NCBI GenBank assembly: GCA_023954475.1
Contig: JAMLHW010000002.1
Coordinates: 434,001-498,000, forward strand
DNA length: 64,000 nt
DNA from: Anaerolineae bacterium
GTDB lineage: Bacteria; Chloroflexota; Anaerolineae; Promineifilales; Promineifilaceae
Direction of reading: 5' to 3'
Of the stretch, positions 1-64,000 are shown piece after piece. The position numbers and the translations under genes are program-made. The notes under the pieces were generated by a model. It was not told the DNA's origin, made no database searches, and saw only the letters and a program-made list of their open reading frames with translations. How positions within the stretch are numbered: position 1 is the first letter of the stretch; every line of letters begins with the position of its first letter.

Positions 1-2
1 CA

Positions 3-566
3 CACATCCGCGAACATTTGGTAGAGTTGGCACATGCCGACATGCGCGACAAGCTGCAACCGGGCGAAGAATTGGTCGACGAATCAGTCCGCATCGTCCA
101 AATCATTGATGAAACAACCTCACACTTTATCGGGGAAGAAACGGGGCAGCTTTCGGCCGAAATACGCGCCATTCTCTACGGGACAGCCGTCGCCTCTGCC
201 CCGGCCCATGACCTGATGCAGGCCGCCATCGACGATGCCGTGTGGCAGGGTTACACGCTACAGCCGGGCAGCATGACGATGACAACCGGCAACATTCTCG
301 GTGTCGACAACGAAGGGCGAGTCAACCTGGAGCTACAAGCGACCGCACGGATCGTGGCCGATCTATCGCTGCACGAAGCGCTGCTGGCTATTCGTGGACA
401 AGAAATAGACCTCGCCAACGTATACCTGGCGCAATCACTGCCACTTGAATCTGCGCCCGAAATCACCGTTTGGCCCCAATGGCATACGCGACTTCCATAT
501 TTGCCCGTGCGCATGGTGACGCAGGTGGAAGTGAGCGGTGGCTTGGAGAGCACGCCAACGCCGTAA
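3..566 (+). CDS. C-terminal part of a baseplate J-like protein (5' end outside window)
   Basis: The frame is open from the first bases of the window, so this is the 3' end of a longer gene; the TTG at 18 is only an internal codon. The visible 187 residues contain no membrane segment and no catalytic motif. The pattern of a helical stretch followed by beta-rich segments (residues about 90-175) resembles the C-terminal half of the baseplate J/gp47-like proteins that often lie upstream of ruvX in Chloroflexota. That resemblance is from memory of the family and is not proved here. The gene ends 32 bases before ruvX. It could instead be an unrelated envelope protein; the identity is tentative. Confidence 0.45.
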   Translation, partial: HIREHLVELAHADMRDKLQPGEELVDESVRIVQIIDETTSHFIGEETGQLSAEIRAILYGTAVASAPAHDLMQAAIDDAVWQGYTLQPGSMTMTTGNILGVDNEGRVNLELQATARIVADLSLHEALLAIRGQEIDLANVYLAQSLPLESAPEITVWPQWHTRLPYLPVRMVTQVEVSGGLESTPTP

Positions 567-586
567 TCGTTTTGTCGTTTTTTGGG

Positions 587-592
587 TAGAAT
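587..592 (+). promoter_or_regulatory. -10 element placing the start point on the ruvX start codon (leaderless candidate)
   Basis: TAGAAT ends six bases before the GTG start of ruvX, so transcription from it would begin at or next to the start codon. There is no Shine-Dalgarno sequence between the two. No good -35 is seen at the usual spacing. The same geometry occurs upstream of the HtrA gene at 58146. Confidence 0.4.
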
Positions 593-598
593 GGGCGC

Positions 599-1048
599 GT
601 GAATACAGAACAGCAGCATGTCGGCCGCATTATGGCCATCGATTTAGGTGAAAAACGCATCGGTATTGCGCTCAGTGATCCGACCCGTCTGCTCGCCAGC
701 AGCCATACCGTGCTGGAACGCATGTCGCGGCGCGACGATTTTGCCCGTTATCAAGCCATCATTGATGCGTTCGACGTGACGCTCGTGTTGATGGGGCTAC
801 CGCTGAGCCTCGACGGTTCCGATAGTGCGATGACGCGCTGGGTACGTGACTATTCGGCCGAATGCGCTGCTGCCATTTCGGTTCCGCTGCAACTGTGGGA
901 CGAAACCTACACCACAAAGCAAGCGCACACCAGCCTGAAGGCACGCGGCGTAAGCCACCACAACAAACGCAAAGAACGCGTCGATGCGGTCGCCGCTGCC
1001 TTTCTCCTGCAAGATTACCTCGACGCCCACACGCTCCCTTCTGCATGA
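599..1048 (+). CDS. ruvX: RuvX/YqgF-type Holliday junction resolvase
   Basis: A 149-residue protein of the usual RuvX length. The RNase H-like first strand carries the family motif AIDLGEKRIG at residues 13-22, with the first metal-binding Asp at 15. A second conserved strand reads LVLMGLPLSLDGS, and the C-terminal segment RVDAVAAAFLLQDYL matches the last acidic motif. The family acts on branched DNA and on the 5' end of pre-16S rRNA. The GTG at 599 is taken as start because it leaves the normal short N-terminus; an ATG at 632 would cut into the first strand. The stop overlaps the mltG start (ATGA), so the two genes are co-transcribed. Confidence 0.93.
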   Translation: MNTEQQHVGRIMAIDLGEKRIGIALSDPTRLLASSHTVLERMSRRDDFARYQAIIDAFDVTLVLMGLPLSLDGSDSAMTRWVRDYSAECAAAISVPLQLWDETYTTKQAHTSLKARGVSHHNKRKERVDAVAAAFLLQDYLDAHTLPSA

Positions 1049-2265
1049 CACGCCGCACCAACGACCCATACAACGACTCGTCCCCTGCCGCAGGTGCCAT
1101 TTCCTGTGGCGCACGGCTGATTATCTTCTTTCTGGCCATTACGATTCTGTTCATCGCGCTTTTTGCCGTTTACCGGCGTTGGGAAACGGCATCAATTAAT
1201 ACGCTGGTTATGCTTGAAGATGCCGCCGTTGAACTCAACGTCGCAGAGCGTTTCTTACTACAAAATCAGTTGAGTACACAGCGGGACGCCCTGCTCAGTC
1301 CGGCCGGATCGGCGACCGAGCCGGTCAGCATGACGGTCGCATCGGGGGATCCGGCCACTCGGATTGCCGACAAACTCGTGGCAGCACGCGCTTTGCGCGA
1401 GGACAATCGCGACCTGTTTCTCGAATATCTGCGCTTCTATGGTCTCGATGCCGATTTACATGCCGGCAACTTCACGCTGGATCCGACGTTGAACATACCG
1501 CAATTGGCCGACACGCTGACCGGAACGATTGGTGGGCAAATCGAGTTGAATTTTCTGCCAGGCTGGCGTGCAGAAGAAATGACGAATTATCTGGCGGTGA
1601 CGCAGCCGGCCAATATCGACGCCGATCAATTTCTCGACATCATCTACCGGCGTGTGCCGTTTGATTTGTCGGACTATGCGTTTTTGGGATCACTTTCGGC
1701 CGATACCTCTCTCGAAGGCTATCTCTTTCCCGACAGCTATACGGTTCCACGCGACGCCGACGCAGCCGCGCTCATCGATCTGATGCTGACGCGCTTCGGC
1801 GACAAGGTCACACCCACGATGCGCCAGCAATTCGGTGAAAAGGGCTTGTCAGTGCGCGATGCAGTGATTATCGCTTCCATCGTTCAGCGCGAAGCGCCCA
1901 TCGCCGCCGAGCGGCCGGCAGTCGCCGGTGTCTACCTCAACCGCATTGCACAAGATATGAAGCTCGACGCCGATCCGACCATTCAATATGCCGTCGGTTT
2001 CGATGCAGCATCCGGCTCTTGGTGGAAGTCGCCACTCAGCGCCAACGATCTGCAAATTCAATCACCTTACAATACCTACCTCAATAATACGCTGCCACCC
2101 GGCCCCATTGCCAATCCCGGTCTGGCCTCATTGGAAGCGGTCGCCAATCCTGAGCAAAGCAATTATTTGTTCTTTGTAGCCTCCTGCGCCAACGGCGAAC
2201 AAGGTAGCCATCTTTTTAGTGCCACCTACGAGGAACATCTCGTCAATGTCCAGAATTGTCGTTAG
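1045..2265 (+). CDS. mltG: Endolytic murein transglycosylase MltG (YceG-like)
   Basis: 406 residues: a short cytoplasmic N-terminus, one membrane helix at about residues 24-44, then an extracytoplasmic part with a LysM-like subdomain and the YceG catalytic domain. The signature ASIVQREA, followed by ERPAVAGVYLNRI and LDADPTIQYAVG, matches the E. coli MltG active site; the Glu of QREA is the expected catalytic residue. The family cleaves nascent glycan strands and sets their length. The start at 1045 is chosen because it overlaps the ruvX stop and gives a proper signal-anchor; a longer open frame to 862 lies inside ruvX and is not credible. The last 20 bases overlap the next gene. Confidence 0.95.
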   Translation: MTRRTNDPYNDSSPAAGAISCGARLIIFFLAITILFIALFAVYRRWETASINTLVMLEDAAVELNVAERFLLQNQLSTQRDALLSPAGSATEPVSMTVASGDPATRIADKLVAARALREDNRDLFLEYLRFYGLDADLHAGNFTLDPTLNIPQLADTLTGTIGGQIELNFLPGWRAEEMTNYLAVTQPANIDADQFLDIIYRRVPFDLSDYAFLGSLSADTSLEGYLFPDSYTVPRDADAAALIDLMLTRFGDKVTPTMRQQFGEKGLSVRDAVIIASIVQREAPIAAERPAVAGVYLNRIAQDMKLDADPTIQYAVGFDAASGSWWKSPLSANDLQIQSPYNTYLNNTLPPGPIANPGLASLEAVANPEQSNYLFFVASCANGEQGSHLFSATYEEHLVNVQNCR

Positions 2266-2872
2266 GCAGACGGCGCAGAGCCGCTGGCGGGCAGTCAGTG
2301 GCTGGATGATCGTGTTGCTCATTACTCTGGCTGCTCTGAGCGGTTGTGCATCGGCCGATCCGGTGGTGAAAATCGGGTTGGTCGCGCCATTTGAAGGTCG
2401 CTATCGGCCGATTGGCTACGACGTGATCTACAGCGCCCGCCTCGCTGTGCGTGAAATCAACGCAGCGGGAGGCATCGACGGCCATCGCGTGGCTCTGGTT
2501 GCACTGGACGACGGCGGCGACCCGCAGCAAGCGTATGATGCTGCACGAACGTTGGCGGTTGATCCCAACGTCGTTGCTGTGCTCGGTCATTGGCTGCCGG
2601 AAAACACAGCAATAGCCGAGCCGATCTATCATGACGCTGGATTAGCCCTGCTACCAATGGGTGAACCGCCGTACGGAGCGGTGGATGAGAAGCAGATTTC
2701 GGCCGAATTTCGCACTGCCTACACTGCCGTCACACCATTCGATGAACAGCCCGGACCGTATGCCCAAACCACCTATGACGCCATGCAAAGCCTCTTCACA
2801 ATCTTGGCGCACACAGCCGAGGAACATGGTACAATAAATCGTCAAACCGTGATCGACACCATGAACCAATAG
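2246..2872 (+). CDS. Shortened periplasmic-binding-protein-like lipoprotein
   Basis: 208 residues with a lipoprotein signal (lipobox LSGC, Cys 34). Residues 40-140 follow the N-terminal lobe of branched-chain-amino-acid type substrate-binding proteins: KIGLVAPFEG, AREINAAGGIDGH-like and VVAVLGHW segments. Residues 160-195 resemble the end of the second lobe (FRTAYTAV..EQPGPYAQTTYDAM). About 150 residues that normally make up most of lobe 2 are missing between them, so the protein cannot form a standard two-lobe clamp. After the TAG the frame stays open for 17 more codons to a TAA at 2926. It overlaps mltG by 20 bases. It may be a specialised short form or a decaying gene. Confidence 0.65.
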   Translation: MSRIVVRQTAQSRWRAVSGWMIVLLITLAALSGCASADPVVKIGLVAPFEGRYRPIGYDVIYSARLAVREINAAGGIDGHRVALVALDDGGDPQQAYDAARTLAVDPNVVAVLGHWLPENTAIAEPIYHDAGLALLPMGEPPYGAVDEKQISAEFRTAYTAVTPFDEQPGPYAQTTYDAMQSLFTILAHTAEEHGTINRQTVIDTMNQ

Positions 2873-2981
2873 GTAACAGCCACTTTTCAGGAATTTCAAG
2901 TGTCTATCACCTCTGGCGGCAATTAAATTACGCGACTTCTACAAAACTTCACTTCAGATTAACGGCAAACAGGAGGCAAGC

Positions 2982-3974
2982 ATGAAACGATTACTCGGCA
3001 TCATCATTATCATCACCGCTCTAGTTGGGGCATTGATTGGCATAGGCGGCGTCATATTGGGACGACAAGCTGTTGACGGTATTGCACAGAGCATCGACGA
3101 CACCATGCCGCTCGTTCTCGAGAGCCTCGCGGCAGTCGAAGATTCGCTCGTTCTCGCCAAGAACACAATCGGCGAGGTCAACACGGCGCTGGACAATACG
3201 GGTACATTGACCGTTGACCTTTCCAAATCAATTGCCGATGCAGCGCCTGCCGTCGACCAGATAGTGGCTGTGACCGGCGAGGACATACCCGCAGGGATTG
3301 AAGCTTTCCAGGCGTCCATCCCTAATCTGGAAAACGTCGCCGCAACCATTGATCAAACGCTACAGACTTTGGCCGATTTCAAGATTGAGACGAGGATTCT
3401 GACTTTTCCGCTGGAGTTTGATTTAGGCATTGAGTACGATCCGGAAGCACCTTTTGATGAGTCGATCGCGCAAATCGGAACCAGCATGGAAGGTGTACCG
3501 GAACAGATGCGCCTTTTGTCCACCGAACTAGAGGTAACCAGCGAAAATCTCATTGTACTTAGCGATGATATTTTGGCACTTGCCGGCGATGTCAACAATA
3601 TCAACGAGCAGCTTACTGAACTGCCTCCGCTGATGGATCGCTATATCAGCATTATCAATCAATTAGAAAGTAACCTGATTCAACTGCAACAAACCCTCAC
3701 TTCGCAGTTTGGTAACCTAAAATTGGTCATCACGATCGTGATGGTGTGGTTTATCCTGACGCAGTTGGCTCCGCTGTACATTGGTTGGGAATTGGTGAGC
3801 GGAAAACGTGATGCCCGTGACCAATCGGCCGATACAACGACCAGTGACGAACCGGAAGTCGTTTCCATGGCATCGTATGAGCCAATCGAACCGGTCGAAT
3901 CTGAGCCTGTCGCAACCGCATCGGCCGAATCTGAGCCGGTGGAAAAAGCAGCGGATGACGATGTAGCGGCATAA
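2982..3974 (+). CDS. Membrane protein with long extracytoplasmic coiled coil
   Basis: 330 residues of unknown function. A hydrophobic helix at about 4-26 and a second one at about 248-270 flank a roughly 220-residue stretch rich in Asp, Leu, Ser and Ala with heptad-like spacing, probably a coiled coil outside the membrane. The C-terminal 55 residues are acidic and Pro/Glu-rich, likely disordered. The start is set by a strong AGGAGG eight bases before the ATG. A perfect terminator follows at 4102, so it is probably transcribed alone or with the preceding gene. No catalytic motif is visible; a structural or scaffolding role is a guess. Confidence 0.75.
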   Translation: MKRLLGIIIIITALVGALIGIGGVILGRQAVDGIAQSIDDTMPLVLESLAAVEDSLVLAKNTIGEVNTALDNTGTLTVDLSKSIADAAPAVDQIVAVTGEDIPAGIEAFQASIPNLENVAATIDQTLQTLADFKIETRILTFPLEFDLGIEYDPEAPFDESIAQIGTSMEGVPEQMRLLSTELEVTSENLIVLSDDILALAGDVNNINEQLTELPPLMDRYISIINQLESNLIQLQQTLTSQFGNLKLVITIVMVWFILTQLAPLYIGWELVSGKRDARDQSADTTTSDEPEVVSMASYEPIEPVESEPVATASAESEPVEKAADDDVAA

Positions 3975-4101
3975 TGCAGTCTGAAAACCGCGCCACAAAC
4001 ACACCGTGTTCTTAATAATCCGGCAAAGCGTGGCGGTTTACTGAGGCGGGATGATGTAACTGGATCACTCCAGATATCTCGCAAAACCTGGATAAAATCT
4101 G

Positions 4102-4138
4102 CCTCCCACGCGGCATGTCAAGCGTGGGAGGTTTTTTT
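4102..4138 (+). terminator. Intrinsic terminator, 9-bp perfect stem and T7
   Basis: CCTCCCACG (4102-4110) pairs with CGTGGGAGG (4123-4131) around a 12-base loop, followed by seven T. It ends the gene at 2982-3974. The GGGAGG of the descending arm is also the only ribosome-binding-like sequence for the ATG at 4145. Confidence 0.9.
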
Positions 4139-4144
4139 GTCTCT

Positions 4145-6586
4145 ATGCAACAATCGAAACCATTGATTCGGCCGAAAACCATCCTGTTCGGCCTCATTCT
4201 CACCCTCCTGCTGCTGGTCGTCTCGGCCTGTACTCAGGAGGAAGCGCCTGTAGCAACGCGTGCGCCGCTCGTGCCCACCCGCCAGCCAACGCCCACGCTG
4301 GCTCCGTTGGCTCCCGCCAACGCCACTGCAACGGCAATCGCCCAGCTACCGCCAACAGAAACCCCAACACCGACCATTACGCCAACACCAACCGTGACAC
4401 CACAGCCAAACGAACGGCTCGAAATTGCCGACACTGCACTGCAACAAGGCAATTTGGTCGTTGCACGTGAGCAGTTGGAAACGTACATCGACTCAGAACG
4501 GGCTGAAGATGATGCGCAACTGTTGTTCGATTTAGCCTTGATCGACATCGCGGAAGGAAACAGCGAAGCCGCCATTGTTGGACTGGAACGCGTCCTGGAA
4601 CTCGATCCGGCACAATCGGCCGCACACTTTCATTTAGCCGAACAATTGGCAGCAGACGAACGCTGTGCCGCAGCCATTCCACATTATGAAGCGTTTCTCG
4701 ACGCCGTTCCCGTGCTGGCAGGCTACATTCAACCGCGCATCGCTGCCTGCTACGATATGCTCGAAGACCCTGACAATGCCCTGGCAGCGCTAGAAGCTGC
4801 TGCAGCCGCAGACGCCCATTTCCTCGTTCGCTATAACAACCGCATTGCACTGGCGACGCGCTATATGACCAGTGAACGGTACGCAGACGCCGCTGCCGTG
4901 TACGCTCAAATCCGCGCTGCAGCACGCACCGAACGCACGCGCGGCGAAATGCATTACTACGAAGGGTATGCCCGCTTACTCTCCGGTGACAATGGCGGTG
5001 GCTATTTCGAATACGGACGCGCCGTTGCGGATTATCCGGCACTCTATACCAGTTACCTGGCGTTGATCGAATTGATCGACGCCGGCATTGAGGTTGATGA
5101 TTTCCAGCGCGGCATCATCGACTATTACGCCGGCGCGTACGATCCCGGACTAGAAGCATTCCAGCGCGTGCTGGAAGTTGATCCGGAAAATTACGATGTG
5201 CATCTCTGGCTAGCCTGGACGTATGAGGGTCTGGGCGATCTGGAAAACGCACTCAATGAACTGGAAACATACGCCGGTTTCAGCGTGACGACGGCTCCAA
5301 TCGGCATTTATGAGAAAGCGAAGCTGTTGCACAGACAGAACATGATCGAGGAGGCGGTAGTTGCCTATCGTGAATTGGCCGAAACGATTCCCCAGGATGA
5401 AAATGCGCCCGATGCGTTGTGGCAGGCGGCTGTCCTCAGCGAAGCGCTTGAAGACACAGAAAACGCCATTGCACTCTACAACGCACTGGCCACAGCGTAT
5501 TCAGATGATGCCAATGCGCCTGAAGCGCTTTTCCGCGCCGGACTGCTATCTCTTGATCGGGATGACGCTGTCTCTGCGCTGCAGACGTGGGAAACGGCGG
5601 CTCAGCTATATCCGTTCACCGAATACGGCCAGGCTGCGCTGGTCTGGCTGCTGACGGTCGTGCCTGATGGTGCGGCGCTGCCAGACGATATGACGGCGCA
5701 GTCACTAGGTAACTGGTATTACAGTCGTCGAGTCGACGATTTGTTGCATGGGATAGCGCCGTTTGCTTCGGCCGAAACGATCACACCTGGCTCAACTGAT
5801 GAGGAACGGCTTGAAGCCGAAAAGTGGCTTTTGGAGCAATTTGGGGTCGATGTGACAGTTGATTCGGCCGAATGGCGCGACGATCCTCATCGCATCCGTG
5901 GTGCTGCTCTCTGGAATCTGGGGCTTTTTGAGCAAGCAAAACAGGAATTTTACGAACTGCGGGTGCTTTATCGGGACGATTTGGCCGCCATCTACCAGAT
6001 CGCAATTTATCTCAGCGACCTCGGTCTGTACAGCGGATCAATCGGAGCAGCCGAACGCGTCATGGCTCTGACCGACGTCGACCCGTTTACCGCCCCGACC
6101 TACATTGCTAAACTCTCCTACCCGACTTACTACGCCGATTTAATCACGGCATTGGCCGACGAATACGGTTACGATCCGCTCTTGCAGTTTGCCCTGATTC
6201 GGCAGGAAAGCTTGTATGAAAGTTTCGCCACCTCGACTGCGATAGCACAAGGTCTGGCACAAGTCATTCCCGACACGGGCCAATACATCGCCGACAAGCT
6301 TTCGTGGCCCGATTATGAGAATACTGACCTGTACAAACCGCATGTCGGTCTGCGTTTTGGCGGATTTTACCTGGCAGAACAGTTGCGGCTGTTTGACGGC
6401 GATGCTCATGCAGCGTTGGCCGCTTATAACGGCGGGCCGGGAAATGCGCTAAACTGGTATACGCTTGGTGGTGACAGCATCGATACCTATGTAGAAACGG
6501 TCACTTTTCCGGAAACGCGACTTTATATTGAGCGCATTTATACCGGTCACGCTATTTATCGCCATCTTTACGGCACGACTCCATGA
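4145..6586 (+). CDS. Lipoprotein lytic transglycosylase with TPR repeats
   Basis: 813 residues. A lipoprotein signal ends at Cys 29 (VVSAC), followed by a Pro/Thr-rich linker to about residue 90. Residues 95-620 are helical repeats of TPR type (for example ALLYNRGLA-like A/E-rich pairs around YEAFLDAVP and AFQRVLEVDPENYDVHLWLAW). The C-terminal 150 residues are a Slt-type lysozyme fold: ALIRQESLYES with the catalytic Glu, GLAQVIPDTG and AAYNGGPGNALNW. It should cut peptidoglycan between MurNAc and GlcNAc at the cell surface. The ATG at 4145 is preferred to 4115, because 4115 lies in the loop of the upstream terminator. Confidence 0.9.
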   Translation: MQQSKPLIRPKTILFGLILTLLLLVVSACTQEEAPVATRAPLVPTRQPTPTLAPLAPANATATAIAQLPPTETPTPTITPTPTVTPQPNERLEIADTALQQGNLVVAREQLETYIDSERAEDDAQLLFDLALIDIAEGNSEAAIVGLERVLELDPAQSAAHFHLAEQLAADERCAAAIPHYEAFLDAVPVLAGYIQPRIAACYDMLEDPDNALAALEAAAAADAHFLVRYNNRIALATRYMTSERYADAAAVYAQIRAAARTERTRGEMHYYEGYARLLSGDNGGGYFEYGRAVADYPALYTSYLALIELIDAGIEVDDFQRGIIDYYAGAYDPGLEAFQRVLEVDPENYDVHLWLAWTYEGLGDLENALNELETYAGFSVTTAPIGIYEKAKLLHRQNMIEEAVVAYRELAETIPQDENAPDALWQAAVLSEALEDTENAIALYNALATAYSDDANAPEALFRAGLLSLDRDDAVSALQTWETAAQLYPFTEYGQAALVWLLTVVPDGAALPDDMTAQSLGNWYYSRRVDDLLHGIAPFASAETITPGSTDEERLEAEKWLLEQFGVDVTVDSAEWRDDPHRIRGAALWNLGLFEQAKQEFYELRVLYRDDLAAIYQIAIYLSDLGLYSGSIGAAERVMALTDVDPFTAPTYIAKLSYPTYYADLITALADEYGYDPLLQFALIRQESLYESFATSTAIAQGLAQVIPDTGQYIADKLSWPDYENTDLYKPHVGLRFGGFYLAEQLRLFDGDAHAALAAYNGGPGNALNWYTLGGDSIDTYVETVTFPETRLYIERIYTGHAIYRHLYGTTP

Positions 6587-6604
6587 CGAGGCAAACCAAT
6601 TATT

Positions 6605-9076
6605 ATGTCCGGCAACTTTGAGTGGCACACCGATGATGAATGGGATCAGTTTGGTCAGGATGACGATTCGGCCGAATCGCCGCGACGTAGCCTGAGAAAC
6701 TGGCTAATCATCGGTGCGATTGCCATCGTCGGCATTGTCATTGGCGGCTATTTCGTCGCGCAACGCACAACGCAACGCATTGAGGAGGTCACAGCGTTCA
6801 CTGAGGAAAATGTGCGTTCCAGCTACCGGCTGGTGGAACGTGCAGTAGCCAATAATGACCTAGAATTGTTTAATAGCCTGCTTTCCGGGCGCGATGAAGC
6901 GTGGACAGATGCACGCCAGCGGCTGTTCATTGAAGGTGCCCTATTCGACCGCGCCGCGTTGGGTCTGCATCTGCTGGACGAACGCGCCGAAATTACTGAG
7001 GTCGAGCTAGCGCCGGAACTGCGTTCGGCCGAATTGACAACACAACGCTCGTTTGCCATCGATGTCGGTAACGGTCTGACCGAAACAGTCGTACTCGAAC
7101 AACTGTATACATTCAGGCGCGGCAGCGACAATTTTATCTATGCGCCACCAGACATTTCTTTTTGGGGCGATCAGTCATCGATTGGTGGTGAACGCGTCGA
7201 ACTCTCGTATCGCGCCATTGATGAAACGTTTGCGACGCGGCTATATAACGATCTTGACCTGAAATTACTCGATTTCTGCAATAATTTCCTCAACGAAACA
7301 TGTGGTCTGCGGACCCCGATCAATGTCATCCTTTCGGCCGATGCGGAAACATTGGTTGAGATCGGGTCGTTGACGGATTTTTTGAGCACAAACGGCACGA
7401 CAATCACCTTACCGTCGCCAACGCTGGTAGGGCGACCAATCGATGACGCCGGTTATCGCGCCTTATTGGCCGGCTACACCGAGAAAATAGTTGCCGCGTT
7501 GATGGCCGATGTCGTGCAATATCGTTGCTGCACACGTATCGCCTATTTCAAAGCCATTGTCGACCGGCAAATGGCAGACCTCGGTTTGCGCCCGCCACCG
7601 ATAACGGCCGCCGACTACCAAGTCGTGATCAATCTCGGTTTTCCACTTGAAGCCAACCTGAAAATCTGGGAAATTACCTCTGAACGCGCTGTTTCGGCCG
7701 ATCAGGAGCGCATCGTCGCCGCTACGCTGGCCTATTTCTTCGACCGCGATTCGACGTTGACGAATCTTGATTTGCTGTCCACGATGATGAGCGCCGAAGG
7801 TGGCTTCCGCAGTTGGCAAAGCAGTCTATTACCTGTCGATTCGCTGACAGATCGATTCAACCAGTTTGAAGCAGTGGAGAGCGAAGATTGGCAGCGATTT
7901 GTGATCGAAAATGCACAGGCTGCCGATGTCGAGCCGCCTGTACCGTATCCGGATGAGCAGCTCATGGTAGCGTGTTCGGCCGAATCGGGCAGTGCGCTAT
8001 ATGGCCTGGACTTTGCCGAGCAAACTTGGGAACCGACATACACGACACCCGGTTCGGCATTGTTTGCCGTGAACTTGCCCGGTGATGACGCCTTTGGGCT
8101 TTATGAATTTGTTGACGACACCAACTGGACGACATCATTATGGCTTGACGGGGTGTCGTATCCATATATTTCTGCTGATGGGGTGAACGAGAATCCATTT
8201 TGGGTCTACAACGGAGCAAGCGCCGACAAACTCGTGCTTGCTGACGGCAATTTGTCTCCTGGTCAGCCAAACAGGTCTGTTTTCATTGATTGGCGTGCCT
8301 GTGCTCTTGATGGAGAGTGTGACCAGACGCACCTAACCGGAAACGCCGTATGGTCGCCGAACGGGGAATACGCATTAGTAGTTGAAGCCGAACCCGGCCA
8401 ACTCAGCGGGGCTCATACCAACCTCATTGATGATGAAGGCACGATTATCCGCCAGGCTTTTCCTACTACCGGATTACTGGTATGGCTTGACGCAGAACGT
8501 TACGCTTTGATATCAGCTTCCGGCAACACATACAGCCCCAATGTGTTTGCTGGGCATGTCGCAGCAGACGACACGACTTTACTGCTGTCACTCAATGACC
8601 TACGGGATGCAATCCCGACTGGCAGTCGGGATCGGCTTTTGTCGTGGGTGGACCTTGCGCCAGTTCCAGGCAATTCGGCCGAATTACTCATCATTGCGCA
8701 ATCCTGGTCACCGACAAACTACTTGCTGCTGCGCTACAACACGGAAACCGCCAAAGCAACGTTGCTCTACGAATCAACGCAACCACTCCAAATGCCCGTA
8801 GGGGCAGATAGACAACGACTGTCAGAATCAGTATCGGCCGATAATCGCTTCGTATTCTTCAACAGCGGTCTCCGACCAACCTACGAACTGCTGCTACTAG
8901 ACACAACTGACGACGGCATCACCAGCTACGGCAATGCATTTCAGCCCCAATGGATCGGGGACTGGCTTGTCGACCTGGATGACAATTATTTGCGCCTGCT
9001 GCTGCCGGCACACAGCTTCCAGCAATTTACACCCCTTCCCGCAACAGACTGTATTACAATGGCCTGGACAAAGTGA
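6605..9076 (+). CDS. Membrane-anchored protein with C-terminal propeller-like region
   Basis: 823 residues, no family recognised. The N-terminus is acidic and cytoplasmic, with one membrane helix at about 33-54. The first outside half (60-460) is mixed helical and contains a pair of Cys near residues 226 and 234 and another near 305. From about 465 there are repeated strands with Trp/Asp turns (LYGLDFAEQTWEP, GNAVWSPNGEYALVVE, RLLSWVDLAP) suggesting a beta-propeller. It starts 19 bases after the transglycosylase gene and probably shares its transcript. A role in envelope sensing or cell-wall work is inferred only from the neighbour. Confidence 0.7.
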   Translation: MSGNFEWHTDDEWDQFGQDDDSAESPRRSLRNWLIIGAIAIVGIVIGGYFVAQRTTQRIEEVTAFTEENVRSSYRLVERAVANNDLELFNSLLSGRDEAWTDARQRLFIEGALFDRAALGLHLLDERAEITEVELAPELRSAELTTQRSFAIDVGNGLTETVVLEQLYTFRRGSDNFIYAPPDISFWGDQSSIGGERVELSYRAIDETFATRLYNDLDLKLLDFCNNFLNETCGLRTPINVILSADAETLVEIGSLTDFLSTNGTTITLPSPTLVGRPIDDAGYRALLAGYTEKIVAALMADVVQYRCCTRIAYFKAIVDRQMADLGLRPPPITAADYQVVINLGFPLEANLKIWEITSERAVSADQERIVAATLAYFFDRDSTLTNLDLLSTMMSAEGGFRSWQSSLLPVDSLTDRFNQFEAVESEDWQRFVIENAQAADVEPPVPYPDEQLMVACSAESGSALYGLDFAEQTWEPTYTTPGSALFAVNLPGDDAFGLYEFVDDTNWTTSLWLDGVSYPYISADGVNENPFWVYNGASADKLVLADGNLSPGQPNRSVFIDWRACALDGECDQTHLTGNAVWSPNGEYALVVEAEPGQLSGAHTNLIDDEGTIIRQAFPTTGLLVWLDAERYALISASGNTYSPNVFAGHVAADDTTLLLSLNDLRDAIPTGSRDRLLSWVDLAPVPGNSAELLIIAQSWSPTNYLLLRYNTETAKATLLYESTQPLQMPVGADRQRLSESVSADNRFVFFNSGLRPTYELLLLDTTDDGITSYGNAFQPQWIGDWLVDLDDNYLRLLLPAHSFQQFTPLPATDCITMAWTK

Positions 9077-9086
9077 GCGGATCGAG

Positions 9087-9863
9087 ATGAGCAAAGAACA
9101 AATCGAAGCCAAAGTCAAAGCGCAGTTCGGCCGATCGGCCGCCGACTACGGAACCAGTGTCGTTCACGCCAAAGGGGCCAGCCTGCAACGCCTCGTCGAG
9201 CTGACCAATCCACAACCAAATTGGGACGTGCTCGACATCGCAACTGGTGGCGGCCATACTGCTTTCGTCTTTGCGCCAACAGTCAATCATGTCATCGCCA
9301 GCGACATCACGCCCGAAATGCTCGACGTTGCCGCCAAACTCGCTACGGAACGCAACTTGACTAATATCTCGTTTGAAATTGCTTATGCGGATGACCTTCC
9401 TTATCCGGATGCACGCTTCGACTTAGTGACTTGCCGCGTCGCTGCCCATCACTTTCCCGATATCGTTGGCTTTCTCAACGAAACAGCCCGCGTACTCAAG
9501 CCCGGCGCTACATTTGCTCTGGTCGACAACAGCGTGCCGGACAGTGAAATCGGCAGCACCTACATCAACGCTGTCGAAACGCTGCGCGATCCGAGCCACA
9601 ACCGCTGTCTTTCGGTTGAAGAGTGGGAGCAGGAATGCTTTGCATCCGGTTTGCTCGTCACGCACAAAGAGACGTCGCCCATGGCGCTCGATTTTGACGA
9701 GTGGACGGCCAGAATGCGGGTTTCGGCCGAAAATCGCATCCGCCTTAAAGCAATGATCCTGCAAGCGCCCAGAGAAGCCGCCGCCGTCTTGACGCCACAG
9801 ATGCAGGGCGATAGAATGACCTTTCATCTCGAACGGATGATCATGATTGCACATAAACAGTGA
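9087..9863 (+). CDS. Class I SAM-dependent methyltransferase (UbiE-like)
   Basis: 258 residues. Motif I is LDIATGGGHTAFVFA (about 48-62), motif II DIT at the ribose-binding acid, and the post-motif segment RVAAHHFPDIVGFLNETARVLKPGATFALVD is typical of the UbiE/COQ5-like group acting on small molecules. The substrate cannot be read from the sequence. The ATG at 9087 follows the preceding stop by ten bases, which suggests one transcript. Confidence 0.85.
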   Translation: MSKEQIEAKVKAQFGRSAADYGTSVVHAKGASLQRLVELTNPQPNWDVLDIATGGGHTAFVFAPTVNHVIASDITPEMLDVAAKLATERNLTNISFEIAYADDLPYPDARFDLVTCRVAAHHFPDIVGFLNETARVLKPGATFALVDNSVPDSEIGSTYINAVETLRDPSHNRCLSVEEWEQECFASGLLVTHKETSPMALDFDEWTARMRVSAENRIRLKAMILQAPREAAAVLTPQMQGDRMTFHLERMIMIAHKQ

Positions 9864-9952
9864 GTACAATAGGTTCGGCTGAAGGTTAGGTTGCCGCGTT
9901 TGTCCGACAACCGCAAACAAACTAACCATCCGGCAAACCAACCAACAATTCC

Positions 9953-11338
9953 ATGAGTAAAAAATACCATTTCTGGATGACCGGATGCCAGATGAATTAC
10001 GCCGATGCCCGCCAGGTAGCAACAGCACTGGAAAAACAGGGCTTTCGCGCCACATCGCGCTCTGACGACGCCGATGTCGTCATTCTGCAAACTTGCACGG
10101 TGCGTCAACAAAGCGAAGACAAAGCTTACAACAAATTACGCGCTCTGTGGGGTCAAAAGAAGCAGAATCCTGACCTGACAATTGCCGTGATGGGCTGTGT
10201 CGTCGGTGTGCGTGGCAATGCGGCGCTCGAACAAGAATTTCCGTACGTCGATGTCTTTATGGAACCGGCGACCGATGGTGCGCCGCTGCTCGCCCATCTG
10301 CTGCAGGACGACGATCAAGCGATCGAGGCGCAGGAAACGGCATGGCGACACGCCGTTCAGGATGCATTTGAGCCGCAGGACGTTATACTGCCAGTACATG
10401 AAGCAGGCAGCATTACGGCCCCGGTTGCTATCGTCTATGGCTGTTCTCATGCCTGCACATTTTGCATCATTCCTCAAAAGCGCGGTATTGAACGCAGTCG
10501 GCCGATTGGAGCCATCGTTGCGGAAGTGCGTTCGCTCGTCGCACAGGGCGTCAAGGAAGTGACACTGCTAGGCCAGATCGTCGACCGCTACGGTTACGAC
10601 GTGGCAGACGGCCCGGATTTGGCCGATCTGCTGCGCCAGGTCAACGATGTGGCCGGTCTGGAGCGGGTACGATTCCTCACCAGCCATCCCAACTACATGA
10701 GCGACCGCATTTTGGAAGCCGTACGCGATTTGCCGAAGGTGATGCCACACATCGAGATTCCGGTGCAGGCAGGCGACGATGACGTCTTGCGCAACATGAA
10801 GCGCGGTTACACCCAGGCTGAATTCATTCGCCTGACTGAACGCATTCGCGCCATCGTGCCCGATGCGGCTATCAATGGCGATGTCATTGTCGGCTTTCCC
10901 GGTGAAACGGATGCGCAATTTGAGGAAACCGTTGCCGTCTTGCAGGCTGTGCGCCATTCCAAGGTGCATTTAGCGCGTTACAGTCCGCGTCCTGGTACGG
11001 TCAGTGAGCGGCGTATGGATGATGATGTACCCGATGCAGTCAAGCGTGCGCGTTTTCAACGTCTGGAAGCATTGCAGCGACAGATTCAACTCGAGGACAA
11101 TCAGGCATTTATCGGCCGAAACACATCCGTACTCGTCGAAGAACGGTACAAAGGTCGCTGGCGCGGTCGCAATCCGCAAAACAAGCTCGTCTTCTTTGAC
11201 GATGATCGCGATTTGAAAGGCACGGTCGTCGATGTCAAAATCGTCCACGCCGGACCGTACAGCATGTCCGGTGTCCTTGACCTGCCCAAGACTGACACCG
11301 CAACAGAGCCTGTTTCAATACCGTTGGCTGTTTTGTGA
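9953..11338 (+). CDS. miaB: tRNA-2-methylthio-N6-dimethylallyladenosine synthase
   Basis: 461 residues with the three methylthiotransferase domains in order: UPF0004 (GCQMNYADARQ at 11-21, with Cys 12, a Cys near 49 and Cys 83 for the second Fe-S cluster), radical SAM core with CSHACTFC (CxxxCxxC) near residue 163, and a C-terminal TRAM domain (about 375-445). It adds the 2-methylthio group at A37 of tRNAs reading UNN codons. The MiaB-type motif LLGQNVNSY appears here as LLGQIVDRYG, a mild divergence. A terminator-like hairpin follows at 11380. Confidence 0.92.
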   Translation: MSKKYHFWMTGCQMNYADARQVATALEKQGFRATSRSDDADVVILQTCTVRQQSEDKAYNKLRALWGQKKQNPDLTIAVMGCVVGVRGNAALEQEFPYVDVFMEPATDGAPLLAHLLQDDDQAIEAQETAWRHAVQDAFEPQDVILPVHEAGSITAPVAIVYGCSHACTFCIIPQKRGIERSRPIGAIVAEVRSLVAQGVKEVTLLGQIVDRYGYDVADGPDLADLLRQVNDVAGLERVRFLTSHPNYMSDRILEAVRDLPKVMPHIEIPVQAGDDDVLRNMKRGYTQAEFIRLTERIRAIVPDAAINGDVIVGFPGETDAQFEETVAVLQAVRHSKVHLARYSPRPGTVSERRMDDDVPDAVKRARFQRLEALQRQIQLEDNQAFIGRNTSVLVEERYKGRWRGRNPQNKLVFFDDDRDLKGTVVDVKIVHAGPYSMSGVLDLPKTDTATEPVSIPLAVL

Positions 11339-11379
11339 CAGCAGTTGCTGTACGTTTGATTATTGATTGATGGGGGTTT

Positions 11380-11402
11380 GGGGCGACTCAAGCCCCTTTT
11401 TT
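11380..11402 (+). terminator. Terminator-like hairpin after miaB
   Basis: GGGGC (11380-11384) and GCCCC (11392-11396) with a 7-base loop and six T. The stem is short, and its loop contains the stop codon of the convergent methyltransferase gene. Confidence 0.6.
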
Positions 11403-12098
11403 GATCGCAATGTACAGGCCGCGACCCATCAAACCGTCCGTATCAAAGCGTGTTTCCAAATCGGCCGAATGGAACGCCTGCAACATATCGTCCATCGTGT
11501 ACAAATACAGAACATGTTCGGCAACGAATGTGTGGACGCCGCTTTCGTCAATGACCATGTGGTGCAATGGCATGACAATCGCCCGTCCCTCGATGCGCGA
11601 TATGCCCATGCGGGCTATGGACATAGGGGCCGATTCGACAAACAGCGCCGACCGATGACCGTCAATTGCCATATCAGGCGTCAACCAGGGTTCGACGAGC
11701 AACACGCCGCCCGGCCTGAGATGATGCGCCATGTTGCCAATCGCTGCACGCACATCGTCAATGGTCGACATATACCCTATAGCGCTGAATAGGCAGGTAA
11801 TCGCGTCGAACTGTTTGCCGAGGTCAAATGTGCGCATGTCACCTTGCCGCAGCGTCAGTTCAGGCAGTCTTTGACGGGCAACGGCAAGCATGTCGGCCGA
11901 TAAATCAATGCCTTCCACTTCAAACCAATCACGCAGGTACCGGAGATGGGCACCTGTACCACAAGCCACGTCCAGCAAAGTGCCGCCTTCACGTCCACGT
12001 TCAGCAGCGATGAGCAGGGCAATTTTCTCTGCTTCGCGCGCATATGGCTTGTTGCTGTAGATCAAGTCGTAGAATTCGGCCGTTTTCTCGTATGGCAT
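11388..12098 (-). CDS. Class I SAM-dependent methyltransferase
   Basis: 236 residues. Motif I LLDVACGTGAHLRYL (about 41-55), then GIDLSADML and RQGDMRTFDLGKQFDAITCLFSAIGYM. The whole pattern resembles the small-molecule N-methyltransferases of the DesVI/TylM1 type, but the acceptor is unknown. The ATG at 12098 lies 13 bases after the stop of the membrane protein gene, with AGGTGG as ribosome-binding site, so it is the last gene of a three-gene minus-strand operon beginning at 14474. Confidence 0.83.
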   Translation of the reverse strand: MPYEKTAEFYDLIYSNKPYAREAEKIALLIAAERGREGGTLLDVACGTGAHLRYLRDWFEVEGIDLSADMLAVARQRLPELTLRQGDMRTFDLGKQFDAITCLFSAIGYMSTIDDVRAAIGNMAHHLRPGGVLLVEPWLTPDMAIDGHRSALFVESAPMSIARMGISRIEGRAIVMPLHHMVIDESGVHTFVAEHVLYLYTMDDMLQAFHSADLETRFDTDGLMGRGLYIAIKKGA

Positions 12099-12111
12099 AG
12101 GGATTAACCAC

Positions 12112-12453
12112 CTAGGTATCGTCTAGCTGTTCGAAGGCTCTGTCACGCCAGACGCGTTCCAATGAGTAGATAAGGTAAGTCCATAGCAGAATGATAACAC
12201 CGCCACCACATACCTGTCCCCATATGGTGGGAAATAGGACATCAAATGTATACCAAACCACGCCCAGCAGCAGCAAACCAAAGAGGGTGATGCCTAAAAG
12301 GATCAACAAACCGGCGATATAGGCTCTGGGGCGCGAATAGCCATAGAGCGTCTCAAACAGGGGCGCCCAACGCCGCGCGTAGCTCAATAAATACACGAGC
12401 AGCAGAACGCCAAGGAGCGGCCAGGGAATGTTGGCATCTTGCAAGAATGTCAT
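12112..12453 (-). CDS. Small membrane protein, three predicted helices
   Basis: 113 residues of unknown function. Hydrophobic segments lie at about 12-28, 45-72 and 78-100, with a charged C-terminus. The start is set at 12453 because that ATG overlaps the stop of the thioredoxin-domain gene (ATGA), a sign of translational coupling. A longer frame to 12501 would add only residues inside the upstream gene. No motif was recognised. Confidence 0.7.
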
Positions 12454-14474
12454 GTCAATTGATTGCGCAACGCTTCGGCCGAAATGACGGGTAGACTGCA
12501 CACAAAATTGCGGCAGACATACGCTGTCGGCCGATTGTCAATCTGTGTGCGATCGGCCAGTAGCGGAATCGTTTCATTTTGACCGACCGCAACCGCCGCA
12601 TTCGGCCGAAATTGCTCACGTACAACTGCTAACAACTGCTGTGTTTGCGGGTCAGCGACTTCGCCGATTATCGCGATTTCGCGTGGTTCTCCCAGCAATA
12701 ACCAGGCATTGCCCAGCCAATGGGCAAATCCGGACGGATATTGCGCCATCACATTGCCCAGTGCCGCTGTCATACGCGCTGCCGTATCGACGTAATGATT
12801 GTTACCGGTGTACAGATAGAGTTGCAGAAGCACGCGTGCCGCCATGGCGTTGGGGCTGGGTGTTGCGTTGTCCTGTATCGTTTTCGGCCGATGTACCAAC
12901 GCTTCGTGATCGGCCGACGTATCAAAGAAGCCGCCGTTTTCCTCGTCAGAAAAGTAGGTGAGCATCAATACGATCAACTCTTGCGCCCATTCAAACCAGC
13001 GCTCGTCAAACGTCGCCTGATACAGTGCGAGCAATCCATCGGCGAGATAGGAATAATCTTCCAGATAAGCATTGTAACGGGCCGTCCCGCCCGATTTCCA
13101 CGTGCGCAGCAGCCGACCGTTTTCACGGCGCAGCCTTTGCTGCAGAAAATCGGCGTTGCGCACAGCAGCGGCAATGTAATCGGATCGTTGCAGAGCGACG
13201 CCCGCTTCAGAAAGAGCCGCCAGCATCAAACCGTTCCATGCGGTCAACACTTTGTCGTCGAGGCCAGGCCAGATGCGCTGGTTGCGGACGGCGAGCAGCT
13301 TGTGACGTGCTGATTGGAGTTTAGAAAGAAATTCGGCCGAATCCAGACCCCTCTCCTGCGCCACATCATTAGGTTCCCGCGCAACATGCAACACGTTAGA
13401 ACCTTCCCAATTGCCCTGCTCTGTAACACCGTAAACCGCATTGAACAACGGCGCATCTGTGCCTAGAATTGCATCAATTTCCGCTTTCTGCCAGACGTAA
13501 AACAAGCCTTCTTCACCTTCACTATCCGCATCATAACTGCTGTAAAAGCCGCCATCTTCATGTGACAAATCACGCAGCACCCAGTCAAGCGTTTCTTCAA
13601 CAATACGCTTATAAAGCGGCTTGCCGGTCACCTGCCATGCGTGCAAATAGGCTCGCGCCAACAATGCGTTGTCATAGAGCATCTTCTCAAAATGAGGTAC
13701 GAGCCAACGCACATCGGTTGAATAACGCGCAAAACCGCCGCCAACTTGATCATACATGCCACCGTGAGCCATCTTCTCCAATGTCAATTCGGCCATGTGC
13801 AGTGCAAACGCGTCGCCATTGCGCAAGAATACGCGCAACAGAAACTCAATCGTCATGGACGGCGGGAATTTTGGCGCTTCGCCAAAACCACCTCGTTCGG
13901 CATCAAATTGGGTACTCAATTGCTGTAGTGCCTGCGCAATCAAGGCCGGAGGCAGCCCTGCGTCACTGGTCAGCGCGAAGTTATTTTGCAAATGGCCGGT
14001 GATTTTGGCAGCACTTGACCGTACGTCGCCTTCGCGCGTATCCCACGTATCGGCAATACTCAACAGGACCTGTTGAAATGCGGGCATGCCGTAACGTGGT
14101 GTCGGCGGATAGTAAGTCCCGCCATAAAATGGTTTACCTTCCGGCGTGAGGAAAACAGACATCGGCCAGCCACCATGACCGGTCAATGCTTGTACCGCAG
14201 TCATGTAGATGCTGTCCAAATCGGGACGCTCTTCGCGGTCCACTTTGATATTGATAAAGTGCCGGTTCATAATCGCTGCCGTGGCGTCATCTTCAAACGA
14301 TTCGTGGGCCATGACGTGGCACCAGTGGCATGCTGCGTATCCGATGCTGAGAAAAATCGGTTTATTTTCTTCACGAGCACGTTCCAAAGCAGCATCGCCC
14401 CACGGATACCAATCGACCGGATTATCCGCATGTTGCAACAGGTATGGACTGGTTTCGTCGTGTAAATGCGTCAT
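12450..14474 (-). CDS. YyaL/DUF255 thioredoxin-domain protein (SPATA20 family)
   Basis: 674 residues. The N-terminus has the family motifs [22 protein letters not shown], here split as [14 protein letters not shown] plus [10 protein letters not shown], then CHWCHVM at about residue 50 as a thioredoxin-like CxxC site, and [21 protein letters not shown]. The remaining 500 residues form the (alpha/alpha)6-barrel-like part resembling N-acylglucosamine epimerases (for example [14 protein letters not shown] and [14 protein letters not shown]). The biochemical role of the family is not settled. The ATG at 14474 ([10 protein letters not shown]) is the family's usual start; the longer frame to 14540 adds an unrelated stretch. 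First gene of the operon. Confidence 0.9.
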
Positions 14475-14746
14475 AATATGAAAGTTGTCGTAACACCGAA
14501 TGCCGATTGAAGCAGCCGGGTCTTCAGGCATTTGCGGCATGCTATCTGGTTCTTACCACCCAGCTTCTAGTTTGATGAATGCAGTTAATGTTACACAATC
14601 CCTCGTCGAATGCGAACAACTCTCATGGTCACATCGCGGCTGTTGACCAACTCAGTGGAAAGGCAACCAGCAACTTGTGCGTCTAATAGGCATATGTTCT
14701 CTTGTTTACAGTTCTACCATCAACCGATTATCTTATGGAGGATACA

Positions 14747-16441
14747 ATGAGTTTTCAAGAAACTTCACATGAGCGACAACTTGTCAAGCGCCGTTCATAT
14801 GGCCATGGCATGCGGATGCGCACAGCAGAACCTGCGCTTGATGCAGCGCCGATTGCAGTTCTGGCCGGCGCAGAGGCTGGCAGTGTCGGCAATACTTTCG
14901 GCCGAATGTTTAATACGTTGCTCCCACAACGGCTGACAGACAGCGGCTGGGCAGGCTTGACCATCGACCAGATCAATGCCATCATGGCTCATCTAGGTCG
15001 TCTCGGAGGGCCGATGGACGAAGGCAGCACCAGCCCACCGGTAGGCAACAGCAATATTCCGGCCGGCTACACCTTCCTCGGTCAATTCATCGATCATGAC
15101 ATTACGTTTGATCCGGTTTCGCAACTTTCAGATTTGTTGGTCGGCACAGGATTTACCAACTTCCGGTCGCCGGGCCTCGATCTGGACAGTATGTATGGCG
15201 CCGGACCTGATGCCACGCCGTATCTCTATCAGCAAACCGCAGGTAACTACGGCAAATTCCTCATCGGTGAGTCCAGTGAACCGCGAATCAGCCGTCATCA
15301 TCGGCAAAAGCATTTCGCCGATCTGCCGCGCAATGCAGAAAATGTGGCGCTCATCGGTGATCCGCGCAACGACGAAAACCTGATCGTCTCACAACTCCAT
15401 CTGGCATTCATGCACTTTCACAATGAGATGATGGATTTGCTTGCCGCTGTTGGAGTACCCACCGATGATCTGTTTGACGCCGCCCAGGCGCATGTGCGCT
15501 TCTACTATCACAAGGTCATCGTCGATGACTTTTTGTCACAGTTGATCGATCCAGCCCTGGTAACACACATTCAGACGCATGGGCCGCATTACTACGATCT
15601 GTCGGTTAAGGACGCATACATGCCGCTGGAATTTTCGGTGGCAGCATATCGTTACGGCCACAGCCAGGTGCGTGGTTTGTACAAATTCAATGACGACAAG
15701 GTCGGGCCATTGTTTATGTTTGGTGCTTCCGACATGAATAAGCCTACGACGTATGTGTTGTGGAAACATTTGTTCAACACGAGTACGACTGTTACACCGG
15801 TTATGTGCCGCAAGGTTGATTTGCGCTTGCCATCAATCTTGCTCAATCTGCCGTTTTTCCCGCCGACCGAACCAGTACGATCACTGGCTGCGCGGAATCT
15901 GATGCGCGGTCGCGTCTACGATTTGCCGTCAGGCCAGACAATCGCCAATCATATGGTGGCAAACGGGTTGATGGCTGTTGCCAATGTGTTACCGCCTTCG
16001 GCCGAAATCAGTGCAACTGCATTTACCGAAACCCCATTATGGTATTACGTGCTGGAGGAATCGCGTGCCCTTGGTAGCGGCAATCGGTTAGGACCTGTCG
16101 GTGGGCGCATCGTTGCCGAAGTATTACTTGGTCTAATTGCCGACACACAAAAACGATTGCTGCCTGCCGGCTTCACACCACTCGTCGACTTGAATGATAC
16201 GACCGGTCACTTCATGATGCCGGATTTGTTACGGGTAGCCTACCCGGTTCCGGGTGCAGCACCGTTTGAATACCGCGTGCAGCCACGCGATACATTGACA
16301 CGCATTGCCGACAAGTTTGGCACATCTGTTGCGGACATTCTCGCGATCAATCCCGCAATCACCAACCCCGATCTGATATTAGTTGGTCAGATAATCTGGA
16401 TTCCGGGTGACAGTGTCGATCGCGTTTGGCCGCTGTCCTGA
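14747..16441 (+). CDS. Animal-type heme peroxidase with C-terminal LysM domain
   Basis: 564 residues. The peroxidase/cyclooxygenase-fold signature FLGQFIDHDITFDP occurs at 110-123 with the likely distal His at 117, followed by LHLAFMHFHNEMMD and YRYGHSQVR, the latter carrying the candidate proximal His. Residues 520-563 form a LysM module (EYRVQPRDTLTRIADKFGTS, INPAI, LVGQIIWIP) that would bind glycan. No signal peptide is visible at the chosen ATG, which has GGAGG nine bases upstream. A peroxidase that carries LysM but lacks an obvious export signal is unusual; non-classical export or autolysis would be needed for wall binding. Confidence 0.88.
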   Translation: MSFQETSHERQLVKRRSYGHGMRMRTAEPALDAAPIAVLAGAEAGSVGNTFGRMFNTLLPQRLTDSGWAGLTIDQINAIMAHLGRLGGPMDEGSTSPPVGNSNIPAGYTFLGQFIDHDITFDPVSQLSDLLVGTGFTNFRSPGLDLDSMYGAGPDATPYLYQQTAGNYGKFLIGESSEPRISRHHRQKHFADLPRNAENVALIGDPRNDENLIVSQLHLAFMHFHNEMMDLLAAVGVPTDDLFDAAQAHVRFYYHKVIVDDFLSQLIDPALVTHIQTHGPHYYDLSVKDAYMPLEFSVAAYRYGHSQVRGLYKFNDDKVGPLFMFGASDMNKPTTYVLWKHLFNTSTTVTPVMCRKVDLRLPSILLNLPFFPPTEPVRSLAARNLMRGRVYDLPSGQTIANHMVANGLMAVANVLPPSAEISATAFTETPLWYYVLEESRALGSGNRLGPVGGRIVAEVLLGLIADTQKRLLPAGFTPLVDLNDTTGHFMMPDLLRVAYPVPGAAPFEYRVQPRDTLTRIADKFGTSVADILAINPAITNPDLILVGQIIWIPGDSVDRVWPLS

Positions 16442-16463
16442 GTACAGGTCAGATTTCAACTAA

Positions 16464-16501
16464 AAAAGAGTTGCTGATATGAGGAAGTCAGCAACTCTTT
16501 T
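16464..16501. terminator. Bidirectional intrinsic terminator, 14-bp perfect stem
   Basis: AAAAGAGTTGCTGA (16464-16477) pairs fully with TCAGCAACTCTTTT (16488-16501) across a 10-base loop. A-run on one side and T-run on the other let it serve both the peroxidase gene and the convergent TetR gene. Confidence 0.92.
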
Positions 16502-16505
16502 CGGA

Positions 16506-17150
16506 TCACGCTGCGATGGCAACACCTGCCACGAATGTACGCAAACCGGCGCTGATGCGTTCCAGTGAAAAGCCAAGTATTTGTCGCTGATAGCGGAAAA
16601 CCTGCGCATTGACAGGGGCAAGTAGTGCTTCGGCCGAAAATTCAATATCCAAATCGGCACGTAGTTCGCCTGCTCTCGCGGCCGATTCCAGCAAACCCCG
16701 TACCGTCATATATTGCCAGAAATGCGGGCGCTGTGCTGCGCTTTCCAAACTCGGCGCAAGTTGTGCTGCCTCGTAGAGCAATGGAATGTGGATATCGACG
16801 AAATAGACCAACGCATCGAGAAAATGGGCAAGTTGATCGAGATAGGGTGTGTTTTCGGCCGATTCAACGCGCATTTGGTTGAGCATCCGTTCCTGAAACA
16901 TGCGCATTTGCTCATCCATCAACGCCAGACACAACTCCCCTTTATTCGTAAAACGGCGATAAAGCGTCCCTTTACCGACATGCGCTGCGCCGGCAATGTC
17001 AGCCATGCTGACTGCGGCTACACCATGCTGCGCAAACAGATCATGTGCCGTCTCCAATATCAACTGCCGGTTGGCAACAGCGTCCCTGCGTTCTTGGCGC
17101 TCATGATCATCACTATCGGAAAAGATGCCTAAAGATATTGTTGGTGACAA
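16506..17150 (-). CDS. TetR-family transcriptional repressor
   Basis: About 214 residues. The N-terminal helix-turn-helix is clear: RQLILETAHDLFAQHGVAAVSMADIAGAAHVGKGTLYRRF, written here as two parts around AVSMADIAGAA and GTLYRRFTNKGEL. The ligand-binding half (80-210) is helical and not assignable to a ligand. The start is uncertain: no ATG exists upstream of the DNA-binding domain, and the open frame runs to 17219, through the promoter of the divergent YceI gene. The TTG at 17150 avoids that promoter and is preferred. It very likely binds the paired operators at 17187 and 17221 and controls yceI and itself. Confidence 0.85.
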   Translation of the reverse strand: MSPTISLGIFSDSDDHERQERRDAVANRQLILETAHDLFAQHGVAAVSMADIAGAAHVGKGTLYRRFTNKGELCLALMDEQMRMFQERMLNQMRVESAENTPYLDQLAHFLDALVYFVDIHIPLLYEAAQLAPSLESAAQRPHFWQYMTVRGLLESAARAGELRADLDIEFSAEALLAPVNAQVFRYQRQILGFSLERISAGLRTFVAGVAIAA

Positions 17151-17178
17151 TGCTAACTCAACTCTTACATAAAACAGA

Positions 17179-17207
17179 TTGACAAACGGACTGCAGTCCG
17201 CTAAAAT
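17179..17207 (+). promoter_or_regulatory. Sigma-70 promoter of the YceI gene
   Basis: TTGACA (17179-17184), a 17-base spacer, then TAAAAT (17202-17207), near consensus in both boxes and spacing. The expected start point is about 17214, giving a 66-base leader to the ATG at 17280. The spacer is filled by an operator palindrome. Confidence 0.85.
17187..17200. promoter_or_regulatory. TetR-type operator O1 inside the promoter spacer
   Basis: CGGACTGCAGTCCG is a perfect 14-bp palindrome lying between the -35 and -10 boxes. Its core GACTNCAGTC recurs in the second site 34 bases downstream. A repressor bound here would block RNA polymerase directly. Confidence 0.8.
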
Positions 17208-17220
17208 CTTAGCACACAAC

Positions 17221-17234
17221 CGGACTACAGTCCA
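17221..17234. promoter_or_regulatory. TetR-type operator O2 just after the start point
   Basis: CGGACTACAGTCCA matches O1 at 12 of 14 positions. The 34-base centre-to-centre distance is about three helical turns, so both dimers would sit on the same face of the DNA. Confidence 0.78.
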
Positions 17235-17279
17235 CTTGTATCATGAAATTCAAAACACATGCTTGTAGGAGATTATAAC

Positions 17280-17828
17280 ATGACCTGGCAAATCGACTTC
17301 TCACACTCTCAAATCCAGTTCAGCGTACGGCACATGATGATCAGTAAGGTGCGCGGTACTTTTGAGCAATTCAACGGCAGCATCAACTACGATGAGGTCA
17401 ATCCCACCAATACAACAGTTGACATTGCGGTTGACATCACCAGCATCAACACACGCGATGAACAACGTGATGCGCACCTGCGTTCGGCCGATTTCTTTGA
17501 CGCTGAGAACTTCCCAATGATGACATTCAAAAGCACACGTGTCGAGCAAGTCAACAAACATAACGGACGCCTCTATGGCGATTTGACAATTCGTGGGGTT
17601 ACCAAGCCAGTTGTCCTGGAAGTAACCTATGAAGGCCAGGCACAAAGCCCGTGGGGCACAACCAGCGCGGGCTTCAGCGCAACAGGTAAAATTAATCGCA
17701 AAGAGTGGAACATGCAGTGGAATGCCGCTCTCGAAACAGGCGGCGTCCTCGTCGGTGACGATGTGACAATCTCCATTGAGCTAGAGTTGGTCAAGCAGCC
17801 CGAAGCTGAAGCTGCAACAACCGCATAA
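17280..17828 (+). CDS. YceI-family lipid-binding-like protein
   Basis: 182 residues spanning the whole YceI lipocalin-like barrel: WQIDFSHSQIQFSVRHMM at the start, then VRGTFEQFNGSI, DAHLRSADFFDAENFPMMTF and LTIRGVTKPVVLEV, all family hallmarks. YceI proteins bind isoprenoid-type lipids in a hydrophobic tunnel. There is no signal peptide, so it should be cytoplasmic, unlike E. coli YceI. The start is supported by TAGGAGAT upstream. It lies divergent from the TetR gene and downstream of two operators, so it is probably the main target of that repressor. A terminator follows at 17862. Confidence 0.93.
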   Translation: MTWQIDFSHSQIQFSVRHMMISKVRGTFEQFNGSINYDEVNPTNTTVDIAVDITSINTRDEQRDAHLRSADFFDAENFPMMTFKSTRVEQVNKHNGRLYGDLTIRGVTKPVVLEVTYEGQAQSPWGTTSAGFSATGKINRKEWNMQWNAALETGGVLVGDDVTISIELELVKQPEAEAATTA

Positions 17829-17861
17829 TTCGCACAATTCGACATCAAAACAAAAACTGCA

Positions 17862-17892
17862 ACCGGGTGACAAAACACCCGGTTTCTTTTTT
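17862..17892 (+). terminator. Intrinsic terminator after YceI gene
   Basis: ACCGGGTG (17862-17869) pairs with CACCCGGT (17876-17883) over a 6-base loop, followed by a T-rich tail to 17892. Confidence 0.9.
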
Positions 17893-18083
17893 AGGCAAGT
17901 CGCTGCCTCCTCTAGCGCATCGCACACACTTACCAGTTCATTCACGATGCACAACGTTTGCATTGAGTAAGTGACCGCCGATTCAGTCGCTTTCAACGCA
18001 GAAAACACGCACAATTGAATAGGGTAGACGTTTCGCACGTGGCGGAGTGCTGTCAACGTGATATTGGAACTGCCCCACAACCC

Positions 18084-19316
18084 ATGAATAAACTGCGTCA
18101 ACTCGACCATCGGCTTGTCACTATTCTGCTCATTGTCTTTGTGCAGATGGTTGGTGCGGCGATGATTTTGCCGATTCTGCCGATCTATGCGCGGCGCGAA
18201 TTCGACATGCCGGTCGAAGTCATCACACTGCTCAACTCAGCATTTTTCGCAGCACAATTTGTCGCCGGCCCTTATCTCGGCCGATGGTCAGATCGCTTTG
18301 GTCGTGTGCCAATTCTCATCGTCAGTCAAATCGGCACAGCGATCAGCTTCCTGATGATTGCATTGGCTCCCGGAGCAGGCTTATTATTCGCAGCACGCAT
18401 ACTTGACGGCATTACCGGCGGTAACATCATTGTTGCCCAGGCTTATATCACCGACATCACACCAAAACAAAAGCGCACTGAAGCTTTAGGGTATATTCAG
18501 GCGGTTTTTGGTCTGGGTTTTATCATCGGTCCAGCGCTGGGCGGTGTAATGGCGGCCGCTTTTGGACCGCGCTTACCGTATATTTTCGCTGCTGTTGCCG
18601 CCTTTCTGACTGTGCTTCTGACGTGGATTTCACTGGATGAGACACTTTCACCGGAGCAGCGGAGCGCCAATCGCGCTGCGAGCGAACGCAGTGGCCGCGT
18701 ACGCCAGATTATCAGCGGCAATCACGTGCTGGTGCTCATTCTGAGCATTGCGTTTGTCGGGCAATTTGCTTTCGGATTGCTGCAATCGACGTTTTCGTTG
18801 TACGGTGAGGAAGTGATTTTTGCCAATTTTTCGGCCGAAACAGCGCTCAGACTGATCGGCTTGCTGCTGGCAACTGTCGGATTGACACAGTTTTTGACGC
18901 AGGTATTCTTTTTGCGGCGTCTTTTGGCGCGTTTCAGCGAAGCATGGTTGATCATTGCCGGCAATCTGTTGCGCGGACTGGGCATGTTCATGTTTGCCTT
19001 GCTCGCGACGCCCATTTTCGGAATCGCCAGTTCGGCCGTTTTTGCCGTTGGCATGGCTATCACGATGCCTTCACTGCAATCACTAACAACATCAACCGTC
19101 AGCGATGAATTGCGCGGCTCTGTACTCGGCATTTATCAATCTGTGATCAGTTTGTCGATCATCGTCAGCACGGCCATTGCCGGCGTGCTCTATGCCATCC
19201 GCCCCAATGTACCGTTCTGGATTGGCGGCGCCCTGTCGCTGCTGGCAACGTTGCCCGCCGTTGCATTGCTCGGGCACGGAAATAACCGGGATGAACCGAC
19301 GCTGTCGCGCCAGTAG
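18084..19316 (+). CDS. MFS transporter, DHA1/TetA-like exporter
   Basis: 410 residues with about 12 membrane helices. Motif A appears between helices 2 and 3 as GPYLGRWSDRFGRVPIL, and helix 5 carries the antiporter-type GFIIGPALGG. The arrangement is typical of drug:proton antiporters such as TetA, but the substrate cannot be told. The ATG at 18084 is chosen because it begins right before the first helix; the 23 residues of the longer frame are not hydrophobic and lack a ribosome-binding site. Confidence 0.88.
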   Translation: MNKLRQLDHRLVTILLIVFVQMVGAAMILPILPIYARREFDMPVEVITLLNSAFFAAQFVAGPYLGRWSDRFGRVPILIVSQIGTAISFLMIALAPGAGLLFAARILDGITGGNIIVAQAYITDITPKQKRTEALGYIQAVFGLGFIIGPALGGVMAAAFGPRLPYIFAAVAAFLTVLLTWISLDETLSPEQRSANRAASERSGRVRQIISGNHVLVLILSIAFVGQFAFGLLQSTFSLYGEEVIFANFSAETALRLIGLLLATVGLTQFLTQVFFLRRLLARFSEAWLIIAGNLLRGLGMFMFALLATPIFGIASSAVFAVGMAITMPSLQSLTTSTVSDELRGSVLGIYQSVISLSIIVSTAIAGVLYAIRPNVPFWIGGALSLLATLPAVALLGHGNNRDEPTLSRQ

Positions 19317-19394
19317 CAATCCACGAGTTGAGCAACCGTGTCTCTGTCCGAAAACCCGGTTGCTTCTAGTAAAATAAGAGTGAGGAAAGTTGCA

Positions 19395-19877
19395 GTGGAA
19401 ATTCGTATCATCACCACCGGCGGCACCATCGACAAAGTTTATTTCGACGCGTTGAGTCAATTCCAGGTAGGCACACCGGAAATCGCCAACATGCTGCGCG
19501 AAGCAAATGTCGGTTTCACGTTTGTCGTCGAGCCGCTCATGCAAAAAGACAGCCTCGAAATGACCGATGAGGATCGTCAACGTCTGTACGACGCTGTACG
19601 ACGCTCACCACAAAATCGCATTTTGGTCACACACGGCACAGATACGATGCTGGATTCGGCCGAAAAACTCAGCACCATCACCGACAAAACCATTGTTTTC
19701 ACCGGATCGCTGCAACCGGCGCGACTGCGCTCGACCGATGCGATTTTCAATGTCGGTTTCGCCGCAGCCGCCGTTCAACTGCTGCCGCCCGGCGCCTATG
19801 TCGCGATGAACGGCCAAATCTTCAAACCCGGCGAAGCACGCAAAAACCGCGCCAGAAATCGCTTTGAACCACTCTAG
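19395..19877 (+). CDS. Short asparaginase-like protein (N-terminal domain only)
   Basis: 160 residues. Both catalytic threonine motifs of type I/II asparaginases are present: TTGGTIDK at 7-14 and HGTDTM at about 79-84. The whole C-terminal domain of the roughly 330-residue enzymes is absent, and the downstream sequence does not restore it in any frame. Stand-alone proteins of this size exist in several phyla, so this is probably a complete member and not a fragment. The GTG start has GAGG eight bases upstream; the longer frame to 19338 adds no conserved residues. Confidence 0.82.
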   Translation: MEIRIITTGGTIDKVYFDALSQFQVGTPEIANMLREANVGFTFVVEPLMQKDSLEMTDEDRQRLYDAVRRSPQNRILVTHGTDTMLDSAEKLSTITDKTIVFTGSLQPARLRSTDAIFNVGFAAAAVQLLPPGAYVAMNGQIFKPGEARKNRARNRFEPL

Positions 19878-20203
19878 CAGGCTCTCGGAAAAAGACTTAT
19901 GGGACGCAGATTTTCAAGATTAGCGCAGTTATTGGGTCATTATTAGGCTTAATATCTTCTCCGACAAGCTGCCAGTACCAAGCCAGACTTTGTTATTCTC
20001 TATGCCCGCACGGGGATGAATCCACCGCGCTACAAAACCACGCCCGTGCAAACAGGCTTGCAAACCCGATTCATCGTGTGCCGTTATGTAGCCCAGAGAT
20101 AAATCTTTGGGCGGCTCAAGTGATATCTCGTTACAGTACCGGAAACGCGATTTGTGCATTTTGGCAAACCCTGCACCGTCATTTACAATCTCCTTGCTAA
20201 TGA
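19878..20203. other. Spacer without a convincing gene
   Basis: I find no credible gene. A 76-codon frame on the minus strand (19929-20159) has no ribosome-binding site or family motif. GC-rich inverted pieces such as CCCGCACGGGG (20006-20016) and CACGCCCGTG (20039-20048) suggest a decayed repeat element. Confidence 0.5.
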
Positions 20204-20230
20204 GTAGGTCGGATTGACAATCCGACCTAC
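20204..20230. repeat. Perfect 12-bp inverted repeat with 3-base loop (REP-like)
   Basis: GTAGGTCGGATT (20204-20215) pairs without mismatch with AATCCGACCTAC (20219-20230) around GAC. It has no T-run on the sense side and lies 19 bases before the S10 peptidase start, so it is more likely a REP-type element or a leader hairpin than a terminator. Confidence 0.75.
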
Positions 20231-20249
20231 ATTAAAAAGGAGCATTTTC

Positions 20250-21707
20250 ATGAGCGATTCCGCCGACAACGACCAAAAACCGGATTTGAGCGACCTCAAA
20301 GACCGCAGTGTAACAACTGAACACACCGCTGCCATTGGCGATACCACCATATCTTACCGTGCTATCGCCGGAACCTTTGTGCTACACGAAGAGGATCAGG
20401 AGAAAAACAAACGGAAACCCGGCGCGGAAATGTTCTACATCGCTTACACGCGCACCGATGTGGCGAATGAGCATCGGCCGATTACGTTCGCGTTCAATGG
20501 CGGCCCGGGGTCTTCCTCCGTCTGGCTACATCTCGGCCTGCTTGGGCCGCGACGCGTCATGATGGGCGATGTCGGCAATTTGCTGCCCCCACCCTACGGT
20601 ATCGCTGACAATGCGCACTCTCTGCTCGACGTGACCGATCTCGTCTTTATCGATCCGGTCAGCACCGGTTACAGCCGCGCCGTTGAAGGTGAAAAACCCG
20701 ATCAATTTCACGATTTCAAGAAAGATATCGAATCAGTCGGCGACTTCATTCGCTTGTACGTGACGCGCAATCAGCGCTGGGCGTCACCCAAATATTTGAT
20801 CGGCGAAAGCTACGGCACGACACGTGCTGCCGCCCTAAGCGGTCATCTGCAGAACGAATTTGGCATGTTCCTCAACGGCATCATGCTGATTTCGTCGGTC
20901 CTTGACTTCCAGACGCTGCTCTTTACACCAAACAATGATTTGCCGTACGTACTGTTCTTGCCCACTTACGCGGCGACAGCATGGTACCACAAGCGATTAT
21001 CGGCCGAATTGATGGCTGACCTGCCGGCGCTGCTGGCCGAAGTGACCGCATTTGCCGAAACAACGTACGCGTCGGCACTGATGCAAGGGGCGAAGCTGGA
21101 TGCGGCAACAGAAAATGCGTTGGCGGAACAATTGGCGCAGTACACAGGTGTTTCGGCCGATTTCATACGCCGTTCCCGTTTGCGCATCAACATCCACCAA
21201 TTCTGCAAAGAACTACTACGCGATCAAAGTCGCACTGTCGGCCGATTGGACAGCCGTTTTACAGGTATCGACCGTGACGACAGTGGCAGTCAACCAGACC
21301 ATGATCCCAGCATGACTGCGATTTGGGGGCCGTATACCGCCGCATTCAATGCCTATGTCCGTGGCGAACTCCAATTTGAAAGTGACTTGAACTACGAAGT
21401 CCTGACCCAAAAAGTACGCCCATGGAACTACGATAAATTCCAGAACCAATTTGTCGATGTCGCCGAAACCTTGCGCGAAGCCATGAGCAAAAACGCCCAC
21501 CTGCGCATTTTCGTCGCTAACGGCTACTACGATTTGGCTACGCCATTTTTTGCCACAGAATATACGGTCAACCACCTGGGAGTTGATCCGACGCGGCGCG
21601 ATAACATCGTCATGTCGTATTTCGAGGCCGGACACATGATGTATGTCCACGAACCCTCTCTGGCGCAACTCAAAACTGAGCTTGTCGCCTTTGTCACGAG
21701 TAAATGA
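20250..21707 (+). CDS. S10-family serine carboxypeptidase-like protein
   Basis: 485 residues. Family marks are FNGGPGSSSVWLHLGLLGP (oxyanion region), VFIDPVSTGYS, the nucleophile elbow GESYGTTRA, FVANGYYDLATPF (Asp) and FEAGHMMYVHE (His). Together they complete the Ser-Asp-His triad of an alpha/beta hydrolase. No signal peptide is seen; many bacterial S10 proteins are exported, so location is uncertain. The ATG at 20250 has AAGGAG eight bases upstream; the longer frame runs back into the hairpin. Confidence 0.92.
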   Translation: MSDSADNDQKPDLSDLKDRSVTTEHTAAIGDTTISYRAIAGTFVLHEEDQEKNKRKPGAEMFYIAYTRTDVANEHRPITFAFNGGPGSSSVWLHLGLLGPRRVMMGDVGNLLPPPYGIADNAHSLLDVTDLVFIDPVSTGYSRAVEGEKPDQFHDFKKDIESVGDFIRLYVTRNQRWASPKYLIGESYGTTRAAALSGHLQNEFGMFLNGIMLISSVLDFQTLLFTPNNDLPYVLFLPTYAATAWYHKRLSAELMADLPALLAEVTAFAETTYASALMQGAKLDAATENALAEQLAQYTGVSADFIRRSRLRINIHQFCKELLRDQSRTVGRLDSRFTGIDRDDSGSQPDHDPSMTAIWGPYTAAFNAYVRGELQFESDLNYEVLTQKVRPWNYDKFQNQFVDVAETLREAMSKNAHLRIFVANGYYDLATPFFATEYTVNHLGVDPTRRDNIVMSYFEAGHMMYVHEPSLAQLKTELVAFVTSK

Positions 21708-21848
21708 TCTTACTCTGCTGAAGTGAGCAGCAGTTGAATTCATCGCGCTGGCTACTTGAACCGCGCTGCAAAAATTGCTATTGTTAAATCATACGGTGAC
21801 ACAACTTCCAACCGCGCAGCACCGCTGAGAAAACATTTGGCAATTCTG

Positions 21849-22277
21849 ATGAAATCAAAAGGCAAAAACAGGACTATCTACCCGGATCAGGTCATGGCAT
21901 GCGATCATTGCAATGGCGTCATAGAAAAGCAAATGGTTTCGGCCGATGGTGAGCCTTACTATTTCTACGAATGCCAGGGATGTAGCTGCCAATGGGACAC
22001 AAACGGCTACCGCATGACGATTGGCAACCGCGAAGCATGTGAGAATGAATGGGTGGCGCTTGAATTCAAGCTGCAAAACCGCCTGCCGACCATTTCGCGC
22101 AAAACCTGGCTACTCATTGGCATCATCGTCGCACTGGCTCTGCTGCCGTTCACCGGGTCGCTGCTGCTCGCAATGACGATACGCCTGTTAGTCATTGTCC
22201 GTCTTTTCATCGTGCCGATCACGATCATGGTAATCGCCTATTTCATGTACCGCCGTTGGAAAAAACACCAGAAATAA
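21849..22277 (+). CDS. Zinc-ribbon protein with two C-terminal membrane helices
   Basis: 142 residues. Two CxxC pairs (CDHC and CQGC, about 27 residues apart) form a probable zinc ribbon in the N-terminal third. Two strongly hydrophobic stretches follow at about 88-107 and 112-131, with a basic tail. The ATG at 21849 is taken because the preceding frame has no ribosome-binding site. Function unknown. Confidence 0.68.
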   Translation: MKSKGKNRTIYPDQVMACDHCNGVIEKQMVSADGEPYYFYECQGCSCQWDTNGYRMTIGNREACENEWVALEFKLQNRLPTISRKTWLLIGIIVALALLPFTGSLLLAMTIRLLVIVRLFIVPITIMVIAYFMYRRWKKHQK

Positions 22278-22409
22278 TAGCCGAGCGTGCATCGAATTGA
22301 ACTAGACGAGTGACTCAAATGGCACTCTGCCTGTGTGCACCCTCAATGATTGGTATGAAGCGCTGCGTTGATTCGACAATTGCGCAGTTGCCGACGACAA
22401 TAGATAGGC

Positions 22410-24002
22410 ATGTCACGACCCTATTCACTGCAACACCTGCTGGACAAATGGCAATCGTTTGCCCAATCCTTTGCCCAATCCGGCGACTTCCCGACGCCAC
22501 ATCCCTTTAACCAATCTGATGTCCGCTTTAGCCGCTTCGTTGAGGACAGCCGGCAGGTAACTCCGGGTGACTGTTTCGTGGCGCGGGTACGGCCTTACAG
22601 CGACGGTCACCCGTTTATTGCGCAGGCCATTGAGCGAGGGGCGACGCTGGTTATCGCCGAGGTTTCGGCCGAATCCTTGTCCCTGACCATTCCCGACACC
22701 GTCATCTACTGGCAAGTGCCCGATACCGCCGTAACGCTATCGTGGCTCGCCGCCGCTGCTTGCGATTTTCCCGGCACACAAATGACCGTCATCGGCGTCA
22801 CAGGTACCGACGGAAAAACGTCAATCGCCAATCTGATCTACGAAATCCTGGTCGCCGCCGGTTGCAAAACAGGCATGATCAGCACGGTCAAGGCTGTCAT
22901 CGGCAACCACGAAGAACCGACCGGCCTGCATGTCACCACACCGCAAGCGCCGGAAGTACAGGCACTGTTGCGACGCATGGTCGATGACGGCGTGACGCAT
23001 TGCATTCTTGAAGCGACGTCGATGGGTCTCGCTGAACATCGCGTCGACACGGCATTCTTTGATGTGGCCGTTATCAGCAATATAACGCATGAACATCTCG
23101 ATTATCACGGCGACTACGCCACCTATTTGACCGCGAAGGCGCGTCTGTTTGACCTGGCAACGAGTGCCGGTGTCATCAATCGCGATGACGCGTCTTATAG
23201 TCGCCTCATGGCTAGCGACTTGCCTCAATTGGTGACTTATTCGCTTGACCAGCCCGAATTTGCCGACATTTCGGCCGACAACATCCGGTATTCCGCAAGA
23301 GAAACCCAATTCGATCTTGCCATCGACGGGCAATCCATGGTGGTGACGACGCCACTGGTCGGCCGATTCAACATCTACAACATGCTGGCAGCAGCCGGGG
23401 CGGCGCATGCGTTAGGCATAGCACCCGAGTACATTAAGCAGGGCCTGGAAACAGTTGAAATCATTAGCGGGCGCATGGAACGCATCGACTGCGGCCAGTC
23501 GTTCTTTGTTCTCGTCGATTTTGCCCACACGCCCAATGCGCTGGAGAAAGCAATTGCAGCAGCGCGCGGGATGACCGAAGGACGTATCATCACCGTGTTT
23601 GGCAGCGCCGGACGTCGGGACGTGGCCAAAAGGCGGCTGATGGCTGAATATTCGGCCGAATTAGCCGATTTGACTGTACTCACAGCCGAGGATCCGCGCG
23701 GCGAACCGCTCGATGCGATTCTGGCAATGATGGCAGACGGCTGCCTTGGTCGTGGCGGAGTTGAAGGCACGACATTCTGGCGCATACCCGATCGTGGGCG
23801 TGCCATCTTTCACGCATTGTCTCTGGCACAAGCCGGCGATCTGGTGTTGATTTGCGGCAAAGGGCACGAGCAATCGATGTGCTTTATCACCACAGAGTAT
23901 CCGTGGGATGATCGTGAGGCAACGCGAACAGCCCTCCACGCGTATCTCGCCGGAAAACCCATGCCCGATCTCGGATTGCCCACCTTTACCATGACAACGT
24001 AA
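22410..24002 (+). CDS. murE: Mur ligase, UDP-MurNAc-tripeptide synthetase (MurE)
   Basis: 530 residues with the three Mur-ligase domains. VTGTDGKTSIANL (about 130-142) is the ATP loop, SNITHEHLDYHGDYATY carries the conserved His/Asp segment, and GSAGRRDVAKRR and CGKGHEQ lie in the C-terminal domain. It adds the third amino acid to UDP-MurNAc-L-Ala-D-Glu in the cytoplasm. The amino-acid signature is EDPRGEP, not the DNPRxE of meso-diaminopimelate enzymes, so another diamino acid such as ornithine is possible. It stands alone, away from a dcw cluster. Confidence 0.88.
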   Translation: MSRPYSLQHLLDKWQSFAQSFAQSGDFPTPHPFNQSDVRFSRFVEDSRQVTPGDCFVARVRPYSDGHPFIAQAIERGATLVIAEVSAESLSLTIPDTVIYWQVPDTAVTLSWLAAAACDFPGTQMTVIGVTGTDGKTSIANLIYEILVAAGCKTGMISTVKAVIGNHEEPTGLHVTTPQAPEVQALLRRMVDDGVTHCILEATSMGLAEHRVDTAFFDVAVISNITHEHLDYHGDYATYLTAKARLFDLATSAGVINRDDASYSRLMASDLPQLVTYSLDQPEFADISADNIRYSARETQFDLAIDGQSMVVTTPLVGRFNIYNMLAAAGAAHALGIAPEYIKQGLETVEIISGRMERIDCGQSFFVLVDFAHTPNALEKAIAAARGMTEGRIITVFGSAGRRDVAKRRLMAEYSAELADLTVLTAEDPRGEPLDAILAMMADGCLGRGGVEGTTFWRIPDRGRAIFHALSLAQAGDLVLICGKGHEQSMCFITTEYPWDDREATRTALHAYLAGKPMPDLGLPTFTMTT

Positions 24003-24034
24003 CGATCTAGATCACATTAACCAGAGGGTACAAA

Positions 24035-24883
24035 ATGGGCGACTATTACGGCTGGAAAACCGGCGTGTTGGAAAACAATCATGTGCGTCTGGAATATTTG
24101 ACGCAGGCCGGGCCGCGTATCGTACGCTTATCACGCGCCAATTCGGCCGAAAACCTGTTTGCTGAGGTTCCCGATGTCAACTGGCCCACGAGCGAAGGCA
24201 CATTCAACATTTTTGGCGGCCATCGCCTGTGGCATGCGCCGGAAGTCGGCAACCGCACCGATCTACCGGACAACTCAGGAGTGGTCGTTTCGAGCGACAA
24301 TGGCCGTGTTCAACTCTCCCGTTCGGCCGATAAATCGGGCATAGCGAAGGCAATGTCAATCCAGTTACACCATGATGCGGCGGCTGTTACCGTCAATCAC
24401 ACCTTGCGCAACGACAATGGATGGCCGGTGCAACTCGCACCGTGGGCCATTACGCAGATGCGGCTCGGTGGCACAGCCATTTTTCCGCAACAGACCGAAC
24501 CGCTCGACCGCGATGGCCTTTTGCCCAATCGCGCCCTCGTCTTATGGCCCTATGCGCGCTGGGATGATGCACGCTTTCAGCCTTCGCCCGATGTGATTCG
24601 CGTTGTGGGCACAGCGCAGCCCGTCGCGTTCAAGATGGGCATGATGAACCGACACGGCTGGCTGGCTTACGTGCACGGCGATACTTGTTTCCGCAAAACA
24701 TTTACGCCACAGCCCGACCAACCACATGCCGATTTGGGCTGCAACAGCGAAATCTATGTCAAAGATGCGTTTTTGGAATTGGAAACACTGGGGCCATTGG
24801 TCACGTTGCGTCCGGGCGCGTCAGCATCGCACAAGGAGGTTTGGGAACTGTTTTCGGCCGAAGACTTAGCACTTCTGACATAA
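24035..24883 (+). CDS. Galactose-mutarotase-fold protein, possibly DUF4380
   Basis: 282 residues, no signal peptide. The pattern of strands with GPRIVRLS, NIFGGHRLWHAPE and WPVQLAPWAITQM resembles the beta-sandwich proteins of the mutarotase-like superfamily, and the length fits DUF4380. The conserved His of GGHRLWHAPE could be catalytic or sugar-binding, but the reaction is unknown. A GAGGG ribosome-binding site precedes the ATG. It lies convergent to the phosphonate transporter with only 30 bases between. Confidence 0.65.
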   Translation: MGDYYGWKTGVLENNHVRLEYLTQAGPRIVRLSRANSAENLFAEVPDVNWPTSEGTFNIFGGHRLWHAPEVGNRTDLPDNSGVVVSSDNGRVQLSRSADKSGIAKAMSIQLHHDAAAVTVNHTLRNDNGWPVQLAPWAITQMRLGGTAIFPQQTEPLDRDGLLPNRALVLWPYARWDDARFQPSPDVIRVVGTAQPVAFKMGMMNRHGWLAYVHGDTCFRKTFTPQPDQPHADLGCNSEIYVKDAFLELETLGPLVTLRPGASASHKEVWELFSAEDLALLT

Positions 24884-24913
24884 TCGACGTGACAGCAAGA
24901 TTAACACCAGCAA

Positions 24914-27496
24914 TCACACTAGCCGCTCACGCGCTTTGGCGCTGATATAATCCATGCTCCACACCATGATGACGATTGCCCAAATCGCTGTTCCAGCCGC
25001 CGCATATTGATTCAGGCCCACCCACAGGCGGAACTGTTGCCCAATGCCACCACCACCGACAAAGCCGATGACCGTCGACATGCGGATGTTGATGTCCCAC
25101 TGGTAGAGAATATAGGCCATGAATTGCGGCACGATTTGCGGCACAATGGCAAACAGCAGTGCCTGGAGTTTGGTTGCACCGGTTGAAGTCACCGCTTCGA
25201 CCGGACCATTATCGATTTCCTCAATTGCCTCGGAAAACAGCTTGCCCAGGTTGGGAATATTGTTCAGTGCCAATGCCAACATGCCTGCAAACGGTCCGGC
25301 ACCTACCCAGGCGGCACAAATCAGAACGAGGATCATCGGTTCGATGGCGCGGAAGATATTGAAACTGGTACGCAACACATTGTAGGCAATTAGGCCGATG
25401 CGCGTATCACCCATGATGTTACGTGCAGCCAGGAAGCTGAGCGGCACAGCAATCGCTGTACCGATTGTCGTCGCTAAAAGTGCCATGAGCAATGTGACCA
25501 GCGCCAGTTGCAACACGCGCTGCACCGTTTCACTCACCTGCGGACCACCGGTCACCTCTTCCCAGACGATGGCGACCTTGCCCGGATTGCTCACACCTTC
25601 TTCAGGATTAACTTCCAGCAATGGATGAATAAATGTCTCCAGGCGCAAATTCCCGTCAGCGTCTGTGTCGCAGCAGTTGGACTTGACGCGCAGAAACGCA
25701 TCATCATAAAGTACCCAGCGTACCGAAACCGTCGTGTCGGGCGGCAGCTCATATCCGGTAATGACGAGTTTTTCGCCCGGTTCACCACAAGCCGGTTCGA
25801 GAACGACGCGTGGCCCGGACAGTGATGGTGATGGGGATTCGGCCGAATCACACGGCACAGGCAGCGTCGCTGTCACGCTCAATTGCTCTGTCGGAAAATC
25901 GATCACATCGGGAATGGCAAACGACTGCACCAGCGCCAGACCGTCAGGCGCACCTTTGACCAGTTCGGTCATATCAATCTCAGCTATGTTCCACGACCAG
26001 ATAAACGCCACGACAAAAGCAAAAATGATACCACCACGCACCACCACCTTGCGCAGCGTACTCTGCTCTTTGCGCTGCGGTACACCTTCAATGATGCGCT
26101 TGCGCAACCAGCTCGACGCATAGTCCAGCGTCATAATCACGACAATGATCGCCAGAATGGCCGTTGCCATTGCCCGGAATTCATTCAGACGTATCCACTG
26201 GATGACCAAAAAGCCCAAACCGGCGTCACTGACGAGACCGATCACCGTCGACATACGCACGTTGATGTCCCAACGGTATAACGTATACGATGTAAACGTT
26301 GGCAATATCTGGGGCATCACGGCATAACGCACAATCTGCGGCCAGCGCGCGCCCGACGCCTTGATCGCCTCAATCGGCCCTGGATCGATCCCTTCAATCG
26401 CTTCGGAATAGAGTTTGCCCAGCGCTGCAATAGTGTGGAACATCAGCGCCAACATGCCGCCAAACGGCCCTAGGCCCACCCAAACCGCAAACACAATCGC
26501 CCAGATCAGGGTTTCAATTGAGCGAATCAGGTTGAGCGCGCCACGCACAACGGTGTAAACGGCACGGGTTACACGGTTGCCCGACATCAGGTTGCGGGCT
26601 GCCAGGAAACTGAGCGGCAAAGCAAATATCGCGCCTAAAACGGTCGCCAGAAATGCCAGCGCGATGGTTTCGCCAATTTTCTCCATAACCAGGCGCAACG
26701 TTTGCGTCGGTTCGGGAGATCCATAAGGCACGCGCTGCTCGGCACGGATGATATGTGTTTGTGTCTCGCCTGCGGCCGGCAGTTGTGACAAGGGCACTGC
26801 TTGCGGCACTTTGATGTCGAGGGTGAAATTGCCATCCGCATCGGCCGAAAATGTCGCCTGCCGACCATCTTCTATGACGCGCTGCACATCGCCAATGGGA
26901 TTAGTCCAAAAAACCTCACCCTCAAAATTGGGTTCATACCCCGAGCCGACAATCGTAATCGTGTCGCCGACTGCAGCACATGGTTCGACAGTCGTCAAAA
27001 TGGGGTCGGTGCTGCCCAGACGGCTCGGAGCGGGCAGCGGATCGATACACGGAATCAAAATCGGTGTCGTGCCAACCGTATCTTCTGTCGGATATTCAAA
27101 GAGTTCCGGCTGAAACAACGCACGCACATACGGCTGCATTGCCGGCCAACCGGTGACGAGGCGACGGGGATTGACTTCTGTAACGGAATAGGCGACACCG
27201 TAAATAATAATGGCACCCAGCAAAAACGGAACGATGTAGCGTTCGCTGCGACCACGTCCCAACTGGAAGGCATCCCAGACATTCCAGAGCCACAGAACGA
27301 TTACCGGCACAGCCAATACAGCCGAACCATTCCAGCCTACCAGCAGTGCCAGCACAATCAGAAGGCTGAATAAGGTCAAACCGCGACGGCGATTACCAAG
27401 CCAGAACTGTCCCCCACCGGGTATGATCAGAGAAATTATTGCTGCTAAAAATGCCCTGGTATCGGGGCTGTTTGGGGTTTCGTTGGGCTCAAGCAT
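24914..27496 (-). CDS. phnE: Double phosphonate-type ABC permease with two external domains
   Basis: 860 residues, more than three times a usual PhnE (about 270). Order: a three- to four-helix N-terminal region (15-100); an external beta-rich domain (about 125-265, Pro/Gly-rich, IPT/TIG-like); permease 1 with the EAA-type loop EAIEGIDPGPIEAIKASGA; a second external domain (about 545-655); and permease 2 with EAIEEIDNGPVEAVTSTGA. One chain therefore supplies both membrane halves of the importer. It is the last gene of the phnD-phnC-phnE operon. The substrate could be phosphonate, phosphite or phosphate, and the sequence alone does not decide. Confidence 0.88.
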   Translation of the reverse strand: MLEPNETPNSPDTRAFLAAIISLIIPGGGQFWLGNRRRGLTLFSLLIVLALLVGWNGSAVLAVPVIVLWLWNVWDAFQLGRGRSERYIVPFLLGAIIIYGVAYSVTEVNPRRLVTGWPAMQPYVRALFQPELFEYPTEDTVGTTPILIPCIDPLPAPSRLGSTDPILTTVEPCAAVGDTITIVGSGYEPNFEGEVFWTNPIGDVQRVIEDGRQATFSADADGNFTLDIKVPQAVPLSQLPAAGETQTHIIRAEQRVPYGSPEPTQTLRLVMEKIGETIALAFLATVLGAIFALPLSFLAARNLMSGNRVTRAVYTVVRGALNLIRSIETLIWAIVFAVWVGLGPFGGMLALMFHTIAALGKLYSEAIEGIDPGPIEAIKASGARWPQIVRYAVMPQILPTFTSYTLYRWDINVRMSTVIGLVSDAGLGFLVIQWIRLNEFRAMATAILAIIVVIMTLDYASSWLRKRIIEGVPQRKEQSTLRKVVVRGGIIFAFVVAFIWSWNIAEIDMTELVKGAPDGLALVQSFAIPDVIDFPTEQLSVTATLPVPCDSAESPSPSLSGPRVVLEPACGEPGEKLVITGYELPPDTTVSVRWVLYDDAFLRVKSNCCDTDADGNLRLETFIHPLLEVNPEEGVSNPGKVAIVWEEVTGGPQVSETVQRVLQLALVTLLMALLATTIGTAIAVPLSFLAARNIMGDTRIGLIAYNVLRTSFNIFRAIEPMILVLICAAWVGAGPFAGMLALALNNIPNLGKLFSEAIEEIDNGPVEAVTSTGATKLQALLFAIVPQIVPQFMAYILYQWDINIRMSTVIGFVGGGGIGQQFRLWVGLNQYAAAGTAIWAIVIMVWSMDYISAKARERLV

Positions 27497-27534
27497 GGCT
27501 ACGGCGCGTTGCGGTCAGAGGAGCCAATAGTGGG

Positions 27535-28308
27535 CTAATTTGCGTTTTGCCCGCCCACCGTGACCATTTGTGCTTCCTCTCCGTATACTTCTTTGAAGCG
27601 CTCCGGCGTCAATTCAGCAGGAATGCCTTCAAAAACCAGTTCGCCATCTTTCAAACCGATGACGCGTGTAGCATAGCGGTGCACGAGGTCAAGAAAATGC
27701 AGACTGCACAATACGGTAATACCGTCTTGCTGATTGAGCAGTTCCAGATACTGTAATATTGAATGGGCCAGAACAGGGTCGAGACTGGCTACAGGTTCAT
27801 CGGCGAGCATCAATTCCGGCTCTTGCATGAGCGCACGGGCAATGCCGACACGCTGCTGCTGACCGCCGGAGAGTTGATCAGCGCGTGTATAGGCTTTGTC
27901 GGGGATGCCAACACGATCCAGTGCTGCGAGGGCACGCTGTTTATCTTCGGCCGAAAATCGTCCTAACAGACTCCACATCGGATGCGCATATCCCAAACGT
28001 CCTGACAACACATTAGTCATCACACTACTGCGCTTTACCAGATTGAATTGCTGAAATATCATGCCAATATTGCGGCGAATGTGGCGCAAATCAGCACCCT
28101 CCGCTGCTGTAATGTCAATATCGTTCCAGTATATTTTGCCCTCGGTCGGATCGATCAGGCGGTTGATGCAGCGCAGCAGCGTCGATTTACCGGAACCGGA
28201 TAGACCGATCACCGCCAGAAACTCGCCGTCTTTAACCGTAAAACTGACATTTTTCAGCGCTTCCGTCCCATTGGGGAATACTTTGGTGAGGTTTTCGACA
28301 CGCAGCAT
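27535..28308 (-). CDS. phnC: Phosphonate-type ABC transporter ATP-binding protein
   Basis: 257 residues with all nucleotide-binding motifs: Walker A GLSGSGKST, Q-loop QQFNLV, signature LSGGQQQRV, Walker B LMLADEP and the switch His in CSLHFLD. The PhnC-type segment NRLIDPTEGKIYWNDIDIT is present. It powers the double permease encoded 38 bases downstream. An AAGGT ribosome-binding site precedes the ATG. Confidence 0.94.
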   Translation of the reverse strand: MLRVENLTKVFPNGTEALKNVSFTVKDGEFLAVIGLSGSGKSTLLRCINRLIDPTEGKIYWNDIDITAAEGADLRHIRRNIGMIFQQFNLVKRSSVMTNVLSGRLGYAHPMWSLLGRFSAEDKQRALAALDRVGIPDKAYTRADQLSGGQQQRVGIARALMQEPELMLADEPVASLDPVLAHSILQYLELLNQQDGITVLCSLHFLDLVHRYATRVIGLKDGELVFEGIPAELTPERFKEVYGEEAQMVTVGGQNAN

Positions 28309-28409
28309 AAGTGACCTTTTGCGGTTTTAGGTGAATGATGAACCGGACAATAGTTGGTTGGGTGAATTACACACCACCCAACCAACCATCAAATTAACAG
28401 ACAAACAAC

Positions 28410-29303
28410 TTATTGAGCCAGCGATTCAATGTCAATTCCGGCACGACTCAGATCAGCGCGGAATGCATCGTAAAAACTGTCATCAGCTTCGCGCAAACCG
28501 GAAATCGAATAGAGCGTATTCAATGCGGCCTGACCTTCTTCGGTCGATGCGATATCGAGTAACGCGGCAACGATTTCAGCGCGTGTTTCCTCTGGGAAGC
28601 TTTCGATAAAGGCCACGCTATCGTTGGGGATATCGCTGGTAGTCGCCAAAACGAGTACTTTTTCATTGACATCCGTCAAATCTTCTTCAACTGAGCTGCG
28701 GGCATCGACAAACGTCGCGCCGGCGTCGCAGTCACCGTTATAGACTTGCGTGACGACATTGTTGTGGGAACCAGCCTCAATTGTGTTGGAAAAAATGCTG
28801 TCGGGATCGAGGCCATTGGCAGACAACATGATGCGCGGGATGATATAGCCGGAGGTCGAGTTGGGATCAACCCAGCACATGACTTTGCCTGCCAAATCTT
28901 GCAACGTTTCAATGCCACTGTCAGCATTGACGATAATCTGTCCGGTGTAGAAGGTCGAGCCGAAACGCTCGGTTACCAGACCAACGTCGACGTTAAACTT
29001 CTCGTTGGCGAGTACGTAATTAAACGTGTTTAGCCACCCGATATGGGCCTGCTCAGCGCCCATCGCTTCGCGGACAGCAGCAAAGTCAGTACCGACGTTG
29101 GCTTCAATTGTCAGCCCGGTGCGGTCGGCGATCATGGTCGCCAACTCATCTCCGCTGGCGATAATGTCTTGTGTATCGCCGGACGGTACAAATGACATCA
29201 CGACGGGGTTGTCTTCACTCCCCAACTGAGCTTCGCCACAACCGACGAGAACAAACACGGCTACGATAGCCAGCATAACAAACAGCAAACGATTTCTACT
29301 CAT
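28410..29303 (-). CDS. phnD: Phosphonate-type substrate-binding lipoprotein
   Basis: 297 residues. A lipoprotein signal ends in VLVGCG (Cys 22). The mature part follows the PhnD/PtxB/PhnS-type fold: MSFVPSGDTQDIIASGDELA, VREAMGAEQAHIGWLNTF, KVMCWVDPNSTSGYIIPRIML and the late SFPEETRAEIVAALL. It would capture an oxidised or reduced phosphorus compound outside the membrane. The start has GGAGAG at the right distance. First gene of the operon; a TCGGCCGA palindrome lies in its leader at 29360. Confidence 0.92.
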   Translation of the reverse strand: MSRNRLLFVMLAIVAVFVLVGCGEAQLGSEDNPVVMSFVPSGDTQDIIASGDELATMIADRTGLTIEANVGTDFAAVREAMGAEQAHIGWLNTFNYVLANEKFNVDVGLVTERFGSTFYTGQIIVNADSGIETLQDLAGKVMCWVDPNSTSGYIIPRIMLSANGLDPDSIFSNTIEAGSHNNVVTQVYNGDCDAGATFVDARSSVEEDLTDVNEKVLVLATTSDIPNDSVAFIESFPEETRAEIVAALLDIASTEEGQAALNTLYSISGLREADDSFYDAFRADLSRAGIDIESLAQ

Positions 29304-29460
29304 GTCTCTCTCCTTGTGGAACTTGCGGCCCTTGTGGGCACATTGTTATGTCGGCAATTTCGGCCGACTCTTTTATGAGGCCCCATGACCCCACCTCAAA
29401 GTATACCGCTCTGTCACCGGTTGAATAGTGACAAACGGCACAACTTACGGACTCAACTTG

Positions 29461-30108
29461 TCACTTCAGCCGGGTTTGCGGTGATTCCCCGGACTGATAG
29501 GTGACGCTAAACGGATAAAACTGTGACGCATTATTAAATGACAGCGTGGTGAGTGAAGCCGTATGCGGGTAATCATCCGGCAAACCATACTTCTTGAACT
29601 GATGACGCTGCTCAATCGCCGGCGGTGCGCCTAACGCCCAAAGCAAGCTGAAGGCGACCACATCGCCATGCGTTACGGCGACGACTGTTGCGCCGGGATG
29701 ACGGCGCAGACAATGGCGGATAAATGTCTGCACACGCGCCAAAATGTCAGCCGGCTGCTCGTAGGGCGGTGGTGAATCTGTATAAATGTCCCAATTGCGT
29801 GCCTGCATGTCGGCATTGGGTGAGCCATCCCACGGGGAATATGCTTCATTGAGCAAGTGGGTGATGTGTCGGTCGAGTGGTTCCGGGTATGCTGCGGCTA
29901 TCAGGTCAGCGGTTTGGCGGGCACGCAGCAGCGGGCTGCTGTACAGGGTGCTGATCGATTTTCGGCCGATAATCTTGCCCGCCCGTTGTGCTTCCTCGCG
30001 ACCAATTGCGCTCAACCCAAAACGCGGCAAACGACCGTAATAAATCTGATTGGGATTGTGGACACGGCCATGACGCACCAGGATCACAGTCGTAATCAGT
30101 TCTGTCAC
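29461..30108 (-). CDS. Histidine phosphatase family protein
   Basis: 215 residues. LVRHGRV holds the phosphorylated His of the RHG motif (about residue 12). STLYSSPLLRARQTADLIA, EAYSPWDG and VVAVTHGDVVAF supply the remaining active-site residues. The substrate is not deducible; the group ranges from cobalamin-pathway phosphatases to general phosphoesterases. The start is a GTG with GGAAGGTG upstream. A TATAAT on the minus strand at 30161-30156 is a likely -10 box. Confidence 0.87.
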   Translation of the reverse strand: MTELITTVILVRHGRVHNPNQIYYGRLPRFGLSAIGREEAQRAGKIIGRKSISTLYSSPLLRARQTADLIAAAYPEPLDRHITHLLNEAYSPWDGSPNADMQARNWDIYTDSPPPYEQPADILARVQTFIRHCLRRHPGATVVAVTHGDVVAFSLLWALGAPPAIEQRHQFKKYGLPDDYPHTASLTTLSFNNASQFYPFSVTYQSGESPQTRLK

Positions 30109-30218
30109 TTACACCTTCCAAACGTTGACAGGTTATGGTGAGGCATTGAACATCCATTATAACACTGTTTGCAACTGAATTTCGGCCGAATTCAACCCGA
30201 TCATCATGCGCAAAGCAA

Positions 30219-30962
30219 CTATGTGATCAACTCGGCCGGCAAATAATCGACGCGATTGAGATAAGCGACCATAGCATAATCTTCGTGGAAATCAATGCGC
30301 GAAATTGAGCCGTTGTTGAAGCGAAACCACACCGGCCGCTCGAGATCGGATTCGTACAACGGATAGTGCAAACCCAGCAACTGGGTCAAAATTGCTTGTG
30401 AAAAGCCGCCATGCGTCACGATGGCGACGCAATCATCCGTACCGCCATGACGATCCCACAGCTGTCTGACAAAGGTTTGTGCCCGCAATTTGATGGCCGG
30501 TTTCTCTTCAAACGGCCGATTCCACCACCCGTCGGGATTCATGGTGTCAGGTAAAACAAGATCAGGATACTGCATCTCAAAAAAAGCGCGATCTTTGCCC
30601 GGTAATCCATTGCGCTCGCCACTTTCCGGATCGCCGAGGAAAATGCCACCCGTTTCGTGAATCTCCTCCCAACCGACCAACGGCACGCCGGTTGTGGCAG
30701 CGATAGCCAACCCGGTCTGAATGGCGCGAACCATCAAGCTGCTGTACAAATGCGTAATGCCAAAGCCGCGCCGATTGTGGTGATCGTGATCATTCAGGGT
30801 GACATCGGGATCGGCAGTAGCGACAAATCGGCCGAGAAGTTGCGCTTGTTTTCGGCCGATTTCCGTCAGCAACGGATCATCGACGCGCCCGGTAGAATCA
30901 CCCAATTTGGCCCACATGGCATTGTTTTCCGATTGACAATGGCGAATCATGTACAATTGCAT
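30219..30962 (-). CDS. Histidine phosphatase family protein, longer paralogue
   Basis: 247 residues. MIRHCQSENN replaces the usual RHG by RHC, a variation known in the family, so the catalytic His (residue 8) is kept. THLYSSLMVRAIQTGLAIA, WEEIHETGG and VAIVTHGGFSQAIL complete the site. The ATG at 30962 gives a normal start with GAGGA upstream; the longer frame to 31103 runs into the regulator gene. It is a neighbour of a second family member but distinct from it, so this is not a recent duplication. Confidence 0.86.
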   Translation of the reverse strand: MQLYMIRHCQSENNAMWAKLGDSTGRVDDPLLTEIGRKQAQLLGRFVATADPDVTLNDHDHHNRRGFGITHLYSSLMVRAIQTGLAIAATTGVPLVGWEEIHETGGIFLGDPESGERNGLPGKDRAFFEMQYPDLVLPDTMNPDGWWNRPFEEKPAIKLRAQTFVRQLWDRHGGTDDCVAIVTHGGFSQAILTQLLGLHYPLYESDLERPVWFRFNNGSISRIDFHEDYAMVAYLNRVDYLPAELIT

Positions 30963-31084
30963 CAGGTTCCTCACAAACAATTTAATGATGGCTGATTGTA
31001 TGCTGAACCAGCCGCGCAAGCCAATTCTACAGCAGACACACAGTGAGCCTGGCAGCAGCAGCACACGGTTTTGAGAGCAACGGG

Positions 31085-31783
31085 ATGATACACGCAGCTT
31101 CACTTCTCATCATTGAAGATGACCCCGACGTAGCCCGTAGTTTGCAAGACGGCTTGCAGCGGGAAGGCTTTGCCGTAGCCTGGCGTAACAATGGCCTTGA
31201 CGGCATGGCCTATGTCCGTGACCACAATCCCCAACTGATCATCCTTGACGTGCGGTTGCCGGATGGATCCGGCTTCGATTTCTGCCGCGCTTTGCGTCGC
31301 GCCGGACACAAGCAGCCGATCTTGATGTTGACCGCACGGCGTGAAGAACTGGACAAGGTGTTGGGGCTGGAGATGGGTGCAGACGATTACATGACCAAGC
31401 CGTTTGGTTTGCGCGAACTGGTGGCGCGGGTGAGAGCGTTGCTGCGGCGATCCTACGGCGACCTGGCAGCCGGTGACAGCAACGTGATCTATGCCGGTGA
31501 TCTGACTATTGACCTGAATTCGGCCGAAGTGAAACGCGGCCCACACACCGTCAATCTGACACCGACTGAATACCGATTGCTCATCTATCTGGCGCGGCAT
31601 CCCGGCCAGGCGCTGAGCCGGGCGCAAATACTGCGTGCGGTTTGGGATGACGACACGGGCATCGAAAGTGAACGCACCGTCAATGTCCACATGCGGCGGC
31701 TGCGCGAAAAAGTTGAACCCAACCCGTCCGCACCGACATTGATCTTGACGGTACCCGGCGTCGGCTACCGGCTGGTCGGCTAA
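31085..31783 (+). CDS. OmpR-family response regulator
   Basis: 232 residues: receiver domain (7-120) with acidic pocket EDD, phospho-acceptor Asp in LIILDVRLPDGSG and Lys in YMTKPFG, then a winged helix-turn-helix (135-230) with SRAQILRAVW and SERTVNVHMRRLREKVE. Its partner is the kinase encoded at 32600. Its likely target is the gene between them, whose promoter carries an inverted repeat. Confidence 0.94.
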   Translation: MIHAASLLIIEDDPDVARSLQDGLQREGFAVAWRNNGLDGMAYVRDHNPQLIILDVRLPDGSGFDFCRALRRAGHKQPILMLTARREELDKVLGLEMGADDYMTKPFGLRELVARVRALLRRSYGDLAAGDSNVIYAGDLTIDLNSAEVKRGPHTVNLTPTEYRLLIYLARHPGQALSRAQILRAVWDDDTGIESERTVNVHMRRLREKVEPNPSAPTLILTVPGVGYRLVG

Positions 31784-31794
31784 ATGCGGCAAAC

Positions 31795-31811
31795 TGTAAC
31801 AGCCGGTTACA
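31795..31811. promoter_or_regulatory. Inverted repeat, candidate response-regulator site
   Basis: TGTAAC-N5-GTTACA is a perfect 17-bp inverted repeat, with a further GTAAC copy at 31817-31821. It lies 21 bases upstream of the -35 box of the secreted-protein gene, a position fit for an activator. Confidence 0.55.
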
Positions 31812-31831
31812 AAATCGTAACCGCACTGAAA

Positions 31832-31859
31832 TTGAGTCGTTATCGGCCGAAGGTATACT
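31832..31859 (+). promoter_or_regulatory. Promoter of the secreted-protein gene
   Basis: TTGAGT (31832-31837), 16-base spacer, TATACT (31854-31859). The -35 is weak, as expected for an activated promoter. A TCGGCCGA palindrome (31843-31850) lies in the spacer. Confidence 0.6.
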
Positions 31860-31904
31860 GTGAACATCAAAGCGCGCTCACAAACATCTACCGTGGAGGT
31901 TCAC

Positions 31905-32495
31905 ATGCGTAAACTACTACTAATCGGAATTGCAACAATCACTATCGCTGTCGGGGCATTCATCGTACTGTCCGGTGTACTCAACTCGAGTACAGCGCAG
32001 GCACAAGGTTCCGGTGGCAATGGCGACAAAGTCATTCAAATCCACACCGAAGAAGTCATCAACGGCGAGACCAGAGGCGGCGGTGTCATGATGACCTTTA
32101 CCCGTGCCGCCGAATTGCCGGAAGCAGCGCCGGATAGAAGCGGACTTTTTCTGAGTCGCGACGGCGACCTGCTCACAGTGGGGCAAGGTGCCATCGAAGT
32201 CACCGTCGATGTCGAAGTTGTTAACGACGAAGAGCCGGTAACAGCGGTCAACGCCACTCACAGCGGCGGTGAAGCTCAAGTTCGCCTGACGGACAACACA
32301 CAAATCTACCGCGACACGACTGAAATGCCCGAGGTCACGGATGAGATGTTGGCAACCGGCGAAGCAACGATTCAAAGTACCGTTGAAGCAGGCAGCGCAG
32401 TCGATATCGGCGAGAATATGGTCATCCGCGCCTGGGGCAGCATGGAAGACGGCGTCCTCGTCGCCGATGTCCTGGTGTATGAGGCGATCAAATAG
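31905..32495 (+). CDS. Secreted or membrane-anchored protein inside a two-component locus
   Basis: 196 residues. A hydrophobic segment at 5-24 and an STAQAQ cleavage-like site suggest export. The mature part is acidic and beta-rich, with no Cys and no known motif; two regions (about 90-145 and 160-195) each look like small OB-like or DUF5666-like sheets. It sits between the regulator and kinase genes and has its own promoter with a candidate operator. It may be the main target or an accessory sensor of that system. The ATG at 31905 is supported by TGGAGG. Confidence 0.72.
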   Translation: MRKLLLIGIATITIAVGAFIVLSGVLNSSTAQAQGSGGNGDKVIQIHTEEVINGETRGGGVMMTFTRAAELPEAAPDRSGLFLSRDGDLLTVGQGAIEVTVDVEVVNDEEPVTAVNATHSGGEAQVRLTDNTQIYRDTTEMPEVTDEMLATGEATIQSTVEAGSAVDIGENMVIRAWGSMEDGVLVADVLVYEAIK

Positions 32496-32552
32496 ATGAC
32501 TTCTGCCACACAAAGTGCGTAACCAGCACGCCCTTTTCTCTTCAGGTGAATG

Positions 32553-32579
32553 CCGGGTTTCTCCATGAGACCCGGTTTT
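32553..32579 (+). terminator. Weak terminator-like hairpin
   Basis: CCGGGT (32553-32558) and ACCCGG (32570-32575) with an 11-base loop and a tail of four T. It probably lowers readthrough into the kinase gene. Confidence 0.5.
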
Positions 32580-32599
32580 CGTCGTTAATAGGCTAATTT

Positions 32600-34135
32600 G
32601 TGCCCAATTCAATCCAACATCGTTTACCGCTCAGTTATGTCGCAGTTGCATTGACAGCCGTACTCTGTGTAGCTTCCGTGCTGCTCGTCATTCTCAATGC
32701 ATTTTATACAGCGCAGGAACGGGCTTATCTGGAACGCAACGCCGTGGCAGTCAGCGAAATTCTCTCCAGCCTGGTCGTTTCCAACGCCGGTCAGACGCGA
32801 TTGCAGGCACAGGTCAACGCGTTCTCATTCCTGACACAGGCGCGGGTACAATTGCTGGACTCCGACGAGCGCATCGTGGCCGATTCCGGGCCACCGCAAT
32901 CGCACAACGCCGTCGCATCAGCCACATTGAAAGTCCAACTGGATGACACGGTGCAGTCATTCAGTCAGACGGTCGGTGAAGGCAATTTCACGACCTTGCT
33001 GGCGATTGAGGATACGCAAGGCGGCATTTCGCAGGAAACGTCGGTCACAGCATCGGCCGATCCCGCTGCATTGCCTGATTCTGTTACGGGAATCATTGGA
33101 CCGTTGGCTTTGATTGAGGAGAGCTATGGTCTGAATTCGGCCGAATCCACCCGCTCCACACAGATCGTCACCTACGCTCTGCCGGAACAACAGGGCACCG
33201 TTCGTCTCAGTGAAGGGCCGGCCTACGGGCGTGCCGTCTTGCGCAGCGTGGCCTGGGGATTGGCTGTCGCCGGCGTCGTCGCTGTCGCGCTGGCCGCCTT
33301 AGTCGGTTTTGTTGCCAGTCGCCGCCTCATCCGCCCGCTGCTGGCGCTGACGGCTGTTACCGAGCAGATGGCTGCCGGCGATCTCTCGGCCCGCGCAGCC
33401 ATCCGACGCCAGGACGAAATCGGTCAGTTGGGAGCAGCCTTCAACACCATGGCAGAGCGGATCGAAAAAATGGTGACTACGCTGCGACAATTCGTCGCTG
33501 ATGCGGCACACGAATTACATACGCCGCTGACTGCTCTGCGCACCAATCTGGAGCTGGCCTCTGATTCGGCCGAATCTAATGCGTATATCGGAGCCGCCCA
33601 AAGACAGGTTGCCCAACTGCAACGGCTCAACGACGACTTACTCAGCCTCTCACGACTGGAAAATTCGGCCGAAACAGCACCACGCGACTCTGTCGATCTC
33701 ACCCATCTTGTGCGAGTGCGCAGCGAATTCTACGCCGCCCAGGCGGAACAGAACGACCTGACCTTCACACTCACGTGTCTGGAAACCCCAGTCACGATCA
33801 ACGGCAGCGCATCGCAATTGCAACAAGTATTCGACAATCTGGTCAGCAACGCCATCAAGTTTACGCCGCCGGGCGGCACAATCACCGTTAGCCTGTCGCA
33901 ACTGGAAAATACGGCAAAACTGGTCGTCACCGACACGGGTATTGGCATTGAACCTGACGACATCGACCTGATTTTCGGCCGATTTTATCGTGGCCGCAAC
34001 TCAGGCAGTTTTCCCGGCAGTGGACTGGGTCTGGCTATCGCAGCGGCCATTACCGCAGCACATGACGGCGAGATTTCGGCCGAATCCCAACCCGGAAACA
34101 CGCGCTTCACAATTACCTTGCCGCTCGAAAAGTAA
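32600..34135 (+). CDS. Membrane sensor histidine kinase
   Basis: 511 residues: helix 1 at about 10-32, external sensor region 35-210, helix 2 at 215-238, HAMP domain 240-290, DHp with FVADAAHELHTPLTALRTNLE (phospho-His in AAHELHTP), and a catalytic domain with N-box QVFDNLVSNAIKFTP, G1 VVTDTGIGIEP and G2 GSGLGLAIA. It should phosphorylate the regulator at 31085. The GTG start has no clear ribosome-binding site. The sensor region has no recognised fold. Confidence 0.93.
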   Translation: MPNSIQHRLPLSYVAVALTAVLCVASVLLVILNAFYTAQERAYLERNAVAVSEILSSLVVSNAGQTRLQAQVNAFSFLTQARVQLLDSDERIVADSGPPQSHNAVASATLKVQLDDTVQSFSQTVGEGNFTTLLAIEDTQGGISQETSVTASADPAALPDSVTGIIGPLALIEESYGLNSAESTRSTQIVTYALPEQQGTVRLSEGPAYGRAVLRSVAWGLAVAGVVAVALAALVGFVASRRLIRPLLALTAVTEQMAAGDLSARAAIRRQDEIGQLGAAFNTMAERIEKMVTTLRQFVADAAHELHTPLTALRTNLELASDSAESNAYIGAAQRQVAQLQRLNDDLLSLSRLENSAETAPRDSVDLTHLVRVRSEFYAAQAEQNDLTFTLTCLETPVTINGSASQLQQVFDNLVSNAIKFTPPGGTITVSLSQLENTAKLVVTDTGIGIEPDDIDLIFGRFYRGRNSGSFPGSGLGLAIAAAITAAHDGEISAESQPGNTRFTITLPLEK

Positions 34136-34192
34136 CTCACGTTCTGATACACTTCGCGCCAGCATTTAATCACAAAAGTGGTGGAGAGAGCC

Positions 34193-35458
34193 ATGCCCCA
34201 ACGTACCCAGCCGACCATTCCCGGCTTCCGCCGTGTGCCGCGCACCGGCGTCATCTATGTCATGCATCGTGCCGGCCTGAACGGTTACACAGCCGGCGAT
34301 CCTGCCTGGGCTAATCTGGGACAGGGCTCACCGGAAGTTGGCGAACTGCCCGGCGCGCCGCCGCGTATCGATGCCATCACAGTCAACCCATCCAGCCGCA
34401 AATACAGCGACGTGCCCGGCCACATCGCCCTGCGCCAAAAGGTTGCCGACTTCTACAACACCCTGTATCGACAGGGCAAATCGTCGCAATACAGCTACGA
34501 AAACGTGAGCATCGCGGGTGGCGGACGCCTGGCGTTGACGCGCATCGCCGCTGCCCTCGGTGACATCAACATGGGCCATTTCTTGCCCGATTACACCGCC
34601 TATGAAGAACTACTGACTGCGTTCAAGGCGTTCATACCCATTCCAATTTTGCTCAATCCGGAAAAGAACTACAAAATATCGGAGAAGTCGCTGCAACGAG
34701 AAATTCTGTGGCGTGGATTGACGGCGGTACTCGCCAGCAATCCGTGCAACCCGACCGGACAGGTCATCGAAGGTGAAGAACTACAACGTTGGATCGAAAT
34801 CGCCCGCGACACGAGTTGCACTTTCATTTTTGACGAATTTTACTCCCACTATATTTACAGCGGCGGCGCGGACGAACCGGCAAAAATGGTGTCAGCGGCA
34901 GCTTACATCGACGATGTGGAGCACGATCCGGTGATTATTGTCGATGGTCTGACAAAAAACTGGCGCTATCCTGGCTGGCGCATCAGTTGGACATTGGGGC
35001 CAAAGTCGGTCATCGACACGATTGCCAGTGCGGGGTCGTTTTTAGATGGTGGCGCCAATCATCCGTTCCAGCATGAGGCATTGGTGCTACTCGACATGGA
35101 TGTGGCGCTGCAGGAAACGGCGGCTATTCAGACGGCGTTTCGTGCCAAGCGAGATTACATGCTGGAACGGTTGGCAGCCATGGGCATTTCGGCCGAAGCG
35201 CCACCTCAAGGCGCATTTTACGTCTGGGCCAGCCTCGCCGGCCTGCCCAAACCAATCAGCGATGGTCTCGAATTTTTCCGCGAAGGTCTGAAAGAAAAAG
35301 TCATCACAGTGCCCGGCCTGTTTTTCGATGTCAATCCCGGCAGGCGCCGCAGTACCGCCCGCTATCACAACTACTGTCGCATCAGCTTTGGTCCCGACAT
35401 GGCTACAGTCGAACGCGGTCTTGACGCCATCCAACGCGTGATAAAACGGCACGGCTAG
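34193..35458 (+). CDS. Class I/II PLP-dependent aminotransferase
   Basis: 421 residues. ASNPCNPTGQVI, FIFDEFYSHYIY and the PLP lysine in IVDGLTKNWRYPGWR are the usual fold-type I marks, and the late Arg in YCRISFGPD binds the substrate carboxylate. The amino donor is unknown. The ATG at 34193 follows a GGAGAG. Its TAG stop shares bases with the stop of the convergent permease gene (CTAG at 35455-35458). Confidence 0.9.
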   Translation: MPQRTQPTIPGFRRVPRTGVIYVMHRAGLNGYTAGDPAWANLGQGSPEVGELPGAPPRIDAITVNPSSRKYSDVPGHIALRQKVADFYNTLYRQGKSSQYSYENVSIAGGGRLALTRIAAALGDINMGHFLPDYTAYEELLTAFKAFIPIPILLNPEKNYKISEKSLQREILWRGLTAVLASNPCNPTGQVIEGEELQRWIEIARDTSCTFIFDEFYSHYIYSGGADEPAKMVSAAAYIDDVEHDPVIIVDGLTKNWRYPGWRISWTLGPKSVIDTIASAGSFLDGGANHPFQHEALVLLDMDVALQETAAIQTAFRAKRDYMLERLAAMGISAEAPPQGAFYVWASLAGLPKPISDGLEFFREGLKEKVITVPGLFFDVNPGRRRSTARYHNYCRISFGPDMATVERGLDAIQRVIKRHG

Positions 35459-37416
35459 CCTGCACCGTCGGAATCGTCCGCATCACGCGCCTTAACGAGA
35501 TAAGGCACATCGATAATAACAATGCCATCCTGAGAACGCAGCCGTTGACGCAACAAAGCAGCAGTCTGATTGTGCAAAGTTTGCCCCCATAGCGTTTCCG
35601 GTACGAACTCCGGAATTACCACAGTCGTCAACATACCGGGAAATTCTTCCTCGGATATTCGCTGAATATAATCAACCAGCGGTGTCAATATGTCGCGGTA
35701 TTCGTAATCGATCAGTACAAGTTTGACTGATGCGGTACTTCCTGGAAACATAGACCATCGCTCTTCTATCCGCTGCCGCATCGCCTCACTTGTGATAATA
35801 CTTACTGCCCGTACATCTTGCGACAAGCGCTTGGCGTAGCGCAATGAACGCAACGTACCCCGATGAATATCAGCTACGGGAATGACGACCACATCTGCAA
35901 TGTCTCGCAGATCGCCGTCGGTATAGCCTTCCGTAGTCAACGATTGCGCAACGCTGCGGTAATGTTTCTTGATCGCGCGGAACATGATGACAATTAACGG
36001 AATGGCGATAACCACCAACCAAGCGCCCTCAAGGAATTTCGTAGCAATCAGAATCCACAGGACGATAAAAGTAACAACAGCGCCAACCAGATTCAGCAAT
36101 CGCTTACCGGTGACAAACCGTTCATAATGAATGGTTGTGACGGATGTTTTCTGCGTTTCGCCTGGCGCCAGCTTGCCCACCTTGCCCATTAACAAAAACA
36201 TACCTGTTTGCGACAAGCTGAAGCTGAGCATAACGCCCAGCGCATACAACGGCAACATGGCAATTTCATCCGCACGAAACACGAGTACGATGATCGACGC
36301 AAAAACAGCTAGGAGAACAATGCCAAAGTCGTAAACCAAACGGTCGCCCCGATTTTGCATCCAACGCGGCAGAAATCCGTCCTTAGCTAAAAACGAACTT
36401 AGACGCGGAAAATCTTGATAACCTGTATTGGCAGCCAAAATCAAGATCATCATCGTAAAAAACTGTACCCATCCATACACAAGCCGATTACCTGGAATTC
36501 CTGACATGACGGTGCGCGTCATTTGCGACAGGACACTTTCCGACTCTGTCGGTATCAATCCCAAATGGGTCGCAACATAGGAAATTCCAATAAACAACGA
36601 CATCGCAATAATACCCATTGCGACCATCGTTTTCGCAGCATTCTTTGATTCCGGCGGTTTGAATGCCTGAACACCATTGCTGATCGCCTCAATACCGGTT
36701 AGTGCAGTACAGCCGGCAGCAAACGCACGCAGCACCAACCATAGAAACGCAAATTGGGCAACGGGACTGGCTTCAGACAAGGTCTCTCTGATAATAGGTG
36801 GTGGTGCCGAAACGCCCATAAAACCTGTTAACCGCACAATACCGATCACAACCACGAGCAGCACGCCAGTAACAAACGCATAGGTCGGTAATGCGAATAT
36901 CGTGCCGCTTTCGCGTACACCGCGCAGATTGACCCATGTCAGAATAAGAATAGCCAACAATGCCAACCAGACACTGTAAGGAAACAATGCCGGTAATGCT
37001 GACGTCACAGCACGGATTCCGGCCGAGACAGATACCGACACGGTCAAAACGTAATCAATCAGCAGGGCAGAGGCGGCGAACAAAGAAGGCATCGTTCCCA
37101 GATTGTCTTTGGCTACCGTGTAAGCACCGCCGCCGTCCGGGTAATGCAAAATGGTCTGTATGTAACTTGTGATCACCAGAAGGATGAGTACAGCTACTGC
37201 CAATGCAATCGGAAAGGTCAGTCTGTTCTCCACAGATGTGCCGAGAACTAATAGCACAGCCATGATTGCTTCAGTGGCGTAAGCGTTGCTGCTGATGGGG
37301 TCAGAGGCGAAAATTGCCAAGGCCCGGACCTTGTCGAGTCTTTCGTGAATTTCGGCTCGCGTTGGAAAAGGCTCGCCTATAAATCGTCTCTTCAATCGTT
37401 TGTAACTAACAGCCAT
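35455..37416 (-). CDS. APC-superfamily permease, KimA-like
   Basis: 653 residues. The first 480 hold about 12 membrane helices with the APC start ASDPISSNAYATEAIM and the helix-3 segment YPDGGGAYTVAKDNLG. This layout, plus the cytoplasmic 170-residue C-terminal domain with a nucleotide-binding-like pattern (VVVIPVADIHRGTLRSLRYAKRLS), resembles B. subtilis KimA, a potassium/proton symporter regulated by c-di-AMP. The assignment to potassium is by resemblance only. GGGAG precedes the ATG. It contains no TCGGCCGA copy over its 2 kb, unlike most neighbours. Confidence 0.8.
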   Translation of the reverse strand: MAVSYKRLKRRFIGEPFPTRAEIHERLDKVRALAIFASDPISSNAYATEAIMAVLLVLGTSVENRLTFPIALAVAVLILLVITSYIQTILHYPDGGGAYTVAKDNLGTMPSLFAASALLIDYVLTVSVSVSAGIRAVTSALPALFPYSVWLALLAILILTWVNLRGVRESGTIFALPTYAFVTGVLLVVVIGIVRLTGFMGVSAPPPIIRETLSEASPVAQFAFLWLVLRAFAAGCTALTGIEAISNGVQAFKPPESKNAAKTMVAMGIIAMSLFIGISYVATHLGLIPTESESVLSQMTRTVMSGIPGNRLVYGWVQFFTMMILILAANTGYQDFPRLSSFLAKDGFLPRWMQNRGDRLVYDFGIVLLAVFASIIVLVFRADEIAMLPLYALGVMLSFSLSQTGMFLLMGKVGKLAPGETQKTSVTTIHYERFVTGKRLLNLVGAVVTFIVLWILIATKFLEGAWLVVIAIPLIVIMFRAIKKHYRSVAQSLTTEGYTDGDLRDIADVVVIPVADIHRGTLRSLRYAKRLSQDVRAVSIITSEAMRQRIEERWSMFPGSTASVKLVLIDYEYRDILTPLVDYIQRISEEEFPGMLTTVVIPEFVPETLWGQTLHNQTAALLRQRLRSQDGIVIIDVPYLVKARDADDSDGAG

Positions 37417-37853
37417 AATAAACTCCCTATCCAGATCAAAAGATCAAAGCACGCACAGAGAACGCGGCTTCAAAATAAAAGCTTGGCTGTCGTTCGGCCG
37501 AATTTGAATAGGTGGGGGAACAGGCAGTCGAGTGCTGCAGACGCGTTCAATTGAGTAGGTGCAATTTAATTCTCGATTCTATAGCAAAACGTGTAGATGT
37601 CACATTTTTGCCGGATTCAGCCAATCTCTCAGCGATTTATGTATCGACCGGTACGATTTGAAACATTCACAAGACAACTACGCCATCCGCCATGTCAAGC
37701 TTGCAACTGCCGCAATTATGGAATTCTAGTATAATCTTGTCGTCTTATCGCTCATGTTGAGGCTGGTGATTTCAACTGCGCAAGACAAAGTCCGCTAGCC
37801 GGCTAAACCGCCAAGCAAAACAGAATCGCCAATAGTGCAATACAGGATGCCGC
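37417..37853. other. Divergent spacer between two permease genes
   Basis: 437 bases without a gene. It holds ribosome-binding sites for both permeases, one TCGGCCGA (37494-37501) and AT-rich stretches that could carry divergent promoters. I looked for a c-di-AMP riboswitch, known for kimA elsewhere, and did not find a convincing one. Confidence 0.5.
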
Positions 37854-40358
37854 ATGTTTAAGAGCTATATCGACCCGGACGAAAGGAAAGAAGCTAACCG
37901 CAAACTGCCCGGCCTGATGGTCGAAGGATTGTTGTTGGGAGGTACTGGCCTGGGCGTCTTGGCATTGATCTTTGAAATCGCTGCCGACGCTTTCAGTGTG
38001 GCCGCTTACCAGACACTGCTGGCTATACATGGCGCAGATGGTTATCATCAAATCGCCATAGTTGCGTTTATTGTTTTGTCGGTTCTCCTGTTTCTCGGCA
38101 TCGTACCGGCCTACAAAGCAGGCGCGTACTTGCGCCCCAACGCGGGCGGCAGCGGCCCACTCGTCGAAGCTATCGGTCCCCCGAAACTTCGCTGGCTTTC
38201 CTGGATTGGCACCAGTTTGTTCTTCATCGATGCAGTCCTGACTATTATCATCAGCTCGATTTCGGCGTCTGATGTCACAATGTTGATCTTGCCTGAATTA
38301 GCAGCCTATCGCATTCTGCTCGCAGAAGCGTTTGCCTTTTTCATTATGGCGGTCTTGGTTGCATTGGGACCAAAACGGGCTGTACCACTATTCCTCATCG
38401 GCGGCGGCGCTTTCACCATTTTTACGCTCGGCGCTTTATTGATCGTGGGTGTTGGGGCTGCGCTCAATCCGGAATGGATGTTCCTGACCAACGGCATTGT
38501 CACACGCCTTGAACTGACAGGAGTTGCTGAACACGTCGTCCGTGCACAGCAAGACTTCATGGTATTGGCACCCGTTGTCATCTTCCAACTGTTTTTCAGT
38601 TCGATGGCCAGCGCCATGTTGGGCTTTTCCGGATACGAAGTCATACCTGCGAGTGGTAAACATGCCGCTCGGCCGAAATGGAAAGTCATCAACACCGCAC
38701 TCACATTGGCAGCCATTTTTCTAATTGGCACCGGCGTCGTGCAATTGTACGCAGCTAGTCAATGGGATATTCCCGCTACAGAAGGCTATAGTACGCTGCT
38801 CATTGAGTACGAAATTGTTGCTGTGCAAACCTTCGGCAACGGCGTTGACGCAGACAACATAGTGGTTACGCAAACAGATCGTGACACAGCGGCCGAAATG
38901 TATGCGCAAATCCCTTCCGAAATCGCCAATGAAGTGTTGCTGGGTGAAGATGCTACCATTGCTGACGAACTGGCCGTTCTCTCGGAAGAAGAATATATCG
39001 AAACGGTTGCATATGATCTGGCAGTCGTGCGGGCATTGCGTGAAGCTACAGCCAATACATTAGGCTCAGCTTTTCTCATCGTTGCCGGTACGTTGTTAGC
39101 CATCATTTTGCTGTTGGCACAGGGAGGTGGCTATGTCGGCGGCGCAGCGGTCGCAGCCAATGCGGCCCGACTGGGGCGTTTACCCAGCTTTTTCTCTGAT
39201 GACCGGATTGGTATTGCAGTCATTTGGGCTGCTTCGGCCGTTTTGATTCCGATCATCCGCGAGGTTGTGGTGGTAGAAGCGTACTATGCATTCGGTTTTG
39301 TCAGCGCATTCGTCATTACGAGTACGACAGTTTACTTTGTGCGCGCCGATGCGCTGCGCGAGCGGGGCATTGAACCGGGTTCGGCCGAAGCCAAATCTCT
39401 CAGATTCGCCGGTCTGCGCGGCATGATGGCCAGTTATTTCATGTTGATTGTACTGATAACACAGAAGACAGATGCACTGCCGGCAATTATCGTCGGAGGC
39501 ACCTTACTCACTTTATTCCAGTTGTATTATGCGACCAGCTTCTTCCGCAAAGTCGAAGTCACACCGGCTGTTCGACCGCCGGGAACCGTCAAAGTAGCCT
39601 ACGACACGGGTGCCCAACGCGCACACGATGAAGCACGTCAGCGCGGCATTGCCGATGCCGTTAAGGATCTGATTCACGAAGGGGCTTTTGCAAAATTCAA
39701 TGTCGGGCCGGATCGCATTACGACACTCGTTTGCTATCTTTACAACCTAAGCCCCACTCTTTTTGAGCCGCATGAAGATGATCATGAACGGATCGCCGAA
39801 CCCAGCGAAGAGTTGCAATCCACGTATTTGGATGCGTATGGAAAGCGTAAACAAATACTCCGGCGTGTTGAAGATTACTCGCACTTCGGCATCTTCATGT
39901 TCATCAATAACTACCACATAAACTGGATAGATGAAGATCTTGGCCGTGGTGCAGAAACCGTGCAGCAGGCGATGCTGAACATCTTGTTCCCCATGACTGA
40001 TTCGGATGAGATTTGGCAGGAATTTCAGGCGTTCGAACCACAGTACCAGCCGGAGCCTATTTGGCAATTCAGCCGGCAGCGTTATGTCTGGGCGAAAGAC
40101 CAATGGCCGAATCTGAGCGACCGCATTACGACCATCTGGACGTTGCAAGATTTTGGCATGTTGCCCCGCGATATCGATGTCAGAACGGTGATTACTGTGG
40201 CTGACGGCAGGCAGCGGATGTCAGTGAAAATCTCGTCCAACCCTGATGTGTATGCTAAAGCCTTGAAAGAGGCAATGAATGAGGAAGATGTTGTGGTTGA
40301 TGCAGAGGAAACCGCTAGACCGGATGATGATGAAGAGACGACTGATTCGGCCGAATAG
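37854..40358 (+). CDS. Large APC-like permease with soluble insert and C-terminal domain
   Basis: 834 residues. About 12 membrane helices lie in 20-590. A hydrophilic, acidic insert of about 110 residues (290-405) separates helices 7 and 8, probably outside the membrane. The C-terminal 230 residues are soluble and end in an acidic tail. Local pieces (GGSGPLVEAIGPP, FGFVSAFVITS) fit the APC fold, but no substrate motif is recognised. The gene is divergent from the KimA-like permease, which may point to a shared stimulus such as osmotic or potassium stress; that is inference. Confidence 0.75.
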   Translation: MFKSYIDPDERKEANRKLPGLMVEGLLLGGTGLGVLALIFEIAADAFSVAAYQTLLAIHGADGYHQIAIVAFIVLSVLLFLGIVPAYKAGAYLRPNAGGSGPLVEAIGPPKLRWLSWIGTSLFFIDAVLTIIISSISASDVTMLILPELAAYRILLAEAFAFFIMAVLVALGPKRAVPLFLIGGGAFTIFTLGALLIVGVGAALNPEWMFLTNGIVTRLELTGVAEHVVRAQQDFMVLAPVVIFQLFFSSMASAMLGFSGYEVIPASGKHAARPKWKVINTALTLAAIFLIGTGVVQLYAASQWDIPATEGYSTLLIEYEIVAVQTFGNGVDADNIVVTQTDRDTAAEMYAQIPSEIANEVLLGEDATIADELAVLSEEEYIETVAYDLAVVRALREATANTLGSAFLIVAGTLLAIILLLAQGGGYVGGAAVAANAARLGRLPSFFSDDRIGIAVIWAASAVLIPIIREVVVVEAYYAFGFVSAFVITSTTVYFVRADALRERGIEPGSAEAKSLRFAGLRGMMASYFMLIVLITQKTDALPAIIVGGTLLTLFQLYYATSFFRKVEVTPAVRPPGTVKVAYDTGAQRAHDEARQRGIADAVKDLIHEGAFAKFNVGPDRITTLVCYLYNLSPTLFEPHEDDHERIAEPSEELQSTYLDAYGKRKQILRRVEDYSHFGIFMFINNYHINWIDEDLGRGAETVQQAMLNILFPMTDSDEIWQEFQAFEPQYQPEPIWQFSRQRYVWAKDQWPNLSDRITTIWTLQDFGMLPRDIDVRTVITVADGRQRMSVKISSNPDVYAKALKEAMNEEDVVVDAEETARPDDDEETTDSAE

Positions 40359-40400
40359 CGTACCCTCAAGCATCTACCTACCCGTCAAGCTTGTCATAAA

Positions 40401-40438
40401 AGCCATCCGGTTGTACAGAGAAACCGGATGGCTTTTTT
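40401..40438. terminator. Bidirectional terminator, 12-bp perfect stem
   Basis: AGCCATCCGGTT (40401-40412) pairs with AACCGGATGGCT (40422-40433), followed by a T-run to 40438 and preceded by an A-run. It serves the permease gene and the convergent protease gene. Confidence 0.93.
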
Positions 40439-40442
40439 CTGG

Positions 40443-42074
40443 TCAGCGGCTCAACGCCACATTGATGGTCATGCTATCCGGATCATCCGTACTAAACTCG
40501 AGATAACCCGTTTCGTCCAGATAACCGTCTGCTAATACGACCGCTTCATAACGTACATCACGCGCCAATAATTCAGGTAAAAAGTAACCCCCGCGTGCAT
40601 CTGTTTCGGCAAAGGTGTAGATGGTGTCCAAATCCGGCGCATCGAGCCATGTACCGACATCAACACCTGGCTGAAGCACAATGACCAGTGCACCGGCGAT
40701 AGCTTTGCCGGTTTCAGCATCAGTTATCGTACCACTCATCTGAATAGTATCGGCCGAAACAACACCACCGACTTGAGTCTCTGCCTGTGCCACGACACGC
40801 AGTTCTTCACCCGCACCCAGCAATAGAACGTACTCACCGTCCGGCAACGACTTGCCACCATTTTCCAGCCAGAACGGGTAACAAGACCCGCTAGCATCAC
40901 CATCCCACTCAAACGTACCTTCAGCCACCGACTCGCCATCGATCAGCCAGGCATATCCCAAGGTTTCACCTTCAGTCAAACCAGCGTAGCTGAAGACAGC
41001 AGTCACCCGCGTCGTTCCCGACGGGAAAGTCGAGACCACGTTGACGGCACAGCCCTGATTATCGGCCGATTCGGACCAGCCTTCAAACTGAAACTGCTGT
41101 TGACCACTTGTCGTCGTCACACCGCCCAACGTCGGATACGGGCTGCCGTAGCCGCTGCCAGCCTCAACAGCGCGGATCAGCGCTTTGGCGAGGTTGACCG
41201 GGCGCAGCGCATTGATAAAACCACCAATGGGAATGCAGTTATCACGATCATCCAGAGATCCGTCGCCATTGGTATCTTGTACAACACGACAATCGGTAAT
41301 CTGACCATTTGCGCCGGATGATGCCCTCGTGGGCACACCGACGATGGAACCGGCATCACTGACAGCCAGACCACCGGAGTTGCCGCCGGCGATTGTCGCA
41401 TCTGTCTTGATCCAGGCGCGATTGCCAATCGGATCCTGGCTGGAAAAGCCGGCGATTGTGCCGCGTGTGAATGTAATGGTATCGCCACCAATGCCGGGGA
41501 AACCGAAGATATAGACATTATCGCCTAGATGCAGGTCGTCCGAATTGCCCATCGCCACGTAGGGCAATGCGAGATCAGTCGGCCGAATCGCGGATCCGTC
41601 CAGATTTTGATCGATCTGCAAAACTGCCAGATCGAGATAACCATCGACGGCTACAACTGAAGCGAAAAACGTCGGTACCGGCGGTTCATCCTCATTGGTC
41701 AGCAGCGCAATACCGAGGGCGTCCGGTTCATCTTCCGGCACACCGACCGTCTTGGGACTGGCAACGTGAGCGTTCGTCAGAATCAATCCGGTCGGTGAAA
41801 TCAATGTACCTGATCCTGCGCCAATGATGAAGTAACCGTCTTCAGTATCTTGCAGCATGACGATTTGCACTGTGCGCTTGGCCAGTTGCTGCCGCTGATC
41901 ACTGGTCAAGGTCGTTCCGGCCGATTGCGCCCAGGCGGTCGTCAGGGATAGTGCCCCATCGGCCGAAATGGCACTATCAGCATAAACCGGCACACTGGCT
42001 GTCCGCGATCCGACAAACCACAGCGCAATGAGTAACAGTAAACCAAAGGTAACGAGATATTTTATGCGTTGCAT
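40443..42074 (-). CDS. Secreted trypsin-like serine protease with carboxypeptidase-regulatory-like domain
   Basis: 543 residues. Signal peptide 1-33; chymotrypsin-fold domain about 60-310 with His in TNAHV, Asp in YLDLAVL and Ser in GGNSGG, so the triad is complete. There is no PDZ domain. A loop with DTNGDGSLDDRDN (about 265-280) looks like a calcium-binding dockerin-type turn. A middle beta domain (325-440) and a C-terminal carboxypeptidase-regulatory-like domain (about 450-540: SGTITDAETGKAIAGALV, DARGGYFLPELL) follow. It is coded three bases after the PrsW-like gene and is surely co-transcribed. Confidence 0.9.
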   Translation of the reverse strand: MQRIKYLVTFGLLLLIALWFVGSRTASVPVYADSAISADGALSLTTAWAQSAGTTLTSDQRQQLAKRTVQIVMLQDTEDGYFIIGAGSGTLISPTGLILTNAHVASPKTVGVPEDEPDALGIALLTNEDEPPVPTFFASVVAVDGYLDLAVLQIDQNLDGSAIRPTDLALPYVAMGNSDDLHLGDNVYIFGFPGIGGDTITFTRGTIAGFSSQDPIGNRAWIKTDATIAGGNSGGLAVSDAGSIVGVPTRASSGANGQITDCRVVQDTNGDGSLDDRDNCIPIGGFINALRPVNLAKALIRAVEAGSGYGSPYPTLGGVTTTSGQQQFQFEGWSESADNQGCAVNVVSTFPSGTTRVTAVFSYAGLTEGETLGYAWLIDGESVAEGTFEWDGDASGSCYPFWLENGGKSLPDGEYVLLLGAGEELRVVAQAETQVGGVVSADTIQMSGTITDAETGKAIAGALVIVLQPGVDVGTWLDAPDLDTIYTFAETDARGGYFLPELLARDVRYEAVVLADGYLDETGYLEFSTDDPDSMTINVALSR

Positions 42075-42077
42075 TAA

Positions 42078-43520
42078 TTACGCTCCCGGATCGGCCACGC
42101 GCAGCGTCGCGGCCATGCGTTCAAAAGTGCTCAGCGAGTCAGCAAACGACTCACTACTGTCCTCAAACGAAGCCACAAGCAATTGCCCATTTACAACCAT
42201 ATAGTAATCGACACCTTCAATGACGCTCGGTTTGGCATTCAGTGGCGCAGTGACATAAGCATAATGAACGCGATACACCGGTACGCCATCCATCTCAACC
42301 ATGCCCTGTTCCAACACACGAAAACTGTTCATGCCGCGAGCGCGATTCAAAACATCTACTGCTGCTGCACCGGATGGACTATCGGCAGCAGGCAAAGCCC
42401 GCACACTGACTCGTTGCTGAGGCCGACGAATATTATTGGCAGCCAATAGAACGTTATCGGCGCCGGGCAGTGCCAACCATGACGCGGGCACATCCAGCGT
42501 GATGCCGGACTGCGTTATCGGCCGAGTTCGGTCAAGCGCATTCGCGCCGAGCAACCAACCAGCGCCGAGAGCCAGCATCGTCACCAAAACAACAAGCAGC
42601 GTCGAACTGCGCGTTTGCCCCACTGTGCGTTCCTCGTCCTCCTCTACACCGTCGGCGGCCATGGCAAGGCGGACATCCCGTCGGATGAGCCAACTGAGAA
42701 CAAGTGCAGTACCAATGGCCAATGTCGCAGCCAAGGCCAGGCTCAACCACTGGTTGGCCGGAGTTGATGACGATGTCCCCCCGGTCAACTGTCCGCGCAA
42801 AACGAGGAACAAGCCGTTGAGTGCCGCAGCCACCACAAGTCCGCCGGTCATCCACCACAGCGGCCGCTTTTCGTGCTTTTCGCGCCCCAGAAAATAGCCG
42901 ACGATTCCGGCAAAACTGGCCAGAGCCAGTGTCGTCAGCACGATTTGGATTGCGGCTAGTGTCAGTGATGTAGCCCCATCGCCGGTGATAAAGCGCACGT
43001 TGAGTACGGTAGCGTAGCCCAGACCGACGGCTGTAGCATAGATGATACCGTCTGTCGGACCATCGAATTCGGCCGAATTAAACACCGAAAAACGGACGCT
43101 TGCATACACCAGAAATTGCTGGGCAAAGCCAATTACAAGAATTGCCGCCGCCACATAAGACCATGGCTGATTGGCATACATCCAGGCATTAACCTGAAAA
43201 ACCGAGTGCACTAACGGGATACCGACAGCCGCAGCCACCAAAGCACCGAGGACAAAAACCCCAAGGACCATACCACGTGGTTCCGGCTCAGCCGCATCGC
43301 GCCTGTAAAAAAACCAGAGCCACAACAGCGCCGGAATCAGCGCCATAACAATACCCGCTGCCGCCAGAGCCGTTGGACCAAATTGCGGTGTCAGAAATTG
43401 CTCCAATACATAGATCAGCACAACAAAGCCAATCAACAAGGCGATTGTCACAATGTCAGCCAGCCAGAGTGCGTTTGTATGGGCATCAAATCGGTTGGAA
43501 ACAGATGCTGTTGCATCCAT
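42078..43520 (-). CDS. PrsW-like membrane protein lacking the catalytic glutamates
   Basis: 480 residues: about 9 membrane helices up to 330, then an external 150-residue domain. FFYRRDAAEPEPRGMV and FDGPTDGIIYATAVGLGYA are PrsW signatures. Where active PrsW proteases carry the EE pair the sequence reads AQQ (Gln 134-135), and the EN pair is replaced by LN (173-174). The hydrolase is therefore predicted inactive. The start at 43520 has AGGAGG seven bases upstream; the longer frame begins with a TTG two codons earlier. It is paired with an active exported protease gene, which suggests a regulatory pseudo-enzyme. Confidence 0.82.
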   Translation of the reverse strand: MDATASVSNRFDAHTNALWLADIVTIALLIGFVVLIYVLEQFLTPQFGPTALAAAGIVMALIPALLWLWFFYRRDAAEPEPRGMVLGVFVLGALVAAAVGIPLVHSVFQVNAWMYANQPWSYVAAAILVIGFAQQFLVYASVRFSVFNSAEFDGPTDGIIYATAVGLGYATVLNVRFITGDGATSLTLAAIQIVLTTLALASFAGIVGYFLGREKHEKRPLWWMTGGLVVAAALNGLFLVLRGQLTGGTSSSTPANQWLSLALAATLAIGTALVLSWLIRRDVRLAMAADGVEEDEERTVGQTRSSTLLVVLVTMLALGAGWLLGANALDRTRPITQSGITLDVPASWLALPGADNVLLAANNIRRPQQRVSVRALPAADSPSGAAAVDVLNRARGMNSFRVLEQGMVEMDGVPVYRVHYAYVTAPLNAKPSVIEGVDYYMVVNGQLLVASFEDSSESFADSLSTFERMAATLRVADPGA

Positions 43521-43526
43521 AGGCAA

Positions 43527-43771
43527 ACCTCCTTTTGTTTGGACTTATTGTTACATTGCAGCAGATACAAGTCAACTGTAAACTTTATATTTGAAAAGCG
43601 TGCTTCGGCCGATTCACGCAACTTTCTCACCAGTTAGGCGTATAGCTTGTGAATGCCACGCATTTTTGGCATCATGTAAGCAGTGCATGACCAATTTCTA
43701 GAGGCAACCGGCATGCTCCGCACCTATCGGACAAACCTATTGACTGCGCTTGACAAACCAGGCAATAAAAC
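43527..43771. other. Divergent spacer before the ubiquitin-like cluster
   Basis: No gene is seen. It contains one TCGGCCGA (43605-43612) and, near its right end, two possible -35 boxes (TTGACT at 43740, TTGACA at 43750), each followed only by weak -10 candidates. Confidence 0.45.
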
Positions 43772-43826
43772 GGGATTGAAGGAACAATCCCCTATTTGAT
43801 GGGGCTTGGGATGTCAAGCCCCCATC
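43772..43826 (+). promoter_or_regulatory. Two leader hairpins before the GTPase gene
   Basis: GGGATTG (43772-43778) pairs with CAATCCC (43785-43791). GATGGGGCTTG (43798-43808) pairs with CAAGCCCCCATC (43815-43826) with one bulged C. The second ends at the ribosome-binding site GAGGA (43827-43831), so it could gate translation. Confidence 0.6.
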
Positions 43827-43838
43827 GAGGAACCAAGA

Positions 43839-46487
43839 ATGAACCAACAAATCGACAAGTACGAGGAACTGCGCCATGAGCTGGCAACCCTCCCGTTCAT
43901 CAACGATGCTCAGACAGAACGCTGGGTCAATTTGCAGCGCGTCATCGACGGCAGCCGCGATTATTTAATTCGCGCTGTACCCGAATCGCGCATCAATATC
44001 GACACAGCGCAAAAGATTCTGGAACAACGCACTTACACGCTCGTCTTCTTTGGCGGCACCGGCGTCGGCAAGAGCACACTGATCAACGCACTTCTCGGCC
44101 GAAACCTGCTACCGACCGGTGCTGTCACCGCTGTGACCGGTACCATCGTCTACATCGAACAAGCAGACGAAGATGAAGCCGAATCGTTGACGCTGGAATA
44201 CTGGAATCGCGGCGAATTTGCGCAACGCGTCCGTCGGCTGTGCCAACTGGCTGATATTGACGGCTTCGACATCACCAACGAAGGTGAACGCAACATTGCC
44301 CGCGACGCCATCAATGCCGCCATCACCAATGGCCGCGAACTCGCTAAAACAGAGCGCGACGAATATCTCGAAATCTTGCTCGACTGCATCGCAACCTATG
44401 AAAATCACCGCGAGTTGATGAAAGCCGACACGCCACCACCGATGGATTTCCGTCTCGATGACGAAAGCGCCCTGCTCCATTTGCGCGAGGACGGCTACAA
44501 AGGCAGCGACCAACGCCAGATTCGGCTGGTGCGCTCGGCTACATTCCGCATCCATCCGCCGGCCGACAAACCCAATTTGCTGATGAACGGCTTTTTGCGC
44601 ATCGTCGATGTGCCCGGTCTGGGCGCAGGCATGCGATTGCATGAAGAAATCACGCTCGAAGAGATGAAGAAAGAAGACGCGATGATCGTGCTCGTCACCG
44701 ACGCCGGTCGTCAACGTGTCGATGAAATGAAATCGCTCTCGGCTGTCAACTGGATCAAGGAAAACCGCCTTTACGGATTGCGCGGCAGCGACCTGGACGA
44801 CGCTGCGGCCAAGATTTTCGTCGCCGTCAACGGTGCCAATATTCGCCAGGCATTTGACCGTCTCAACAGTGGCTTGCCGGAAGCAGAGCGTGAGATCAAG
44901 GAAGTGACGCGCCATATCGCCCCTAACTATTGGGAAGCATATGCCGACCGCGGTGACAACCGACCCTACTTCATGATCATGGCGCCGTCAGCACTCTACG
45001 TGCAGGATCCGGAAAACGCCCCGCATGAATTTGCCAGCGAGACTGAACGCATCATGAAAGCGTTCAAAGATCAACTCGGCCCAATCAGCAATGATCCGCT
45101 TGATCCACAAACGGCCGAAAAACTGCTCGAACTGAGCGAAGTTCCGCTGCTGCGCGAACGCCTGATCGACTTCATCCGCAACGAACGCGTTAAAACTCAA
45201 CTGCGCGAAGCGTCGACCCGTGTCCGCACCGCGCTGGAAACGCTGCGTTTGTACTACGAAAAACAATTAGCCGGACGCGGCATCTATCCGCCGTTTGAGA
45301 TCAGTTGGGAATCATTGCAGGAGCGTCGTTATGAAGCCGTTCTCGTGCGTCAGCAAAAAGAATTGCCACGCTCTTATCACGCAGCACTGGTCGAACTGAG
45401 CCAGCGCTACAATGACGACCGCCGCTTCCGCACACTGCTCAATCCTTCTCTGAATGGCATCCGCGAGATGGTGGAAGGCACCGTAGAGCGCGAGATTGAA
45501 ACCCTGCTCGACAGCTATGGCACGGAGCATTGGGATGACCGCGACGTGACCTACGACAACCTGATCTGGGGTACGAGCGGCATCGAGTTACCAATTAAAC
45601 GCATCTTGTTCCAGGTTGAACTGGTGATGCAGGAAGCGGTTTCGCAATATATGCCTGCCCTGGCCGAAGCGATTGCCAACGAAATGGAGCGCACACTACA
45701 GGCGCATGAAATCAAGTCGCGCCTGCAACGCGCCGAGTATGAGCAAGCCTACACGTATTCACTGCCCAATGATCAGGGTGAAGTGTATGCACTGGATGGC
45801 GCTTATGACGCATTGACGGCTCGTGTGCGCAACAATTTCCGCCAGGTTTGCCGCCAGGCTGTAATGTATGAATTGGTTCGCCCGGAGCGTTCGGTGCACT
45901 TCAAGCTGGCTGAAGGCGAACGCGAACTGGCAATGGCAACCAATGAGCGCCTGCTCGATGTCGCGCTGGAAGGTGTCGATGCTGTGCGGCAAGATATGCC
46001 GATGGTGTCGAGTAATAATGTGGGTGGTTCGGCCGAATCTGATCCGGCCATCGAGGAAGACGAGTTTGCTATCCGCATTCTCGATGAACCGACCGGTGCC
46101 GGGTCCGACAGCGGCTTTGAAATCAGTCTACTCGACGGTGAAACCGATGACATGGGTGGCTACGATGACCTCGAAGCCAGCTATGCTGACAAACTGGACG
46201 ACATCCAGACCAAGACCAATCGCATTTTCTCGACCATCATCGACGATCTGTTCAGCGATGACGAATTGCTGCCGCGTTTACGTCGTCTCTTCTGGCTGGA
46301 AGCAACTCGCGCTGAGCGTGACTTCAACAATCACATTGTCAAGCCGATGTTGCGTCAGCATGACCGCCGTCTGCAGCGCGAAGAGTTGCGCGTGGCCATG
46401 GAACCTGATCTGGAGTCGATCTCCGATCTGGAACATCTGATGCGCACCTGGGAAGGATTGCACGAACTGGAAGCGCAAGTTTACTAG
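43839..46487 (+). CDS. Dynamin-like GTPase heading the ubiquitin-like cluster
   Basis: 882 residues. P-loop GGTGVGKST at 72-80, switch threonines in TAVTGT (97-102), and G3 DVPGLG at 257-262; the base-recognition motif is divergent, with VNGAN near 330-334 as candidate. About 150 residues are inserted between switch I and G3. The rest (430-720 and 780-882) is long alpha-helix, as in dynamin stalks, broken by an acidic, probably disordered segment at about 715-785. No membrane helix is obvious. Bacterial dynamin-like proteins shape or repair membranes or resist phage; which applies here is unknown. The ATG at 43839 has GAGGA at good distance. Confidence 0.82.
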   Translation: MNQQIDKYEELRHELATLPFINDAQTERWVNLQRVIDGSRDYLIRAVPESRINIDTAQKILEQRTYTLVFFGGTGVGKSTLINALLGRNLLPTGAVTAVTGTIVYIEQADEDEAESLTLEYWNRGEFAQRVRRLCQLADIDGFDITNEGERNIARDAINAAITNGRELAKTERDEYLEILLDCIATYENHRELMKADTPPPMDFRLDDESALLHLREDGYKGSDQRQIRLVRSATFRIHPPADKPNLLMNGFLRIVDVPGLGAGMRLHEEITLEEMKKEDAMIVLVTDAGRQRVDEMKSLSAVNWIKENRLYGLRGSDLDDAAAKIFVAVNGANIRQAFDRLNSGLPEAEREIKEVTRHIAPNYWEAYADRGDNRPYFMIMAPSALYVQDPENAPHEFASETERIMKAFKDQLGPISNDPLDPQTAEKLLELSEVPLLRERLIDFIRNERVKTQLREASTRVRTALETLRLYYEKQLAGRGIYPPFEISWESLQERRYEAVLVRQQKELPRSYHAALVELSQRYNDDRRFRTLLNPSLNGIREMVEGTVEREIETLLDSYGTEHWDDRDVTYDNLIWGTSGIELPIKRILFQVELVMQEAVSQYMPALAEAIANEMERTLQAHEIKSRLQRAEYEQAYTYSLPNDQGEVYALDGAYDALTARVRNNFRQVCRQAVMYELVRPERSVHFKLAEGERELAMATNERLLDVALEGVDAVRQDMPMVSSNNVGGSAESDPAIEEDEFAIRILDEPTGAGSDSGFEISLLDGETDDMGGYDDLEASYADKLDDIQTKTNRIFSTIIDDLFSDDELLPRLRRLFWLEATRAERDFNNHIVKPMLRQHDRRLQREELRVAMEPDLESISDLEHLMRTWEGLHELEAQVY

Positions 46488-46492
46488 AATCT

Positions 46493-46524
46493 AAAAGCTG
46501 TTGGCTGTCAGCTAACAGCTTTTT
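46493..46524 (+). terminator. Terminator-like hairpin between first and second cluster genes
   Basis: AAAAGCTGTT (46493-46502) pairs with AACAGCTTTT (46514-46523) and a T-run follows. It lies 21 bases before the next start codon, so it may attenuate transcription or stabilise a processed end instead of ending the operon. Confidence 0.55.
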
Positions 46525-46544
46525 GTCGGAAAAGGAGTCACGCT

Positions 46545-47732
46545 ATGGAAGATGCAGCAGACAGATTACTGCGCTCCATCAAAGACGAACAATTGACCGC
46601 GTTTGCGAAACAGTTGGCGGCGTTTATCGCGCAGGAAGCAGGCAATATGGCGCTGAGCGAATCGCGTGCTAAAGCGTTGTTGTTGACAACTGAGTCACTG
46701 GACACGCCGACGCTGAATGATTTCGGCCGAATTGTCTCCAATCCCGCCTACGTCCGTGTCGCGCTGTATGACTTGCTCGACAGTTCTGAACTGGTCGCCG
46801 GTAGCCGCATTAGCGCGATACTTCCGTCAACCGGCTCGGACGCTGCCGTGGATTGGCTGTCACTGATCATCGGCGCCTACGCCCTGAAAGCAGATTATCC
46901 GCTGGACAATCTCGATCCAACCTCCCCCCCCAGCCAGTTCAGCCCGGCGGGGCAAGTCATCAGCCAAACAGCCAGTTTCGTGCGCCGTCAAGTACAGCGC
47001 AGCGCTACTGATCGCGACAAGTTGGCAAGGAAGTTGGCATATTCGGCCGATATGGCACAATCTCTGGACGACATGGCAGTGGCCCCTGAATCAGTTGCGC
47101 CCGTTCCGCCCCATTTCCGCACGCCGATTCCAGTACGCTATCCGGAAGTAAGCAGCCAGACTATCATCATCGACGAAAGCGACGCAGCACGCCGGATACC
47201 GGGCTCTGTCGAACGCGGTGAACCGATCCGCATCACGGAAGATGACCTTGAGCCCCCACAAAGCGCCGTTACCATCATCACCGGCGAATCGCGTCCGGTG
47301 CCAACTGCGCCGCCGTCATCTAACCGTTCGCTTTCTGATGTGCGCATCCCTGACTCGGTGTCAAACGCCGCACGAACAGCGACCCAGGCTGCCAGTGAAA
47401 TGGCATCATCTGTGCGCAAAACCATTTCGGCCGAACCGCTAAAAATGACCAAACTGCGCGTTGTCGTGCAGCGCTACCCTGATGGCCCCGGCATTCCCGG
47501 CGTACAAGTCAAGGTGCAAACAAAAGGCGTGAAAAAATTTGTGGCCGCGACGACCAATGCAGACGGCGTTTTTCTCTGTTCATTGCCCGTGCGGGCGCGC
47601 GCCGGCATGACGTACTATGTCGATGTCATCTGGCCGAATGAACTGGGTGGCAAACGCGAGCGCAAAACGATTACTCTCAACGCCGACCGAGAGCAATTCA
47701 CGTTGCCTTATTACCATTCCGTACTTATTTGA
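46545..47732 (+). CDS. Cluster protein with helical N-terminus and C-terminal beta-sandwich domain
   Basis: 395 residues, no family recognised for the N-terminal 185 residues, which are helical. Residues 190-305 are Pro/Ser/Thr-rich and probably disordered. The last 85 residues (KLRVVVQRYPDGPGIPGVQVK, TNADGVFLCSLP) resemble carboxypeptidase-regulatory-like or Big-type beta-sandwich domains, normally found outside cells, although no signal peptide exists here. AAGGAG precedes the ATG. It is fixed between the GTPase and the E1 gene, so it may be an adaptor or substrate of the pathway; this is inference. Confidence 0.7.
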   Translation: MEDAADRLLRSIKDEQLTAFAKQLAAFIAQEAGNMALSESRAKALLLTTESLDTPTLNDFGRIVSNPAYVRVALYDLLDSSELVAGSRISAILPSTGSDAAVDWLSLIIGAYALKADYPLDNLDPTSPPSQFSPAGQVISQTASFVRRQVQRSATDRDKLARKLAYSADMAQSLDDMAVAPESVAPVPPHFRTPIPVRYPEVSSQTIIIDESDAARRIPGSVERGEPIRITEDDLEPPQSAVTIITGESRPVPTAPPSSNRSLSDVRIPDSVSNAARTATQAASEMASSVRKTISAEPLKMTKLRVVVQRYPDGPGIPGVQVKVQTKGVKKFVAATTNADGVFLCSLPVRARAGMTYYVDVIWPNELGGKRERKTITLNADREQFTLPYYHSVLI

Positions 47733-47767
47733 TCACTGACCACTAATCACTGTCCACTGAACACTGA
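47733..47767. repeat. Five degenerate 7-bp tandem repeats filling the spacer before the E1 gene
   Basis: Units are TCACTGA, CCACTAA, TCACTGT, CCACTGA, ACACTGA. The array starts on the base after the upstream stop codon and ends five bases before the ATG at 47773, so there is no Shine-Dalgarno sequence. A matching array in the same sense relative to the gene lies before the Lgt-like gene (56737-56778). Confidence 0.8.
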
Positions 47768-47772
47768 CAACC

Positions 47773-48948
47773 ATGACAGAAGAATTACTCGTAATCACTG
47801 ATCCCGATACTGACCGTTACCACACGTTTAGTTACATAAGCTGGTGGAAACAGGATATCGTTCGCAATGCGACCGCGCTTGTGATCGGCGCCGGCGCGCT
47901 CGGCAACGAAGTGTTGAAAAACCTGGCATTGATGGGAATCGGCCGAATCATTATCGCCGATTTCGACACCATCGAAGACAGCAACCTGAGCCGTTCCGTC
48001 CTCTTCCGCGAAAAAGATCGTGGACGCCGCAAAGTCGACGTCGCCGCGGAAGCCGTCAAGGCACTCAACCCCGACGTTGAAGTAATGACCTGGCACGGCG
48101 ACATCAATTTCGAACTGGGTCTCGGCGTCTTTCGCCACGTCGACGTCATTATCGGCTGCCTCGACAATCGCGAAGCACGATTAAGCATCGACCGCTTCAG
48201 CCAATCCGTCAATCGCCCGTGGGTCGATGGCGCCATTCAGGAACTGATGGGCATCGTCCGCGTTTTCTGGCCCGGACGCGGTGCCAACTACGAAAGCACC
48301 CTGACAGACCATGACTTTCAAATGATCGGTCTGCGCTACTCTTGTCCCCTGCTGGCAAGGGAAAACGTCCTGCAAGGCAAAGTGCCGACCACACCGACCA
48401 GCGGCTCGATTGTTGCCGCTTTTCAAACGCAGGAAGCGCTCAAAATTATTCACGGCATGGAAGTCGAACCCGGCGTGGGCATGATGATCAATGGTCTGAC
48501 AAACGACATTTACAAAACTGAGTATCCGGTCGTCGCTGATCGGTTACACGCGCCACTCGAGCCAATTGTGCCACTTGCCAATAATTGCAGCGATACGACG
48601 ACGCTTGCCGATCTGCTGACGATTGCACGCGGCATGATCGGGCCGGAAGCAGCGCTGGAATTTTCCGGCGAAATCGTAATCAGCATGACCGATCCGGAGA
48701 GCGGTGACGAACAATTCTATTTCAAGCGCATGGCTCGCTTGACCGAGCGCGAATATCTGTCACCGACATCCGGCCTGCGTCGTGATATGCACCTGACACA
48801 TCGTGTAACCGGTGAGGAAGATTTTCTGAATCGCACGCTGGCCGAGTTCGATCAGCCGCCACTGGCGATTATCCGCGCACGCAACGGTAAGGAACGCATT
48901 TACCTTGAACTGACCGGCGACAAAGACAGATTTTTCCAGTTTGTATAG
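47773..48948 (+). CDS. E1-like/ThiF-family adenylating enzyme
   Basis: 391 residues. Rossmann loop GAGALGNE at 39-46, IADFDTIEDSNLSRSVLFRE with the Mg-binding Asp and Arg/Asn (62-80), Lys 87, and GCLDNREARLSID at 128-140, all as in ThiF/MoeB/E1 proteins. Cys 191 (RYSCPL) precedes the crossover segment TTPTSGSIVAAFQTQEALKII and is the best candidate for the thioester cysteine. The CxxC zinc pairs of MoeB/ThiF are absent. The C-terminal 130 residues form a separate domain. It should adenylate the C-terminal Gly of the Ubl encoded next and hand it to the E2. Confidence 0.9.
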   Translation: MTEELLVITDPDTDRYHTFSYISWWKQDIVRNATALVIGAGALGNEVLKNLALMGIGRIIIADFDTIEDSNLSRSVLFREKDRGRRKVDVAAEAVKALNPDVEVMTWHGDINFELGLGVFRHVDVIIGCLDNREARLSIDRFSQSVNRPWVDGAIQELMGIVRVFWPGRGANYESTLTDHDFQMIGLRYSCPLLARENVLQGKVPTTPTSGSIVAAFQTQEALKIIHGMEVEPGVGMMINGLTNDIYKTEYPVVADRLHAPLEPIVPLANNCSDTTTLADLLTIARGMIGPEAALEFSGEIVISMTDPESGDEQFYFKRMARLTEREYLSPTSGLRRDMHLTHRVTGEEDFLNRTLAEFDQPPLAIIRARNGKERIYLELTGDKDRFFQFV

Positions 48949-49121
48949 GTAGCTCAGACGGTTTTCCGATTGGACTATCGGTTTACCGACAACCAGTACA
49001 ACCACAGACCAACAACTTTGTAAGATAGCTGTTAGAGTAGCTCATTTGAGCAACTTTTAGGAATAAAGTGACGTAAAGTAAGCGTCAATTGCAATATGCA
49101 AGTAAGCAATGGAGAAAGACA

Positions 49122-49388
49122 ATGGCAAGTGTGAAAGTTATCATTTATGATCCAACCGGTTCCAAGAAAACCCCCGTCGAGCTACCGGGAGATGTGCCGA
49201 TGCGCCGTCTGATTCCCGCTCTGGTGACCAAGATGGGTTTGCCAACACAGCAAGGTGCCAATCCGATCACTTATCGTCTGGATCATCGTGATTCCGGCAA
49301 ACGTCTCTCAGAAGATGAGACGTTGAGCCAGGCTGGTGTGAAAGAAGATGATATCCTTAGCCTGTTCCCTGAAGTGACAGCGGGCTAG
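49122..49388 (+). CDS. Ubiquitin-like protein (YukD/EsaB-type), C-terminal Ala-Gly
   Basis: 88 residues. The beta-grasp pattern is clear: strand VKVIIYD, turn, PVELPGDVPMRRLIPALV helix, YRLDHRDSGKRLSEDETLSQAGV and final strand DDILSLFPEV. This is the YukD/EsaB version of the ubiquitin fold. The chain ends in Val-Thr-Ala-Gly, so a terminal glycine is exposed without processing, as required for E1 activation. The ATG at 49122 has GGAG ten bases upstream; an in-frame ATG at 49095 lacks one. E1 and E2 genes flank it directly. No type VII secretion genes are in the window. Confidence 0.88.
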   Translation: MASVKVIIYDPTGSKKTPVELPGDVPMRRLIPALVTKMGLPTQQGANPITYRLDHRDSGKRLSEDETLSQAGVKEDDILSLFPEVTAG

Positions 49389-49420
49389 CAGTTCAACAAC
49401 CAACGGCTAAACATGTTGAG

Positions 49421-49463
49421 GCTATGGAAACCAGGTTTCTTGGCGAAATTCGGTTTCTATAGC
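49421..49463 (+). promoter_or_regulatory. Long RNA stem in the leader of the E2 gene
   Basis: GCTATGGAAACC (49421-49432) pairs with GGTTTCTATAGC (49452-49463), eleven Watson-Crick pairs and one G-U, around a 19-base loop. The loop carries a second GGTTTC copy that could compete for pairing. There is no T-run, so it is not a normal terminator. Confidence 0.55.
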
Positions 49464-49545
49464 TGCCACAACCATGTTGTTGCCAGCAGTTCTCTAACTG
49501 CGAACTGGTCTGATAGTATCATTCTGTACCTATTTCGAGGTAACT

Positions 49546-50082
49546 ATGTCATTCGATATACGTGAAGCCCGATTGCGCAACGACTATGCTCGCGTGCGCG
49601 ATTTGGTCAATCGCAGTGACCTGATCTATATCATCGACAGCGACGGTGACCCACCGGAGCGGTATCGCATACGGTATACATGCCGTAGCGTTGAAAAATT
49701 GATGCCGAACGGGACACCGAAGATACGTGAAGTACACGATGTCGCCATTTACTTGCACGCTGAATATCCGTTAAAGCAGCCTCAACTAAAATGGTTGACA
49801 CCAATCTTCCACCCCAACATTCACATTACTGGTGCAGTGTGTATTGGCGCATGGTGGCCTGCCAAGACGCTTGACGAATTGCTGTTGACTTTGGGCGAAA
49901 TGATTCAATACAAGAATCTGGACCCGAAGGATCCGATGAATTCGAAGGCAGCGGCGTGGTCCATCCGCAACCGGCACCTTTTCCCAATCGACAATCGCGA
50001 TCTGAAAGGCCAATCACTACAAGACATGATCGTACTCGGTGAACCCGAAGCGGATGATCTGGGTATCAACATTCTGGGATAA
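49546..50082 (+). CDS. E2 ubiquitin-conjugating-enzyme homologue (UBC fold)
   Basis: 178 residues. FHPNIHITGAVCIGAWWPAKTL contains the E2 hallmark HPN (89-91) and the catalytic Cys 99, written here as FHPNIHITG then AVCIGAWW. The distance from the HPN Asn to the Cys is eight residues, as in eukaryotic E2s. The upstream strands (HDVAIYLHAEYPLKQPQLKWLTPI) and the downstream LDPKDPMNSKAAAW also follow the canonical fold. It should carry the Ubl as a thioester. The start has GAGGT upstream. Two bases separate its stop from the next start. Confidence 0.93.
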   Translation: MSFDIREARLRNDYARVRDLVNRSDLIYIIDSDGDPPERYRIRYTCRSVEKLMPNGTPKIREVHDVAIYLHAEYPLKQPQLKWLTPIFHPNIHITGAVCIGAWWPAKTLDELLLTLGEMIQYKNLDPKDPMNSKAAAWSIRNRHLFPIDNRDLKGQSLQDMIVLGEPEADDLGINILG

Positions 50083-50084
50083 CG

Positions 50085-50912
50085 ATGGAAAGCGAACACG
50101 ACTTCATGCAGGACATCGATAATCAGGGACTTGGAAGTTCAACGGTTTCGTTTACAGAGCCGCCAGCAAGTAATCATCGGCTACCGCAACATATGCCGCC
50201 GACGCGGGATGAATGTGTTTTGCACGGCAGTTTACCGCTCGACGAGCAGCCGCGTGTCGTCTATTCGCAACAAGCATTGCAGCAGATCGAGGCGCACTGC
50301 ACCAGCAATTTGCGTGTCGAAGTTGGCGGCGCCTTGCTCGGTGTAGCGTATCAGCACAATGATCTGTTGTTTGTGGAAGTGCAGGCAGCGATCCCGGCCG
50401 TTTCGGCCGATCATGGGCCGAGTCATTTTACATTCACGGCCGACGTTTGGGCGCAATTGCACCGGGACCGGGAAGCCTACCCTGAACTGGAGTTTGTGGG
50501 CTGGTTCCACACACATCCCGACCTGGGCGTGTTCTTTTCCTCTGATGACATCGTCGTACACAATGCGGCGTTCCGCCAACCATGGCATGTCGCCCTTGTC
50601 GTCGATCCTGTGCGCAATGAAGCGTGTACATTTGGCTGGAATAGGGGTGAAATCGAGCCGCTACTCGGCTTCTATGAGTTTTTGGCTGATGATCCAGACG
50701 AACTCGACATGCCGCGCAGCCAGATTTCGTGGCGCATTGTGACAGATAATGTATTTGGCGGTCATTATCCCGATGAATATGTGCAATACGCCGTTCGGCC
50801 GAATGAACTCAACCTACCACCAATCAGTCCCTGGATTGGCGCCATTCTCGGCGGACTGGGTTTGGCCGTCAGCATTGTGACGCTGATTCTCGTAATTATC
50901 AAACTATACTGA
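50085..50912 (+). CDS. JAMM/MPN+ metalloprotease with C-terminal membrane anchor
   Basis: 275 residues. All zinc-site residues of the JAMM motif are present: Glu 79 (EVGGALLG), His 142 and His 144 (HTHPDLGVFF), Ser 152 and Asp 155. Such enzymes cut isopeptide or peptide bonds after a ubiquitin-like C-terminus. The last 25 residues are a single hydrophobic helix (about 249-272) ending in Lys-Leu-Tyr, which gives a tail-anchored protein with the protease in the cytoplasm. The first 45 residues are probably disordered. Confidence 0.92.
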   Translation: MESEHDFMQDIDNQGLGSSTVSFTEPPASNHRLPQHMPPTRDECVLHGSLPLDEQPRVVYSQQALQQIEAHCTSNLRVEVGGALLGVAYQHNDLLFVEVQAAIPAVSADHGPSHFTFTADVWAQLHRDREAYPELEFVGWFHTHPDLGVFFSSDDIVVHNAAFRQPWHVALVVDPVRNEACTFGWNRGEIEPLLGFYEFLADDPDELDMPRSQISWRIVTDNVFGGHYPDEYVQYAVRPNELNLPPISPWIGAILGGLGLAVSIVTLILVIIKLY

Positions 50913-50962
50913 CAGTCGCCCACACTGCCGCAACTATTGCACCGCAGTGACATAATCAACTC

Positions 50963-52075
50963 ATGACAGTAGATTCAATTACGACGCCTGAGGCACCTTA
51001 TGTGGTTGCTCTCCGCTTGACACCTCCGGAGATGCAAGGTCGGCTAACCGTTACAATCACGCTTCAAACTGCCGACCAGGTTGGCAGCGGCGTCCATGCA
51101 AAACCGTTGCGTGATTGCACACTGGCCGAATTACAACAATACGCCGACGCGCTGGAACAGTCATTTTGGGAAGCGCACGAAAACAGCACGCTGCAAGCAC
51201 TTCTGGATGACGAATCAATTGCGGTCGATATTGTGCTTGACGACGGAGAACCACAAGACACAGCATTGACCGAAGCGTTGCTGCTGGCACGCGTGATTAT
51301 CAGCGAAGATGACGACAGTGACGACAGTGAGCAACCTACAGCCGAGATGGTTGAAGCGCAGCATGATCCGGTGACCGATGAGAGTGTGGCAGACGTAGCC
51401 ATTGAACCGGATAGCAATGAGGTATCATCGGCCGAAGAAAGTTCTACGCCAACAGTGCTGCCTGAGCCGATTGTAACGATTGTCGAATCGGCCGAAGCAG
51501 CACCATCTGAAACGGCAAAACCAGACAAGCCACAGACCAAAGCGTATTTCGGCCGAATAGCCGGTGGCGTACGCCCCAACGACATCGCACAAAACGACGC
51601 GGTAGACATCCTGCTCGAGGAAAAACCGCTGCGCGCGATGCAGACACACGCCGTTTCCAGTATGCGCCGCGAAGTTGCCGGTGTCATGTTTGGCCCGCAG
51701 CCGGAAAAGCAACCCAATGGCCGCTACGTTGTGCGCGTTATCGACTCCGTCATTGCCCAGCACACACGCATGAGCGGCGCCAGTGTGACCTACACACCTG
51801 AGAGCTGGCGCTACGTCAATGACCAACTGAACACCATGTATCCGGACGGTGATGTTGTCATAGTCGGTTGGTATCATACCCATCCCGGCTTCGGCATATT
51901 TTTATCCGGTATGGATTTATTCATTCACGAGAATTTTTTCACGCAATCCTGGCACATTGCCTATGTACTCGATCCAGTCGCACGACGCAGTGGCTTCTTC
52001 TGCTGGGATCGATCCCAAAAACGCGTCAAAGAGTACGATTTACCCTGGCCGGAGTGGGCCAAACATTCCTGGTAA
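50963..52075 (+). CDS. Second JAMM/MPN+ metalloprotease with N-terminal extension
   Basis: 370 residues. The C-terminal 170 carry the full JAMM set: Glu 237 (REVAGVMFG), His 305 and His 307 (HTHPGFGIFL), Ser 315 and Asp 318. The N-terminal 110 residues form a small alpha/beta domain of unknown type, joined by a very acidic linker (112-185) with repeated Ser-Ala-Glu from the TCGGCCGA palindrome. No membrane helix. Two different JAMM enzymes suggest separate jobs, for example release of conjugates at the membrane and in the cytoplasm. Confidence 0.91.
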   Translation: MTVDSITTPEAPYVVALRLTPPEMQGRLTVTITLQTADQVGSGVHAKPLRDCTLAELQQYADALEQSFWEAHENSTLQALLDDESIAVDIVLDDGEPQDTALTEALLLARVIISEDDDSDDSEQPTAEMVEAQHDPVTDESVADVAIEPDSNEVSSAEESSTPTVLPEPIVTIVESAEAAPSETAKPDKPQTKAYFGRIAGGVRPNDIAQNDAVDILLEEKPLRAMQTHAVSSMRREVAGVMFGPQPEKQPNGRYVVRVIDSVIAQHTRMSGASVTYTPESWRYVNDQLNTMYPDGDVVIVGWYHTHPGFGIFLSGMDLFIHENFFTQSWHIAYVLDPVARRSGFFCWDRSQKRVKEYDLPWPEWAKHSW

Positions 52076-52181
52076 CCGCCAGGCAACCAGGTGCCGACCA
52101 CCGCACTCATTGAGCACAACCCTAACCTTTAGCTCAAGGGCCTGTGCTTTCACTTTACGAAGCACCTGATTTTACGTTACA

Positions 52182-52715
52182 ATGCGTACCGACCAACTCA
52201 ACAATCAAACCACCGACCGGGCAAATCTCAACGGAGAAAACCCGAATCGTTCACGACTCGCAGAGTCCACGTCGGCAAGGCAGACGATGGCAGAACAAGA
52301 GAACGCTCTCATTCGGATAACAGCTGATGACATCAAAGAAGCGAATCAGCTCAGTTTGCATTGTCCGATCTGCGCCGGGCCAGTTGAAAACAACGTCGAC
52401 GAGCCTGAACTGCAACCGGTGCTGTGTGGTAAATGTGGCACGTTGTATCATCGCGCTTGCTGGGAAGGAAACGGTGGCACGTGTGCTGTCCTGGGATGTG
52501 ACCATACCGAAGCACGGCGCTACGGCATCAATCTCGGCCCGATTATGACAATCAAGCCTGATGAGGTTCCATCTGATGCCCAGGTAGACAGAATGCAGCG
52601 GCAGCAGCTGAAATCGGCCGAAAAAGCACCGGGTCGCGTTGCCCCTAAACGAGAACCATCACAAGGTTTCTGGGCTAGATTGTATCAACGGATTCTAGAA
52701 GCGTTCCGCAGCTAG
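52182..52715 (+). CDS. RING-like zinc-finger protein
   Basis: 177 residues from this ATG; an ATG at 52287 (142 residues) is an equally good start. The finger has Cys 61, 64, 82, 85, His 90, Cys 93, 101 and 106 with spacing CxxC-x17-CxxC-x4-H-x2-C-x7-C-x4-C, a two-zinc RING-type treble clef. The C-terminal 20 residues (FWARLYQRILEAFR) form an amphipathic helix that could touch membrane. In this context it is a candidate E3-like factor that recruits the E2. Confidence 0.85.
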   Translation: MRTDQLNNQTTDRANLNGENPNRSRLAESTSARQTMAEQENALIRITADDIKEANQLSLHCPICAGPVENNVDEPELQPVLCGKCGTLYHRACWEGNGGTCAVLGCDHTEARRYGINLGPIMTIKPDEVPSDAQVDRMQRQQLKSAEKAPGRVAPKREPSQGFWARLYQRILEAFRS

Positions 52716-52727
52716 TCGGACTCTCCA

Positions 52728-53381
52728 ATGCCACGTGCTATCCCGATCACCAAGGAGTCGCCATTCTTTGGCGAAATTTGTGCGCTGTGCAAGGAACCGT
52801 TTGCTCCTGGTGATGACATCGTCGTCTGTAATGAATGCGGCACACGGCATCATTCGTTCTGCTGGCAGGAAGTAGGCAACCATTGCACGGCGTACGGCTG
52901 TACGGGACGCGGAGAGATTATTCGGCCGACATACGACGAGCAACCAGCATCCGGGTCGCGTATGGAACGGGCTGCCGCTGCTGCCACCTCTGCCCGGGTT
53001 ATCGACACGCCGCTCACACCAAATGGAAACGCACTTGATACGCCTCAGCCTGAAACGCGGCCCGCTCGCCCACGCCGACGAACCGCTGCGCGTTCCCGTA
53101 CGCGCAGTGCTGCCCCGTCACAACAGACGGTGGTCACCAATTCGGCCGAAACACAGCCGACAGCCTGGCATACGCGCTGGGCGCAAAGCTGCCTGATCAT
53201 CGCCATTGCCATCGCAATTCTGGTATTTGCTTTCGGTTGCTTCGGTTTGTGGGCGATTGCGGATTACGTGATGATTGAGGTGCTCGGCTACGATTATCGG
53301 CCGATCAACCAAAACCTGTTGCCGCAACTCAACACCATGCGCACGACACTTGAAATCGTGGTGCTGCCGTTTTTCCTATGA
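52728..53381 (+). CDS. RING-like zinc-finger protein with membrane helix
   Basis: 217 residues. Ligands Cys 18, 21, 34, 37, His 42, Cys 45, 53 and 58 show the same CxxC-x4-H-x2-C-x7-C-x4-C second half as the preceding protein, so the two are paralogues. A basic, Pro/Arg/Thr-rich linker (70-148) leads to one membrane helix at about 153-179 and a short tail. The finger would face the cytoplasm. Its TGA stop lies directly beside the stop of the convergent metG gene. Confidence 0.86.
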   Translation: MPRAIPITKESPFFGEICALCKEPFAPGDDIVVCNECGTRHHSFCWQEVGNHCTAYGCTGRGEIIRPTYDEQPASGSRMERAAAAATSARVIDTPLTPNGNALDTPQPETRPARPRRRTAARSRTRSAAPSQQTVVTNSAETQPTAWHTRWAQSCLIIAIAIAILVFAFGCFGLWAIADYVMIEVLGYDYRPINQNLLPQLNTMRTTLEIVVLPFFL

Positions 53382-55166
53382 AGGTGTGCCCAGTCGCGCT
53401 AATTCTTCTGAGACCAGTGACTCGTCGAGCTTTTTGAAGAGTGGCGTGGGCTTGGGCAATTTTCGGCCGATAGGCACTTCACTGCGCGTCCATCGACCAA
53501 CAGCAGACGAGCCGTCATACGTCAGCGCAATATGCTCCCGGCTGGACTCCGCAAACGCCGTCACCATTTGTCGGCCGAAAAGCTGACCATCCGCACCAAG
53601 CAATCCATGCAGTTGCTGGCTTGTAAACGGCAAAACAGGCGCAAACAACAGTTTCAAGCCATTGATCGCCTGCAATGCTGTGTAGAGTGAACGTGCCGTC
53701 GCTTGCAGATCATTCTTCCACGTCACCCAGGGACTCGTCGCTTCCAGATATTGATTCGCCAACGTCGAAAGCCGCATGCATTCACGTACCGCAGCACGGA
53801 AATTGCACGCATCATACAGTGCGCCGACAACCTCAAAACCGGCATCAATCTCGGCCAGCAGTGCTGAATCTTGCTCAGTCAATTCACCAGGATCAGGCAC
53901 CACACTGTCAAAATAGCGCTTGGTCATGTTGAGCACGCGATTGACCAGATTGCCCCAATTGGCGACTAATTCATTGTTGTTGCGGTCGACAAACCCTTGC
54001 CAACTCCAGTCACTGTCACGCGTTTCCGGCATTGTCACGGTCAGATAATAGCGCAGCGGATCGGGGTCGTAGCGTTTGAGTGCGTCAAGCATCCACACGC
54101 CCCAATTGCGGCTGCCGCTGATCTTGCGCCCTTCCATATTCATAAACTCATTGGCAGGCACGTCGTACGGCAAATTGAGCCGCGCATCCCGATCCTCATT
54201 GTAGAGTCCGCGCAATCCCATCAACTCGGCCGGCCAGATGATGGTGTGGAACGGGATATTGTCTTTGCCGATAAAATAGACTGTTCGCGCTTGCGGGTTG
54301 TACCACCAATTGCGCCAGGCTTGCGGCACGTCGTTATTCTTGGCCCATTCGATTGCAGCTGAGAAGTATCCAATCACCGCCTCAAACCACACATACATCA
54401 CTTTATTTTCAAAGCCGGGCAAATCGACCGGAACCGGAATACCCCAATCCATATCCCGTGTCACAGCGCGGCCAATCAATCCCTCTTTGACAAAATTGCG
54501 GGCGAAATTGATCACTTGTGGTCGCCAATGATCCTTGCCGGTGTCAAGCCAATTTTCAAGACCCTCGTCGGCAAGCGCCGGCAGATCGATGAAAAAATGC
54601 TCCGTGTCGCGCAGTTCAAGCGCTGTTTCGTCATATTTGCTGCGCGGATCGAGCAATTCGGCTGCACTTTCGAACAGCGTGTTGCAATTGTCGCATTGAT
54701 CACCGCGTGCGCCGGTGTAGCCGCATACAGGACACGTCCCTTCGACATAGCGATCAGGCAGAAACTTACCGCTTGCCGGTGAGTACATCTGTTTGGTAAC
54801 TTTGCGGAACAAATATTCGTTTTCAAGCAGGTTGAGAAAAATATCCTGCGAAACGCGGGCGTGATTCTCCGTATCGGTGTGCGTAAACAAATCGTAGCTC
54901 ACGCCCAGTTTCTTGAACAGATCGAGAAAACGCGCATGGTATTCTTCAAACACGGCTTTAGGCGAACGGCCTTGCTCGTCTGCTTTTACAGTAACAGGCG
55001 TCCCGTGGCTGTCAGTACCGGAAACCATGAGGACGTGGTTGCCTTTGAGGCGATGGTAGCGGGCGTAAATGTCGCCGGGCAAATGAGAGCCGGTAACATT
55101 GCCCTGATGGATGTCGGCATTGCCATAGGGCCAGGCGATGCAGACAAGGATGTATTCTGTGTTCAT
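53376..55166 (-). CDS. metG: Methionyl-tRNA synthetase
   Basis: 596 residues. Catalytic domain with the HIGH-type motif as NADIHQGN (about 17-24) and the KMSKS-type loop as RKISGSRN (about 350). Both are variants but sit in the right context (GTDSHGTPVTVKADEQG, YFIGKDNIPFHTIIWPAELMG). The CP insert has CPVCGY and CDNC, a zinc knuckle of the two-pair type. The anticodon domain is present; the C-terminal tRNA-binding domain of longer MetRS is absent. It is transcribed toward the RING genes with overlapping 3' ends, and no terminator lies between. Confidence 0.95.
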   Translation of the reverse strand: MNTEYILVCIAWPYGNADIHQGNVTGSHLPGDIYARYHRLKGNHVLMVSGTDSHGTPVTVKADEQGRSPKAVFEEYHARFLDLFKKLGVSYDLFTHTDTENHARVSQDIFLNLLENEYLFRKVTKQMYSPASGKFLPDRYVEGTCPVCGYTGARGDQCDNCNTLFESAAELLDPRSKYDETALELRDTEHFFIDLPALADEGLENWLDTGKDHWRPQVINFARNFVKEGLIGRAVTRDMDWGIPVPVDLPGFENKVMYVWFEAVIGYFSAAIEWAKNNDVPQAWRNWWYNPQARTVYFIGKDNIPFHTIIWPAELMGLRGLYNEDRDARLNLPYDVPANEFMNMEGRKISGSRNWGVWMLDALKRYDPDPLRYYLTVTMPETRDSDWSWQGFVDRNNNELVANWGNLVNRVLNMTKRYFDSVVPDPGELTEQDSALLAEIDAGFEVVGALYDACNFRAAVRECMRLSTLANQYLEATSPWVTWKNDLQATARSLYTALQAINGLKLLFAPVLPFTSQQLHGLLGADGQLFGRQMVTAFAESSREHIALTYDGSSAVGRWTRSEVPIGRKLPKPTPLFKKLDESLVSEELARLGTPS

Positions 55167-55180
55167 ATCAACGTATGCCG

Positions 55181-55888
55181 CTATGCATTGAGAATGGCGT
55201 CCGGATCATCGCGCTCGTCATCCAGGTCTTCGTCTTCTTCGTCATCTTCATCGATCTCGGCGTCGAATTCCGTGATGAGTTCCGCAAGCAATTCAAAATC
55301 GTCTTCATTGATCGCGTGAAATGTGCTCGGTGCCATCAAATCTGAGCGGTAATTGGGCAGGCTTTCCAATTCAACGCCATCGACGGAGACGGCCATTTTG
55401 ACGGTAATGATGTGGGCATCAATATCGATTGGGTAAAGCAATATGGCCGACTCATCTACCCCAAACAGATAATCCTTGGCCTTTCCCGGTTTCGCGCTGC
55501 CCGTAATTGTGGTTACAGCAAAGAAACATTGTGGCTCGATGGCGTAGTAGATCAATCTGTCTCCTACCGCCAATTCTGTGTTCTCCGGAGCAGCCGCAAT
55601 GCGCTGGCGCAAGCCGGGTATGGCCAGGTCGGGTTCATCGGAAACGAGCATCGTTTTGATGTAGAAGCGTGTGCTCGACTTGTTGCCGTAACGACGCGTG
55701 CTGGAAAGGCGCTTGGCCTCAGCAGCGGCCCGTTCGACGACGATGTTTTCCCAAATGCGATATTGAATCGCCATATTTAAGGTCGCCGTGGTGCCGTCTT
55801 CGTATTCGACGTTCATTTTGGGACCGTTGATTTCCAGAACTTTGTAGTTGCCTTTGCGATTGGCGTATGTTTCATTTACCTCAAACAC
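55181..55888 (-). CDS. Uncharacterised acidic-tailed protein, possibly PUA/EVE-like
   Basis: 235 residues. The N-terminal 55 residues form a small sheet (NRKGNYKVLEINGPKMNVEYEDG) of the SH3-like kind. Residues 75-200 (RFYIKTMLVSDEP, GDRLIYYAIEPQCFFAVTTITG) recall PUA/EVE-type domains, which read modified bases; this is a loose match. The last 30 residues are almost all Asp and Glu. The GTG start has AAGGGTG upstream. It lies 14 bases before metG on the same strand. Confidence 0.6.
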   Translation of the reverse strand: MFEVNETYANRKGNYKVLEINGPKMNVEYEDGTTATLNMAIQYRIWENIVVERAAAEAKRLSSTRRYGNKSSTRFYIKTMLVSDEPDLAIPGLRQRIAAAPENTELAVGDRLIYYAIEPQCFFAVTTITGSAKPGKAKDYLFGVDESAILLYPIDIDAHIITVKMAVSVDGVELESLPNYRSDLMAPSTFHAINEDDFELLAELITEFDAEIDEDDEEDEDLDDERDDPDAILNA

Positions 55889-55996
55889 GTTTCACCCTTT
55901 TTCCATGCATTTAACGCGCTGCATGGTACAGAGTTCGGCCGATTCTGTCAACTATCGCCGAATCCAAATTGTCCATGTTGCTCAAGGGCGAATAGT

Positions 55997-56734
55997 TTAG
56001 CCGGGCAACGCCGTGGCGGCAAGGGTTTTACGAGCCAATATGACGAGACAAATTAGCACAATGCCCAAACTGATCAGTTGAACAATGTGGAAACCACTGC
56101 TGAGCGGCACGTTGACACGAAATGCATCGGTCAGCATTCGGCCGAATGCCAACACGCTGACCGTGATCAGAAACGGACGACCGGCAAAACGGGATTCGGC
56201 CGAAACGCGCCACCACACCCACAGCGCCACGAGACCGATCACCAGTTCATACAACTGTACCAGGTGACGGTTTGTGCCAAACAGGTTTACACCAATGGGC
56301 AGTGCCGTCACTGCTCCCAAACCCGGCCCACCAAGAAAATCAGCCATACTCACTGCCAGCAGCAGAACGACGATGCCCGGTGCAAGCGCATCAAGCGTCG
56401 ACCACAGCGGCAACTGTTTCGCTCGCCCGTAAAAGACCATGGCAAGCACGCCAATGAGCAGGCCGCCCACCACATCAAAGCCACTGTTGAGCGGCCAGAC
56501 AATACCGAGGAGATTGTCTTGGTACGCAGTCCAATGCAGCATGACAAACGTCAGCCGTGCGCCAATGATTGCGGCGACCAGTCCGACTGTGGCGAGATTG
56601 GCGATGAGGGATGCATCGAGTTTAAGCGGTTTGGCGGCGCGCTCGACAGCGGTTAAGGCCAGCCAAAAACCGAGCAACCAGGTGAGCGCGGCGGTAGGAA
56701 TGACGGCAGGGCCGATTGGGAGTGTGGGGAACAT
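55997..56734 (-). CDS. Degenerate Lgt-like membrane protein
   Basis: 245 residues, about seven membrane helices. The family pattern of prolipoprotein diacylglyceryl transferase is visible in GARLTFV, GGLLIGVL and RHLVQLYELVIGLVALWVWW, which matches the Lgt RxPxQLYE helix. The catalytic loop RxGNFINxE is missing: that place reads MADFLGGPGLG. The C-terminal Arg in GRMLTDAFR is kept. It is probably inactive as Lgt or has another acyl-transfer role. A heptamer array replaces the usual ribosome-binding region. Confidence 0.75.
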   Translation of the reverse strand: MFPTLPIGPAVIPTAALTWLLGFWLALTAVERAAKPLKLDASLIANLATVGLVAAIIGARLTFVMLHWTAYQDNLLGIVWPLNSGFDVVGGLLIGVLAMVFYGRAKQLPLWSTLDALAPGIVVLLLAVSMADFLGGPGLGAVTALPIGVNLFGTNRHLVQLYELVIGLVALWVWWRVSAESRFAGRPFLITVSVLAFGRMLTDAFRVNVPLSSGFHIVQLISLGIVLICLVILARKTLAATALPG

Positions 56735-56736
56735 GG

Positions 56737-56778
56737 GAATAGCGAATAGGGAATAGTGATTAGTGAATAGTGATTGGT
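56737..56778. repeat. Six degenerate 7-bp tandem repeats before the Lgt-like gene
   Basis: Plus-strand units: GAATAGC, GAATAGG, GAATAGT, GATTAGT, GAATAGT, GATTGGT. On the coding strand of the Lgt-like gene they read ACTATTC, ACTAATC and so on, the same consensus (ACTNNYC) as the array before the E1 gene. It begins two bases before the ATG. Confidence 0.8.
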
Positions 56779-56876
56779 GAATTTTATCACAGCGGTGCGA
56801 AGAAGTTCTGCAATCCGAAACCCTAATTCAAAATCCCTGCTATACTGGCGTGGCAATCTTTAGAGTGAGGCGTTTT

Positions 56877-57362
56877 ATGGCTATCGGCCGATTTTTGGGC
56901 GGCGTCGCCGTCCACATCCACAATCCTGTTGACAACACCTATCTCGTGGTGCGCCGTTCGGCGGCAAAGGATGTCGGCGCGGGGCATTGGGAGTGCATCA
57001 CAGGCCGCGTCGATCAGGGTGAAGGGTTCTACGAGGCGGCGCTGCGCGAGGTGGCTGAGGAAAGCGGGTTGCGGATCGTATTGGACTTCCTAATCGGCAC
57101 ATCCCATTTTTATCGCGGTGCGCACGTCGATGAAAACGAGCTGATCGGCGTGCATTATCACGCGACGCTGCTCGATTCGGCCGAAAAGTTGCAAATCAGC
57201 GTCGAACACGATGCCTATGATTGGTTGACTTCGGCCGAAATTGTGGCGCGGTTTGGTGCAAGCAACTGGCTCAGCCGCATGGTGACGCGGGCGGAATTGA
57301 TGAAGGATGGCTTTGCGGATGGGGTGATGGCGGCGTTGAGACAGGATTCGGCCGAAACATAA
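56877..57362 (+). CDS. Nudix hydrolase
   Basis: 161 residues. The Nudix box GRVDQGEGFYEAALREVAEESGL fits GX5EX7REUXEEXGU, with all Glu residues that bind metal; it is given here in halves as GRVDQGEGFYEAA and LREVAEESGL. The substrate is unknown. The ATG at 56877 has GTGAGG upstream, and TATACT (56850-56855) is a good -10. The C-terminus is followed by two TCGGCCGA copies only 30 bases apart. Confidence 0.9.
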   Translation: MAIGRFLGGVAVHIHNPVDNTYLVVRRSAAKDVGAGHWECITGRVDQGEGFYEAALREVAEESGLRIVLDFLIGTSHFYRGAHVDENELIGVHYHATLLDSAEKLQISVEHDAYDWLTSAEIVARFGASNWLSRMVTRAELMKDGFADGVMAALRQDSAET

Positions 57363-57471
57363 CATCAAGACGTTGTTTCGGCCGAAGACAATCGTTGAAA
57401 CTAACCCGTTGATTCGCACGTATAGAAAATATGGAATCGCGTCGATCAAGCGATAATTGCCGGTGTTTACG

Positions 57472-58071
57472 ATGACTGATTCGCTATGGATCTTTTTCTT
57501 CATAATCGTTGCATCGATTGCCATAGTTGCCATGCCGGTCATGATCAGTTGGCTTGTCTGGCTCATCCAGACACCACGTGACCGAATCGCAATCCGCACG
57601 TTCGTCGCGACGACCACTTATGAGCATGTGCGCACAAAATTACGCGACAGAAAGCACACACACAGCGGTACGCCGGGTCGAACGTACAATGTTTCGCTGT
57701 ACGATGGTGCAGGCACACTTTACGAACAGCTTGTGAGTATCGGCGCCGGCAACGAGCTGATAGCCGGTGAGCGCCGCGCGATTTTTACGCCACACCGCAG
57801 GCGCAAAAGTCGGCTGGTGTTGGAGCGATTTCGGCCGAAAATCGCACCGGCACTCACCAAAGAAGAGATGCTCAACGGTTTGACGAGCCCGCTGGAGTCG
57901 CAGCGTCGATCGATGCTCGATGCGATTGCCCTCCTATCGCGTTTGCCTGCTCCGGTGTCAAATGCTGTCGCCGAAATTGCTGCAACCGATCCCGAACCAG
58001 ACATTCAGGCTCAGGCAAAAGCGGTACTCAAGCCGTTTGAATTGCAGGCACGCTTCGAAATGTCAGATTGA
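57472..58071 (+). CDS. Single-pass membrane protein of unknown function
   Basis: 199 residues. One membrane helix at about 5-30, then a basic beta-rich region (70-120) and a C-terminal helical pair (125-195: QRRSMLDAIALLSRLPAPVSNAVAEIA, split around MLDAIALLSRL) resembling a HEAT-like repeat. The ATG at 57472 begins five codons after a TTG and directly precedes the helix. No family recognised. Confidence 0.6.
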   Translation: MTDSLWIFFFIIVASIAIVAMPVMISWLVWLIQTPRDRIAIRTFVATTTYEHVRTKLRDRKHTHSGTPGRTYNVSLYDGAGTLYEQLVSIGAGNELIAGERRAIFTPHRRRKSRLVLERFRPKIAPALTKEEMLNGLTSPLESQRRSMLDAIALLSRLPAPVSNAVAEIAATDPEPDIQAQAKAVLKPFELQARFEMSD

Positions 58072-58133
58072 ATAGCGGATTGCATTTCGGCCGAAACGCA
58101 GCCATAAATCCGGTAACATCGATCAATGCACTG

Positions 58134-58139
58134 TATAAT
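58134..58139 (+). promoter_or_regulatory. TATAAT placing the start point on the HtrA start codon
   Basis: TATAAT ends six bases before the ATG at 58146, with no room for a ribosome-binding site. This predicts a leaderless mRNA. The spacing equals that at ruvX (587-592). Confidence 0.55.
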
Positions 58140-58145
58140 TGCGCC

Positions 58146-59288
58146 ATGTCCAGCAAACGATATTTGACCATCTTATTGTTGCTCGTCATTTTTACCGCTT
58201 GCCAAACCGCACCGGAATCCACGATGCCAGCCACCCTCGCGCCGACGGCGACACCGACGCCAGTTCCAACCGCCACGCCACTACCCGACGTGATGCTGGC
58301 TCCCATCGACATCGAAGAGCAATTGATCACCAATCTCTACGAACGCGTCAGCCCGTCGGTCGTCAATATCACGGCGGAAGTGATCAGCTACAGCTTCTTC
58401 TTCGGCGCGATGCCGGGCGAAGGCACCGGATCCGGTTTTGTCATTGATAAGGAAGGTCACATCATCACCAACTGGCATGTCGTCGAGGATGCGGAGAGCG
58501 TCGCAGTCACGTTTGCCGATGAAACCACCGTTCCGGCGCAAATTTTAGGTGCCGATCCGGCCAACGACCTGGCCGTACTTCTGGTGGATGTAACATCTGT
58601 GGAGTTGGTTCCAGTGGAATGGGGAAATTCGGCCGAACTCAAAGTGGGACAACGCGCCATCGCCATTGGCAATCCGTTTGGCCTCGAAAGCACCTTGACC
58701 ACAGGCGTGATCAGTGCGCTTGGTCGGCCTTTGCAGCTTGAAGACGGTCAGTTTGTCTTCGACGTGATCCAGACCGACGCGGCGATCAACCCCGGCAACT
58801 CGGGCGGGCCACTGCTCGATTCGCGCGGACGCGTCATCGGTGTCAACACCGCGATTCGGTCCGATGCGGAGGGGATTGGGTTTACGATTCCGGCCGATAC
58901 GGTGCGGCGTATCGTACCCAGCCTGATTGAACTCGGCACGTATCCGCACCCGTGGACTGGTTTTCTGGGATACGACATCACGCCGAGTCTGGCGGAGGTG
59001 TTACAACTCCCGGTTGAGAGCGGCATTCTCGTGGCGCAGATCTATCGCGATGGTCCAGCGCAGCAGGCAGGCATCCTCGGTGCACAGCGGGAGGTGATCG
59101 TTGGCAACCGGCGCGTGCTGGTTGGCGGCGATATCGTCACGGCGATCGACGGCGTACCGATTGACGATTGGCAGGATTTGCAGAAGTTCTTGCAGTTGCA
59201 GGCAGTGGCTGGCCAGACGGTAACGGCGAGTGTGATACGCGGCGTGCAGGCGATCAATGTCGAGATGGTTTTAGGGGTTCAGCCATAG
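58146..59288 (+). CDS. HtrA/DegP-type serine protease lipoprotein with PDZ domain
   Basis: 380 residues. Lipobox FTAC (Cys 19), a Thr/Pro-rich linker to about 50, protease domain 60-270 with His in ITNWHVV, Asp in ANDLAVL and Ser in NPGNSGG, and a PDZ domain about 280-375 (AQIYRDGPAQQAGIL, GGDIVTAIDGVPI). It is a surface quality-control or regulatory protease. The ATG at 58146 starts the signal peptide exactly; the longer frame to 58068 crosses the -10 box. Confidence 0.94.
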   Translation: MSSKRYLTILLLLVIFTACQTAPESTMPATLAPTATPTPVPTATPLPDVMLAPIDIEEQLITNLYERVSPSVVNITAEVISYSFFFGAMPGEGTGSGFVIDKEGHIITNWHVVEDAESVAVTFADETTVPAQILGADPANDLAVLLVDVTSVELVPVEWGNSAELKVGQRAIAIGNPFGLESTLTTGVISALGRPLQLEDGQFVFDVIQTDAAINPGNSGGPLLDSRGRVIGVNTAIRSDAEGIGFTIPADTVRRIVPSLIELGTYPHPWTGFLGYDITPSLAEVLQLPVESGILVAQIYRDGPAQQAGILGAQREVIVGNRRVLVGGDIVTAIDGVPIDDWQDLQKFLQLQAVAGQTVTASVIRGVQAINVEMVLGVQP

Positions 59289-59429
59289 CTCGGGCAACAG
59301 TGAATCTTTGTGCTGAATCGCTCAATTGGAGCACTTCACCCTGTGGGTTGTCACCAACAAACTGGAAATCGCAGGTATTGTTGCGTGGTTTGATGTTAAG
59401 TTGGGAGCGACTCGGTAAAAAACCCAAGA

Positions 59430-59912
59430 TTATGGAACAGACGCCACGCTAGCGTTCTTGCGGTGTGCGGTAATCGTAATCAAGATTGAAGCAATTCCTA
59501 GTACCCACCCAGCATAAACATTGATTTCGTTTATTAAATCTGAAATCTTTGTCCCAAGTTCAGGATTGTGCTGACCAAGCCCAGCGAGAAAAAAGACGCT
59601 ACAAAGAACTGATAGCCCCCCCCCAACTACGACAGCCAAAATGTATGTTATAGAAATCTTTTGACTAGGGTATACAATACTTTTCCCTTTTATCAAAGCC
59701 ATTAACAAGGAATCTGTAATCAATACATTCGCGATGAATAGAGGTGCATAGAATGCGATGAGGCTAAAATAGATTTCCCCTAAAAAAAATAAAAACACTA
59801 TTCTTACAAACGGGGTCAAAGCCACAATTCCTATCACAGTTAAGATTATTACCCCAACCATTGATAATTGCAGAATGTTGTGACGCATATCAATCGAATG
59901 CTTTCTGGACAT
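59430..59912 (-). CDS. AT-rich orphan membrane protein
   Basis: 160 residues with four hydrophobic segments (about 15-35, 38-62, 88-110, 133-152). Base composition is visibly more AT-rich than all neighbours, codons such as ATA and TTA are common, a run of nine C lies in the coding region (59619-59627), and no TCGGCCGA occurs. It looks recently acquired. No family or mobility gene was recognised. Confidence 0.6.
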   Translation of the reverse strand: MSRKHSIDMRHNILQLSMVGVIILTVIGIVALTPFVRIVFLFFLGEIYFSLIAFYAPLFIANVLITDSLLMALIKGKSIVYPSQKISITYILAVVVGGGLSVLCSVFFLAGLGQHNPELGTKISDLINEINVYAGWVLGIASILITITAHRKNASVASVP

Positions 59913-60088
59913 CGTTGACTCCTATCAACTCCTGAAGTTCCTCAACTAGGCACACAATCTAAGTCTACTATTCAAGCTGTATTCTTGATAGTGAGAAAGC
60001 TCGTGTCGAAGACATGAAAGAAATCACATTTGTTTAAATCATACGTTTGCTTACGTTACTAAAAAGCGTGTGGCTCAGCCTCCTTTAG

Positions 60089-61537
60089 TTAACCTGAAAA
60101 CAAGCGCCAGATTTGAGCGACTATAAACGTCACGGCAAAACCCATCACCAATGGCAGTAGCGCCGCAACTGCCGTCCATTTGCGGCTACCGGTTTCCTTA
60201 TACGTCGTGTAGATCGTAGTGCTGCACGGGTTGTGGATTAGGCTGAACAGCATCACGCACACCGCCGTCAGCAGCGTCCAGCCGCCCGCATCGAGAATCG
60301 CCCGCGTTGCCAACTGCGAATCGAGTTCAAACATCACGCCTGCGCCCGCGCCTGAACCACCATAAACCAGCACCGTCAGCATCAATATCGTCGGAATCAC
60401 GATCTCATTGGCGGGAATGGCAACGACATACGCCAGCAAAATGATGCCGTTCAGGCCAAAAATGATGCCGATCGGATTGAGAACAGTGATGAAATATTCG
60501 GCCAGACTCGTGCCGCCAATCGTCACGTTGGCGATGAGCCAGATCACCGCGCCGGCCGGCATCGCAAAAACGATGGCACGCCACAATACATACAACGTGC
60601 GGTCGATCAGCGATGTGTAAATCGTCTGCAAAACGCGCGGTGGACGGTACGGCGGCAGTTCGAGGCTGAATGTCGACACTTCCCCTTTGAGTACGGTGCG
60701 CGACAACCCCCACGACACCGCAAACGTCAGAAAGATGCCCAGCATCGCCACCGCGACCACAGCCAGCGCCGACACGATGCCGGCCAGATAGACGGGAAAA
60801 AGTGCACCGATAAAGATGGTTGCCAGCAAAATTTGCGTCGGCCAGCGCCCGTTACATAGGGCAAAATTATTGGTAATGATGGCGACGAGCCGTTCGCGCG
60901 GGCTGTCAATGACGCGCGTCGCCACGACGCCGGCAGCGTTGCAGCCGAAGCCCATCATCATGCTCAGCGACTGTTTGCCGTGCGCACCCGATTTGCGAAA
61001 AATGTTGTCGAGATTGAATGCCACGCGCGGCAAGTAGCCGAAATCCTCCAGCAGCGTAAACAGCGGAAAGAAAATCGCCATCGGCGGCAGCATCACCGAG
61101 ACAACCCAGGCGGTTGCCAGGTACATGCCGTCGATCAAAATGCCGCTCAGCCACCACGGCAAGCCAATTGCGTTGGCGATATTCCACAGGAACGGCTGAA
61201 TGGTGTCGATCAGGATGTAGGAGAGAAATTGCGACGGATAGTTCGCGCCCGTGATAGTGATCCAAAAGACGACTGTGAACAACAGGATCATCAACGGGAA
61301 GCCCCACAAACGACTGGTGACAATATGGTCGATGGTGCGGTCGAGGTCGAAGCGCGGTTTTTCGTCGGGTCGGGTGACGGCGCGGTCGGCGATGCGTGCC
61401 GCATCGGTGTAGATGTCTTCCATCAACTGTTCGTGGAATTCCTGTCCGATTTGCCAACGCAGCGTTTCGGCCGAATCCAGTAATGCCGCGACTCGATCCT
61501 GCTTGATACCATTTGGTTCCAATGCCAACGTCGCCAT
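60089..61537 (-). CDS. feoB: Ferrous iron transporter FeoB, membrane part
   Basis: 482 residues, the C-terminal membrane portion of FeoB as a separate protein. After a 75-residue cytoplasmic lead ([16 protein letters not shown]-like), about 9 helices with the two Gate domains: [28 protein letters not shown]-like [16 protein letters not shown], and [16 protein letters not shown], the conserved GxGCNxP-like metal-path motif. A NPCSTT motif near the end is the second gate signature. It overlaps the GTPase gene by one base (TAATG). Confidence 0.92.
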
Positions 61538-62352
61538 TATGCCATCTCCATCATTTCAGGACGCGTCAGGTCGCCCAGTTCACCCTTGCGCACCGCCTCG
61601 ACAATGCGCTGATCGCCATCGAGCAAACGCAGCGCCACCCAGCGCGGATTGGGCAAATTGGGAAATTGCTGCTCAACCTGCTGCGCCAGCCGGTTAATCG
61701 CGTCAGAGATCGACCGCGACTGTGTGCGAATGCGGTGCGGTTTGCACACAAAGCGACCGGTAGCCACATCGTCAATTGCTTGCAGCAGATCAGGCAAGCC
61801 TTCGCCGCTGCGTGCCGCCGTCGGCACAACCGGCACGCCCAAATCACGCGCCAGTCGTCGCTCATCAACAGTCAAGCCGTGGCGTCGCGCTTCGTCAATC
61901 AGGTTGAGGCAAATCACGGCGCGGTCGGTAATTTCGAGCACCTGCAACGCCAGATTCAAGTTGCGCTCCAGCCGCGTCGCGTCGACGACGATGATGGTCA
62001 CGTCCGGCTGGCCGAACAGGATGAAATCGCGCGCCACTTCTTCATCAAGGCTGGTCGAAAGCAGTGAATACGTACCGGGCAGGTCCACCAATTTGTATTT
62101 GCTGCCGCCGAAGCTGAACGCGCCCTCGGCACGCTGCACTGTTTTGCCCGGCCAGTTGCCGGTATGCTGGCGCAGGCCGGTCAGCGCGTTGAAGACAGTG
62201 CTTTTGCCCGTGTTGGGATTGCCCGCCAGCGCGACGACATAGTCGAATTCGGTCATATCGACGCCGAGCCGCAGCAAATTGCCCGCATTGTGGGCCGGGC
62301 ATGTTTGGCAGGCGGCTGGGCTTTGAATGGGGATGGATTGTTGTTCAGTCAT
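61537..62352 (-). CDS. feoB: Ferrous iron transporter FeoB, G-domain part
   Basis: 271 residues. G1 [10 protein letters not shown]2 region [11 protein letters not shown]3 DLPGTYSL and G4 NLIDE (in place of NxxD) as in FeoB, followed by the helical GDI-like domain to the end. The N-terminus carries CQTC (residues 15-18), a possible metal or redox site. The start at 62352 is 19 bases after the regulator's stop. G part and membrane part are normally one chain, so this is a split FeoB with translational coupling. Confidence 0.92.
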
Positions 62353-62371
62353 GATAGTTCGTTGCTGGTAG

Positions 62372-63409
62372 CTATTTGCTGTCAACTGCAAGCTTTTGAA
62401 AATTGACGTTGATGCGTTCCGCTTGTTCGCGGCGCAGGGCAATCAACGCGCCGCGAATGTTGTAGGCGGTTGGTTCACCACCGGGACTGCGCAATTCGGC
62501 CGAAACCACCGTCCCCGGCACAATGCCCAAATCGAGAAAGCGGCGTCGTTCGCTGCCACGACAACTGCGGCTGATGCCGACCACTTCAGCCGCAGCGCCC
62601 AGCGCCAAATCAGCCAGCGTGCCATCTGCGTGAACCGTTTCATCCGGTACAGCCAGCGGCACGACCGAAATATTGGCTGCCAACATCGGCGCCAGCACAT
62701 GCTCATCGCCATTGGCCCAAAAGCGCACCCGTTGCGGCGTCACTTCAACCACGCGCACCGGCTGGCCGGGATGCAATCCTTCAGCGACGAGTTGGGCGTA
62801 GACGACATCCGGTTCGTCCTCGACATGGACGATACGACCGGGCGTATCGACAGCCAGTGCGGGCAACGGCACACTGTCATGGGCGATAAAGGTGCCGCGT
62901 GCCCCTGGAATCGGGTCGCCGTGCGGGTCGTGGGTGGGATTGCCGAGACGGGCAGCGAGTTGGTCGATTTCTTCCGGCGTGAGAGCGTGTTCGGCCGATT
63001 CGGCACGGGCGTGCCATTCGGCCGCGTCGTAGCCCGTTTCATCAGCCAGATGGCGTTCCCATAGACGATGAGCGCGGACAATGTGCAGAGCCGTATCACG
63101 CCCTTGCGGCGTCAGTGCAATATCACCACCGTGCATTTCGACCATGCCGTCCGTTTGCAGTTGGGCCAGCAATTCCGCCGCAGCATCCATGCTGATCTGC
63201 AACGCCCCGGCCAGGCTGGCAACAGTGGCATGCCGACCGTCCAAATCGCCCTGATGGATGTGTTTGAGCGCGTCTTCGGCCAGCACACGTTTGGTCAACT
63301 GCCGTGACCGTTGCCAACGTGCCCAAAGTCCTTTGCCCGGCCACATGACCAGAACAATGACGCCTGCAATTAAAATAGCACCGAGTAAAGTGAGAAATGA
63401 GTCTGACAT
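62372..63409 (-). CDS. Membrane-anchored DtxR-like regulator with FeoA domains
   Basis: 345 residues. A membrane helix lies at about 5-25. Then a winged-helix DtxR-type domain (about 45-115: [25 protein letters not shown], given here as [11 protein letters not shown]) and dimerisation region with [13 protein letters not shown] and [19 protein letters not shown]. Two FeoA/SH3-like domains follow, about 180-250 and 265-340 ([29 protein letters not shown]). It heads the feo operon and probably senses iron. An operator-like palindrome sits in its promoter. Confidence 0.88.
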
Positions 63410-63424
63410 CGAGCGATTCTCTTT

Positions 63425-63444
63425 AATTTAGGTATGACTAAATT
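63425..63444. promoter_or_regulatory. DtxR-type operator in the feo promoter
   Basis: AATTTAG-N6-CTAAATT is a perfect 20-bp inverted repeat. It overlaps the minus-strand -10 TATAAT (63447-63442) and the predicted start point, 16 bases before the regulator's ATG. Such AT-rich TTAG/CTAA sites are typical for the DtxR/MntR family. Confidence 0.78.
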
Positions 63445-63515
63445 ATAATTAAATTAGACACAGGCGCAAGTGATAAATGTCATGTCGTGCATTTCGGTAT
63501 GACCCGATCTGACGC

Positions 63516-63521
63516 TATAAT
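63516..63521 (+). promoter_or_regulatory. -10 box of the nuclease gene
   Basis: TATAAT with a weak TTCGGT at the -35 position (63493-63498). It gives a leader of about 40 bases ending in the ribosome-binding site GAGCGAGGA (63555-63563). Confidence 0.5.
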
Positions 63522-63568
63522 GAGCCGCTTGCCTTTCGGCAGCCCAACTTATAGAGCGAGGATTCGTG

Positions 63569-64000
63569 ATGAAACACGCTGTTTTTCTGTTTTTGGGCAT
63601 AATCGCTCTGTTGTCCGTGGCATGTGGCCGCGTGATACCGACCGATAGTGTTGCTGACTCCAGCATTTCGGCCGAATTTTCTGACAGCAGCACCATTCCC
63701 AACGGCGAAAAAGCCACTGTGATCAACGTCATTGACGGCGACACCGTCGACGTACGCCTCAACGGGCGAGAATATCGACTGCGCTATATCGGCGTTGACA
63801 CGCCGGAACGCGACGAACCCTACTACATCGAAGCGACGCGGTTCAATCGCGATTTGGTCGATGATCAAGACATCATCCTTGTCAAAGATGTTTCCGACGT
63901 TGATCAATACGGTCGTCTTTTGCGCTATGTCTATCTGCAAGACGGCACCTTTGTCAACGCTGAACTCATCGCCGGTGGCTACGGTCGCCTCGTGACGTTT
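63569..64000 (+). CDS. Secreted SNase/thermonuclease-type lipoprotein (3' end outside window)
   Basis: 144 residues are visible and the frame is open at the window edge. Lipobox SVAC (Cys 19), then a short linker and the staphylococcal-nuclease OB fold: VINVIDGDTVDV with the calcium-binding Asp, RYIGVDTPE with Arg, Asp and Glu of the active site, and DQYGRLLRYVY with the second catalytic Arg. All key residues are present, so an active surface nuclease is expected. The start is set by GAGCGAGGA upstream. Confidence 0.9.
   Translation, partial: MKHAVFLFLGIIALLSVACGRVIPTDSVADSSISAEFSDSSTIPNGEKATVINVIDGDTVDVRLNGREYRLRYIGVDTPERDEPYYIEATRFNRDLVDDQDIILVKDVSDVDQYGRLLRYVYLQDGTFVNAELIAGGYGRLVTF

Follow-up and report, generated by a model that had tools for sequence, protein, structure and literature searches.

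A PrsW-family membrane protein without its active site, linked to an exported protease in Anaerolineae, is a probable scaffold

The stretch analysed here (the window, 64,000 nt of an Anaerolineae genome) carries on its reverse strand a gene for a PrsW-like membrane protein of 480 residues with an outer domain, followed directly by a gene for an exported trypsin-like protease (Table 1). The open reading frame of the membrane protein is real, running from an ATG at 43520 to a TAA at 42078. Pfam searches clearly place its product in the PrsW family (PF13367, 55.9 bits against a gathering cut-off of 23.5), as the first-pass annotation had proposed; PrsW is the only Pfam match at E-values up to 0.1, with no rhomboid family among the matches, and the EPEP and DG signatures of PrsW are retained. 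The score with NF033739, the PrsW equivalog model, is 83 bits, below the cut-off of 225 bits that marks an active PrsW.

Table 1. Features of the PrsW-like gene and its exported partner in the window
Feature	Coordinates	Strand	Basis
PrsW-like pseudo-protease gene with fused outer domain, 480 aa	42078..43520	(-)	PF13367 E 5.5e-15; AF2 pLDDT 93.3, pTM 0.90
8-helix membrane core, residues 1-305, N terminus inside	42606..43520	(-)	AF2 helices; odd-numbered loops without K/R; TMEM147-like Z 15.1, residues 48-283
Ninth helix, residues 306-329, bears outer domain	42534..42605	(-)	AF2 model; equivalent to N-terminal anchor helix of separate outer-domain gene in most relatives
Outer domain, residues 330-480, PsbP/Mog1/DcrB/LpqN fold	42081..42533	(-)	CyanoP 2xb3 Z 16.1, 142 aa, 2.9 A; weak Pfam hits in relative
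Motif 1 (canonical E75E76xxK) = Q134 Q135	43116..43121	(-)	Alignment with canonical PrsW
Motif 2 (canonical FxxxE then N) = L173 N174	42999..43004	(-)	Alignment with canonical PrsW
Motif 3 (canonical H138) = L200	42921..42923	(-)	Alignment with canonical PrsW
Motif 4 (canonical H175xxxD/N) = N235	42816..42818	(-)	Alignment with canonical PrsW
Partner: exported trypsin-like protease, 543 aa, 3 nt downstream	40443..42074	(-)	PF13365 E 3.5e-23; HtrA/DegP-type domain Z 25.8
Trypsin-like domain, triad H103, D148, S233	41136..41918	(-)	Invariant in 35 aligned partners; H-D-S in 79/82 of wider set
Ig-like beta domain, repeated in many partners	40770..41102	(-)	AF2 strands 327-435; profile matches
C-terminal CarboxypepD_reg-like domain, common to trypsin, M4 and non-catalytic partners	40446..40760	(-)	Profile; PF13620 in relatives

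The catalytic motifs were located by aligning the protein with canonical PrsW sequences, among them two paralogues from the same genome (L001, L002). Four motifs characterise PrsW, and in the Bacillus subtilis protein the substitutions E75A/E76A or H175A affect function (PMC12943098). None of the four (EExxK, FxxxE, His and HxxxD/N) is present in the window protein, and the replacement of the EE and EN pairs by QQ and LN, as originally read from the letters, was borne out by the alignment. The predicted transmembrane helices 4–7 contain neither glutamate nor histidine, so a shift of the alignment register cannot restore the active site; rescue by intact glutamates elsewhere in helices 4–6, named in the first-pass annotation as the observation that would refute its reading, was ruled out by this absence together with the canonical alignment.

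The AlphaFold 2 model of the whole protein is confident (pLDDT and pTM in Table 1), and loops free of lysine and arginine alternate with loops that mostly contain them, which indicates that the N terminus lies inside and the outer domain outside. Comparison of the modelled core with known structures revealed similarity to TMEM147 (Z-score 15.1, 205 aligned residues of 224, 3.8 Å), to chain 9c7u_C of the BOS complex (Z-score 12.6) and to APH-1 (Z-score 12.4), but in helical bundles a Z-score of about 13 can reflect a common arrangement alone, and the comparison covered the window's own proteins, with no canonical PrsW as a control; therefore, the match to TMEM147 and APH-1 supports the fold of the superfamily rather than a special kinship. 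Searches with PDB-chain profiles and Pfam found no sequence similarity of the core to APH-1 or TMEM147.

The outer domain of about 150 residues was modelled with high confidence, and the corresponding domain of a Bacteroidales relative shows weak matches to the DcrB and LpqN families of Pfam. The external domain that had been described as an addition to the PrsW core is thus present, but it is not simply added: it has a PsbP/DcrB-type fold and is encoded by a separate gene in most relatives, where the separate proteins bear their own N-terminal hydrophobic segment. In 28 cases the core and the outer domain are fused in one open reading frame, which suggests that the two act together.

The protease gene begins three nucleotides after the stop codon of the PrsW-like gene (bases 42075–42077 lie between), in agreement with the initial description of the pair. 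The partner has a trypsin fold of the HtrA/Trypsin_2 type with an intact Ser-His-Asp triad, HtrA-like also in the fold comparison of its model; the triad is invariant among the 35 aligned partners, and the protein is accordingly predicted from its sequence to be of the active type, as had been supposed. No Pfam match to a PDZ domain was found in the partner, which contains Ig-like and CarboxypepD_reg-like domains instead. The idea that the latter domain is a genome-wide sorting tag was rejected for the window's genome, where the only copy found is that of the partner. A further protease, of the ordinary HtrA type with trypsin and PDZ domains, is encoded apart from this pair (58068–59288, forward strand). 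The divergent neighbouring gene run (43806–53381, forward strand) looks like a ubiquitin-like conjugation cluster and comprises genes for a dynamin-like GTPase, a protein with a weak CarboxypepD_reg match, ThiF/E1 and E2 proteins, two JAB proteases and two Prok-RING proteins; the product of a 99-residue ORF at 49089–49388 (forward strand) appears ubiquitin-like by eye.

Homologues were collected from 48 of 98 genomes related to that of the window (a count that includes canonical PrsW) and, at an E-value of 1e-15 or better, from 119 of 396 genomes of its class; the loci, at most 15 kb long, were read, and profiles were built from the domains of the window protein and its partner. The recurring arrangement, referred to below as the module, has three parts: a PrsW-like protein with a lost active site, the PsbP/DcrB-fold outer domain and an exported protein that ends in a CarboxypepD_reg-like domain. 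Module members were defined as the 120 PrsW-like proteins with the same kind of outer domain nearby; profile–profile comparison of this clade with canonical PrsW gave a probability of 99.9% (E-value 2.3e-34). A partner on the same strand within 2.5 kb was found for 110 of the 120; seven of the remaining ten lie at contig ends (L061, L088, L097, L115, L122, L157, L159), and three lack a partner despite sufficient room on the contig (L094, L143, L153). Canonical PrsW loci read with flanks of about 5 kb, several of them from the same genomes as modules, had neither outer domain nor partner in 19 of 20 cases, and what was found at the twentieth (L203) is part of that genome's own module, 4.4 kb away. 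No fourth gene recurs beside the module in more than 14 of 127 loci, and the genes that recur up to that number were rejected as module parts, as they look like local synteny or low-complexity matches.

The loss of the active site extends over the whole clade. The glutamate of motif 2 occurs in none of the 120 module members, the histidine of motif 4 in four (asparagine occupies this position in 86) and that of motif 3 in 31, while motif 1 exists in 36 different two-residue states, including QE (42), EE (5) and QQ (3). By comparison, 16 canonical PrsW proteins all keep EE in motif 1, the motif-2 glutamate and both histidines, and none of them lies near an outer domain. With 3 of 120 members, set against 0 and 4 of 120 for the motif-2 glutamate and the motif-4 histidine, QQ represents a local form of a loss that the clade as a whole has undergone; most common is QExxK with LN. 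A survey of whether the QQ form always accompanies the protease gene, suggested by the first-pass annotation, accordingly gave a divided answer: the gene for an exported partner is consistently linked, but QQ is not the defining form and the partner is not always a trypsin. These counts also bear on the explanation that the protein is still a protease: with a changed active site, made up for example of the Glu and Lys that relatives keep in QExxK together with N174 and N235, it would process its partner or some other substrate. Many members do retain the second motif-1 Glu or the Lys, as well as the motif-2 Asn, the asparagine in motif 4 is non-random and five members have EE. On the other hand, motif 1 is highly variable, the motif-2 glutamate has disappeared altogether, helices 4–7 of the window protein contain no Glu or His, and the substitutions in B. 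subtilis PrsW cited above affect function, so that this explanation appears very improbable.

In 13 close pairs, the dN/dS ratio of the PrsW-like domain is 0.04–0.11, in the range of that of the trypsin domain or lower, and the outer domain mostly evolves faster than the PrsW-like domain. Given these ratios, the PrsW-like protein is maintained by strong purifying selection. A merely historical linkage, in which a decaying PrsW gene hitch-hikes beside a useful protease, could account for the missing catalytic motifs and the drifting motif 1, but it is close to refuted by this selection, by the retention of the protein across much of the phylum and through changes of partner, and by the occurrence of the three-gene set in other phyla.

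Trypsin-like domains prevail among the partners, and of the 82 complete ones 79 have H-D-S; in the three others, from L141, L150 and L078, Ser is replaced by Thr in two, and His by Gln in one of two tandem copies (L078). In a second lineage, which includes a Chloroflexota family outside the window's class (L164–L173), an M4 metalloprotease is encoded upstream of the PrsW-like gene; three such partners were checked with Pfam, and HEFTH is present in 26 of 26 long non-trypsin partners. A third lineage has short partners without a recognised catalytic domain. Profile searches found the CarboxypepD_reg-like C-terminal domain in all three kinds of partner (PF13620 in relatives). In the tree of the PrsW-like domain, the M4 and non-catalytic types each form essentially one clade (supports 98 and 100), and the partner type follows the tree. 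Thus, the membrane protein, the outer domain and the C-terminal domain of the partner are constant, and the catalytic part varies. Some loci contain tandem modules with two consecutive PrsW-like genes (L065, L067, L068, L071, L073), certain of them with both trypsin and non-catalytic partners.

The module is common in Anaerolineae and is also present in a further family of Chloroflexota, but only rarely in Myxococcota, Bacteroidota and Deinococcota. The outer-domain profile matched 27 of 301 Chloroflexota genomes at an E-value of 1e-6, about 20 of them strongly; the weaker ones that were read are not modules. Among 296 genomes of the phylum of the Bacteroidales copy the module was found in that copy only, among 189 of the phylum of the Myxococcales locus in three (L205–L207) and among 199 of the phylum of the Bacillota locus in none. 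Further loci from Chloroflexota, Bacillota, Bacteroidota and Myxococcota (L174–L180, L182, L183, L204, L208, L209) were set aside as other DcrB/PsbP-type proteins, with weak matches and no PrsW-like gene in the stretch read at each locus. Deinococcus taeanensis TS293 possesses a complete module of three overlapping genes (LAJ19_RS15020–15030) on plasmid NZ_CP083456.1 (L210, 4920–7917), near transposase and integrase genes; despite the missing motifs, the annotation of the PrsW-like gene there reads glutamic-type intramembrane protease. At two Myxococcota loci of the three (L205, L206) the catalytic His of the trypsin partner is replaced, judged by eye in the translation, so that possibly neither protein of the pair is active there. 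In a tree of a balanced subset of 55 rows, a branch with support 80 separates all inactive forms from canonical PrsW, which favours a single origin of the inactive forms without proving it; in a tree of 149 rows the Bacteroidales copy is grouped with the canonical forms, on a long branch.

Compared with B. subtilis PrsW (YpdC), the window protein belongs to the same family by sequence (PF13367, NF033739) and keeps its signatures, but it lacks all the catalytic motifs and has the outer domain and the exported partner in addition. APH-1 of γ-secretase is remotely homologous to CAAX and PrsW proteases (PMC6588880), and TMEM147 of the BOS complex of the multipass translocon was modelled on APH-1 (PMC7505659). 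Both are non-proteolytic scaffolds that pair with an outer protein, and the predicted fold of the window protein's core is similar to theirs; the QExxR of APH-1 (PMC6588880) resembles the commonest form of the module, QExxK. In contrast, APH-1 has retained two histidines, which are absent from the window protein, and the partners of APH-1 and TMEM147 are nicastrin and nicalin, whereas the module has an exported peptidase with Ig-like domains. The nearest bacterial precedent is SpdC (SpdC/LyrA) of Staphylococcus aureus, a member of the CAAX-protease superfamily without key catalytic residues (PMC7387801), which binds the exported hydrolase SagB directly and modulates it (PMC12272431). The likeness lies in the combination of a superfamily membrane protein with an exported hydrolase, but SpdC belongs to the CAAX/Abi branch, not to PrsW, and SagB is a glucosaminidase. 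We know of no PsbP-fold domain in the SpdC–SagB system. LnsB, a motif-less CPBP protein of S. aureus lipoprotein N-acylation, is required together with a second protein, LnsA (PMC7387801), which differs from the module partner in being an NlpC/P60-type enzyme of the acylation pathway; the lnsA and lnsB genes also lie apart. In Abx1, the predicted catalytic residues are dispensable (PMC3578759). An analogy with iRhoms had been offered at the outset, and functionally it is fair, iRhom2 being a pseudo-protease with an added outer domain that controls the active protease ADAM17 (PMC11248996); however, iRhom is eukaryotic and has the rhomboid fold, unrelated to PrsW, and the inactive members of the protein's own superfamily, APH-1, SpdC and LnsB, are closer.

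We therefore consider that the window protein is probably a PrsW-family pseudo-protease whose non-cleaving membrane core serves as a scaffold for the exported partner. This reading is based on the absence of all four motifs and, clade-wide, of the motif-2 glutamate, the low dN/dS ratios and the linkage to a partner in 110 of 120 members; on the switching of partner types under one C-terminal domain, the 28 fusions and the three-gene sets in Deinococcota, Myxococcota and Bacteroidota; and on the resemblance of the core to the non-proteolytic scaffolds TMEM147 and APH-1 and the binding and modulation of SagB by SpdC. Helices 1–8 would lie in the membrane and the ninth would hold the PsbP/DcrB-fold domain outside; the core and the outer domain would dock the co-expressed exported protein, probably via its C-terminal Ig-like/CarboxypepD_reg-like domain, and the docked partner might be held, positioned or helped to mature at the outer face of the membrane. 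Proteolysis, where present, would be carried out by the trypsin or thermolysin domain of the partner. Adjacency and co-inheritance may also be the sign of a shared pathway without contact between the proteins, and the three members that have no partner (L094, L143, L153) and the limited meaning of fold matches between helical bundles weigh against the scaffold.

Two other roles were weighed against the scaffold. As a conduit or assembly factor, the membrane protein might move the exported protein, or the C-terminal domain of that protein, through or into the membrane instead of holding the mature form. Toxin export through a conduit formed by PrsW cores has been proposed (PMC3482391), a lipid-filled cavity of the multipass translocon is lined by TMEM147 (PMC7505659), and the outer domain has the fold of PsbP, a photosystem II subunit, and of the effector chaperones SciW and EagT6; yet the partners begin with an ordinary signal-type helix, so that export by Sec is expected, and the PrsW conduit is itself only a proposal, which makes this role unlikely. 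Less probable still is a signal receiver, whose outer domain would sense a ligand or a cleavage product of the partner and relay the signal to the cytoplasm. Several relatives (L045, L164–L173) bear an N-terminal CCxC...C..H segment, probably zinc-binding, which would face the cytoplasm and through which some of them might signal, and Abx1 and SpdC, both of the Abi family, act on sensor kinases (PMC3578759, PMC12272431), but this segment is absent from the window protein and no neighbour gene recurs broadly beyond the module's own parts.

A broader version of the scaffold reading, to which we give only tentative credence, would make the module a bacterial counterpart of the APH-1 and TMEM147 scaffolds: the inactivated PrsW core and the outer domain would form a general platform for the docking of exported proteins that all bear one C-terminal domain as a mark and whose catalytic part can be exchanged (trypsin, thermolysin or none). 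Loss of catalysis within the superfamily was already known from APH-1, SpdC and LnsB. No published description of the module was found in the open-licence literature, nor of a PrsW branch without the active site, its loss kept across much of a phylum, in which the catalytic class of the partner changed under one constant partner domain. The module is also an annotation trap, as the label of the D. taeanensis copy shows. With the module, the scaffold role of a former intramembrane protease becomes testable in a small bacterial operon, and a named strain, D. taeanensis TS293, carries a complete one.

Follow-up and report, generated by a model that had tools for sequence, protein, structure and literature searches.

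Bacterial systems that pair an E1 and an E2 with a ubiquitin-like modifier (Ubl) and have been studied so far serve mostly in defence. Operons that unite the E1, E2, Ubl and JAB enzyme classes, as in the cluster described here, were reported by Iyer, Burroughs and Aravind (2006, PMC1779556), in whose main text the word "dynamin" occurs 0 times, the YukD passages concern ESAT-6-type export and the sole "RING finger" passage concerns eukaryotic N-recognins. The tri-ligase Ubl systems of FtsH-ternary conflict systems (Kaur et al. 2020, PMC7159879) likewise bring together JAB, E1, RING-type E3, Ubl and E2, alongside vWA-MoxR, FtsH, EAD1 and a caspase-like effector; "dynamin" occurs 0 times in that text. 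E1/E2/JAB enzymes are also shared with Bil (BilABCD, PMC11354881), whose Ubl is double and ISG15-like and whose E1 has one inactive and one active domain, and with the Ubl-like conjugation of CBASS (PMC10097602). Among papers retrieved for bacterial Ubl systems together with dynamin or RING, none describes the coupling reported here, as judged by titles and abstract openings. Any earlier description would most probably be in Burroughs et al. (2011, the RING paper cited by Kaur et al., and 2012).

The 64,000-nucleotide stretch of DNA analysed here (the window) contains nine open reading frames at 43839-53381, all on the plus strand, as a first-pass annotation had listed. The enzyme set is of a known bacterial kind. 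What sets the cluster apart, including from the tri-ligase systems, is a dynamin-like GTPase, transmembrane JAMM and RING proteins, and near-universal inheritance in the host's family. Compared with Bil, it has a single Ubl domain in 88 aa, one ThiF stretch in a 391 aa E1, RING proteins and the GTPase; no BilA-type double Ubl or two-domain E1 was found among the nine proteins, and the match to BilD was weak (28.6 bits). The nine proteins gave no match to the cyclic-nucleotide synthase of CBASS in Pfam or PADLOC, and only partial matches to the PADLOC E1-E2 and JAB models.

The locus and its dynamin-like GTPase

The cluster lies between a divergent PrsW-type protease gene upstream and a convergent methionyl-tRNA synthetase (MetG) gene downstream, both on the minus strand, so the nine genes can form one transcription unit. 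Promoter and terminator scans each returned about twice as many sites as shuffled sequence (13 versus 6.6 and 21 versus 12.2), with no site clearly marking the cluster. All Pfam scores given below exceed their cut-offs. Conservation counts come from alignments that include the window, with rows drawn from matches in the host family (f1) at E < 1e-20 covering at least 85% of the window protein; identical copies were dropped and starts were moved to the nearest Met.

The first gene (43839..46487) encodes an 882 aa protein whose annotation as a dynamin-like GTPase agrees with a Dynamin_N match (48.1 bits, cut-off 27), with GGTGVGKST at 72 and DVPG at 257, and with a P-loop and DxPG kept in 32/32 family GTPases. 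A profile search matched SynDLP chain 9em9 (4.1e-11). The AlphaFold model (mean pLDDT 75.9, pTM 0.53, parts of it at low confidence) had SynDLP 7zw6 as its best structural match (Foldseek E 2.5e-18, Z 28.6, 683 residues, rmsd 10.6). In this moderate-confidence predicted fold a helical bundle and stalk follow the GTPase domain, and SynDLP is matched end to end. SynDLP (PMC10104851), whose main text contains "ubiquitin" 0 times, is thus the nearest predicted fold, yet only ~14% identical in sequence. By its Dynamin_N domain, P-loop, DxPG and predicted SynDLP-like fold, the protein is assigned to the dynamin superfamily.

The second gene (46545..47732; 395 aa) encodes the GTPase partner, which has no Pfam match above cut-off. 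Its earlier description as a beta-sandwich holds for the last third, a predicted transthyretin/CnaB-like sandwich at ~299-395, and fails for residues 1-165, which are helical; among the matches listed, all fell in the C-terminal part. The low-confidence linker between them contains the motif IRITEDDL (228-235), and RING1 has IRITADDI (44-51) in its N-terminal part. A shared short pattern, [IL]x[IL][TSN]xxD[IL], was seen in RING1, partner and CAP-domain sequences; it was composed after these sequences had been viewed, making its enrichment post hoc. JAB2 was tried as a further carrier and rejected: 26/33 sequences match, yet with a single extra exception the match is the JAMM site itself. At one locus (L098) the partner motif sits outside the linker.

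Conjugation enzymes, peptidases and RING proteins

The E1-like adenylating enzyme (47773..48948; 391 aa) scored 158.9 bits against ThiF, in keeping with its first assignment, and has UBA7 and UBA1 as its best solved relatives. It combines an adenylation domain, with GAGALGNE at 39, and a conserved candidate residue, Cys191, which is probably the catalytic cysteine; RYSCP is present in 39/40 family E1s. The E2 (49546..50082; 178 aa; UQ_con 53.6 bits) has an E2 fold with HPN at 89-91 and a predicted catalytic residue, Cys99, both as annotated, and HPN and the Cys are kept in 46/46 family E2s. Its single-sequence match to yeast E2-24 kDa reached 3.1e-11. The "eukaryotic spacing" once claimed for this E2 is true of some eukaryotic E2s: the 8 residues from N91 to Cys99 are also found in UbcH5, whereas yeast E2-24 kDa, the nearest of the solved E2s in the alignment shown, has one residue more.

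The Ubl (49122..49388; 88 aa; YukD 47.7 bits) ends in VTAG, as noted before, with Ala-Gly in place of Gly-Gly. The TAG tail, and with it the C-terminal Gly, is invariant in 40/40 complete family members; one further gene (L108) is cut by a contig end. Extensions past TAG in five homologues (4/40 complete members have short ones) imply processing of a precursor. Within the family, amino-acid identity of the Ubl is 0.889 against a fourfold-site identity of 0.372, at which silent sites are saturated. Membership in Pfam YukD, and a report that YukD is not conjugated (PMC1779556), would suit a non-covalent role as a structural component of a secretion apparatus. The full E1/E2/JAB set and the invariant, processed-looking C-terminus speak against such a role, as does the host's own genome, in which WXG100, expected of type VII secretion, had 0 matches (B. 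subtilis control positive); we regard it as highly improbable. Conjugation of the Ubl by the E1 and E2, coupled in some way to the GTPase, is what these sequences lead us to infer.

Two JAMM peptidases follow, JAB1 (50085..50912; 275 aa; Prok-JAB 37.8 bits) and JAB2 (50963..52075; 370 aa; JAB 42.8 bits), with HTH at 142 and 305, respectively. The intact zinc sites ascribed to them are borne out by H-x-H-x7-S-x2-D in 43/43 JAB1 and 33/33 JAB2 sequences. RING1 (52182..52715; 177 aa; Prok-RING_1 32.0 bits) and RING2 (52728..53381; 217 aa; Prok-RING_1 51.9 bits) are RING-type by score and by a zinc-binding Cys/His pattern kept in 21/21 and 25/25 sequences, in line with the first-pass annotation, and their E3 role is putative. 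RING1 has only 21 rows because the window protein is longer than most; in the 25 rows of RING2 the ORFs were left untrimmed, the window is counted and one locus is duplicated (L040/L050). A hydrophobic segment occurs in 42/43 JAB1 and 25/25 RING2 sequences and in 0/33 JAB2 sequences, consistent with the proposed membrane-bound deconjugase and RING factor.

Tagging by the Ubl could instead mark proteins for a proteasome or AAA protease, and for some Thermofonsia and planctomycetes a link between a related Ubl system and Pup has been reported (PMC7159879). Against this, the host assembly (97.9% complete) gave no match to a Pup ligase or to proteasome families, in searches that did score in control genomes (1 and 10 of 14, respectively). 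On these searches, which covered Pup ligase and proteasome families, a degradative function is decidedly unlikely.

Distribution and gene order in the host's family

The GTPase was detected in 48/52 genomes of the family and the E2 in 47/52; four have an E2 without a detected GTPase and five the reverse, all but a few of them incomplete assemblies. Among 26 genomes with both genes on one contig, a requirement that itself favours seeing them close, 22 from 13 genera share strand and order, with the GTPase 3.1-4.4 kb upstream (a few of these GTPases are fragments at the end of a contig), and in the remaining 4 the distance is <20 kb. The two sets of genes are thus nearly co-universal and mostly adjacent in relatives, contrary to what would have undone the proposal that they belong together. 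The flanks are not kept: the PrsW gene lies upstream at 2/35 and the MetG gene downstream at 0/35 loci from relatives. In 18 genomes (both neighbours can be seen in 16 of them) a CAP-domain gene lies before E1 or after the partner, so the cluster is often larger there than in the window, where none was found; among the 20 CAP ORFs, two pairs are duplicates and some starts are wrong.

These data bear on whether two housekeeping modules, GTPase plus partner and Ubl conjugation, merely share an operon so as to be co-expressed, with no action of one on the other. In a midpoint-rooted tree of 32 GTPases (five with unresolved neighbourhoods carry no label), adjacent copies fall on either side of the first fork, five changes between adjacent and separate are needed, and clustering of the labels is only weak (29 and 17 of 500 shuffles were as low). 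Distant GTPase homologues in family f29 had no E1, E2 or Ubl within the fetched stretches, though one f29 genome (G220) has both, on different contigs. The five changes, the f29 homologues with no core nearby and the absence of a GTPase homologue from stretches fetched around all 22 E2 loci outside the family, several of which sit on short contigs, are what separate modules would predict. Such modules fit less well with an order stable across 13 genera despite changing next-door genes, or with separated pairs that, where they share a contig, stay within 20 kb. The E1 also remains with either half: with partner and GTPase in G391 and with the partner in G390, where Ubl-E2-JAB-RING lies elsewhere in both, and with the Ubl in genus g202. 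It thus bridges the two halves.

One lineage (G396-398; assemblies 77-82% complete) has an E2 and no GTPase or partner that we could find, which again suits separate modules. Its Ubl is changed at 5/60 otherwise invariant sites versus at most 2/57 in 15 other groups, with no speed-up in E1 (1/137) or JAB1 (0/36), as if constraint on the Ubl altered where the GTPase is not found; this argument is weakened because JAB2 (13/82) and slightly E2 (2/68) have also changed and a single lineage is involved. On balance, two modules that do not act on each other are an unlikely explanation. The earlier proposal of a functional GTPase-Ubl link stands in its co-conservation and gene order, and falls short where genomes have one gene only, in the five tree changes and in GTPase-free cores of other families. 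The sequences indicate a link that is strong, not obligatory.

Such a core is seen in a sister cassette of other Anaerolineae, comprising GntR-E1, a TM protein with a weak RING match, Ubl-E2, Ubl, JAB, FHA and vWA. Its E2 is ~50% identical for most members and its Ubl 41-45% identical, with a shared TAG end. It differs in that FHA and vWA genes (17/22 loci) replace the GTPase and partner and in that its Ubl is fused to the E2, with TAG at the junction in 16/17 flagged fusions.

Dynamin-like proteins are known in defence, and an anti-phage system of the Bil or CBASS-ancillary type, with the GTPase as membrane effector, would account for PADLOC models that match parts of the proteins (E1-E2, BilD and JAB; LeoA and LeoBC for the GTPase). 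Three of 10 neighbours (two trypsin-like, one NUDIX) also matched PADLOC models (RT-Protease_XI, PDC-M35A, PDC-S07 and some weaker); we take these to be unspecific hits of the kind that proteases and NUDIX proteins give. The cluster is near-universal and slowly evolving, MetG, Lgt and an amino-acid permease are among its neighbours, and E2 relatives occur in 1/72,556 plasmid and 0/50,697 phage records. These observations make defence improbable; the cluster has the look of a core pathway passed on vertically, not of a patchy defence island. A plasmid or phage origin was considered and rejected, the single plasmid record (Crinalium) having no annotated GTPase nearby.

A proposed membrane-linked Ubl pathway

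We propose, at a probability of roughly one half, that the cluster is a vertically inherited core Ubl pathway on the inner side of the cytoplasmic membrane, acting with or on the dynamin-like GTPase. Its reactions, topology, substrates and direction of the GTPase link are predictions; the sequences themselves show which families the proteins belong to, that their active-site motifs are intact, where hydrophobic segments occur, and the co-conservation and order of the genes. The JAMM peptidases would trim an extended modifier to ...Thr-Ala-Gly, after which E1 would adenylate the Ubl and load it onto its cysteine, and Cys99 of E2 would take it over. RING1 and membrane-anchored RING2 may then deliver the charged E2 to membrane-bound substrates, and transmembrane JAB1 may strip the Ubl off again. 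The GTPase/partner pair could be a substrate of the tag, its reader, or a machine that the tag recruits for membrane remodelling.

This core-pathway reading draws on near-universal presence, an order kept while flanks vary, adjacent copies on either side of the first fork of the GTPase tree, an E1 that stays with either half, the hydrophobic segments, the invariant TAG, Ubl conservation at saturated silent sites, and changes in the Ubl of the lineage in which no GTPase or partner turned up. It is made weaker by the GTPase-free cores, f29 GTPases without a core, the five adjacency changes and their weak clustering. Of the roles first suggested (membrane remodelling, sorting or defence), the JAB1 and RING2 segments and SynDLP-like predicted fold favour those at membranes, and defence has lost ground. 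A more specific and more tentative possibility is that reversible tagging by the transmembrane RING and transmembrane JAMM controls assembly or recruitment of the GTPase, as a core function of one Chloroflexota family.

In eukaryotes, RNF112 holds RING and GTPase in one protein, whereas here they are separate genes; mitofusins are another dynamin-superfamily group tied to ubiquitin. RNF112, with RING/ubiquitin function joined to a dynamin-superfamily GTPase (PMC12012479), is the likeness that our cluster recalls. If the reading holds, bacteria had, or separately evolved, a pairing of ubiquitin-type tag and dynamin-type machinery, which suggests that coupling of tagging to membrane machinery is not limited to eukaryotes. 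The GTPase-free sister cassette offers a natural comparison for the GTPase-linked pathway. A core, slowly evolving pathway linked to RING proteins and a GTPase would provide a simple model of how ubiquitin-type tagging became tied to membranes.

Gene cluster, predicted structures and membrane segments

The nine genes at window positions 43839-53381 lie on one strand in the order dynamin-like GTPase, partner, E1, Ubl, E2, JAB1, JAB2, RING1 and RING2. Gene coordinates give intergenic gaps of at most 173 bases, and the cluster is bordered by a divergent PrsW-type protease gene on one side and a convergent methionyl-tRNA synthetase gene on the other. Matches above Pfam cut-offs comprised Dynamin_N, ThiF, YukD, UQ_con, JAB/Prok-JAB (two genes) and Prok-RING_1 (two genes); the partner, encoded by the second gene, had none. 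Single-sequence searches matched E1 to UBA7 (9e-27) and E2 to yeast E2-24 kDa (3e-11). Searches of the assembly (5.12 Mb, 26 contigs, 97.9% complete) returned no proteasome or Pup ligase match, and the genome gave no WXG100 match. Upstream of the GTPase lies a divergent pair of genes for a PrsW-type and a trypsin-like protease (40446-43520), with homologues at loci L059 and L080 of two relatives. An 834-aa protein (37854-40358) adjoining an amino-acid permease had no Pfam match even at E 0.1.

The GTPase model (mean pLDDT 75.9, pTM 0.53) best matched SynDLP, followed by Fzo1, mitofusin and bacterial dynamin pairs, and BDLP. The partner model (mean pLDDT 83.0, pTM 0.49) combines a helical N-terminus, a low-confidence middle and a transthyretin/CnaB-like C-terminus. 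The RING and JAMM proteins include predicted membrane-anchored forms. Hydrophobic segments (Kyte-Doolittle, 19 residues, mean >= 1.6) occurred in 42 of 43 JAB1 rows and all 25 RING2 rows, and in no row of GTPase, partner, E1, Ubl, E2, JAB2 or RING1. JAB1 in the window ends just past this segment; many relatives continue for ~130 residues, with one weak Ig-like match below cut-off (E 0.017).

Distribution and linkage of the GTPase and conjugation genes

The pathway looks core and vertical, not patchy. Counts across the 56 genomes of the order, which include some contig-end fragments as matches, placed the GTPase in 48 (48/52 in f1, the family of the window organism), E2 in 48 (47/52 in f1 and 1/4 in family f86) and the partner in 46, every one f1. 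GTPases at 64–70% identity are encoded in 12 named MAG records (Chloroflexi, Anaerolineae, Anaerolinea, Ardenticatenaceae). E2 was found in 48/396 genomes class-wide, and in a phylum sample of 350 genomes E2 was present in 12 and the GTPase in seven, with the close form only in two (f1) and five distant forms in family f29. The latter show 22–25% identity when aligned (25–30% over matched stretches), and E1, E2 and Ubl were absent from their fetched stretches; one f29 genome (G220) carries E1 and E2 on another contig. Distant f29 GTPases at L032-L036 have an N-terminal zinc-ribbon-like CPQC...CNIC (Zn_ribbon_3 just below cut-off in the one scanned), and that at L033 lies upstream of a GH31 glycosidase gene. 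On the Crinalium plasmid NC_019754 (L109), ThiF, two small ORFs, E2 and a Mov34/MPN/PAD-1 gene sit beside a conjugative transfer gene, with no GTPase annotated.

The gene pairing from which the first-pass annotation had inferred a functional link recurs among relatives. Both genes occur in 43 f1 genomes, on the same contig in 26; in 22 of these, spanning 13 genera, the two share a strand with the GTPase 3.1–4.4 kb upstream of E2, and in the other four the distance is 11.7–19.4 kb (same strand in one). Three further genomes (G368, G378, G385) apparently join the two halves over a contig break via a split partner gene. Some pairs are truly separate, as in G356, where they sit on two long contigs; no GTPase was present within 4.9 kb upstream of the partner in G388, and no partner followed the GTPase in the fetched stretch of G371. 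E1 stays with the first half in G391 (GTPase-partner-E1) and G390 (partner-E1), and with the Ubl half in genus g202. Immediate window neighbours are rarely kept in 35 relatives' loci (PrsW gene 2/35, MetG 0/35), and 16 of the 20 other neighbours located after 30 kb were unmatched there, although genes outside fetched flanks could not match. A midpoint-rooted tree of 32 GTPases (19 labelled adjacent, 8 separate, 5 unlabelled) needs five changes between adjacent and separate; its earliest-split group contains an adjacent member, and the labels are weakly clustered (29 and 17 of 500 shuffles equally low). In some genera a 93–98 aa protein lies immediately downstream of the GTPase (L073:10357-10635, L102:6645-6923, L083:8078-8371); one was scanned, with no Pfam match above cut-off.

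GTPase without E2 was found in G362, G367, G370, G373 and G394, of which G362 has E1 and part of Ubl at a contig end. E2 without GTPase was found in G390, whose contig stops at the partner start, and in G396-398, three genomes of one genus (77–82% complete) in which the partner was also not found. The Ubl of G396-398 is altered at 5/60 sites invariant among other f1 Ubls: residues 11, 26 and 53 in all three (L093, L094, L095), and 80 and 82 in two. The same Ubl test gave at most 2/57 altered sites in 15 other groups. Within G396-398, change was not raised in E1 (1/137, one sequence) or JAB1 (0/36), slightly raised in E2 (2/68) and raised in JAB2 (13/82). The Ubl changes, in a single lineage, would fit a lost GTPase-side contact and do not prove it.

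Sequence constraint, Ubl termini and a shared motif

Mean pairwise identity in family alignments was 0.889 for Ubl, 0.756 for E1, 0.744 for GTPase and 0.741 for E2, and lower for RING1 (0.525), JAB2 (0.523), partner (0.496) and JAB1 (0.455). Since fourfold-site identity was 0.37–0.45 across seven genes tested, the Ubl is under selection and not recently transferred. A VTAG tail is present in 40/40 complete f1 Ubls, four carrying 1–5 residues more. At non-family loci, 17 of 18 stand-alone Ubl ORFs end in TAG and one in TAG plus three residues; flagged Ubl-E2 fusion ORFs have TAG at the junction in 16/17, and the one without it is a fragment at a contig start whose Ubl match is doubtful. Together these sequences suggest an Ala-Gly C-terminus that is exposed through proteolysis.

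A CAP-domain protein (PF00188; 44–54 bits in three members scanned) is encoded in 18 genomes (e.g., L084:5708-6388, L108:8625-9263), between partner and E1 in all 16 showing both neighbours, with no signal peptide evident by eye. In several copies the N-terminus holds two or three [IL]x[IL]TxxD[IL]-like motifs. The pattern [IL]x[IL][TSN]xxD[IL], devised post hoc after inspection of the sequences, occurs in 21/21 RING1, 27/35 partner and 16/20 CAP ORFs, and in 10/410 non-operon proteins from the same loci. In the window it appears as IRIT-x-DD-[LI] in a low-confidence linker of the partner (46545-47732, residues 228-235) and at the N-terminus of RING1 (52182-52715, residues 44-51). It is possibly a docking motif for a common partner. 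At L138 (family f102), a weak E2 relative and a CAP-domain-like ORF occur close together (505-1305 and 2043-2873), perhaps an independent link.

Sister cassette and proposed function

The analysis covered every non-family E2 locus found, 22 in total, of which five sit at the end of a contig or on a short one. A related cassette at L022-L029, L096, L128 and L130-L136, from other Chloroflexota, mostly Anaerolineae, comprises E1, a TM-RING-like protein, a Ubl-E2 fusion (in most), Ubl with TAG, JAB, FHA and vWA. Pfam scans of L022 revealed a GntR domain fused to E1, a TM protein with a Prok-RING_1 match slightly below cut-off, and an E2 carrying a fused Ubl. FHA and vWA genes were present at 17/22 non-family loci and a GTPase homologue at 0/22 within the fetched stretch; thus, a conserved conjugation core is combined with differing partner modules.

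Operons of E1, E2, Ubl and JAB, some with RING, are already known (PMC1779556, PMC7159879). Dynamin coupling was not described in the titles and abstract openings surveyed. We infer all of the chemistry; in our best reading, to which we give roughly even odds, the pathway would tag proteins reversibly at the membrane, acting with or on the dynamin-like GTPase.
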